Positions 1 through 36,164 of a DNA stretch of 36,164 nucleotides are shown here, one piece after another. The DNA comes from Bacilli bacterium (GTDB lineage Bacteria; Bacillota_I; Bacilli_A; RF39; UBA660), in NCBI GenBank assembly GCA_017511945.1, contig JAFWHR010000021.1, positions 1 through 36,164 of the forward strand. The letters run 5' to 3'. The position numbers and the translations under genes were made by a program. Numbering within the stretch: the stretch's first letter is position 1; every line of letters begins with the position of its first letter. Below the pieces are notes generated by a model. That model was not told the origin of the DNA, searched no databases, and saw only the letters and a program-made list of their open reading frames with translations.

Positions 1-297
<297 letters not shown>

Positions 298-370
298 ATC
301 CTATAATTGTTTTTTAAAGAGATATTTAACACATTATCATGTTTTCAGAGAATTATTTCTCTAATCAGTG

Positions 371-476
371 AATTTGTAACGATAGCAAAGTGGATACACC
401 TGTTCCCATACCGAACACAGAAGTTAAGCACTTTAACGCCAACAATAGTGTAAGCGAAGATAGGAAGTTGCAAATT
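371..476 (+). rRNA. 5S ribosomal RNA
   Basis: The sequence contains the diagnostic 5S core CCCATACCGAACACAG followed by GAAGTTAAGC. The two ends (AATTTGtaac and gttgCAAATT) pair to form the terminal helix, which sets the boundaries. At about 106 nt it is a short but complete 5S. It lies downstream of the 23S end in the same operon. No tRNA gene follows before the next coding region. Confidence 0.93.
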
Positions 477-488
477 CTTTTTTTTTTT
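467..488 (+). terminator. rRNA operon terminator (5S helix plus T-run)
   Basis: The 3' strand of the 5S terminal helix is followed directly by an uninterrupted run of eleven T residues (478-488). A GC-poor stem followed by a U-tract is the expected intrinsic terminator for the rRNA operon. No second hairpin is seen before the tsaE promoter. Confidence 0.55.
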
Positions 489-551
489 GCTTAGAAATGA
501 TTAGATTACCTATTTTAATGAAATAAAAAAACTAAATAATTAAATCATTAA

Positions 552-580
552 TTTACTTATTATAATATACATGATATAAT
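552..580 (+). promoter_or_regulatory. putative sigma-A promoter of the tsaE operon
   Basis: A perfect -10 box TATAAT lies at 575-580. A weak -35 (TTTACT, 552-557) sits 17 bases upstream, and the tsaE ribosome-binding site follows about 7 bases after the -10. The region is very AT-rich, so chance matches are common; the -10 is the stronger half. Confidence 0.45.
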
Positions 581-597
581 TAATCTGAGGGATGAAT

Positions 598-1047
598 ATG
601 GAATACAAAATAACTATGAAGTCAGAGATGGACACTATTGAACTTGCCCAAAATATAGAATCCGAAAAATTTAAAAACATGGTAATATGTTTAAATGGTG
701 AACTTGGAAGTGGGAAAACACTATTTACTAAAGCCTTCGCCAATGCGATGGGGATTAGTGAAACTATTACATCACCAACATTTAACATAATTAAAGAATA
801 CGATGGAGAACTTCCACTATATCACATGGATGTTTATAGATTAGATGGAAATGTAGAAGGAGTAAACATCGAAGAGTATTATAGAAAAGGCGGAGTAACT
901 ATAATAGAATGGGCCAGTACAATTAATGATATTTTACCAGAAAATAGATTAGATATAAAATTTAGAATTACTGGGGAAAACTCTAGAACTCTAATAGTAA
1001 AACCTTATGGAAAAGAATACGAAGAATTATGTGAGGCAGTACTTTGA
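598..1047 (+). CDS. tsaE: tRNA t6A37 threonylcarbamoyltransferase complex ATPase TsaE
   Basis: TsaE is the small P-loop ATPase that drives turnover of the TsaB-TsaD complex making N6-threonylcarbamoyladenosine at position 37 of ANN-decoding tRNAs. The Walker A motif GELGSGKT is at residues 34-41. The conserved TSPTFNIIKEY and YHMDVYRL segments and the late IIEWA motif are all visible. The 149-residue length is normal. ATG 598 is chosen over ATG 592 because GAGGG (586-590) would touch the earlier codon but is well spaced for 598. It overlaps tsaB by 4 bases, implying translational coupling as first gene of the t6A operon. Confidence 0.95.
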   Translation: MEYKITMKSEMDTIELAQNIESEKFKNMVICLNGELGSGKTLFTKAFANAMGISETITSPTFNIIKEYDGELPLYHMDVYRLDGNVEGVNIEEYYRKGGVTIIEWASTINDILPENRLDIKFRITGENSRTLIVKPYGKEYEELCEAVL

Positions 1048-1652
1048 AATATTTATTTGTAAATTCAGCGACTACAAATTTAGAGGTCGCTATTTTAATT
1101 GATGGTAAAATAACTTATTTGTATGATGAAAACGTAGGTCAAAACACCTCATCAAAATTAATGCCAACAGTTGAAGAAGCGTTTAAAAAATCTAACATTA
1201 AACCGAGAGATATAGATAAAGTTTTTGTTGTAAATGGTCCAGGTTCATTCACTGGAATAAGAGTAGGACTAACGGTATGTAAAACACTTTCATGGGCTTT
1301 AAAAATTCCAGTAGTGCCAATATCCTCATTAGAAGTAATGGCATCGGGATATGATGAAAATGTTATATCACTAATAGATGCGAGAAGAGGATATGTATAT
1401 GCTGGAGGATACGATAAAGATTTAAATAACATATATAAAGATAGATATACACTACTAGAAAATGTTGAAAAAAATATAAAATATGTATCTTATGAAAGTT
1501 TTTCTTTTTCCACAGCAATCCCTAAACTAGATGTAAAAAAGATAATTAATAAACACAAAGATGAAGAAGAAATAAATCCACATACATTAAATCCAAATTA
1601 TCTAAAACTGACAGAAGCAGAAGAAAAGAGATTAAATGATAAAAAGAGTTAG
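1044..1652 (+). CDS. tsaB: t6A complex scaffold protein TsaB (TTG start)
   Basis: TsaB is the non-catalytic ASKHA-fold partner that dimerises with TsaD. The motif VNGPGSFTGIRVGLT (about residues 65-79) is the family signature, followed by SSLEVMA and SLIDARRGYVYAG. The start is TTG 1044, read from GTGAGG at 1031-1036 and overlapping the tsaE stop. At 202 residues it is at the short end for the family, with a reduced C-terminal half, but the N-terminal interaction domain is complete. It overlaps the next gene by 17 bases. Confidence 0.93.
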   Translation: MKYLFVNSATTNLEVAILIDGKITYLYDENVGQNTSSKLMPTVEEAFKKSNIKPRDIDKVFVVNGPGSFTGIRVGLTVCKTLSWALKIPVVPISSLEVMASGYDENVISLIDARRGYVYAGGYDKDLNNIYKDRYTLLENVEKNIKYVSYESFSFSTAIPKLDVKKIINKHKDEEEINPHTLNPNYLKLTEAEEKRLNDKKS

Positions 1653-2031
1653 TAAAAAAGAAGTATTATCTTTCGCGCAAAAATACTTTAAAAATTACAG
1701 TGATAAAGATAATTTGTATGATAGTACAATTGCCTACTATAAAAAAGATAAAATAATAGCTTTTATGACATATACAATAATCTACGATAGAGCAGAAATT
1801 GAATATTTTGCAGTTAAAGAAGAATTTAGAGGACAAGGCATATCAGATGAACTATACGAATACTTTGAAAAAAGTATCAAACATTTAAAAAATATAACAT
1901 TAGAAGTAAAAAAAAATAACGAAAGGGCTATAAAATTTTATAAGAAAAAAGGATTTATACAAGCTGCAATTAGAAAAAATTATTATCAAAATGAAGATGG
2001 ATATTTGATGATTAAGAAATTAGGTGAGTAA
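1636..2031 (+). CDS. rimI: GNAT-family acetyltransferase, RimI-like
   Basis: This 131-residue protein has the GNAT fold. The acetyl-CoA-binding stretch [18 protein letters not shown] (about residues 56-73) contains the RxxGxG/S loop, and the C-terminal [19 protein letters not shown] is typical of RimI. RimI proteins acetylate N-termini, classically ribosomal protein S18, and are commonly encoded between tsaB and tsaD in Bacillota. The position here supports the call. The true substrate is not evident, and other GNAT activities remain possible. Confidence 0.82.
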
Positions 2032-2032
2032 T

Positions 2033-3028
2033 ATGTATATACTTGGAATAGAATCAAGTTGTGACGAAACAAGCGTAAGCATAGTAAAAAATGGAACTAA
2101 AGAGATTTCCACAGTAATTTTATCACAAATGGATGTGCATGCATACTATGGAGGAGTAGTTCCAGAAATAGCGAGCAGAATGCACGTAGAAAACATAACA
2201 ATTGTAATAGAAGAGACGTTAAAAAAAGCAAAAATGACTATGGATGATATAGATGCTATTGCAATAGCCTATGGACCAGGACTTATAGGGTCACTTTTAG
2301 TAGGTCTAATGGCTGCAAAAACATTATCATTTATATATAATAAACCATTAATTCCAGTTCACCATATTGCCGGTCATATTTATGCAAATAACCTAGTAAA
2401 AGAATTAGAGTTCCCTCTAATCGCCCTAGTAGTAAGTGGTGGACATACACAGCTTGTATACATGAAAGAAAACTATAATTTCAAAGTTATAGGATCTACA
2501 TTAGATGATGCCGTTGGAGAGGCATATGATAAAGTAGCAAGAGTAATTGGCCTTCCATATCCAGGAGGACCATTAGTAGATAAACTATCAAAAAAAGGAA
2601 TGGATACATATAATCTTCCATTACCTTTAAATGATAAAAGTTATAACTTTAGTTTTAGTGGACTTAAAAGTTCAGTTATTAATTTATCACATAATGAAAG
2701 ACAAAGAGGAAATGAAATAATAAAAGAAAACTTAGCATGCTCTTTTCAAAATAGAGTAGTGGAAATACTAACCAAAAAGACTATGAAAGCACTAAAAGAT
2801 TATAAAGTAAAAAATCTAATAATAGCTGGAGGAGTTGCTGCTAATAGAGGACTTAGAAAAAGTATGGAAAAAGAATCTGAAAAGAATGACATAAATCTCA
2901 CAATCCCAGAAATAAAATACTGTACAGATAATGGAGCTATGATAGCCGCAGCAGGATATTATGCTTATTTAAGAGGAGATAGGGCAGACTTAGATTTAAA
3001 TGCTAAAGCAACTTTAGAAATGAAATAA
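2033..3028 (+). CDS. tsaD: tRNA N6-adenosine threonylcarbamoyltransferase TsaD
   Basis: TsaD is the catalytic subunit that transfers threonylcarbamoyl from the adenylate to A37 of tRNA. The start reads [14 protein letters not shown], the canonical N-terminus. The metal-binding HHIAGH motif ([14 protein letters not shown]), the nucleotide loop [15 protein letters not shown] and the C-terminal [10 protein letters not shown] aspartate motif are all present. Length is 331 residues, as expected. ATG 2033 is preferred to the in-frame GTG at 2024, which lies within the AGGTGAG ribosome-binding site. It overlaps the end of the rimI-like gene region by coupling distance only. Confidence 0.97.
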
Positions 3029-3039
3029 GGAGGATAAAA

Positions 3040-3504
3040 ATGAATAAATATATGGAAATAGCAAAACAATTATCAGAAGATAATCTAAAGACAAACCATG
3101 GAGGACCATTTGGTGCATGCATAGTAAAAAATGGAAAAATAGTTGGTAAAGGATCAAACCAAGTTTTAAAGGATAATGATCCAACTGCCCACGCAGAAAT
3201 AGTTGCGATAAGAGACGCATGTAGTAACTTAAAAACATATGATTTAAAAGGATGTGAATTATATACATCATGCTACCCATGTCCAATGTGCATATCAGCA
3301 ATCATATGGTCAAATATTAAAACAGTATACTATGGAAACACCAAAGAAGATGCAGGTGCCATAGGATTTAGAGATGATGATATATACAGTTTCATAAGAG
3401 ATGAAAACAAAAAGATAGATTTAACACTAAAAAATATAGATAGAAGCGAGACAATTAAAACATTTGAAGACTACACAAAAAAAGAAGATAAAATTATATA
3501 TTGA
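3040..3504 (+). CDS. guaD: guanine deaminase
   Basis: This cytosolic zinc enzyme converts guanine to xanthine. It belongs to the CDA fold, with zinc ligands His51 in DPTAHAE (catalytic Glu53) and Cys81/Cys84 in the SCYPCPMC motif. The start GGPFGACIVKNG, the AGAIGFRDDDIY segment and the C-terminal tyrosine resemble Bacillus GuaD, whose last tyrosine reaches the partner subunit's active site. Length is 154 residues against about 156. A good AGGAGG precedes ATG 3040. It is the last gene of the tsa operon. The tRNA deaminase TadA is less likely given these GuaD features. Confidence 0.88.
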   Translation: MNKYMEIAKQLSEDNLKTNHGGPFGACIVKNGKIVGKGSNQVLKDNDPTAHAEIVAIRDACSNLKTYDLKGCELYTSCYPCPMCISAIIWSNIKTVYYGNTKEDAGAIGFRDDDIYSFIRDENKKIDLTLKNIDRSETIKTFEDYTKKEDKIIY

Positions 3505-3511
3505 AAATTCT

Positions 3512-3538
3512 TTAGCACTCAGCTATTGACATTGCTAA
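3512..3538. promoter_or_regulatory. CIRCE-like HrcA operator
   Basis: The left arm TTAGCACTC (3512-3520) is the exact CIRCE half-site. Nine bases follow, and the right arm CATTGCTAA (3530-3538) matches the expected GAGTGCTAA at seven of nine positions. The spacing of nine is exactly canonical. The element overlaps the -35 box of the htpG promoter, so HrcA binding would block RNA polymerase. hrcA itself is not in this window. Confidence 0.8.
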
Positions 3539-3553
3539 AAAGAGTGGTATAAT
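3526..3553 (+). promoter_or_regulatory. consensus sigma-A promoter of htpG
   Basis: A perfect TTGACA (3526-3531) and a perfect TATAAT (3548-3553) are separated by 16 bases. The -35 box spans the spacer and right arm of the CIRCE-like repeat. Such a strong promoter under a repressor operator fits heat-inducible expression. Confidence 0.88.
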
Positions 3554-3581
3554 TATTTTGTAACCAAAAGGAGGATATGAA

Positions 3582-5468
3582 ATGAGAGAATTTAAAACAG
3601 AATCAAAAAAACTTATGGATCTAATGATTAATTCAATCTATACTAATAAGGAAGTATTTTTAAGAGAGATAGTGTCTAACGCAAGTGATGCATTAGATAA
3701 ACTTCACTATGAATCACTAACAGATGCCAATATTAAAATAGACCCGAGCAAATTAGAAATACATATAGATATTGATAAAGAAAAAAGAACATTAACCATT
3801 TCAGATAATGGTATTGGAATGAGTAAAGAAGAGTTAGAAAACAACTTAGGCACAATCGCAAAAAGTGGATCATTAGATTTTAAAACAAATAACAAAAAAG
3901 AAGAAGATATAGACATAATAGGACAATTTGGAGTAGGATTCTATTCAGCATTTATGGTGGCATCAAAAGTAGAAGTTATATCAAAAAAATATGGAAGCGA
4001 AGAAGCATACTCATGGATAAGTGAGGGTATACAAGGGTATAATATAGAAAAATCTTCAAAAGAAGAATATGGAACAGATGTCATACTTACAATTAAAGAA
4101 GATAAGGATGAAGAAGATTATACAAAATTCTTAGAAGAATATGAAATTACTTCACTAATTAAGAAATATAGTGATTACATAACCCATCCGATTAAAATGG
4201 AAGTCACCCACCAGCACTTAAAAGAAAAGGAAAATGAAGACGATAAAGATGAATATGAGACAGTAACTCATGAAGAGGTGATAAATGATCTAGTACCTAT
4301 TTGGAAGAGAAATAGTAAAGATATTAAAGAAGAAGAGTATGATACATTCTACTTTGATAAATTTGATGACTATGAAAAACCTATTAAACATATTCACACA
4401 AAAGCAGAAGGAACATTAGAATTTACATCACTAATATATATACCTTTACATGCACCTTTTGACTTTTATACAAAGGAATATGAAAAAGGTCTGCAACTTT
4501 ACTCAAATGGAGTACTTATAATGGAAAAATGTCCAGAACTAGTTCCAGATTATTTAAACTTCATAAAAGGAGTAGTTGATTCATCAGACTTACCATTAAA
4601 TATATCTAGAGAGACAGTTCAGCAAAATAGAGTACTAAAAGTAATATCTAAAAACGTTGAAACAAAAGTACTTAGAGAACTAGCTAACATGCAAGAAAAA
4701 TCCAGAGAAGAATACATTAAATTCTTTAATGCCTTTGGAATGGGACTTAAATATGGAGTTTATGCAGACTATGGAGCAAATAAAGACAAACTAAAAGATC
4801 TAATTATGTTTTACTCATCAAAAGATAAAGCACTTACAACCTTAAAAGAATACATATCTAGAATGGATAAAAATCAAAAAGAAATATATTATGCTTGTGG
4901 TGAGACAGTAGATAAAACGGACCTACTACCACAAACTACTGCAGTAAAAGATAAAGGATATGAAGTATTATATTTTACAGATTATGTAGATGAATTTGCA
5001 ATTAAAATGCTAGATAAATATGAGGATAAGACATTTAAAAACGTCTGTGATGATTCATTAGAGTTAAATAGTGAAGAAGAACAAGAAAAATTAAAGAAGA
5101 AAAACGAAAAATCCAAAGACATGTTTGACTTCATGAAAAAGGAAATTCCAGAAGTAAAAGAGATAAGATTTACAAATAAACTTTCCAAACATCCAGTATG
5201 TCTATCAAGTGATGGAATGATGAGTGCATCAATGGAAAAAGTTCTAAACGCTATGCCAAGTGATAATAAAGTGAGTGCAGAAAAAGTACTAGAGATAAAT
5301 GAAAAACATAAAATATCAAAAAAACTAAAAGACCTTTATAAAAATGACAAAAAGTTATTAAAGAAATATACGAAAATATTATATGCACAGGCGAGACTAA
5401 TTGAGGGACTAAGTATAGAAAATCCAACAGAGATAAGTAACCTAATGGCAGATGTTATGTCAAAATAG
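3582..5468 (+). CDS. htpG: molecular chaperone HtpG (bacterial HSP90)
   Basis: HtpG is a cytosolic ATP-dependent chaperone dimer. The N-terminal GHKL ATPase domain shows EIVSNASDALDKL, the DNGIGM motif and GQFGVGFYSAF lid/loop sequence. The middle domain carries the catalytic arginine loop region SRETVQQNRVL. The C-terminal dimerisation domain is complete, ending near residue 628, matching the ~625 of E. coli HtpG. ATG 3582 follows AGGAGG with ideal spacing. The promoter is controlled by a CIRCE-like operator (see that entry). An intrinsic terminator follows at once, so the gene is monocistronic. Confidence 0.98.
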   Translation: MREFKTESKKLMDLMINSIYTNKEVFLREIVSNASDALDKLHYESLTDANIKIDPSKLEIHIDIDKEKRTLTISDNGIGMSKEELENNLGTIAKSGSLDFKTNNKKEEDIDIIGQFGVGFYSAFMVASKVEVISKKYGSEEAYSWISEGIQGYNIEKSSKEEYGTDVILTIKEDKDEEDYTKFLEEYEITSLIKKYSDYITHPIKMEVTHQHLKEKENEDDKDEYETVTHEEVINDLVPIWKRNSKDIKEEEYDTFYFDKFDDYEKPIKHIHTKAEGTLEFTSLIYIPLHAPFDFYTKEYEKGLQLYSNGVLIMEKCPELVPDYLNFIKGVVDSSDLPLNISRETVQQNRVLKVISKNVETKVLRELANMQEKSREEYIKFFNAFGMGLKYGVYADYGANKDKLKDLIMFYSSKDKALTTLKEYISRMDKNQKEIYYACGETVDKTDLLPQTTAVKDKGYEVLYFTDYVDEFAIKMLDKYEDKTFKNVCDDSLELNSEEEQEKLKKKNEKSKDMFDFMKKEIPEVKEIRFTNKLSKHPVCLSSDGMMSASMEKVLNAMPSDNKVSAEKVLEINEKHKISKKLKDLYKNDKKLLKKYTKILYAQARLIEGLSIENPTEISNLMADVMSK

Positions 5469-5492
5469 TAGGAATAAAAATCCTACTTTTTT
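5468..5492 (+). terminator. htpG intrinsic terminator
   Basis: The stem GTAGGA (5468-5473) pairs with TCCTAC (5481-5486) around an A-rich loop and is followed by TTTTTT. The stem begins at the last base of the htpG stop codon. Confidence 0.85.
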
Positions 5493-5541
5493 CATAATTT
5501 TTTATGATATAATATGACTAGAAGGGAGATTTATCAGTTAG

Positions 5542-7182
5542 ATGTTAAAAAGAAAAAATGTAATTATTATTTTACTAAGTATTTTATATTCAAGTTTTAT
5601 AACAATAGGAACTTCGTTTCTAATCACAAATAGTTTTGAACTTCTTGAAAAAAAGCCATATATAACAGTATTAGTGTACATATTATTAGTTATACATATA
5701 TTTAATATTATAAAACTAATATTTGATAAACTTGATAATAGAGATTACAAAATAATAAAGTTTAAAAAAATAAAAAAGTTAAAGATTTATAAATTGTTTG
5801 ATAAATATCCATTTAGATTTAGCATGATATTTATGATAATCTGCTGGCTCCCATATATTATATCATTTTATCCAGTAATAATGTCACCAGATCCATCATA
5901 TCAAATAAAACAGTTCTTTCAAATACCTAATAAATACTCAAACTACTCTATAATGATTGATCCAAATGTAACAATTACAAATCATCATCCAGTAATTCAC
6001 ACATTATTACTCGGAACATGCACAAAGATAGGAGTAATGATTAATAACGTTAATTTAGGATTATTCATATATAGTATGATACAAATAGTAATATTATCAT
6101 CAGCTTTATCGTATACAATCAAATTTTTAAAAGAAAATAAAATTAAAAATGAATACCTTATATTAATTTTATTAGTTTATAGTCTAATACCAATCTTTCC
6201 ATTTTATAGTATGTCAGCCGTAAAAGATGTGATATTTACCAGTCTAATAATTATATACATAATAGCGCTTTATAAACTTATTAAGAAAAATGACATAGAA
6301 ACAAAATCGATATTTAAAATAATAGTATTATTAATACTTATAATACTATTTAGAAATAACGGAATACATACAGTTATCCTTTCATTTCCTTTGCTTTTAT
6401 TAATTAAAAATAAAAAGGCATACAGATTAAAACTATTATCTATTTTATTAGTAGTACTTATCTTTAATTTTTCATATAATAAAATAATACTCCCGTATTT
6501 TAAAATAACTCCAACAAGTATAAGAGAGACACTTTCAATACCATTCCAGCAGACAGGAAGATATGTAAAATACCATAGTAAAGAAGTTACAGAAGAAGAA
6601 AAAAAATCCATAGACAGAGTATTAGAATATGATTCACTTGCCAAAAGATATAAACCTGATATATCAGATCCAGTAAAGAATAAATTTAATAAATATGCAT
6701 CAAAAGAAGATATTAAAAACTATTTTATCACATGGTTTAATCAGTTTAAAAAACATCCAAAAACATACCTAGAAGCAACCATCGATAATACATATGGATA
6801 TTATTATCCTCTAAAGATGAACTGGTTTATATATCATAAATTTGATGATAGAATTACAAAAGATGGCTTTGATTATCACTATAATAAATTAAACAAATCA
6901 AGAGACTTTTTAACACGAATAGGAGTTGTTTATCCATACCTTCCTATTCTAAATGTATTTGTAAATATAGGCTTTAACGTATGGATAATAATATTCATGA
7001 CATTTTTCCTAATATATAAGAAAAAATATAGAGAACTGATATTCCTATCTCCATCAATTGTATCAATTTTAGTTTGTATTGCCTCACCAGTTAATTCATA
7101 TTTCAGATACGCAATGCCATACGTATTTTCGCTAATGTTAAATTTAGCATTATTCATCAAAGAGGCAAACAGTAATGACTAA
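5542..7182 (+). CDS. polytopic membrane protein, GT-C glycosyltransferase-like (DUF6020-type)
   Basis: The 546-residue protein has about ten or more hydrophobic helices. After the second TM region it has an extracytoplasmic loop with MSPDPSYQIKQ and, about 30 residues later, TNHHPVIHTLLLG. An acidic residue after the first helices plus an HHP motif is the pattern of GT-C-like families such as DUF6020. These enzymes move sugars from polyprenyl-phosphate carriers outside the membrane. A soluble segment lies at about residues 340-450, then more helices. The ribosome-binding site (AAGGGAG) is ~13 bases from ATG 5542, rather far. It stands alone between two terminators. The family assignment comes from the motif pattern; acceptor and donor are unknown. 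Confidence 0.6.
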   Translation: MLKRKNVIIILLSILYSSFITIGTSFLITNSFELLEKKPYITVLVYILLVIHIFNIIKLIFDKLDNRDYKIIKFKKIKKLKIYKLFDKYPFRFSMIFMIICWLPYIISFYPVIMSPDPSYQIKQFFQIPNKYSNYSIMIDPNVTITNHHPVIHTLLLGTCTKIGVMINNVNLGLFIYSMIQIVILSSALSYTIKFLKENKIKNEYLILILLVYSLIPIFPFYSMSAVKDVIFTSLIIIYIIALYKLIKKNDIETKSIFKIIVLLILIILFRNNGIHTVILSFPLLLLIKNKKAYRLKLLSILLVVLIFNFSYNKIILPYFKITPTSIRETLSIPFQQTGRYVKYHSKEVTEEEKKSIDRVLEYDSLAKRYKPDISDPVKNKFNKYASKEDIKNYFITWFNQFKKHPKTYLEATIDNTYGYYYPLKMNWFIYHKFDDRITKDGFDYHYNKLNKSRDFLTRIGVVYPYLPILNVFVNIGFNVWIIIFMTFFLIYKKKYRELIFLSPSIVSILVCIASPVNSYFRYAMPYVFSLMLNLALFIKEANSND

Positions 7183-7204
7183 ATAACAAATTAATTATAA
7201 AAAG

Positions 7205-7226
7205 ACTGCTTAAATGCAGTTTTTTT
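7205..7226. terminator. bidirectional terminator
   Basis: ACTGC (7205-7209) and GCAGT (7216-7220) form a short stem followed by T6-7 on the plus strand. A-rich sequence on the other side would give a weaker U-tract for the minus-strand permease gene, whose stop codon lies in the T-run. Confidence 0.65.
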
Positions 7227-8004
7227 ACCTAAGTTTTTTTTCAATAAATACAATTATATAATAGATAAAACTAGCCATTACAGAGATTAAAAATACACCA
7301 CACATTACCAAATCTAAATTAAAAACCTGTGATCCATACATTATTAAATAACCGACGCCAGCTTTAGATACTAAAAATTCACCAGTTATAACCCCTACAA
7401 AAACTAAAGAAAAACTGACCTTACTAATATTTACTAAATTGCTAAAATTGTAAGGTAAAATTAGTTTAAAAAATATTTGTTTTTTAGATGCATTTAAACT
7501 TTTTAAAAATCTAATTTTATTTATATCAGTTTGCCTAAAAGCATGATGAACATCAATTACTGTTATAATTAAAGAAATAAATAGAGCCATTAAAATGATA
7601 GATTTAGTAGAAGCTCCCGCTATTATAATTATAATAGGTCCTAAAGATACCTTAGGCATGCAGTTTAAAATCGTAAGATAAGGATTTAAAATTTCAAATA
7701 AAAATTCATGTTTCCAAAGTATAGTAGCTATTATCAAACCTAAAATAGTTCCAATTAAAAAGCTTAATAAAACCTCATATAAACTTACCCATATGTGATA
7801 AAAGATAGACCCATCATTATAAAGTTTTATAATAGTTTCCAAAACTTTTTTAGGACTAGATGAGACAAAAGAATTAATCCATTTCATATCAGCAGCCAAT
7901 TGCCAAAATATTATAAGCGCTAAAAAGATAAAGACTTGAAAAAATATTTTAATTAATTTTTTCTTTTTTATATTTTTTAAATAAACTAAATGCTCACTAG
8001 ACAT
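7225..8004 (-). CDS. ABC importer permease, NitT/TauT/ThiX type
   Basis: The 259-residue inner-membrane permease has about six helices. The EAA-like loop LNASKKQIFFKLILPYNF (about residues 184-201) contacts the ATPase. The region between helices 2 and 4 (ILNPYLTILNCMPKVSLGPI) is typical of BPD_transp_1 permeases of the nitrate/sulfonate/taurine/thiamine-precursor group. Its start overlaps the ATPase C-terminal fragment by 8 bases, so translation was coupled to the ATPase. The gene is intact, but its two upstream partners are both interrupted by mobile elements, so expression from the original promoter is doubtful. The substrate cannot be told from sequence. Confidence 0.88.
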   Translation of the reverse strand: MSSEHLVYLKNIKKKKLIKIFFQVFIFLALIIFWQLAADMKWINSFVSSSPKKVLETIIKLYNDGSIFYHIWVSLYEVLLSFLIGTILGLIIATILWKHEFLFEILNPYLTILNCMPKVSLGPIIIIIAGASTKSIILMALFISLIITVIDVHHAFRQTDINKIRFLKSLNASKKQIFFKLILPYNFSNLVNISKVSFSLVFVGVITGEFLVSKAGVGYLIMYGSQVFNLDLVMCGVFLISVMASFIYYIIVFIEKKLR

Positions 8005-8332
8005 TATGATCTATATCCTTCCATATCTTTTCATAATAGTAAGCAAACATTTTATCCTTTCTATTTTCAGTTGGACACCCTTCTTTTTCAAATTTAATTT
8101 CATAAATACTTTTAATCCTTCCAGGTCTATTAGTTAAAACTATAACTCTATCAGCCATACTAATAGCCGTTCCTATATCATGAGTTACCATTATAGCACT
8201 TTTATTTTCATTTTTAATAATCTTGTATAAATCGTCAGACACCAAAAGTCCTGTTTGATAATCCAAAGCAGATGTAGGCTCATCTAATAGTAGAATATCT
8301 GGTTTAATTGCAAGTGTCCTGATTAAAGATAC
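7997..8332 (-). pseudogene. ABC importer ATPase, C-terminal part (split by element 1)
   Basis: From SLIRTLAIKPDILLLDEPTSALD onward this is the Walker B, D-loop and H-loop (VTHDIGTA) half of an ABC ATPase of the NitT/TauT class, ending in the usual C-terminal tail. It lacks Walker A and the signature motif. These lie at 12519-12922, on the far side of a 4.2 kb insertion. Joining the halves at the shared GT gives QRV-SLIR and a 245-residue ATPase of normal length with no other lesion. In the present arrangement the frame runs upstream into element sequence (an in-frame ATG at 8371), giving a hybrid 124-residue ORF that is unlikely to work. Confidence 0.92.
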
Positions 8333-8336
8333 TGCT

Positions 8337-8354
8337 TGAATGTAGTATAGACAC
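8337..8354. repeat. element 1 left inverted-repeat arm
   Basis: TGAATGTAGTATAGACAC matches the reverse complement of the right arm (12497-12514) at 16 of 18 positions. It sits four bases from the shared AC dinucleotide, the same distance as the right arm. It is probably half of the attP site bound by the recombinase. Confidence 0.8.
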
Positions 8355-8357
8355 TTT

Positions 8358-8796
8358 TTATTTATTTTCATCTATATTTTTATAGGGTAGTATGTTTTCT
8401 TTTGTGATAACTGCTTTCTCTAAGTCAAATATTTCATTGATTCATTCATTACCTAAGTTTGCAAGCCATATTTTGAAGGGTTCTGTTATAGTTGAAGGAA
8501 TTGATTCTATAATTCTTAGCATTCTTTTAGTATCTAAAGTATCAGTTTTGTATAGATTTCCATCTTTTTTTAATTTTATCTTCAGTTGTACACAATTTGT
8601 GTACAACTCACTTCCCTCATCATTTAGTCTACATTTTAACATATTCCAATAATTTCGTGGATTAGTACTGTTGGTTAATACTTCAATAACATCAACTATA
8701 CTAAAGTAATAATCTTCTTTTTCACTATCCCAGATACTTCTTTATTTAAGTGCCTTCAAATAAATTTAAAATTGTTTTTAACTTATTTTTGTTCAC
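8358..8796 (-). pseudogene. decayed BRO-N/DinD-like antirepressor gene
   Basis: Across frames the minus strand reads a start-like MNKNKLKTILNLFEG, then in another frame RSIWDSEKEDYYFSIVDV, then ELYTNCVQLKIKLKKDGN and SIPSTITEPFKIWLANLGNE, a stop, and INEIFDLEKAV before a final stop. This order is that of BRO-N/DinD family proteins of phages and mobile elements. There is a frameshift and stop near 8745-8750 and an in-frame TGA at 8442-8444, so the gene is dead. The remaining open frame is 66 codons (8442-8642). It ends only a few bases from the left arm of the element. Its original role was probably regulatory in the element. Confidence 0.75.
8584..8608. repeat. 25-bp palindrome
   Basis: Twelve-base arms AGTTGTACACAA and TTGTGTACAACT flank a single central T, perfect over 25 bases. 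It lies inside the BRO/DinD-like remnant, encoding the LYTNCVQL segment. It may be a protein-binding site or simply a hairpin tolerated by the family's sequence. Confidence 0.8.
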
Positions 8797-8898
8797 ATTA
8801 TTTCCCACTCAATTTTAGAATTTATAATCACTCTTACATAATTATCATAAAGAACAAATAATATTTTATCAATTTATTTAATTATTAGTTGTTAATAA

Positions 8899-9861
8899 TT
8901 ATTCATTAGTTAAGAAATTCATAACTAAATCAATTAGTATATCTTTTTCTCTTGGATTAGACTGGGCTATAAGTAGAGTAATTGCAACTAATGTATTGTT
9001 GTCAATAACCTGTCCATTTTCATTATATAAAATATTATAAAATTCTAGAAAGTATATGAATAGTGTTGCTGCTATCCTTTTGTTTCCATCAATAAAGGTG
9101 TGGTTTTTTGTGATTAAATATAGGAAATTAGCCGCTTTTTCTTCTATAGTGGGATATAAATCATTGCCATCAAAAGATTGGTATATAGCACCTATAATAG
9201 CTTTTAATCCTCCATTTCTCTCAAGAGCAAACAAATTACTATCACTATTAAATCTAAGTTTGTTAATAATATCTATGCAATTTTCATAAGTTATTATTTT
9301 ATCGTCTTTTGTCCCTCTTGGCTTAGTTAATGTTTTATGATCATAATCATCAAGTAAATTTAAAGCATTTGAATAATTATTTATTACTTTAATTATTTCT
9401 TTTGCTTCATCACCTTTTATTTCTTTGTCTATTCTTCCTGCAATATCAATTAATTTTACAGTCTTTTCTAAGTATTCTAATCTCCTTTGGTTTATAGCAT
9501 AACCTCTTAACAAATAATCTTTTAATATTTTATTTGCCCATTTTCTAAATATGACACCATTTTTACTTTTAACTCTATAACCTACGCTGATTATCATATC
9601 TAGGTTATAGTAATCTAATTCTCTAGTTTGAGTTTTATCTGATAAAGCCCCATGTTTAGTGGTATGTGCAAATTTTGCACATACCTCGTTTCTATCTAAT
9701 TCCTGCTCTTTGAAAACATTATTTATGTGTCTAGTAATAACAGTTCTATCTCTATCAAATAGTTTAGCCATTTGATCTAGTGATAGCCAAACGGTTTCAT
9801 CTTTCATATTAACTTCAAGTTTTACATCCTGATTTTCAAACAATATAATCTCATTTTTCAT
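8899..9861 (-). CDS. RhuM-family / Fic-DOC fusion protein
   Basis: The 320-residue protein has two parts. Residues ~8-130 are RhuM-like, with an HTH-like stretch LDQMAKLFDRDRTVITRHI and the YRVKSKNGVIFRKWANKILKD segment shared with phage antirepressor/KilA-type proteins. Residues ~185-320 are a Fic/Doc domain with motif HTFIDGNKR at 254-262: catalytic His254, then the phosphate-binding loop. Fic enzymes usually AMPylate or, like Doc, phosphorylate targets, and many act as toxins. No separate antitoxin is next to it. A consensus promoter with a palindrome in its spacer lies upstream. The domain order is seen; toxin or defence activity is inference. Confidence 0.88.
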   Translation of the reverse strand: MKNEIILFENQDVKLEVNMKDETVWLSLDQMAKLFDRDRTVITRHINNVFKEQELDRNEVCAKFAHTTKHGALSDKTQTRELDYYNLDMIISVGYRVKSKNGVIFRKWANKILKDYLLRGYAINQRRLEYLEKTVKLIDIAGRIDKEIKGDEAKEIIKVINNYSNALNLLDDYDHKTLTKPRGTKDDKIITYENCIDIINKLRFNSDSNLFALERNGGLKAIIGAIYQSFDGNDLYPTIEEKAANFLYLITKNHTFIDGNKRIAATLFIYFLEFYNILYNENGQVIDNNTLVAITLLIAQSNPREKDILIDLVMNFLTNE

Positions 9862-9907
9862 ATTCTTTTTCTCCTCGTTATAGATTATTTTTCACTCCTA
9901 CAAGTAC

Positions 9908-9936
9908 ATTATACAAAACATATGTTCTTGTGTCAA
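9908..9936 (-). promoter_or_regulatory. consensus promoter with palindromic operator for rhuM-fic
   Basis: On the minus strand a perfect TTGACA (9931-9936) and a perfect TATAAT (9908-9913) are 17 bases apart. The spacer contains the palindrome AACATATGTT (9917-9926). This position suits repression, possibly by the gene's own DNA-binding N-terminus. The promoter is seen; the autoregulation is a guess. Confidence 0.82.
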
Positions 9937-9953
9937 GCGCTTTTCTATTTATT

Positions 9954-11558
9954 TTAATTAAAATTCCATTTAATTTGAATGTTTCTACTATTCATTTCCT
10001 TATTTATTTTTCCTATATATATTTTGTCTATAAATTCTTGGATAATAATTCTACTAAGTGTTTTTAACTTTTTATATTTACCGAATAGTTCATTACAATT
10101 TTTAGAAGATATTACATTTTTCTTATAATGTGTTATCTTGTCACTGATACTTTTAATTTTACTATTATACATTTTTTCATTCTTGTTATATTCAGTAATT
10201 AAATCTTTAAATTGCTCTTTAGTAATTATTCCATTAACCTTATCTTCATATAAATTTTTTAAATATTTTTTTGTATTAGATATTTCTTTTTCTAATTCTT
10301 TTTTTCTTTTTTCTAAAAAATTCATTGTACTTTTAAATCTACTTTCTTTATTGTATAGTTTTTGTAGTATTTCTTTATCATAGAATTTTTCAATTTTTTC
10401 ATTAATTTTTTCTAAAATTAAATTTTCGAGTAAATCATATCTAATAGAAGATTTATTAATGCACATATCATATCCGTCTTTATTATTAGAGCAAACTAAA
10501 TATTCGTGTTTAGAAGAATTTTTTTTCCTCATATAATGATTACATTCTAGGCAGAATACCTTACCAGAAAATATGTGAACACCTCCTGAACTCTTTATAG
10601 GTTTAGTTCTTTCTTTAATTAGATTTTGAACATTGTTAAAAATTTCTTCATCTATTATTGCTTCATGGGTGTTTTCTCTCCTAATCCAATATTTTTTTCC
10701 CTTACTTTTTATCTTATGATTTTTATAACTTACAGTAGTTCTTTTTCCTTGAATTAGATGACCTAGGTAAACTTCATTAGTTAGTATAGTTTTAATGGCA
10801 TTATGACTCCATTTAATCTCTTCTCGTGGTCTACTGCTTATTACATTTAGTTTGATTCCCTTTTTATATTTGTATAGAGAAGGTGAGGGGATTTGTTTTT
10901 TATTTAAGGATTTTGCTATGGCAGTAAATCCTAAACCACTTAAATACAAATTAAATATACATTTTACAATTTCAGATGCTTCTTTATCTACTATTAGTTT
11001 GTTATTATCTTCTTTAGATACTTCATAACCATATGGAGCAAAAGGTGAGATAAATTCTCCTTGTTTCATTTTAGCCTTAAAAGCACTTCTAATATTATTA
11101 GACACATCTTCTAAATACCACTCATTAACAAGACCATTTATTTGTCTAGATTTTTTGTTTCCTAAATTCGATGTATCAGCATTATCTGCAAGACCTATAA
11201 ACCTAACATTCCATTCGATAAACTTATTATGAATATATTTTTCAATAACTTCCATATCTCTTGAAAATCTCGATTGACTTTTACATAGAACAACATCTAT
11301 TTTTCCTTCTTCACAGTCTTTAATAAGTCTTTCAAATTCAGGTCTATAAGTTCCCGCACCAGATAAATCCTCATCACAGTACTCACCAACCAGTATAAAA
11401 TCAGATCTCTTTTCAATCTCAGCCATTAAAAGATGTCTTTGATTTTTAATTGATTCACTAATATCTTCTGTATTTACTTTATCTCTATCCTGATCAGATA
11501 GTCTTTCATAAATACCAACCCTAAAGTATTTTTCATTATTATTAATGTTTTCATTCAT
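9954..11558 (-). CDS. large serine recombinase of element 1
   Basis: This 534-residue site-specific recombinase should integrate and excise element 1. The N-terminal resolvase domain has GIYERLSDQDRDK with catalytic Ser21, then SIKNQR, EYCDEDLSGAGTYRPEFERL and SRFSRDMEVIEKYI. The recombinase domain follows (APYGYEV to NEVYLGHLIQGKR). A zinc-ribbon has CLECNHYMRKK, then CSNN and a later Cys in DMCIN. A C-terminal coiled coil spans about residues 375-470. ATG 11558 follows CCTCC/GGAGG at 11567-11571 with 8 bases spacing; an upstream in-frame TTG at 11573 overlaps that site and is less likely. A 40-residue ORF precedes it. Confidence 0.95.
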   Translation of the reverse strand: MNENINNNEKYFRVGIYERLSDQDRDKVNTEDISESIKNQRHLLMAEIEKRSDFILVGEYCDEDLSGAGTYRPEFERLIKDCEEGKIDVVLCKSQSRFSRDMEVIEKYIHNKFIEWNVRFIGLADNADTSNLGNKKSRQINGLVNEWYLEDVSNNIRSAFKAKMKQGEFISPFAPYGYEVSKEDNNKLIVDKEASEIVKCIFNLYLSGLGFTAIAKSLNKKQIPSPSLYKYKKGIKLNVISSRPREEIKWSHNAIKTILTNEVYLGHLIQGKRTTVSYKNHKIKSKGKKYWIRRENTHEAIIDEEIFNNVQNLIKERTKPIKSSGGVHIFSGKVFCLECNHYMRKKNSSKHEYLVCSNNKDGYDMCINKSSIRYDLLENLILEKINEKIEKFYDKEILQKLYNKESRFKSTMNFLEKRKKELEKEISNTKKYLKNLYEDKVNGIITKEQFKDLITEYNKNEKMYNSKIKSISDKITHYKKNVISSKNCNELFGKYKKLKTLSRIIIQEFIDKIYIGKINKEMNSRNIQIKWNFN

Positions 11559-11581
11559 AACAGTTACCTCCAATGGTAGTT

Positions 11582-11704
11582 TTAAATACTATTGTTAAAC
11601 TCTATTAACTCAATAATCTTACAAACTTTTTTGTTAACAATTTCTTTTAAATCACTATCACTTAGCTTATCATCATAAACTTCTTCAATTTTATATTTTA
11701 TCAA
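11582..11704 (-). CDS. 40-residue hypothetical protein upstream of the recombinase
   Basis: The TTG start at 11704 follows AGAGG with 9 bases spacing. The product begins MIKYKIEEVYDD and is rich in charged residues, with a predicted helix at KEIVNKKVCKIIELIEF. It ends 8-10 bases before the recombinase ribosome-binding site, so the two are probably cotranscribed. Small ORFs directly before recombinase genes recur in such elements and may help expression or directionality; element 2 has a comparable 31-residue ORF, though the sequences are not alike. No family recognised. Confidence 0.6.
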   Translation of the reverse strand: MIKYKIEEVYDDKLSDSDLKEIVNKKVCKIIELIEFNNSI

Positions 11705-11853
11705 TTTATATACCTCTAATTAAATATATTAAAACATTTATTATTTTAATCTCTATTTGCAAAATCTTTATAATATATTGAACTTTTTTATTATCTATAT
11801 ATTTATTATTTTTATCTAATACTATAGATGTTATTTAAATATTGGAGGTGTTT

Positions 11854-12486
11854 GTGAATCAAGATATTTTTTCAACAATAAATAATCATAATGAAATATG
11901 TGACAAAATGAGTAATAGAAATAATAAAAGTAAATGTCATGATAAGAAATGTAACCCCTGTAATAATGGATGCTACGTTATAGGTTCGCCGGGTCCAATC
12001 GGTCCAACTGGTCCAACCGGACCTCAAGGATTACCAGGTGGCCCAACCGGTCCAGATGGAGGAATATTTAATTATGCAGATTTTTATGCTCTAATGCCAC
12101 CTGATAATGCTGCTACAGTAGCACCTGGAACTGATGTTAGTTTTCCTCAAGACGGACCAAATAGTGGTGCTTCCATAACAAGAATAGGAGCAAGTTCATT
12201 TAATCTAGCAGAAATTGGTACTTATCAAATATATTTTAATGTTCCAATCTCAGAAGCAGGACAATTACAATTGACATTAAATGGCACACCTTTAGCCTAT
12301 ACAGTTGTAGGAAGAGCAACCGGAACTAGCGATATTTCAGGAATGTTTCTTGTTAATACAACTGCAATTAACTCAATATTAACAGTAAGAAATACTGCAG
12401 GAAATCCTGCGGCTTTAACAATAACTCCTTTAGCTGGTGGTACAAACCCCGTTTCAGCTCATCTTGTTAAAATTCAAATTGCTTAA
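11854..12486 (+). CDS. BclA-like collagen-repeat protein
   Basis: The product is 210 residues from GTG 11854, which follows GGAGGTG. The N-terminal ~45 residues are hydrophilic and Cys-rich (CHDKKCNPCNNGC). A short collagen-like stretch follows: six Gly-X-Y triplets from GSPGPIGPTGPT, one extra glycine, then GPTGPD. The C-terminal ~135 residues (from FNYADFYALMPPDNA) resemble the trimeric TNF/C1q-like BclA C-terminal domain. BclA proteins form hair-like exosporium or surface fibres in spore formers. There is no signal peptide, normal for spore-coat delivery. It is cargo at the right end of element 1, opposite in strand to the recombinase, and noticeably richer in G+C than its surroundings. 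Confidence 0.87.
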   Translation: MNQDIFSTINNHNEICDKMSNRNNKSKCHDKKCNPCNNGCYVIGSPGPIGPTGPTGPQGLPGGPTGPDGGIFNYADFYALMPPDNAATVAPGTDVSFPQDGPNSGASITRIGASSFNLAEIGTYQIYFNVPISEAGQLQLTLNGTPLAYTVVGRATGTSDISGMFLVNTTAINSILTVRNTAGNPAALTITPLAGGTNPVSAHLVKIQIA

Positions 12487-12496
12487 TATAAAATAT

Positions 12497-12514
12497 GTGT
12501 CTATAATGCATTCA
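12497..12514. repeat. element 1 right inverted-repeat arm
   Basis: GTGTCTATAATGCATTCA pairs with the left arm at 16 of 18 positions and stops four bases before the shared AC (12519-12520). It begins 10 bases after the stop codon of the collagen-like gene. Confidence 0.8.
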
Positions 12515-12518
12515 TCCA

Positions 12519-12922
12519 ACTCTCTGTTTCATACCACCAGATAAACTGGAAGGATATGCATCTTTAAATTCATATAGACCATATGTTTTAAGAAGTTTAT
12601 TGACATAATCTACATTTTGAAGTTTATCTTGAATCTCTAAACCGATAATACAATTTTTATATATACTTCTCCAGTCAAATAAACTATCACCCTGAAGCAT
12701 ATACCCAAACTTCAAATTAGAATCACACATAACCTTTCCATCACTTGGTTTATCCAGTCCACATAAAATAGATAAAATAGTACTTTTGCCACATCCACTT
12801 GGACCTACTATAGCGACAAATTCACCTTTTTTAAGATTAAAAGAAAAATTATCAACAGCTAATAATTCTTTTTTTTCTGTGTGATAAATTTTCTTAAGAT
12901 TACTTACTTTTAATATTTCCAT
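12519..12922 (-). pseudogene. ABC importer ATPase, N-terminal part (split by element 1)
   Basis: This is the first 135 residues of a NitT/TauT-class ATPase: Walker A GPSGCGKST, Q-loop GYMLQGDSLFDW and signature LSGGMKQRV, after which the frame enters the element and stops within three codons (TGA at 12512-12514). Walker B and the rest are at 7997-8332. ATG 12922 is one base from the stop of the binding-protein gene (TAATATG), so the two genes were coupled. As it stands, the fragment can bind no complete ATP site and cannot power transport. Confidence 0.93.
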
Positions 12923-12923
12923 A

Positions 12924-13466
12924 TTATTTTATAACAAGTTTTGAATAAGGTGCTTTTCTGTCTAACTTTCCAGCATTAGAAACTATTTCTTGAATGTGAT
13001 TAAACTCATCCTTATCAATATTAGTGTTAACTTTCCATGCCTCAATATCTCTATACTTTTGAACTATTCTTTCTATAGTACTAACTTTAGTATCAGGGAA
13101 ATAATCTTTTATAATATCAGCAACTTCCTTAGAAGAGTGATTTTTAACATAATCCAAACCTCTTTGAATAGCCTTTTTAAACCCTTTAATAACCTTATCA
13201 TTTTTATCAATATAACTTTTTTTAGTAATATATGATGTGTATGGTACATTTCCACCAAGTTCTCCAATAGAAGCAACTATAGATCCATAACCCTTATCAA
13301 CTAAATCAGAAGCAGTCGGTTCAAAAACAGATACAAAATCACCAGTTCCCCCAATAAAAGCCCCAGTAGTAGAAGCAAAATCAATACTAGTATCAAAATT
13401 TACTTCATTAGTTTTAATTCCATTTTTATTAAGTGCGTATTCTAAAGTCATGGCTGGCATGCCACC
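12924..13466 (-). pseudogene. ABC substrate-binding protein, C-terminal part (split by element 2)
   Basis: From GGMPAMTLEYALNKNGI onward this is the C-terminal lobe of an NMT1/SsuA-type binding protein, with FIGGTGDFVSVFEPTA, SYIDKNDKVIKGFKKAIQRGLDYV and the final helix region. Upstream, the frame continues into element 2 to an ATG at 13499, but those residues (MTKRTHICVRT) are element-derived. The matching N-terminal part is at 17695-18122. Joined at the shared GG, the two halves give a 322-residue protein reading AGREG-GMPAMT, a normal family length. A secretion signal is missing from this half. Confidence 0.92.
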
Positions 13467-13477
13467 TGTGCGTACAC

Positions 13478-13489
13478 AAATGTGAGTAC
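13478..13489. repeat. element 2 left inverted-repeat arm
   Basis: AAATGTGAGTAC is the exact reverse complement of the right arm at 17672-17683. It lies 11 bases inside the proposed CC core. The bases next to the core (TGT) are also symmetric. Confidence 0.82.
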
Positions 13490-13509
13490 GTTTTGTCAAT
13501 CATTATTTA

Positions 13510-13975
13510 TTAATAGTAATTATAGTTTGTAATAATTGTTCCAAAGTCAAATAGAGCAGATGTATATGATAATATATAAGTATCATATATTAAATGGCAA
13601 AATAAAACAAATATATTTAGGTAGTTAAAGTTTTTTACATCATTTATATCAATAAATCAAGTATATATAATTGAACAATGCAGTAGTAGACAACCTATAA
13701 TATTTTAAGTGTTAAATAGTATACATAATATTGTCAAAATAATAATTATTTTAATTAAAATAGTTAATTTTTTTATGGTAAATAATGTTTCTAATTAGGT
13801 TTAGAATGTTAACTATTGCGCCATAAATTCCTCCTAGCACTATATTACTCAAAGTTTATAGTCTACTTTGTATGCTTTGAATATAAATAATATATTTTGT
13901 TTTTTTCAAAGTTACTGAGTAAACCATTAATATGCAGGCAATTAGTGCGATTGCATTTCCAATTATTATCGTCAT
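13510..13975 (-). pseudogene. decayed YgjV-like membrane protein gene
   Basis: From ATG 13975 the minus strand reads MTIIIGNAIALIACILMVYS, then KKTKYIIYIQSIQ, an in-frame TAA (13856-13858), and in the same frame TLSNIVLGGIYGAIVNILNLIRNIIYHKK, stopping at 13751. This is the pattern of YgjV-family inner-membrane proteins. A further stretch in another frame (HLIYDTYILSYTSALFDFGTI, ending at 13510) looks like the family's last part, so the gene has at least one nonsense mutation and one frameshift. Between the decayed segments nothing else is seen except an AT-rich hairpin near 13564-13588. Its role in the element is unknown; the family is loosely linked to membrane transport or toxin import. Confidence 0.7.
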
Positions 13976-14094
13976 TTTTAATCACTATTATGATGGTATC
14001 AAATAGCCAGGGATAAGTCCATAAAATTATGAGTTTATAATTTTTGCTTTTTATTGTTTATTTTGATAAAATTATTAAAGAATGGAGGTTATTT

Positions 14095-15771
14095 ATGTTA
14101 AATGAATTTGACATAACTAAAAAAAATGATTCTGATATAACAAGTATTGGAGAATTAATAAGAAATGATTATTCATATTTTTCAACCTTATCTTCTGAAC
14201 TTAGAAATAATCCTTATTTGTTAAATATTGCTCTTACAAGTTTTAATGGTGGAAAAAATTCGATTAATCCAATAAGTTATGCTTTAGAAAAGGCCCTAAC
14301 TAAAGAAAATATAGATTTAGCACTAGAAAAAGGAGGAAATATCAATATTTACGGATTACTTAGAGAAAATGAGTTATTCCATAAGATTAATATTGAAAAA
14401 GGTGTAATTCCAGTAGCTTATTCTTTACTCCCTAACTTTATAAAAGAAGATGATTATTTAATGAGCTTATATATGAGAATATGTCCTGATGAATATAAGA
14501 ATTTAGATGTAAGGCAGCGTAATAATCCTGAAATATTAAAACAAGCACTTGATAATGAATTAGGTAAAAATCCAATAAGTTATGCTTTGGAAGGAGCACT
14601 TACTGATGAAAATGTAGATTTAGCACTAGAAAAAGGCAATATTATAATTGTTAAAGATAGTCCACTTTCAAATTGTAAACATTTAGTTTTAAAATTATTT
14701 CAAGATAGTCATAATGTTTTCCAGTATGTGTTTTTATCTGATAAATTAAAATCAGATCCTGAAATATTAAAACAAGCACTTTTAAATTATGATAGTAAAA
14801 TAGTTAAAGTAAATCCAATAAGTTATGCTTTGGAAGGAGCACTTACTGATGAAAATATGGATTTAGCATTAAAACTCGGTAATGTAAAAATTATTAAAGG
14901 TGCATCTATTTCAGACAGTAAATATTTTATTATTGAAGTTTTTAAAAGAGGATTATATATTTCTCATTATAAGGATATATCTGATAAATTAAAATCAGAT
15001 CCTGAAATATTAAAACAAGCACTTTTAAATTATGATAGTAAAATAGTTAAAGTAAATCCAATAAGTTATGCTTTAGAAGGAGCACTTACTAAAGAAAATG
15101 TAGATTTGGCATTAAAAAAAGGTAATATAGAATTTATGTTAAATAATTCTCTTTTAAGTAATAGATATTTTGTTATAAAATCTTTTAAAAATGGTTTGTT
15201 TTTTTCTCAGTATAATAATATATCTGATACATTAAAAAATGATCCAGAAGTAAGAGCACTTATACCATCTGAATTAGAGAAGATGTATAAGTATGACTGC
15301 GCAGTAATTGGCATTTTACCAGATGGAAAAGCTTTAGAGAGGGAAGTAAGAGGTAAAAGTGATAAAGGTGATCATCACAAGGGTACTATTATTAAAATGA
15401 TAGATGAATTTTGTGAAAAATATGAAAATGATAGTTATTTATGTGCTTTACGTAATGATTTATCAGGTGTTTCTAATTCATTTAAAGCAGCTCAGTTGTG
15501 TGCAAATTATGATGTTTTGGCTGTTTTAATTGTAGAACATATTTGTATGCTTTTTTGTCCTGATGTTCTTTCTATAGAGCAACTTCAAACCCTTCAAAAT
15601 TTTTTAAATAAATATTCTGATTATTTTGAGTGTGAATTATATCATGGAGGGGAGATATTTAGAAAAAACGTTAGTCAAGAAAATGGAGAAAGTGATCGTT
15701 TTAGTGTTGATGAAACGATAGATTTAATAGATACAAATGATTGGGTTAATAGAGTACGTAGTTATAGATAA
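14095..15771 (+). CDS. hypothetical protein with 81-residue tandem repeats
   Basis: The 558-residue protein (ATG 14095 after GGAGG) is not a family I can name with confidence. Residues ~33-85 and repeats starting near 137, 214, 295 and 376 share the pattern LKSDPEILKQAL...NPISYALEGALTDENVDLAL.KGN, with period 77, 81 and 81 residues. The short 'DPEI..AL' units recall DUF4116-like helical repeats. Residues ~400-558 form a separate C-terminal region with the HHKGTIIKMIDEFCEKYEND and LIVEHICMLFCPDV segments and no recognised catalytic motif. No signal peptide or TM helix is seen, so it is probably cytosolic. It is the main cargo of element 2. Element genes of this kind often serve defence or host fitness, but that is speculation. 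Confidence 0.85.
   Translation: MLNEFDITKKNDSDITSIGELIRNDYSYFSTLSSELRNNPYLLNIALTSFNGGKNSINPISYALEKALTKENIDLALEKGGNINIYGLLRENELFHKINIEKGVIPVAYSLLPNFIKEDDYLMSLYMRICPDEYKNLDVRQRNNPEILKQALDNELGKNPISYALEGALTDENVDLALEKGNIIIVKDSPLSNCKHLVLKLFQDSHNVFQYVFLSDKLKSDPEILKQALLNYDSKIVKVNPISYALEGALTDENMDLALKLGNVKIIKGASISDSKYFIIEVFKRGLYISHYKDISDKLKSDPEILKQALLNYDSKIVKVNPISYALEGALTKENVDLALKKGNIEFMLNNSLLSNRYFVIKSFKNGLFFSQYNNISDTLKNDPEVRALIPSELEKMYKYDCAVIGILPDGKALEREVRGKSDKGDHHKGTIIKMIDEFCEKYENDSYLCALRNDLSGVSNSFKAAQLCANYDVLAVLIVEHICMLFCPDVLSIEQLQTLQNFLNKYSDYFECELYHGGEIFRKNVSQENGESDRFSVDETIDLIDTNDWVNRVRSYR
14735..15074 (+). repeat. 97-bp exact direct repeat within the 558-residue protein gene
   Basis: The 97 bases at 14735-14831 recur without change at 14978-15074, an offset of 243 bases or exactly 81 codons. 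Similarity continues beyond with scattered differences. The perfect stretch points to a recent duplication or gene-conversion event between repeat units. Confidence 0.88.
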
Positions 15772-15788
15772 TTATTAATTATATAAAG

Positions 15789-15813
15789 AGTAATCTTTTT
15801 GGTTACTTTTTTA
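15789..15813 (+). terminator. intrinsic terminator after the repeat-protein gene
   Basis: AGTAATC (15789-15795) pairs with GGTTACT (15801-15807), with one G-T pair, around a T-rich loop, and is followed by TTTTTATTT. It separates the cargo gene from the recombinase unit. Confidence 0.75.
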
Positions 15814-15921
15814 TTTATGCATATTTTGATAAATAGAAATATGTTTTAATGTATGATAAATTATTATTTTGTCATGTTTTAATTAAATACTAAATATAGT
15901 ATAAAGTGAGGAGGTTTAATT

Positions 15922-16017
15922 ATGAATGTTGAAATTCATTATAATGAGGATGGCAAGACATTTCAAAAGTTATTAGAAGAGTACATTGTTACTGTTTATA
16001 GTAATGAACAAGGATAA
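15922..16017 (+). CDS. 31-residue hypothetical protein before recombinase 2
   Basis: ATG 15922 follows a strong GAGGAGG (15909-15915). The product MNVEIHYNEDGKTFQKLLEE... ends in NEQG and is acidic. It sits 17 bases before the recombinase GTG. Short acidic proteins of this size often precede serine recombinase genes in Bacillota elements. A role in translational coupling is plausible because the recombinase has no strong ribosome-binding site of its own. No family assigned. Confidence 0.65.
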   Translation: MNVEIHYNEDGKTFQKLLEEYIVTVYSNEQG

Positions 16018-16034
16018 TAAAATGAAAACAGAAG

Positions 16035-17612
16035 GTGATTTATATAACATGCAATAATACTAAATATAAAGTTGCCATTTATATGAGATTATCAAGAGAA
16101 GATGATAAAACTGATGATAAAGGTAAGTATCATAAAAGAGATAGCGAAAGTATTAATAATCAGCGCAATATATTAAAAAAATATATTAGTCAAAATAATT
16201 TAAATCTTTTAGGTGAGTATGTGGATGACGGTTATAGTGGTTCTAATTTTGATAGGCCAAATTTTAAGAGGATGATTAGTGATATAGAAAAAGGATTAAT
16301 CAACATGGTTATAGTAAAAGATTTATCAAGACTTGGTAGAAATAATATTGAAACTAGTAAGTATGTTGATAGATACTTTCCAATACATAAAGTAAGATTT
16401 ATTGCACTTTTGGATGATGTTGATACTGAGATGGACACTATGGGAAATGAAATGGCTCCTTTTAAAATTGTCGTAAATGATTATTACAATAGAATAACTT
16501 CTAAAAATATTAGAACAACATTTAAAAATAAAAAAAGTGAAGGGTTATTTTTAGGCTGGAAAGCACCTTATGGTTATAGGAAATCAAGTGTAAATAAATA
16601 TAAGCTTGAGATAGACGAAGAAGCAGCAAAGGTTGTTAGAAGAATATTTTATCTTGCTAAAGAGGGAAATAGTCCTGGGCAAATAGCAAATATACTTTCT
16701 GAGGATAATATACCTACACCTAGTATGTATGCTAATATAAATAGAAAAGTAAAGTCATATAATCTTTGGTGTTCTAGGACTATTGATGAGATGTTAAGTA
16801 ATGAAACTTATATTGGTAATTTAACGCAGGGGAGAAGAAAAAAGATATATGGTGTAAAAATGGAAATTAGAACCCCTAAAGAAGATTGGATAATCGTAGA
16901 AAATACACATGAACCAATAGTTGATAGAGAAACATTTAAAATAGTTCAAAAGATAAGAAGAAAAAAATTAAAAGGTGGTTTTGAAATTCATAATTATTTA
17001 TTTAGACATTTTTTAAGGTGTAAAGAGTGCAGTCACGCAATAGGTGTTACTGTAAGAAATACTAGAAGACAATCATATACTTCTTGTACCTATTATCAAA
17101 AGTATAGTAAATATAAGTTATGTACGCCTCACACTATGAATTATGGAAAGTTAGAGACTGAAATACTTAGTAAAATAAGAGAACTTTGTGAAAAAAATAT
17201 AGATAAAAATACTCTTAAGACAATTATAAAAAATGAAGAAAAAAATAATAATAGATATGAAAAACTAAAAATTCAGTTTAATGAATTTCAAGATAAATTA
17301 GATAATTATGATAATTACTTTGATGATATTTATCTTGACTTAAAAAAGAATATAATTAATGAAGAACAATATAATAGAGCTAAAGTTAGATTAGAAAAAG
17401 AAAAGGAAGATATTATAGAAAGACTGAAGAAAACAAAACAAAAACTTTCAAATACCTCTAATGAGAGTGCTAAAGAAAAGGATATAGTTAAATTTATTAA
17501 TAAGTATTTATCTTTTGAAAAACCTCCTAAACAGTTAATTGCTTTGCTTATTGATAGAGTAGAGATAGATGAGAATAAAAAGATAGACATATACTTTAAT
17601 TTTAAGATTTAA
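16035..17612 (+). CDS. large serine recombinase of element 2
   Basis: This 525-residue recombinase should move element 2. The resolvase domain has VAIYMRLSREDDK with catalytic Ser20, SINNQR, YVDDGYSGSNFDRPNFKRM and DLSRLGRNNIET. A recombinase domain follows (APYGYRKSS to NETYIGNLTQGRRK), then a zinc ribbon (CKECSHAIG, later two Cys) and a coiled coil (~380-480). The start is unusual. The frame opens with GTG 16035, with only AGAAG upstream. The nearest ATG codons (16022, 16049) are in another frame and meet a stop at 16055. No later start keeps Ser20. It ends 60 bases before the right arm, the usual integrase-beside-att layout. Confidence 0.93.
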   Translation: MIYITCNNTKYKVAIYMRLSREDDKTDDKGKYHKRDSESINNQRNILKKYISQNNLNLLGEYVDDGYSGSNFDRPNFKRMISDIEKGLINMVIVKDLSRLGRNNIETSKYVDRYFPIHKVRFIALLDDVDTEMDTMGNEMAPFKIVVNDYYNRITSKNIRTTFKNKKSEGLFLGWKAPYGYRKSSVNKYKLEIDEEAAKVVRRIFYLAKEGNSPGQIANILSEDNIPTPSMYANINRKVKSYNLWCSRTIDEMLSNETYIGNLTQGRRKKIYGVKMEIRTPKEDWIIVENTHEPIVDRETFKIVQKIRRKKLKGGFEIHNYLFRHFLRCKECSHAIGVTVRNTRRQSYTSCTYYQKYSKYKLCTPHTMNYGKLETEILSKIRELCEKNIDKNTLKTIIKNEEKNNNRYEKLKIQFNEFQDKLDNYDNYFDDIYLDLKKNIINEEQYNRAKVRLEKEKEDIIERLKKTKQKLSNTSNESAKEKDIVKFINKYLSFEKPPKQLIALLIDRVEIDENKKIDIYFNFKI

Positions 17613-17671
17613 GTATATGTTTTTTTTAAAGAGAAACTGTACTTTTTAATAGTGAGAATATATAAAGGTGT

Positions 17672-17683
17672 GTACTCACATTT
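17672..17683. repeat. element 2 right inverted-repeat arm
   Basis: GTACTCACATTT is the exact inverse of 13478-13489 and lies 11 bases from the CC pair at 17695-17696. It probably forms half of the recombinase-binding attP. Confidence 0.82.
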
Positions 17684-17694
17684 TGAGGAGAACA

Positions 17695-18122
17695 CCCTCT
17701 CTCCCAGCTATGATATGTTTTCCTTTTAAATCAGATACCTTAAAATTCTTAATTTTCTTTCTAGAAACTAGAAAACTTCCATCTTTTTGAGTTAGCCCTG
17801 CAAAATTAACTAAATAATCTTTTTCTCCTCCGTTATATACATAAATGGTAGATTCACTTCCGCAAAAACCAATTTGTACATCTCCTGATAAAACAGCAGA
17901 AGTAACCTTATCAGCTCCAGATGTTAATATAATCTCAACATCAAGTCCCTCATCTGAAAAATATCCAAGTGAGTGAGCAACATACTGCGGTGCATAAAAC
18001 AAACTGTGAGTAACCTCTCCAACTTTAATTTTAGTAAGTTCTTTTTTATCTTCTTTTTTAAAGACAAAAAATCCCATTATTATCAAACCTAATAATATAA
18101 GACTGATAACTATTTTTTTCAT
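17695..18122 (-). pseudogene. ABC substrate-binding protein, N-terminal part (split by element 2)
   Basis: This is the first ~143 residues of an NMT1/SsuA/TauA-type binding protein. Residues 1-21 form a hydrophobic segment without a lipobox cysteine, so it is either anchored or cleaved by signal peptidase I. LFYAPQYVAHSLGYFSDEGLDVEI and SGDVQIGFCGSESTIY are the family's lobe-1 motifs. The frame enters element 2 after AGREG and stops five codons later (TGA at 17676-17678). It is the first gene of the importer operon; a TATAAT-like -10 and AGAAGGG lie upstream. No riboswitch fold is apparent in the ~100 bases before the start. The substrate is unknown. Confidence 0.92.
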
Positions 18123-18220
18123 TATCTTATCCCTTCTTTCAGAGTATTATATTCTATAAAGTAAAAAATGACTTAGGCAATAGACCAAAAACGTGGTAAA
18201 ATAAAAAAGAGGTGTTTAAA

Positions 18221-18709
18221 TTGAGTGTCATAGATAGCAAAATTACTTTAATAACCCCAGATGATGATGGAAACAACCTAAAAGAAGGAGATATAATTTC
18301 TTTTGGTAAACTAACTGATGACAATTATCATGCCATTTTACTATATGAATATGGTATAAAGACTTATGGGAAAAATTCAATATTTGAACTTTTAAAAGAA
18401 TGCTACATGCCAAACGTATTTGCCTATTTTCTAACCCAATACTATGACAGTGTCGTATTGTTAAATACAAGTGAGCGAAAAAGGGGAAGAGGAGGATTAT
18501 TGTATCTTCCTGAAGAGTTGTCTCAAAACCAAAAAAAATCAGTAAATAAGGTGATAAAACAGTTAAACGGATATATTTTAGAGATAAATAGAGACTTAAA
18601 ATACGTAGATGGATTTGTTGAAAGTGATAAGTATAAAATTACAAGTGATGGAGAAATTGAAGTATTTCCAATAGATAAAAATACAAAGAAAAAAGGCCTA
18701 AGCCTTTAA
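18221..18709 (+). CDS. hypothetical protein
   Basis: The 162-residue soluble protein is not one I recognise. TTG 18221 is chosen because AGAGGTG (18208-18214) is correctly spaced for it; the in-frame GTG at 18212 is part of that site. Notable stretches are KEGDIISFGKLTDDNYHAILLYEYG, YLPEELSQNQKKSVNKVIKQL and a lysine-rich end. An extended -10 (TGGTAAAAT) lies at 18194-18202. It is divergent from the broken importer operon and converges with the M23 gene, overlapping it by 12 bases at the 3' ends. Confidence 0.72.
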   Translation: MSVIDSKITLITPDDDGNNLKEGDIISFGKLTDDNYHAILLYEYGIKTYGKNSIFELLKECYMPNVFAYFLTQYYDSVVLLNTSERKRGRGGLLYLPEELSQNQKKSVNKVIKQLNGYILEINRDLKYVDGFVESDKYKITSDGEIEVFPIDKNTKKKGLSL

Positions 18710-18732
18710 TAACATGCCTTTTTTCAAAAGGC
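18692..18732. terminator. overlapping convergent terminators
   Basis: Two hairpins lie between the convergent genes. AAAGGC-CTAA-GCCTTT spans 18692-18707, and GCCTTTT-TTC-AAAAGGC spans 18716-18732. The first overlaps the end of the plus-strand coding region, and both lie within the last codons of the minus-strand gene. Each could stop transcription in its direction, though U-tracts are short. Confidence 0.55.
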
Positions 18733-19486
18733 TGAGTAATTCAACATTTTGTTCATATGAACCTCGGTAATTAGTAATGCCATTTTTTATTGCCAGTTTT
18801 TCCCTATAATCAAAAGAACTGTCACATCCAATTTCCTTAAGACCATCAACTATAGATCCACCAGAATATGTAATATTATTTAAGTATTCATCTTGAATTT
18901 GTCTACGCTTAGAACTTTTTTTAGAAGTTTTTTTAACATCAGAAGAAGTTTTTTCAGGTAAACTATAATTAGAATTTTCCACTTTAGTAACTTCATCCAC
19001 AGTAACACTATCACTCTGATCATCATTCACATCTTGAATCTCATTATTTTGATTATTCACACTTGGAGTAGAAAGAGTAACAATAGGATTTTCCGAATTA
19101 CCACCTTGATCCTTGATTTCAAGATGAAGATGATTTCCAAAAGCGTTTCCAGTCTGTCCCATAGTACCTATAATTGCCCCCTTTTCAACATAATCTCCTA
19201 AATTGACATTCACACTGCCGTATTCCATGTGAGCATATAAAGCACTCTTCCCATTATTTTGTTTTATTTTCACGTAATTCCCATAAGTTGCAAGTCCAGA
19301 AGTAGAGTGATCAGTATACTTTACATTTTTAACAACTTCTTCTACAATTCCACTATCAAGCGCAATAATATCACATTGACTACAGTCACCACTTATAATA
19401 TCCAAAGCCTGATGTTCTTGACTATAATCATTACTAATTACCTCATTCATATTTTCTAAAACATGTTCGACCAAATCAATCACCAT
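18698..19486 (-). CDS. M23-family peptidoglycan endopeptidase with C-terminal wall-binding-like domain
   Basis: The N-terminal half is an M23 (lysostaphin-type) metallopeptidase: His25 and Asp29 in EHQALDI, His85 in LYAHMEYG, and His118/His120 in GNHLHLEI supply the zinc and catalytic residues. A low-complexity Ser/Asp/Lys linker spans ~125-200. The last ~60 residues (YSGGSIVDGLKEIGCDSSFDYREKLA, then YEQNVELLSLLKKGMLL) match a repeat common at the C-terminus of bacterial and phage lysins. There is no signal peptide, so export must use another route or occur on lysis or during sporulation. The start is uncertain: GAGAGG abuts ATG 19486, and GTG 19483 is an alternative. Confidence 0.82.
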   Translation of the reverse strand: MVIDLVEHVLENMNEVISNDYSQEHQALDIISGDCSQCDIIALDSGIVEEVVKNVKYTDHSTSGLATYGNYVKIKQNNGKSALYAHMEYGSVNVNLGDYVEKGAIIGTMGQTGNAFGNHLHLEIKDQGGNSENPIVTLSTPSVNNQNNEIQDVNDDQSDSVTVDEVTKVENSNYSLPEKTSSDVKKTSKKSSKRRQIQDEYLNNITYSGGSIVDGLKEIGCDSSFDYREKLAIKNGITNYRGSYEQNVELLSLLKKGMLLKA

Positions 19487-19606
19487 CCTCTCAATTGAAG
19501 GAATAATATCCTTCTATATATAACATTCGACATTAAAACCTTAAATTCCTTTTTTAAAATAAAAAAATTACAAAACTACTACTATCTTTAATTTTTGAAA
19601 TATTTC

Positions 19607-19615
19607 TGATATAAT
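19607..19615 (+). promoter_or_regulatory. extended -10 promoter of pcrA
   Basis: TGATATAAT is an extended -10 (TG, one base, TATAAT at 19610-19615). No good -35 is visible 17 bases upstream, which is typical for extended -10 promoters. The box overlaps an ATG at 19614, ruling that codon out as the pcrA start. Confidence 0.65.
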
Positions 19616-19637
19616 GAAAATAGGCAAGGTGATATAT

Positions 19638-21710
19638 GTGAATCTGACAAAACTAAATGACATGCAAAAAAAAGCCGTAGAATATACAGATGGTCCATTA
19701 CTTGTACTGGCAGGAGCAGGATCAGGTAAGACAAGAGTTTTAACAACAAAAGTCGCATACCTCGCAGAAGAAAAGAAAATAGATCCGTATAGTATACTAG
19801 CCATCACTTTTACCAATAAAGCCGCCAAAGAGATGAAACAGAGAATAATAGACATGTTAGGACCAAACGCCTATAAAATCCAAATATCTACATTTCATTC
19901 ATTTGGCCTATTGATAATAAGAGAAAATTATGAATATTTAGGATATGATAAAAACTTTACAATTCTAGATAGTGAAGATAGCCTAACCATAATTAAAAAA
20001 ATAATTAAACAGATGAACTTAGATCCAAAAATATATAATCCAAGAGGAATAAGAAATAAAATTAGTAGTGCGAAAAATGAACTAATTAATGCAAAAAGAT
20101 ATAGTGCATTTGCAAATACAGACTATGAAGAAATAGTTCTAAAAGTCTTTGAAAAATATGAAAAGAGACTGAAAAAAAATAACTCCTTAGACTTCGATGA
20201 TTTGCTCATTCTTCCTATAAAACTTTTTAAAAATAATAAAGATATATTAAAAAAATATCAAGAGAGATTCAAATACATTTTAGTAGATGAATATCAAGAT
20301 ACAAATGAAGCTCAGTATAGAATTATAAAAATGTTAGGAGAAAAATATAGAAATATATGTGTTGTCGGAGATTTAGATCAATCAATTTACGGGTTTAGAG
20401 GAGCAAACTATAGAAATATATTAAATTTCGAAAAAGACTATCCAGATGCCAATATAATACCACTAGAGGAAAATTATAGATCTACAGGAAATATATTAAA
20501 CGTTGCAAATGATATTATAAAAAACAACAAACATAGAAAAGAGAAAAACCTATGGACAAATAACGGTGAAGGAACCAAGATAAGATACCATAGGGCATAT
20601 GATGAAAAAGATGAAGCGTCATTTGTAGTAGATGAGATAAAAAAACTAATATCAAATGGAGTAAAAAGAGAGGGTATTGCAGTTTTATATAGAACTAATG
20701 CCCAATCGAGAAATGTCGAAGAAGCCTTACTCAGAGAGAATATACCATATAAAGTAGTAGGAAGTTTCTACTTCTATAATAGAAAAGAGATAAAAGATTT
20801 AATAAGCTATTTAAAACTAATATATAATCCAAATGACGATGTGAGTCTACTTAGAATAATCAACGTTCCAAAAAGACAAATTGGACCAAAGACTATAGAA
20901 AATTTATCCATAAAAGCTATAGAAAAAGGGTGCAGTCTATATGATGCGATAGATAGTGGAAAAGAACTATCATTTAAAAATATAATAGAGCAAATAAAAG
21001 ATGAAAGTGAAAATCTCTCACTAACTGAACTAGTTGATGAAGTTCTAAATATTTCAGGTATAAAAAGAGAACTAGAGAAAGAAAAAACATTAGAATCAGA
21101 AGTTAGACTTGAAAATCTAGAAGAGTTTAAATCGATAACCAAAAACTTTGAAGAGACAAATGGAATTATATCACTGGAAGAATTCTTACTTGAAATAGCA
21201 TTAGTTTCAGATATAGAGGAGCACAAAAATCAAACAGACGTAGTAACTCTCATGACTGTACATTCAGCTAAAGGATTAGAGTTTGATCACGTATTTTTAA
21301 TAGGACTAGAAGAAGGACTATTTCCACATAAAATATCAATTGAAAATCAAGATGAAATAGAAGAAGAAAGAAGACTGTGTTACGTTGCTGTAACAAGAGC
21401 AAAAAAAACACTAACCCTTCTAAATGCAAAAAGAAGAATATTATATGGAAATGTAAACATAAATCCCCCAAGTAGATTTATAAATGAAATTAGTGCAGAT
21501 TATCTAGATAAAGATAGAGAAGACGTTAAAATACACAAAGAAGACATGATTGATGAAAATATAGAGTATTCAGTTGGAGATAAAGTTGTTCATGATATAT
21601 ATGGAGAGGGTATAATTGTATCAGTAGGCTCAGTACTCACAATTGCTTTTAACTATAAATACGGAATAAAAAAGATTATGAAAGGACATAAAAGTATAAG
21701 AAAGGTGTGA
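19638..21710 (+). CDS. pcrA: ATP-dependent DNA helicase PcrA (UvrD family)
   Basis: PcrA is a 3'-5' SF1A helicase needed in Gram-positives for repair and for removing obstacles to replication. Walker A GAGSGKT is at residues 26-32. Motif II reads VDEYQDTN, and motifs Ia (AITFTNKAAKEM), III (VVGDLDQSIYGFRGA), IV (ENYRSTGNIL), V (TVHSAKGLEFDHVFLIGLEEGLFPH) and VI (RLCYVAVTRAK) are all present. The C-terminus (DKVVHDIYGEGIIVSVG) is the Tudor-like RNA-polymerase-binding domain. The 690 residues are somewhat short of Bacillus PcrA. GTG 19638 follows AAGGTG with good spacing. ligA lies three genes downstream, a variant of the Bacillus pcrA-ligA order. Confidence 0.96.
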   Translation: MNLTKLNDMQKKAVEYTDGPLLVLAGAGSGKTRVLTTKVAYLAEEKKIDPYSILAITFTNKAAKEMKQRIIDMLGPNAYKIQISTFHSFGLLIIRENYEYLGYDKNFTILDSEDSLTIIKKIIKQMNLDPKIYNPRGIRNKISSAKNELINAKRYSAFANTDYEEIVLKVFEKYEKRLKKNNSLDFDDLLILPIKLFKNNKDILKKYQERFKYILVDEYQDTNEAQYRIIKMLGEKYRNICVVGDLDQSIYGFRGANYRNILNFEKDYPDANIIPLEENYRSTGNILNVANDIIKNNKHRKEKNLWTNNGEGTKIRYHRAYDEKDEASFVVDEIKKLISNGVKREGIAVLYRTNAQSRNVEEALLRENIPYKVVGSFYFYNRKEIKDLISYLKLIYNPNDDVSLLRIINVPKRQIGPKTIENLSIKAIEKGCSLYDAIDSGKELSFKNIIEQIKDESENLSLTELVDEVLNISGIKRELEKEKTLESEVRLENLEEFKSITKNFEETNGIISLEEFLLEIALVSDIEEHKNQTDVVTLMTVHSAKGLEFDHVFLIGLEEGLFPHKISIENQDEIEEERRLCYVAVTRAKKTLTLLNAKRRILYGNVNINPPSRFINEISADYLDKDREDVKIHKEDMIDENIEYSVGDKVVHDIYGEGIIVSVGSVLTIAFNYKYGIKKIMKGHKSIRKV

Positions 21711-21717
21711 TGGCTAT

Positions 21718-21873
21718 ATGCTAAGTATAAGTGGAAAAATAGAAGAATTGATTAAACCTTTTAAGAAATTTATTTTGGATAATTATGAAAATCCTATAAT
21801 GTGGTTTGCCTTTATATTAATAGGTATTGCTATATTTAGTATAGTATATTCAACTCTTCATCCCAATGAATAA
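21718..21873 (+). CDS. 51-residue single-pass membrane protein
   Basis: ATG 21718 opens a frame of 51 residues: a charged N-terminus (MLSISGKIEELIKPFKKF) and one hydrophobic helix (MWFAFILIGIAIFSIVYS) near the C-terminus. It starts 7 bases after the pcrA stop, with AAAGGTG about 10 bases upstream, so it is probably in the pcrA transcript. No family recognised. Compact position and reading-frame structure support it as a real gene. Confidence 0.6.
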   Translation: MLSISGKIEELIKPFKKFILDNYENPIMWFAFILIGIAIFSIVYSTLHPNE

Positions 21874-21918
21874 TAGAAAAAAATTATAAGTATATAATTA
21901 GTCTCAGAAAGGAAACAA

Positions 21919-23274
21919 ATGAAAGATTATAAAAAAATCCTAGAATTTAAATATAAAAGTCAAACTTACATAATGTATTTGGATGAAAACAACAAAAAGT
22001 ATTTTTTAAAAGAAGATTTTAATGGACATCTAAACTATTTAACTGATATAGAGCTTGCTGAATTAACTTTGTTTTTTTTAGATGTTCCAGAAATAATGAG
22101 TATTGAAAGAATATCCAAAGACAGGCTAAAAATAAACCCAAAAGTTCTGTCAAAAGGAATTGTAGTTTCATTAACGCTATCGGCCTTATTATCAGGTATC
22201 AATCAACTAGATTTAAAATCAAATAACACCTTTTCAAATCCAGTAGTAACAGAATATTTAAATGATAAATATCAGTTTAAAAATTCTATTTCCTTATCAG
22301 ATACAGAGGAATATTCAGATATAGATACATACAAAAAAAACGGAACAACTTTTGAAATATATGACATGAATTATTTAGATCAAGTAATGCAAAAAGAGGA
22401 AATAACATTAGATTTACTTATTGATGCAACAAAGAACAACAATTCAATTCCCGAAAAGTTTAAAGAAATAATTTATGAATATTGTAAATCTTTAACAAAT
22501 AAATATAAAAATATAGATTTAAGAGTTTTTTATAATAATTTAAAAAGTCTAAAGATAAAAACATGTTCTAAAGAAGATATACAACGTAAATCAGGATCCG
22601 AAGATTCGTATGGATGTTACATGAAAAATACAAATGAAATTTATGTCATAGAAGATATGGACTATAAATATAATCCATGGGCACACCAAGTTTTGTATCA
22701 TGAACTTAGCCATTGTCTTAGAAATGGTAATTATGAAATAAATGGAATAAAAGTAATAATTAAGCCAGAAGGTCCAAATTTTAACAATCGAATAACATCT
22801 GAAGCCTTAAACTCACTGTTTGCTATTAGTTTATTTGATTATGAAGAAGATGATATAGCATATCAACTTCAAAGTAATTATTATAAAGTCATTCTAGAAT
22901 GTTTAGATAATTATGATTTATCAGACTATGTTAATCACAGTTTAAGTTATTTTACAAGCAAACTTGATGAATACAATGATGATGAAAGGGATGCAGCTAT
23001 AATTCTTGAATTAATACAAACACAATATAAAGATTATTATAGTAATTTATTAGAAGTTGAACCAAGTCAATACTATCCTCTGTATGATTATTTGAGTTCA
23101 ATGTATTTTAAAAAATATATTACAGATAATATGAACTACACCGAAATGAAATCCATAGCAGATGAACTAGTTTCAAAAATAACACATTATGTTCCAGAGG
23201 GATATAATATAGACACAGATAGATTCTATAAAAATTTAGATTTTTATATAAATCAAAGTAAAAAAAATAGATAG
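21919..23274 (+). CDS. zincin-like metalloprotease, unrecognised family
   Basis: In this 451-residue protein, HELSH at 261-265 (LYHELSHCLRNG) is a classical HExxH zinc site with the glutamate base. A third ligand is likely among the downstream acidic residues (for example in SEALNSLF). A hydrophobic segment at ~78-95 (KGIVVSLTLSALLSGI) could anchor it, putting the catalytic part outside and ~75 residues inside. The remainder is helical and Asn/Tyr/Asp-rich. AAAGGAAA precedes ATG 21919. It lies directly before a C39-like peptidase gene, between pcrA and ligA; the two are probably co-expressed. The substrate is unknown. Confidence 0.72.
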   Translation: MKDYKKILEFKYKSQTYIMYLDENNKKYFLKEDFNGHLNYLTDIELAELTLFFLDVPEIMSIERISKDRLKINPKVLSKGIVVSLTLSALLSGINQLDLKSNNTFSNPVVTEYLNDKYQFKNSISLSDTEEYSDIDTYKKNGTTFEIYDMNYLDQVMQKEEITLDLLIDATKNNNSIPEKFKEIIYEYCKSLTNKYKNIDLRVFYNNLKSLKIKTCSKEDIQRKSGSEDSYGCYMKNTNEIYVIEDMDYKYNPWAHQVLYHELSHCLRNGNYEINGIKVIIKPEGPNFNNRITSEALNSLFAISLFDYEEDDIAYQLQSNYYKVILECLDNYDLSDYVNHSLSYFTSKLDEYNDDERDAAIILELIQTQYKDYYSNLLEVEPSQYYPLYDYLSSMYFKKYITDNMNYTEMKSIADELVSKITHYVPEGYNIDTDRFYKNLDFYINQSKKNR

Positions 23275-23284
23275 GAGTAATGAT

Positions 23285-26436
<3,152 letters not shown>

Positions 26437-26438
<2 letters not shown>

Positions 26439-26465
26439 AGATGGTACCAAAAAGGTATCATCTTT
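26437..26465. terminator. hairpin after ligA
   Basis: AAAGATGGTACC (26437-26448) pairs with GGTATCATCTTT (26454-26465) around AAAAA, with one mismatch. The U-tract is poor on both sides, so termination strength is uncertain. It separates the convergent ligA and rodA genes. Confidence 0.6.
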
Positions 26466-26530
26466 AACTTATACAAGTAACATTCTACAAAGACCTACAT
26501 TAATTTGACAAAGTGTAAACAAATCTGTAA

Positions 26531-27661
26531 TTAATTTGTATAACGCATATTTTCATTTGATACATTGAGTATAATTCCAATAGCCAGCATGTAACTGAGT
26601 AAACTAGACCCACCATAAGAAATAAAAGGCAGAGTAATTCCCGTTATCGGAAGTAGACCAAAAGTCATTCCTATATTTTGAACCTGCTGATAAATCAGCA
26701 TTCCAACCACCCCAGCAATCACGTATTTGTTGATAAGTTTATTAGATTTTAAAGCAATCATAATCATCCTAATGTCGAAAAAAGCAAGTAGAGAGACTAA
26801 AAGAGTTGATCCAATAAATCCAAAATGAGAAGAAAAAACCGCAAATATGAAATCAGTCTGAGCCTCTGGAAAATAAATTGGATTATTAGTTATACCATGT
26901 CCAGTTAGACCCGCACTTCCTATAGAACTTAAACTGTTTTGAAGTTGATATCCACTTTGATTTGACCAGTCTAAAAGCCTATCCACCCTCAAGAAAAAAC
27001 TAGTCCCGAATATTTTAATAAAAAGATCCTTATTTAAAAAGTGAACAAGTAAAACACAACCTAAAAACAAAAACAAAACTCCAAATATAATTATAAACCA
27101 CCTGTAACGAATGCCAGATACAAAAAGCATGATAAAACTTATAAGTATGTATATCAAAACAACTCCAGTATCCGGCTGCATAAACGTAAGTACACTTGGA
27201 ACTGAAACTACTAATAAAAACTTAAGAAGAAATACAAACTCCTCTCCAACCGTAGGATTTGGGTATTCTTCATTGAACTTAGATATCAAAGAAGCATTAA
27301 TTATAATGAGAATAATCTTCATAAATTCAGAAGGTTGAATGGTTCCTATACCTTTAATTTCAAACCAACATCTCGCATCATTAATGGATATTCCAAAGAA
27401 AAATAATAGTATTAGAGATATGATCCCTATTATGTACAAAAACCATGATATTCTGTATAAATAAGTATTTCCAACAGTCATTACAATATAGATAATGATA
27501 AAACCGATTCCATACCATATAGCCTGATTTAAAACCAGATGATTCATAGAATCAGGAAGAATACTTTCAGCCCCCCATAAAGTTAAAATACTTATTAAAG
27601 CAAATAGTAAAACAGGAATTAAAATCGATTTATCAGTTTTATATTTAGAGATGTTTTTCAT
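26531..27661 (-). CDS. rodA: SEDS peptidoglycan polymerase RodA
   Basis: This is a SEDS-family integral membrane protein (about ten helices) polymerising lipid II for cell elongation. Key signatures are RCWFEIKGIGTIQPSEFMKI near the middle, the QPDTG motif of the catalytic loop, the loop with GSAGLTGHGITN and TDFIFAVFSSHFG, and the C-terminal LPFISYGGSSLLSYM. These point to RodA more than FtsW or SpoVE, though SEDS paralogues are hard to separate. The 376-residue start at ATG 27661 (GTGAGG three bases upstream) is preferred. The longer open frame from 27781 would overlap the divergent gene's promoter and start. Confidence 0.85.
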   Translation of the reverse strand: MKNISKYKTDKSILIPVLLFALISILTLWGAESILPDSMNHLVLNQAIWYGIGFIIIYIVMTVGNTYLYRISWFLYIIGIISLILLFFFGISINDARCWFEIKGIGTIQPSEFMKIILIIINASLISKFNEEYPNPTVGEEFVFLLKFLLVVSVPSVLTFMQPDTGVVLIYILISFIMLFVSGIRYRWFIIIFGVLFLFLGCVLLVHFLNKDLFIKIFGTSFFLRVDRLLDWSNQSGYQLQNSLSSIGSAGLTGHGITNNPIYFPEAQTDFIFAVFSSHFGFIGSTLLVSLLAFFDIRMIMIALKSNKLINKYVIAGVVGMLIYQQVQNIGMTFGLLPITGITLPFISYGGSSLLSYMLAIGIILNVSNENMRYTN

Positions 27662-27769
27662 TTTCCTCACCAATAAATATAATACACTAAAGAAAATAAA
27701 TATACAAATAAAAATAAAAAAGTTTCCAAAATTTTTAAAACTATAGTATAATGTATATAGGTGATAAAC

Positions 27770-28081
27770 ATGACTTGGCAATATATAATTATAATAGTAG
27801 TATTGATATTAATCGCATTTGCGATATTAAAAGCGAGAAGTAAAGATTTTAAATTAGAGGCAAATAAACTTATAGAGTATTTAGGTGGAAGTGCGAATAT
27901 AATAAATTATGAAGTAAACACATCTAGATTTGTCGTTACCCTTCACAATATCAATTTAGTAGATAAAGAAGCCATCCAAAAGATGGGAGCTAGAGGTATT
28001 GTAGAGATAGATAATCAGTTAAAGATTATATTTGGAGAAGAAGCCAAACAATTAAAAAAGAATATAGACGATTTAAAGTGA
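27770..28081 (+). CDS. membrane-anchored PTS EIIB-like protein without the active cysteine
   Basis: The 103-residue protein has one N-terminal helix (WQYIIIIVVLILIAFAIL) and a domain like glucose-family EIIB: LIEYLGGSANI, then VNTSRFVVTL, then KEAIQKMGARGIVEIDNQLKIIFGEEA. In true EIIB domains the second motif is NCxTRLR with the phosphorylated cysteine; here the cysteine is absent. It cannot therefore carry phosphate as EIIB does, and may be a structural or regulatory relative. ATG 27770 follows AGGTGAT; a -10 TATAAT is at 27747-27752. It is divergent from rodA and followed by a strong terminator. Function unknown. Confidence 0.75.
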   Translation: MTWQYIIIIVVLILIAFAILKARSKDFKLEANKLIEYLGGSANIINYEVNTSRFVVTLHNINLVDKEAIQKMGARGIVEIDNQLKIIFGEEAKQLKKNIDDLK

Positions 28082-28103
28082 TGTAGAATATCTACATTTT
28101 TTT
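28081..28103 (+). terminator. intrinsic terminator after EIIB-like gene
   Basis: ATGTAGA (28081-28087) and TCTACAT (28091-28097) form a perfect stem around ATA, followed by T6. Confidence 0.85.
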
Positions 28104-28177
28104 ATTACATTTTACAAAAATCATATTGTATAAATTTCAAACTAATGGTACAATTAAAATAGAAAGGAGTATGGAAT

Positions 28178-29377
28178 ATGGATATAGTAGCAGTTTGGGA
28201 CAAACTTATGCTTGGAGTACCAAGTGTAGTGGAGGCTTTAATCTTACTAGTAATAGCCTTTATATGTGCGACTATCGTAAGAGAGTTAGTCTTTAAAACA
28301 ATGCAACTTGTAAGATTAGACAAAGGTTTAGAAAAAGCTAAAATAGAAGATGAGAAAAAAACATCTATAAAAGAGTTTATTGGAAAACTATTCTATTTAA
28401 TAGTGTTCATCTTATTTATTCCAGGAATATTTGAAAAACTAGGTCTAACAGGAGTAGCAGAACCAATAGTAAAAATGATGAATAAACTATTAGAATACAT
28501 GCCTAATATAGTAGCTGCATCAGTTATTCTAATAATTGGACTTTGTATAGCAAAAATAGTAAAAGAACTATTAATACCTATATTTAGAAATTTAAAAGTA
28601 GACTCTTATCTTACAAAAGTTGGATTTGAAGATACAGATAAAGTTTCACTATCAGAAGTATTTGCCAAAGCAATTTATGTACTAATATTAGTACCAGTTG
28701 TCATCGCATCACTAGATGCCCTTAAGATAGAAGCAATTTCAAAACCTTCAACAGAGATGTTAAATGATATATTAGTATTTATGCCAAGAGCGGTAATCGC
28801 AATAGTAATACTATTTGTAGGTAAATTTATCGCATCACTTGCCAGTGATTTGCTTGAAAAAGTACTAGTATCAATTGGAACAGATAAAATTACAGAAAGC
28901 ATCATCAAAACAAATGAAAAAGAATCAGAAAAAGACTTTTCACTATCAAAGATAATTGCTGGAATAGTAAAATATGTCATAATTATATTCTTTGTCGTAG
29001 AAGGTTTAAATATCTTAAAACTTCAAATACTTACTAACATAGGAAGTAAAGTTATCTCATATATGCCTTATGCAATAAGTTCACTAATTATCATTGGTAT
29101 TGCATTCCTACTTGGAAGTTTTGCAGAAAAGAATATTAATGAAAAATTTACCGACAGTAAAATAAGTGCGTTAATCGTAAAAATAGTTATATTCACTGTA
29201 GGTGTATTTATCGCATTATATCAATTAGGTATAGCTAAAGGACTAGTAAATTCTGCATTTATCATTATATTAAGTGCATTTGCTATTGCCTTTGCAGTTT
29301 CATTTGGTATTGGCGGAAGAGACTTTGCTAAAAACATGCTTGGTAAACTTGAAAGAAAAATTGATAAGAGAAAATAA
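28178..29377 (+). CDS. mechanosensitive-channel-related membrane protein (conserved TM-helix repeats)
   Basis: The 399-residue protein is made of repeated units, each a helix pair with a conserved amphipathic stretch: PSVVEALILLVIAFICATIV, MPNIVAASVILIIGLCIAKIV, MPRAVIAIVILFVGKFIASL and MPYAISSLIIIGIAFLLG. It ends in AFAIAFAVSFGIGGRDFAKNML, as in TM_helix/MscS-like families such as CmpX. The beta-rich cytosolic domain of MscS is missing. A role in osmotic or membrane-tension response is plausible. GGAG precedes ATG 28178, and a clean terminator follows, so it is likely monocistronic. No specific function can be given. Confidence 0.78.
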   Translation: MDIVAVWDKLMLGVPSVVEALILLVIAFICATIVRELVFKTMQLVRLDKGLEKAKIEDEKKTSIKEFIGKLFYLIVFILFIPGIFEKLGLTGVAEPIVKMMNKLLEYMPNIVAASVILIIGLCIAKIVKELLIPIFRNLKVDSYLTKVGFEDTDKVSLSEVFAKAIYVLILVPVVIASLDALKIEAISKPSTEMLNDILVFMPRAVIAIVILFVGKFIASLASDLLEKVLVSIGTDKITESIIKTNEKESEKDFSLSKIIAGIVKYVIIIFFVVEGLNILKLQILTNIGSKVISYMPYAISSLIIIGIAFLLGSFAEKNINEKFTDSKISALIVKIVIFTVGVFIALYQLGIAKGLVNSAFIIILSAFAIAFAVSFGIGGRDFAKNMLGKLERKIDKRK

Positions 29378-29397
29378 AGCAGATCACCTGCTTTTTT
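29377..29397 (+). terminator. intrinsic terminator
   Basis: AAGCAG (29377-29382) and CTGCTT (29388-29393) form a stem around ATCAC, followed by TTTT. The stem starts inside the stop codon of the channel-like gene. Confidence 0.85.
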
Positions 29398-29463
29398 CTT
29401 TCCCATAATTTCCCATATTTTTAACATATTCTACTTACAATAAAATTATATGATGTACATGTC

Positions 29464-29548
29464 AAAGGAAGTGATATATGAAGTAAAAAAGGCACAAACA
29501 AAAAGAAAATAATTATATAAAATTCACGAAAGGAAGTGATATATGAAG
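29464..29548 (+). repeat. duplicated 20-bp leader (ribosome-binding site plus ATG)
   Basis: AAAGGAAGTGATATATGAAG occurs at 29464-29483 and again at 29529-29548, 65 bases apart. Each copy holds a good ribosome-binding site and an ATG. The first opens an ORF of two codons (ATG AAG TAA) and the second one of six (MKKKMI). They precede the two-component operon and could be leader peptides or remnants of a duplicated small gene. Confidence 0.75.
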
Positions 29549-29582
29549 AAAAAAATGATATAGTATACTTAAGGTGATTAAA

Positions 29583-30233
29583 ATGTATAAAATTTGTTTA
29601 GTTGAAGACGAGAAAAATTTAAATGATTTGATTAAATCTTATTTAAAGAGAGAAAAATACGAAGTTACAAGTTATTACAACGGTAAAGATGCTTTAAATC
29701 ACACAAAAGATAATTTTGATTTATGGATATTAGATATTATGCTTACGGATGATGTGAGCGGATATGATATTATTAAAAAAATAAAAAAAGAAAGCGATGT
29801 ACCAGTAATATTTACCTCTGCTAGAGATCAAGACTTAGATAAAATAATCGGTTTGGAGTTAGGAAGTGATGATTATTTAACAAAACCGTACTCTCCAAAA
29901 GAATTAGTTTTAAGAGTTAATAACATTATTAAAAGAACATACTTAAAAAGCCAAAAGATAATATATGAAAAATACAAAATAGATTTAGACAAGAGATTGG
30001 TTGAGGAAAACTCTAAAGAAATACCTCTCACAACTTTAGAGTTTGATCTACTTATATTGCTAATTCAAAATAAAAACAAATCATTTAGTAGAGAAGATAT
30101 ATTAGAAAAAGTATGGGGAAGTGATTACTTTGGCACAGATAGAGCAGTCGACGATTTAGTAAGAAGACTTAGAAAGAAAATGCCTAAACTTAGATTAAAG
30201 ACAGTTTATGGTTTCGGATATAAACTGTCATGA
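29583..30233 (+). CDS. OmpR/PhoB-family response regulator
   Basis: The 216-residue regulator has a receiver domain with the acidic pair EDE at 8-10, phosphoacceptor Asp51 in WILDIML, the switch Thr in FTSAR and the lysine of LTKPYSP. A winged-helix DNA-binding domain fills ~120-216 (EIPLTTLEFDLLILLIQNKNKSFSREDIL, VDDLVRRLRKK, VYGFGYKL). ATG 29583 follows AGGTGAT; the in-frame GTG 29574 is part of that site. Its stop overlaps the kinase start (ATGA), so the pair is coupled. The regulon is unknown. Confidence 0.94.
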   Translation: MYKICLVEDEKNLNDLIKSYLKREKYEVTSYYNGKDALNHTKDNFDLWILDIMLTDDVSGYDIIKKIKKESDVPVIFTSARDQDLDKIIGLELGSDDYLTKPYSPKELVLRVNNIIKRTYLKSQKIIYEKYKIDLDKRLVEENSKEIPLTTLEFDLLILLIQNKNKSFSREDILEKVWGSDYFGTDRAVDDLVRRLRKKMPKLRLKTVYGFGYKLS

Positions 30234-31489
30234 AATTAAAACATAATTTATATAGACAAATAGTTGCCATAGTACTCATTATGTTCGCAATAATACACAC
30301 AAATGTTGCAGTAATAATCCCGTCAATACTGACACCAGTATATGAAAAGACTATATATTCATATCTAGCAAATCCCCTAGATTTAGTTAAAGATGACATT
30401 AATAGTAGTGATATTACAAGTGGAATTGCATATATTTACATTCGAGATACAAACACATATCCCTCTAATAATTTAAGAGAAATAATAGACGTCGATATTG
30501 AACAAATTTTAGAAAAGATAAAAGACAACAATGGTAAATTTACATTGGGTAAAAAAACTTACTACTATAATACAAAAAAAGAGAGTAATGGAAAAATAAT
30601 AGCCATTACAGACGATAGATATATAAGAAATATGCATTCAGATCTACTATCCACACTATTTCCGATTATTATGACTACACTCCTCTTAATACTTTCAGTT
30701 GTAGCGTGGTGGAGTAGATCCCTTGCAGAAAAGATTGCCACACTTAAAGAAAAAGTGGACAATTTAGATAATGATAATTATACATGTAAAAAAACGTTTA
30801 AAGTTGATGATGAACTAAAAGTTCTCTCAGATGCCATCGATGATATGAAAAAGACATTACAACTTCAAGAAGAATACAAAAATCAGATGTATCAAAACAT
30901 TTCACATGATTTTAAAACTCCTCTTACAGTTATGAAATCATATATTGAAGCAATTGAAGATGGCGTTGAAGATGAGAAAAAAGGTTTAAAAATCATCAAA
31001 GAAGAAATTAATAAATTAGAATTAAAAGTACACTCCTTACTATATTTAAATAAACTTTCTTTCATTAAAGATATGGATGGATATAAAAGCGATATAATAG
31101 ATTTAAAACCATTACTTACAAAAACTGTGGAAAAGTTTAAAGTTACGAGACCAGATATCAAATGGAAACTAGATATATTAGATAAGAATGCGAAATATAA
31201 AGGATCGACAGACATGTGGGAAGCGATAATAGATAATATATTAAGTAACTTTATTAGATATGCAGATAAAGAGATTAAAGTAACAGTTTTATTTCATAAA
31301 ATAACCTTTTATAACGATGGACCAAACATAGATGACACAATATTAAATGACGTATTTACCCCTTATAAAAAAGGTATAAAAGGTAAATTTGGCTTAGGTC
31401 TTTCCATAGTAAAACAGACATTAAATTTACTTGGATACACTATTAAAGTAAAAAATGAAAGAAAAGGTATTAGTTTTATAATAAAATAG
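30230..31489 (+). CDS. sensor histidine kinase
   Basis: The 419-residue partner of the response regulator has an N-terminal TM helix (~8-32), an extracytoplasmic sensor region (~33-137), a second TM helix (~140-160) and a HAMP-like linker. The phosphoacceptor His226 is in NISHDFKTPLTVMKSY. The ATPase part has the N-box (DNILSNFIRYA), a G1-like YNDGPN and G2-like GKFGLGLSIVKQ. The signal is not deducible from the sensor region. A terminator overlaps its stop codon. Confidence 0.93.
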   Translation: MKLKHNLYRQIVAIVLIMFAIIHTNVAVIIPSILTPVYEKTIYSYLANPLDLVKDDINSSDITSGIAYIYIRDTNTYPSNNLREIIDVDIEQILEKIKDNNGKFTLGKKTYYYNTKKESNGKIIAITDDRYIRNMHSDLLSTLFPIIMTTLLLILSVVAWWSRSLAEKIATLKEKVDNLDNDNYTCKKTFKVDDELKVLSDAIDDMKKTLQLQEEYKNQMYQNISHDFKTPLTVMKSYIEAIEDGVEDEKKGLKIIKEEINKLELKVHSLLYLNKLSFIKDMDGYKSDIIDLKPLLTKTVEKFKVTRPDIKWKLDILDKNAKYKGSTDMWEAIIDNILSNFIRYADKEIKVTVLFHKITFYNDGPNIDDTILNDVFTPYKKGIKGKFGLGLSIVKQTLNLLGYTIKVKNERKGISFIIK

Positions 31490-31519
31490 AAAGTAACTCC
31501 TCTCACTTTCTATTTTTTT
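31486..31519 (+). terminator. terminator of the two-component operon
   Basis: ATAGAAAGT (31486-31494) pairs perfectly with ACTTTCTAT (31505-31513), followed by TTTTTT. The stop codon TAG lies in the stem. Confidence 0.88.
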
Positions 31520-31523
31520 AAGT

Positions 31524-31551
31524 TTGACAAATATTTAAAAACAAATATAAT
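31524..31551 (+). promoter_or_regulatory. consensus promoter of the small lipoprotein gene
   Basis: Perfect TTGACA (31524-31529) and TATAAT (31546-31551) boxes are 16 bases apart, upstream of GGGGG-type ribosome-binding sequence (AAAGGGGGA). The gene is probably strongly expressed. Confidence 0.85.
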
Positions 31552-31581
31552 AAGCATTGTTAATTCAAAGGGGGATTTAAT

Positions 31582-31809
31582 ATGAAAAAAGGAGTTTTAG
31601 TAAAAACAACACCAGTATTAATTGGACTTTTTTCTTTAACTTCATGCGCTAATTCACAATCTTTAGAACCTACTCAAATTGACCTTCCAAAATTGTTAAT
31701 TCAAATAGGTATAGGAGTTGCTGGAATAGTACTCACTGGAAGCATAAAAAAAGATTGTAGTTCAAAAGATACTGTAATAGGGAAAAAAATAAACAGAAGA
31801 TTTAAATAA
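31582..31809 (+). CDS. small putative lipoprotein
   Basis: The 75-residue product starts MKKGVLVKTTPVLIGLFSLTSC. The LTSC at 19-22 fits a lipobox, with cleavage before Cys22 and lipid attachment to the outer face. A second hydrophobic stretch (LLIQIGIGVAGIVLTGSI) follows at ~38-55, so the mature protein could also cross the membrane. The C-terminus is basic (KKINRRFK). No family recognised. The strong promoter and terminator make it a stand-alone gene. Confidence 0.72.
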   Translation: MKKGVLVKTTPVLIGLFSLTSCANSQSLEPTQIDLPKLLIQIGIGVAGIVLTGSIKKDCSSKDTVIGKKINRRFK

Positions 31810-31820
31810 GTCTTCTGTTT
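31791..31820. terminator. bidirectional terminator between lipoprotein gene and rpmB
   Basis: AAACAGAAGA (31791-31800) pairs perfectly with TCTTCTGTTT (31811-31820). Read on the minus strand, the stem is followed by TATTTTTTT, a strong U-tract for rpmB. On the plus strand the U-tract is short. Confidence 0.82.
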
Positions 31821-31823
31821 TAA

Positions 31824-31997
31824 TTATGACGCATTCTTTTTCAAAGTTCTAAGTTCACGGGCAGTAATCCTATATTTTTTACCATCCGCACCTTTTACAA
31901 CTTGTAAATTTGGTTTAAATTTATGTTTAGTCGCATTAAGCGCATGTGAACGGCGATTTCCAGTTAAAGGTTTAGTATTTGTAATTTTCTTTGCCAT
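31824..31997 (-). CDS. rpmB: 50S ribosomal protein bL28
   Basis: The 57-residue protein reads MAKKITNTKPLTGNRRSHALNATKHKF..., the clear L28 N-terminus with the conserved G-N-R-S-H-A-N/L motif. The C-terminal part (DGKKYRITARELRTLKK) is also typical. It has no CxxC pairs, so it is the zinc-independent form. It is a structural protein of the large subunit. GGAGG lies 7 bases before ATG 31997. It is divergent from dnaE and alone in its transcript. Confidence 0.95.
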   Translation of the reverse strand: MAKKITNTKPLTGNRRSHALNATKHKFKPNLQVVKGADGKKYRITARELRTLKKNAS

Positions 31998-32135
31998 TTT
32001 AATCCCTCCTTAAAGATTTCCTCGCTTTATAACTTTACCATATATAAAGGCTAAAGTCAAATTTTAAACGCATTTTTTAATAAATATTTAAAAAAAAACT
32101 AAAATATAGTACAATAACTGTAAGAGGTCGATAAT

Positions 32136-34985
32136 ATGGCAGTACTCAATATAAAGACAAATAACTATTTACTACACAGTATGATCAAAATAAAAGATCT
32201 AATAGAGTGTGCGAAAGCGCACAACATCTCCGCTCTAACAATCACTGATAACAACATGTATGGCGCATTAGAGTTTTACAACGAATGTATAAAAAACAAT
32301 ATAAAACCTATTATCGGACTAGAAATATCCTTACCAGAAAAGATAATACTATATGCGAAAAACTATGATGGATATAAAAACCTAATGAAAATTACCACCA
32401 TAAAAAGTGAAAAACAGTTAGAAGAAAAAGACTTATTAAATTATTCAGACAACTTAATATGCATTATTCCATATGAGAGCAGAGTTCATTATAGTACGTT
32501 AAATAAAATATACGAAGACCTTTTTGTATCCTATAAAAATGACGAAGAAAAATCAAAAATAAAGTTAAAAAACAAACTTTACATGAGAGAGATATTGTGT
32601 ATTAAAAAGGAAGATGAAAAGTATTTAAAGTATTTAGAAGCAATAAAAGAAGGTAAAACCTATTTAGAAGTAGAAGAATTTAAAGGTGTAAGTTTACTTC
32701 CAATTAAAGAAGATAATAAAATAGAAAAAATGTGCGATATAAAAATAAAAATGCACATGGATCTTCTTCCTGTTTATACAGACTCATCATATGAACATTT
32801 AAAAAAACAGTGCATCATAGGTATGAAGAGAATTTTTGGAACGAGCGCACCAAAAAGATATGCGGTAAGATTAAAACAGGAACTAGAAGTAATAAAAAAA
32901 TTGGGATTCTGTGACTACTTTTTAGTAGTACAAGATTACGTTAAATATGCCAAAGAAAACGGAATATTAGTAGGTCCAGGTAGAGGTTCTGCAGCCGGAT
33001 CATTAGTGTCATATACCCTAAATATTACTACCATTGATCCCTTAAAATATGATTTACTATTTGAAAGATTTTTAAATCCTCAGAGAGTTACAATGCCAGA
33101 TATCGATATAGATTTTGAGGATGATAGAAGAATAGAAGTCATAGATTACTGTGTAAAAAAATATGGAGAAAAAAAAGTCGCATTAATAATTACCTTTGGA
33201 ACACTAGCATCAAAACAAGCAGTGAGAGATGTAGGAAGAACCTTAGATGTAGATTTAAAAAAGATAGATACCTTAAGTAAAATGTTAGATCCTAGAAAAA
33301 CACTTAAACAAAATTTAACAGATAGAGTAAAAAATTTTATAAATGATAATCCAGAATTAAAGAAAGTGTACAAAATAGCTTTAAAATTTGAAGGGTTAAA
33401 AAGACACACATCAATACATGCCGCTGGAGTAGTAATGTCAAAAAAAGACCTAGATGAAACATTACCTATGGATAAAATTGATGGTTTATATATATCACAG
33501 TATGACAAAGAATACCTAGAAGATTTAGGACTTTTAAAGATGGACTTTTTAGGTATTAAAAACCTAACTATGATTAATAACATACTAAAAGAAATTGATG
33601 ATCTCAGTTTTGATACAATAAAAGAAGATGATAGAAAAGCTTTAGATATATTCAAAAATGTAAACACAAAAGGAATATTTCAATTTGAATCACCAGGAAT
33701 GATTAACTTTCTAAAAAAACTTAGACCAGACACATTTAATGACATAATAGCCGCCCTCGCACTATTTAGACCAGGACCAATGAAAAACATAGACTCATAC
33801 ATAAGAAGAAAAAGAAAAGTAGAGAAGATAGACTACTTTCATGAGGACTTAAAAGATATATTAAAACCTACATATGGAATAATTGTCTATCAAGAACAGA
33901 TCATGCAAATTGCAAGTACCTTAGCTGGATATACTTTTCAACAGGCAGATATTTTAAGAAGAGCCATGAGTAAAAAGAAACAGGATATTCTAATTAAAGA
34001 AGAAGAAAGATTTATAAAAGGAGCTCAAAAAAAAGGATATGAAACATCCCTTGCAAAAAAGGTTTATGATTTAATATTCAAATTTGCTGAGTATGGATTT
34101 AATAAATCACATACAGTTGCCTATGCGATGATTTCATATAAGATGGCATATTTAAAAGCCCATTACCCTAAAATATTTATGAAACATCTTTTAAACACAT
34201 CGATTAATAGCCTGCCAAAGACAAAAGAATACATTACTGAATGTCAAAAATATGGTATTAAAATAAAAGGACCAAATATTAATTATAGCAGTAAGACATA
34301 TAGAATAATTGATGGAAAGATAGTATATCCGCTAACTAATATTAAAAATGTCGGAATAAATGCAGTAAATAAAATACTTGAAGAAAGAGAAAAAGAAAAA
34401 TTTAAAGACGTATTTGATTTTGTAAGAAGATGTTATAAAGGATCAGTAACATCAAAAACTATAGAGAGCTTAATTTATTCAGGATCTTTAGATAACTTTG
34501 ATTATAATAGAAAAACACTAATAGAAAATTTAGATACGATTATCAACTATGCCGAGATTAGTTCACTAGATGATGAAATCTTTAAACCAGAATTAGAAGA
34601 GCAAAGAGAGTATAGTAAAGAAGAAATACTAAAATTTGAATTAGATTATCTAGGTATATATCTAAAAGATCATCCAGTTACAAGTTATAAAAGAAGCATG
34701 ACATCTATAGATTTAAAAGATATAAAGATGTACTTTGATAAAGTAGTAGATGTTATCGTATACACAGATAAAACTAGAATTATAGATACCAAAAAAGGAG
34801 AAAAGATGATGTTTATTTCATCTTCAGATGAATTAGATAAAATAGACATCGTAGTATTTCCAAGAGTATTAAATAATACAAAGGAAATAAAAGAAGGAGA
34901 TATATTAAAAGTAAAAGGAAGAGTTCAAAAGAGATTTGATGAATATCAAATAGTTGCTCAAAGTATTACAATTTTAAATAAGTAA
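32136..34985 (+). CDS. dnaE: DNA polymerase III alpha subunit, DnaE type
   Basis: The protein is a C-family replicative polymerase, 949 residues. The palm has GPGRGSAAGSLVSY and PDIDIDFEDDRR with catalytic aspartates near 322 and 324, then the LKMDFLGIKNL and FQFESPGM motifs and FNKSHTVAYAMISYKMAYLKA. The tail holds HhH and a C-terminal OB-fold (from about residue 865). The N-terminal PHP domain is short and lacks its HxH and TDH metal ligands (NIKTNNYLLHS, LTITDNNMYG), so it is probably not active as a nuclease. Shorter than most DnaE proteins (over 1,050). In Bacillota a DnaE works alongside PolC. A -10 TACAAT is at 32110-32115. Confidence 0.94.
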   Translation: MAVLNIKTNNYLLHSMIKIKDLIECAKAHNISALTITDNNMYGALEFYNECIKNNIKPIIGLEISLPEKIILYAKNYDGYKNLMKITTIKSEKQLEEKDLLNYSDNLICIIPYESRVHYSTLNKIYEDLFVSYKNDEEKSKIKLKNKLYMREILCIKKEDEKYLKYLEAIKEGKTYLEVEEFKGVSLLPIKEDNKIEKMCDIKIKMHMDLLPVYTDSSYEHLKKQCIIGMKRIFGTSAPKRYAVRLKQELEVIKKLGFCDYFLVVQDYVKYAKENGILVGPGRGSAAGSLVSYTLNITTIDPLKYDLLFERFLNPQRVTMPDIDIDFEDDRRIEVIDYCVKKYGEKKVALIITFGTLASKQAVRDVGRTLDVDLKKIDTLSKMLDPRKTLKQNLTDRVKNFINDNPELKKVYKIALKFEGLKRHTSIHAAGVVMSKKDLDETLPMDKIDGLYISQYDKEYLEDLGLLKMDFLGIKNLTMINNILKEIDDLSFDTIKEDDRKALDIFKNVNTKGIFQFESPGMINFLKKLRPDTFNDIIAALALFRPGPMKNIDSYIRRKRKVEKIDYFHEDLKDILKPTYGIIVYQEQIMQIASTLAGYTFQQADILRRAMSKKKQDILIKEEERFIKGAQKKGYETSLAKKVYDLIFKFAEYGFNKSHTVAYAMISYKMAYLKAHYPKIFMKHLLNTSINSLPKTKEYITECQKYGIKIKGPNINYSSKTYRIIDGKIVYPLTNIKNVGINAVNKILEEREKEKFKDVFDFVRRCYKGSVTSKTIESLIYSGSLDNFDYNRKTLIENLDTIINYAEISSLDDEIFKPELEEQREYSKEEILKFELDYLGIYLKDHPVTSYKRSMTSIDLKDIKMYFDKVVDVIVYTDKTRIIDTKKGEKMMFISSSDELDKIDIVVFPRVLNNTKEIKEGDILKVKGRVQKRFDEYQIVAQSITILNK

Positions 34986-35012
34986 TTGACATCATAGTAA
35001 AATTTTTATAAA
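34986..35012 (+). promoter_or_regulatory. putative promoter
   Basis: A perfect TTGACA (34986-34991), starting right after the dnaE stop, is followed 15 bases later by TATAAA (35007-35012). The spacer is shorter than ideal. It lies upstream of AGGAGG and ATG 35033. Confidence 0.5.
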
Positions 35013-35032
35013 ATTATTATAGGAGGCTGAGA

Positions 35033-35752
35033 ATGAAAAGTGGCAGTAAAACTATATATGTTCTCTATATATTGATATTATTAATAATTATAGCAGTTGT
35101 CTTACTGGCAAAAACGACTATAACAAATCTACCTAAAAAAACACTTGATAATAATCAGGGCATAGAACCACTTGAAGTTGATACATTTCCAAATGTAAAT
35201 GAAGAATGTACATTTAAAGTAACCTATTTAGATTATGGATCACTAACACAAGCAGGATGCGTAGGAGGATATACTAGATATGACATTACAGATGTCACGT
35301 TAGGTGAAGAAAACGTTCAACTTTCAGTTATATATTCAGACAAAAAACAGCCAAAAACAGGTGTATATGTAGGCGATAAAAAAGTAATACCTGAAGTATA
35401 TGATCTTACAAATATTAAATTTGGTGTATTTGATAATAAACTTTTCATATATGATAAAAAAGAACCTAACGTCATATCAATTAATAGTAAATTAAAAACA
35501 GTTTATAATTTAAAAGACTATTTAGACTCTCACAAAGTAAAAGATCTATCTACAGGTGATACAAATGTGAAAACCAAACATCTTGATAAAGAGAAATTTA
35601 CATTTACAGATGGCTCATTTGAATTTGATGCCATAACTGGAAAATGTAATGATAACTCATCAAAGGGATCGCATTACATAGTCAAATATGTAAGTGACAA
35701 ATTTGAAAAACCAGAATTTGTAAAACTCATAGAATGTGAAAAAAGTGCTTAA
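35033..35752 (+). CDS. N-terminally anchored extracytoplasmic protein, unknown
   Basis: The product is 239 residues. Residues ~8-27 form one hydrophobic helix (IYVLYILILLIIIAVVLLA) after a lysine; no lipobox follows. The rest is hydrophilic and beta-rich, with four cysteines (ECTF, AGCVGG, GKCND, IECEK) that could form disulphides outside the cell. I do not recognise the family. AGGAGG precedes ATG 35033. The stop codon sits in a perfect 10-bp terminator shared with the convergent spore-protein gene. Confidence 0.7.
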   Translation: MKSGSKTIYVLYILILLIIIAVVLLAKTTITNLPKKTLDNNQGIEPLEVDTFPNVNEECTFKVTYLDYGSLTQAGCVGGYTRYDITDVTLGEENVQLSVIYSDKKQPKTGVYVGDKKVIPEVYDLTNIKFGVFDNKLFIYDKKEPNVISINSKLKTVYNLKDYLDSHKVKDLSTGDTNVKTKHLDKEKFTFTDGSFEFDAITGKCNDNSSKGSHYIVKYVSDKFEKPEFVKLIECEKSA

Positions 35753-35764
35753 TCAAGCACTTTT
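35741..35764. terminator. shared bidirectional terminator
   Basis: AAAAGTGCTT (35741-35750) pairs perfectly with AAGCACTTTT (35755-35764) around AATC. Both converging stop codons fall in or next to the four-base loop. Confidence 0.9.
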
Positions 35765-35965
35765 AATATTATCAGCTATAGTTTTAATTACTTTTTCTCT
35801 ATCAGAAGAGGAAGAGTTAACCCATAAAATCTCGAAAAAAACACCGAGTCCTGGTAGAGTAATCTCATCCTTGTCATTTATTGACTGATTTATAGAATTC
35901 TTAATATCATTTAAATCACAATCCTTAAAATTATCAATTATGTGATTTCTAATGCTTATATTCAA
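35753..35965 (-). CDS. sspI: small acid-soluble spore protein SspI family
   Basis: From the TTG at 35965 the 70-residue product reads MNISIRNHIIDNF, then NDIKNSINQSINDKDEITLPGLGVFFEILW and a C-terminal DREKVIKTIADNI. The TLPGLGVLFEVIW core and the overall length match SspI, a minor SASP found only in forespores/spores of Bacillus-like bacteria. The TTG is preferred over ATG 35974 because AAAGGG abuts the ATG but is well spaced for the TTG, and the SspI N-terminus then aligns. Upstream sequence offers only a weak sigma-G-like match. This is direct evidence that the lineage has sporulation genes. Confidence 0.88.
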   Translation of the reverse strand: MNISIRNHIIDNFKDCDLNDIKNSINQSINDKDEITLPGLGVFFEILWVNSSSSDREKVIKTIADNIKSA

Positions 35966-36029
35966 ATTTATCATCCCTTTCTAAATAATATTGTGTATAA
36001 ATAAAAAAAAATATACAAAAACAATAAAG

Positions 36030-36164
36030 TGTACCCAATGTCAAGGACTAAATAAAAAAGAGAGAATCTAGGCAATGGATGCAAATAGATGATTTCTGTA
36101 TTGTACAGGAGTCATCTTTTTTAAATTCCATTGATATCTGTAATTATTATAATATTCAATATAA
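36030..36164. mobile_element. IS3-family insertion sequence, right end (partial)
   Basis: The segment starting TGTACCCAATGTCAAGGAC at 36030 looks like an IS3-family terminal repeat, and the C-terminus of an IS3 transposase reads toward it from the window edge. The rest of the element, including the other end, lies beyond the window, so neither target duplication nor completeness can be judged. Confidence 0.75.
36068..36163 (-). CDS. IS3-family transposase (OrfB), C-terminal fragment
   Basis: The 31 visible residues read YIEYYNNYRYQWNLKKMTPVQYRNHL..., the last segment of the DDE integrase-core ORF in IS3/IS150-group elements. The gene enters from the window edge, so the catalytic residues are not visible. 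The stop (TAG) is 38 bases inside the proposed IS end. Confidence 0.88.
   Translation of the reverse strand, partial: YIEYYNNYRYQWNLKKMTPVQYRNHLFASIA

Follow-up and report, generated by a model that had tools for sequence, protein, structure and literature searches.

A predicted HrcA/CIRCE operator on the -35 box of htpG in a genus of Bacilli without detectable GroEL

In Bacillus subtilis, class I heat shock genes are controlled by the repressor HrcA, and both the repressor and the CIRCE consensus are shared with the system described here. In the part of a B. subtilis review that deals with HrcA, the operons named are hrcA-dnaK and groESL, with feedback via GroEL-GroES, and htpG is not named there (PMC8957991); the genome studied here differs from this regulon in that it carries a CIRCE element upstream of htpG. 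This raises the question of whether htpG, which encodes an HSP90 chaperone, is under HrcA control in this organism and, if so, whether such control is peculiar to its lineage.

The window, that is, the whole stretch of DNA that was analysed, comprises 36,164 bases and stems from a small genome of 909,893 bases, whose assembly is fragmented (28 contigs, 84.9% complete). The contig begins inside a 23S rRNA gene, near its 3' end, and a 5S rRNA gene follows (1-476). The gene htpG is encoded on the forward strand at 3582-5468, starts with an ATG codon at 3582 and codes for a protein of 628 amino acids, which matches the Pfam HSP90 family (E 3.5e-113) and the curated NCBIfam HtpG equivalog model NF003555 with 667.9 bits (cut-off 371). 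A ribosome binding site, AGGAGG, can be read directly from the forward strand at 3569-3574. Overlapping the end of the gene, a hairpin with a 7-pair stem followed by a T run (5467-5487, forward strand) resembles an intrinsic terminator, suggesting that the htpG transcript ends there; the scan for such sites relies on a consensus match only and returned one site versus 0.4 in shuffled sequences. The upstream neighbor, located on the same strand at 3040-3504 and outside of the switch discussed below, encodes a cytidine/nucleoside deaminase-like protein (PF00383, E 1.2e-28). The same scan found no terminator-like site between this gene and htpG, and transcripts running on from the deaminase gene could contribute htpG expression that escapes regulation. 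Further downstream, two large serine recombinases are encoded on opposite strands (9954-11573 and 16035-17612), and between them lies a frame of 575 amino acids (14044-15771) for which Pfam returned no match at E 1e-10; together, they possibly constitute a mobile element.

The CIRCE element is located at 3512-3538 on the forward strand and ends 43 bases upstream of htpG. It consists of the left arm TTAGCACTC (3512-3520), which matches the consensus at 9/9 positions, a spacer of 9 bases (3521-3529) and the right arm CATTGCTAA (3530-3538), which matches at 7/9 positions, so that 16 of the 18 CIRCE bases are retained. The promoter at 3526-3553 of the same strand is composed of the -35 box TTGACA (3526-3531), a 16-base spacer, a TG dinucleotide (3545-3546) and the -10 box TATAAT (3548-3553), and is the only one of 13 promoter-like sites between 2900 and 5700 that matches the sigma-A consensus at 12/12 positions; the number of such sites does not exceed that of shuffled sequences (mean 17.3). 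Four bases of the -35 box fall at the end of the CIRCE spacer and the other two at the start of the right arm, and a repressor bound to the operator would therefore cover it. An exact left half-site and a 7/9 right half-site, spaced by 9 bases and lying over a perfect -35 box, had been described in the original prediction, and this description was confirmed, with no such site arising in 100 shuffles of the window.

A match of this quality is not expected by chance. Allowing up to three mismatches, CIRCE occurs once in the window and was absent from all 100 dinucleotide shuffles. When the 77 bases upstream of htpG were shuffled 20,000 times with dinucleotides preserved, two mismatches were never reached and three mismatches only twice. 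From base composition, about 2e-6 sites with at most two mismatches are expected in 200 bases and about 0.01 in the entire genome, in which six were observed. A chance origin of the htpG element is thus excluded. The element could nevertheless be a CIRCE-like remnant, of chance or decayed origin, which no longer binds HrcA and leaves htpG constitutively expressed. The two right-arm mismatches speak for this reading: they affect the first base and the third base (G to T), and the latter substitution is absent from the other five CIRCE sites of the genome, although it recurs in a site of another genome of the genus (L198). However, the left arm is exact, the rarity of such sites in sequence of this length argues against coincidence, and the other two htpG genes found in the genus have retained the element, which makes a non-functional site very unlikely. 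In Mycoplasma gallisepticum, functional CIRCE elements are described as having at most two mutations (PMC5138195), and the htpG operator, with its two mismatches, should therefore work. Its affinity may be lowered by the third-base mismatch, and it may be weaker than the clpB operators described below, which have one mismatch each.

A regulator that could bind this operator is encoded in the genome: as anticipated in the original prediction, hrcA is present (E 1.4e-49; TIGR00331 above cut-off). A search of the genome for CIRCE with up to three mismatches returned six sites, each with one or two mismatches, and none with a reversed-pattern control. All six are located upstream of chaperone genes or operons, two of them in front of hrcA-grpE-dnaK and one each in front of two clpB copies, hsp20 and htpG. 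The expectation that CIRCE would precede both dnaK and groES was borne out for dnaK; the groES part fell away, since the genome yielded no GroES and none of the 44 genomes of the genus had a match to GroEL. Each of the two clpB genes has one CIRCE element, and that of the copy at L001 is located between clpB and a divergent gene of unknown function. When the product of this copy is read from its start, the match to the ClpB model begins only at position 148, and the protein thus seems to lack the N-terminal domain. The copy at L002 lies, as judged by eye, near transposase-like frames. In five of the six operators, namely those of htpG, both clpB copies, hsp20 and the upstream hrcA site, TTGACA lies within CIRCE, and it is lacking from the second hrcA site. 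In these five operators, the -35 box extends into the right arm, whose first base therefore deviates from the consensus G.

This regulon resembles that of Spiroplasma melliferum, a member of the Mollicutes, which likewise has a reduced genome and CIRCE elements in front of the dnaK operon and clpB (PMC5138195). In S. melliferum, HrcA sites were reported at dnaK, clpB and lon, whereas the groESL promoter lacks CIRCE; the main text of that paper does not mention htpG or hsp90 (PMC5138195), and the regulon of the genome studied here includes htpG and hsp20.

Another regulator, for example CtsR, which governs the class III regulon, could in principle control htpG. No point in support of such control was found. 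There is no CtsR-like site (heptad repeat) near htpG, and the two matches in the window (at 1126 and 9550) are fewer than in shuffled sequences. A weak search of the genome for ctsR found no such gene; of 14 control genomes only 1 was positive, and the ctsR gene that B. subtilis has was missed. Control by a regulator such as CtsR is regarded as very improbable.

The arrangement extends to the relatives of this organism. CIRCE with at most two mismatches was detected in all 44 genomes of the genus. In 29 genomes of the genus other than the one studied here, the best site precedes clpB in 25 cases, hsp20 in two and hrcA in one, and the remaining site had no tblastn match, the frame downstream of it beginning, by eye, like an Hsp20; TTGACA is found on one strand inside 28 of these 29 fetched sites. 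A full-length htpG gene is present in only 3 of the 36 genus genomes searched, including the one studied here, and HtpG is thus patchily distributed within the genus. A weak match in G027 (26.7 bits, residues 9-109 only) was not counted as htpG. All three htpG genes are preceded by a CIRCE element with two mismatches, and in the two other genomes it also lies on the -35 box.

The original prediction further suggested that HSP90 had become part of the HrcA regulon within this lineage. The regulatory half of this claim is well supported by the presence of hrcA and by the CIRCE elements at hrcA-grpE-dnaK, both clpB genes and hsp20; the notion of a recruitment in the lineage did not survive comparison with other genomes. 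A first sample of 59 genomes consisted of 36 genomes of the genus and 23 others of the class, 17 of which have a full-length htpG gene, and CIRCE with at most three mismatches precedes 11 of these 17 genes. In a larger sample of 218 genomes drawn evenly across the class, htpG was found in 134; three of these (G112, G153 and G196) were excluded as they have no intact N-terminal match, leaving 131 upstream regions, of which four (L067, L108, L125 and L149) comprise fewer than 250 bases. CIRCE was present in 94 of the 131 regions with at most three mismatches and in 102 with at most five; an arm-reversed control found none with at most five. A wider survey of the phylum added nothing, since all 66 matching genomes (of 195) belonged to the same class. 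Among five loci assigned to Clostridia by record title, three have an exact CIRCE (L011, L012 and L014) and two have none (L009 and L013). Published sequence analyses also place HrcA/CIRCE sites upstream of htpG (CAC3315) in Clostridium acetobutylicum and of hsp90 in Clostridium cellulovorans, the latter with an exact CIRCE (PMC3828012, PMC8336468). In both species, the gene shares its regulon with the hrcA-grpE-dnaK operon, as it does here; in contrast to the organism studied here, whose genus has no detectable GroEL and whose regulon contains clpB and hsp20, their regulons include groESL (PMC3828012, PMC8336468). For Clostridium botulinum, heat induction of htpG was reported and a CIRCE consensus is given for the genus Clostridium, although the part of the paper concerned does not name a CIRCE for C. 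botulinum htpG itself (PMC3806222). In the open-access literature, no publication dealing with this genus or with the operators of htpG throughout its class was found, which is not proof of absence.

Most htpG genes of the class sample are therefore preceded by CIRCE, which is also found in Clostridia, and the arrangement is an ordinary one and not an innovation of this lineage. Since it is so widespread, a recent recruitment of htpG through the gain of a CIRCE element is highly improbable. Two observations could be taken to favor it: htpG is absent from the HrcA operons named in the B. subtilis review (PMC8957991), and the operator lies on the -35 box here, while in the closest HtpG relatives (L066 and L067) it is located, by eye, downstream of a -10 box and adjoins the ribosome binding site, so that an operator in precisely this place may be a new acquisition. 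However, both relatives do possess CIRCE, with one and two mismatches, respectively.

HrcA control of htpG is not universal in the class. No CIRCE within five mismatches was found in 29 of the 131 upstream regions, and these are partly clustered: they comprise 7/8 genes in family f8, 6/6 in f10, 7/13 in f12 and both in f2. The two htpG-bearing genomes of f2 (G036 and G048) also lack a detectable hrcA gene. In the family to which the organism studied here belongs, htpG of G216 has no CIRCE within five mismatches, and that of G098 has one with four. In f10 and f8, the CIRCE-less htpG genes (6/6 and 7/8) occur despite the presence of hrcA, and these two families form a natural contrast set for the loss of HrcA control. 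On a tree of 138 HtpG sequences, from which L157 and L178 had been dropped as their translated products are shorter than 400 amino acids, the presence of CIRCE requires at least 11 changes, whereas 50 shuffles gave 27.5 on average.

Taken together, htpG is very probably controlled by a classical HrcA/CIRCE operator of a kind that is widespread in the class and also occurs in Clostridia, at which HrcA would occlude the -35 box and heat would relieve the block. At normal temperature, an HrcA dimer bound to 3512-3538 would cover the -35 box and block RNA polymerase containing sigma-A, thereby keeping htpG expression low. Upon heat or other protein-folding stress, HrcA would lose its activity, and the strong htpG promoter would then fire alongside those of hrcA-grpE-dnaK, clpB and hsp20. 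Binding of HrcA, repression and heat induction of htpG are what this arrangement predicts.

The classical operator may have a more complicated past, which would be compatible with the reading just given: HrcA control of htpG may be old. The htpG gene studied here may have passed from one genus of the family to another, or differential loss may account for its distribution, and its operator may then have been re-established over the -35 box, following the arrangement seen at the other chaperone genes of the genus. We consider this possible, though less likely than not. In the HtpG tree, the protein encoded in the window groups with those of L066 and L067, which stem from other, GroEL-bearing genera of the family (G068 and G202), with a support of 96/95, and a clade with the HtpG proteins of its own genus (L016 and L017, from G010 and G021) was rejected (p-AU 0.016). 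However, the tested group was picked after the first tree had been seen, so that this p-value is optimistic, and the fork joining the HtpG group of the window to G010 and G021 is weakly supported (82/44). Of the 108 tree sequences with a CIRCE element, 56 have TTGAC inside it and 52 do not, and this trait requires at least 15 changes on the 138-sequence tree, whereas 50 shuffles gave 36.6 on average. Not one of the genes that neighbor htpG in the window was found next to htpG at 12 further loci, namely L008, L010 and 10 from the family, within short flanks (about 1.5 to 3 kb, less at contig ends). The register of the -35 box in the htpG operator, position 15, equals that of the hrcA promoters, whereas the other promoters listed have position 14; the list holds only sites with at most two mismatches and TTGAC inside, and the frequency of a layout cannot be read from it. 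A direct copy of the genome's own hrcA promoter was considered as the source of the htpG promoter and rejected, as their similarity is not higher than that to two other promoters of the genus, which also weakens the case for rebuilding. It seems from these comparisons that the position of the operator turns over while HrcA control persists, and a movement of htpG between genera is suggested.

A CIRCE element at groESL, which is typical of but not defining for a class I regulon, was not found here, in line with the lack of GroES matches in the genome and of GroEL matches in the genus. Of the 44 genus genomes without a GroEL match, 14 have a completeness of 90% or more and low contamination, and the same search was positive in 14 of 14 control genomes. 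In the class sample, GroEL was matched in 109 of the 218 genomes (107 above cut-off) and HrcA in 212, and 105 genomes have HrcA without detectable GroEL according to a hand count, in which two of the six HrcA-less genomes match GroEL. CIRCE with at most three mismatches precedes htpG in 59 of 79 genomes with GroEL and in 35 of 52 without it; CIRCE at htpG thus does not follow the presence of GroEL. Within the family of the organism studied here, GroEL matches are found in G068, G161, G188, G202 and G250 and, split, in G174; where unbroken, they score 131.7 to 141.7 bits, compared to more than 200 bits for most of the class sample, and GroEL in this family may have diverged or may have a different origin.

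An HrcA that operates without GroEL would have to receive its signal by another route. In Campylobacter jejuni, HrcA was reported to be an intrinsic thermosensor, whose DNA binding is still enhanced by GroE (PMC8533110), and by analogy with this report a GroE-independent input is plausible. It is tempting to speculate, although we regard this extended scenario as rather unlikely, that HrcA of this genus runs a chaperone regulon including HSP90 without GroEL and reads stress otherwise, either by its own heat sensitivity or by the titration of, for instance, DnaK or ClpB. The operator centered on the -35 box may then have co-evolved with the change of input, and htpG operators may have been rebuilt in that layout upon moves between genera.

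The survey corrects an expectation centered on B. subtilis, as htpG in the sampled class usually carries an HrcA operator. Furthermore, the GroEL-less setting makes it testable which signal HrcA would read once its classical partner is gone.

Follow-up and report, generated by a model that had tools for sequence, protein, structure and literature searches.

A DUF4116-type repeat protein with an orphan C-terminal region is the large cargo of a small element, with a large serine recombinase, that splits an ABC transporter gene

The skin element in sigK, SPbeta in spsM and the fdxN element each carry an internal recombinase gene, split a host gene, and restore that gene in frame upon excision. 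Element 2, described here, likewise has its recombinase gene inside it, splits a host gene and would restore that gene in frame upon excision; it lies in a window comprising the whole stretch of DNA analysed, i.e., positions 1 to 36,164 of contig JAFWHR010000021.1 (assembly GCA_017511945.1) from a member of the Bacilli (RF39; UBA660) that probably has an AT-rich genome of 0.9 Mb, judging by class-mates with genomes of about 0.8 Mb that apparently read TGA as sense. The nearest NCBIfam recombinases to that of element 2 are CcrB and XisF. Unlike skin, SPbeta and the fdxN element, element 2 is 4.2 kb long, carries one large cargo gene, targets the substrate-binding-protein (SBP) gene of a transporter, and shows no evidence of developmental excision.

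Element 2 is flanked by two open reading frames (12924-13499 and 17676-18122) that together make up a single ABC SBP gene of SsuA/NMT1 type, which is intact in locus L102 and in most congeners. The bounds of the element follow from the position of the two GGTG cores (Table 1), and the joined flanks read AGAGAGGGTGGCATGCCAGCC in the frame that relatives with an uninterrupted gene use, with the insertion point at a conserved SBP codon between GGREG and GMPAMT. At the inferred attP, or circle junction, the core lies between the inverted arms GTACTCACATTTG...CAAAATGTGAGTAC. Identical short cores at both ends, an empty site in relatives and a target gene restored when the flanks are joined characterise element 2, a small non-conjugative integrating element made up of a large serine recombinase, in which we read the catalytic-serine motif YMRLSRE, and one cargo gene. 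The first-pass annotation had placed a single large cargo gene next to a recombinase, and this is borne out, the recombinase being a site-specific serine recombinase within a gene-splitting element. Its description of that gene as the sole intact cargo stands for large genes only, as a 31-aa ORF is also present; this ORF has no PHROG match and is possibly an accessory factor. A search of element 2 against Rfam returned nothing, TRF gave no sign of an RNA-antitoxin repeat upstream of the cargo gene, and the hairpin behind that gene fell below the threshold of our terminator scan.

Table 1. Features of element 2, its cargo gene and the split SBP gene (positions in the window)
Feature	Position	Strand	Basis or remark
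Element 2, 4,230 bp	13467..17696		joined flanks give an intact in-frame gene
Core GGTG (CACC on +), junction with C-half of SBP gene	13463..13466	-	
Core GGTG (CACC on +), junction with N-half of SBP gene	17693..17696	-	
C-half of split SBP gene	12924..13466	-	tblastn to intact L102 gene, 68%
N-half of split SBP gene	17697..18122	-	tblastn to intact L102 gene, 83%
DUF4116-type repeat protein, cargo of element 2	14095..15771	+	558 aa
Degenerate first copy, NPISYALE...LALEKG block, residues 58-80	14266..14333	+	partial, 79-87% to other copies
Three 243-nt (81-aa) repeat units in register, last incomplete	14568..15252	+	
Exact 97-bp repeat, copy 1	14735..14831	+	
Exact 97-bp repeat, copy 2	14978..15074	+	
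Orphan C-terminal region, about residues 395-558 (~165 residues)	15277..15771	+	no homologue
Probable terminator hairpin AGTAATC-TTTTT-GGTTACTTTTTT	15786..15813	+	behind cargo gene, read by eye
31-aa ORF with RBS, upstream of recombinase	15922..16017	+	sequence
Large serine recombinase of element 2, 525 aa	16035..17612	+	Resolvase + Recombinase + Zn ribbon

The same ABC operon is interrupted a second time in the window, i.e., two of its genes each hold a separate recombinase element. Element 1 splits the ATPase gene at the signature, between LSGGMKQRV and S, and the two halves (8000-8338 and 12515-12922) match an intact 245-aa ATPase at 74-76%. Element 1 encodes a RhuM-Fic fusion (8899-9861; PADLOC candidate PDC-S23, E 5e-125) and a collagen-like protein (11842-12486) with a BclA_C domain (E 5e-10). 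At three other loci with a split SBP gene (L113, L114 and L115), the neighbouring ATPase gene is likewise short, stopping after 141-145 aa at this signature, which points to a recurrence of the double interruption in further genera.

The cargo gene begins with ATG behind a good ribosome-binding site (GGAGG), and the repeat protein first proposed for it is real, with a degenerate N-terminal copy preceding the three in-register units. TRF reports a period of 243, 2.8 copies and a score of 782, and the in-register copies (199-243 nt, starting at 14568, 14811 and 15054) share 74-81% DNA identity. The exact 97-bp repeat is likewise confirmed: in 200 versions of the gene with shuffled synonymous codons, the longest exact repeat averaged 20 nt and never exceeded 41 nt. 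By eye, the protein has no evident signal peptide, and its single hydrophobic stretch (residues 474-492) contains Glu and His.

In each repeat unit, a constant half (DPEILKQAL...NPISYALEGALTDENVDLALEKG) is paired with a variable half, and the 97-bp identity covers the constant half only. Between units, the ratio of nonsynonymous to synonymous codons is 26:0, 25:1 and 21:3 in the variable half (35 codons), compared with 3:2, 2:4 and 3:2 in the constant half (23 codons), giving NG86 dN/dS values of 1.3-1.8 and 0.2-0.5, respectively. As the sample is small and the DNA AT-rich, these values do no more than suggest selection on the variable half, where the dN/dS could also reflect relaxed constraint. 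The exact repeat had earlier been taken as a sign of recent repeat duplication and of variable repeat number, and neither proposal is supported by this comparison. Recent duplication of a whole repeat is rejected on the divergence of the units, whose variable halves are only 61-70% identical in DNA (30-39% differing), with nearly all codon changes altering the amino acid. As for repeat number, units differ by 19-26% overall, and no copy from a second strain was found for comparison. Because the constant half carries zero synonymous changes across the 97 bp while neighbouring synonymous distances are 0.2-0.5, we infer that local homogenisation, i.e., gene conversion, fits the identity better than a fresh duplication of the unit.

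The repeats, initially considered unrecognised, belong to a known family, since they match Pfam DUF4116 (PF13475) above the cut-off (39.7 bits against a gathering cut-off of 24.9; E 3.7e-10), although the best match spans only 38 residues of one unit. DUF4116 has been modelled as an alpha-solenoid (PMC8078820). Single-sequence AlphaFold prediction of the full protein without homologues was unusable (pLDDT 36), so a solenoid reading of the cargo protein depends on the family model. Like other DUF4116 proteins, the cargo protein has several helical repeats, and it shares with the DUF4116 proteins resident in the source genome a ...YAS..L.NDPEIV..A-like core. It differs from plain DUF4116 proteins in having an 81-aa composite unit rather than plain tandem units, a strong alternation of constant and variable halves, and an orphan C-terminal domain.

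The source genome encodes two more DUF4116 proteins. The gene for one of them (L023) lies immediately downstream of rpoC, the other (L022) is found in an unremarkable part of the chromosome, and both are more ordinary members of the family. A DUF4116 relative is present in 24 of 44 genomes of the genus. In pairwise BLAST, the repeats matched a 1294-aa repeat protein in genome G538 (E 3e-24) and a 218-aa protein in G706 (E 9e-13). The G538 protein (L035:2561-6442) shares the NPE...YALE.GLTEENI.LA.EKG motif and 28-30% identity across the repeats; unlike the cargo protein, it has a 49-aa unit and is chromosomal, downstream of rpoC, with no recombinase element seen around it. Read by eye, its DUF4116-type repeats are fused to a segment bearing a nucleotidyltransferase-like GS...D.D motif (GSTGRGTNKPGDGDFDF), followed by a C-terminal hydrophobic helix. 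The two resident proteins, the frequency of relatives in the genus and the matching rpoC location in G538 all fit an alternative in which the element captured a chromosomal DUF4116 protein with an ordinary host scaffold role and no element-specific benefit. We regard this as a serious but unlikely alternative, as neither resident protein has the repeat subtype of the element (NPISYALEGALTDEN) at E 0.001, and it was found in only 2 other genomes of 288 in the order. A profile of the repeats (A1) had no match outside the window among viral contigs or, at E 1e-5, among 291 genomes of the family.

The C-terminal region could not be assigned by the first reading, and it stays so after a wider search: it matches nothing in Pfam, NCBIfam, PHROGs or PADLOC, yields only noise from Pfam and PDB even when E values as high as 10 are admitted, and has nothing above noise in genome contigs, viral contigs, phages, plasmids and 395 same-class genomes. 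Weak same-class matches (E 0.001-0.1) fell on differing stretches of the region, and we attribute them to chance. Single-sequence AlphaFold prediction of this region without relatives was again unusable (pLDDT 42).

The SBP gene is a recurrent integration site. It is present in 35 of 36 sampled genomes of the genus and is cut at the codon used by element 2 in five of these (G000, G005, G006, G010 and G021). Among recombinases of the family, each of the 13 most similar ones adjoins one half of the SBP gene, so the site preference is a property of the recombinase clade. Both element 2 and the insertion hot spot are well supported. In L101 (from G021) and L107 (from G859), the SBP gene is interrupted not only at codon 144 but also near codon 72, there by an insertion whose recombinase is more distant (35-37%).

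The cargo at this site is varied. Two-gene elements of about 3 kb carry a HipA-like protein alone with the recombinase (L114 and L115), and others carry an Mrr-type nuclease (L112), a methylase-like gene read by eye (L110) or a large surface-type repeat protein (L116). Two elements taken from the genus search, outside the top 13 recombinases, carry an acyltransferase and a CoA-transferase (L098), in one case with a HipA-like gene nearby (L099). Arginine-deiminase genes adjoin a further element (L105) and may be host genes, since its far end was not found. The HipA-like proteins and the Mrr-type nuclease match PADLOC candidates PDC-M03A (E 6.8e-19) and PDC-M36A (E 1.5e-13), respectively.

The first-pass annotation had viewed a recombinase with a single large gene as a typical layout of defence or host-modifying genes. 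Some elements whose cargo is a candidate defence or toxin gene do share this layout, and it is chiefly on this that one can read the cargo protein as a single-gene anti-phage defence whose variable solenoid would recognise a phage component and whose C-terminal domain would trigger an abortive response. The HipA-like and Mrr-type genes of the sister elements lend this reading weak, indirect support, and the methylase-like gene and the RhuM-Fic protein of the neighbouring element 1 point the same way. However, cargo at the site is only sometimes defence-like, and location does not predict the trait because some of these cargos are metabolic or surface proteins. The cargo protein itself has no PADLOC family at E 0.1, and Pfam and PDB searches gave its C-terminus no known effector fold. 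Homologue contexts do not favour it either: the chromosomal neighbours of repeat relatives are rpoC or pheS/frr, and DUF4116 proteins on plasmids and one phage showed neither a constant partner nor a defence island around them. A defence role is possible but rather improbable, and the function first proposed is not supported.

The comparison of sister elements also bears on whether the protein serves the element itself, in recombination directionality, mobilisation or superinfection immunity. It is the only other large gene in element 2, but sister elements at the same site, with recombinases 44-55% identical, lack it and so do not need it for integration or excision; in addition, recombination directionality factors are usually far smaller. 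We consider such a role very improbable.

The explanation we prefer, which as a whole we hold to be evenly balanced between right and wrong, is a cargo protein that is soluble and cytosolic, an alpha-solenoid of DUF4116-type repeats ending in the orphan C-terminal domain. Within its helical repeats, conserved structural halves would take turns with variable ones, the variable surface would most likely bind a protein or nucleic-acid partner, and the C-terminal domain would carry or cap an activity. The anatomy of the element, the gene structure, the repeat family and the orphan C-terminus are shown by our data, and the solenoid comes from the published family model. We infer the cytosolic location and the binding role, and with them an accessory benefit that binding would give to the host or the element, with phage defence as one rather improbable option within this preferred explanation. 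A bolder version is distinctly unlikely, i.e., a new family of single-gene recognition proteins in which the variable halves of a DUF4116 solenoid evolve under diversifying selection, the constant half is gene-converted, the effector fold is new, and site-specific elements shuttle the whole.

With this locus, DUF4116, a family without known function, gains a member that resides in a small mobile element and bears an orphan C-terminal domain. The work also shows that, in a small-genome lineage, an ABC transporter gene is a repeated target of integration, often by cargo-bearing elements of just 3-6 kb. The points of note are the orphan domain, the alternation of constant and variable half-repeats, and the hot spot; should the cargo protein turn out to be a recognition factor, the remaining cargos of the site would offer a limited set of accessory-gene candidates.
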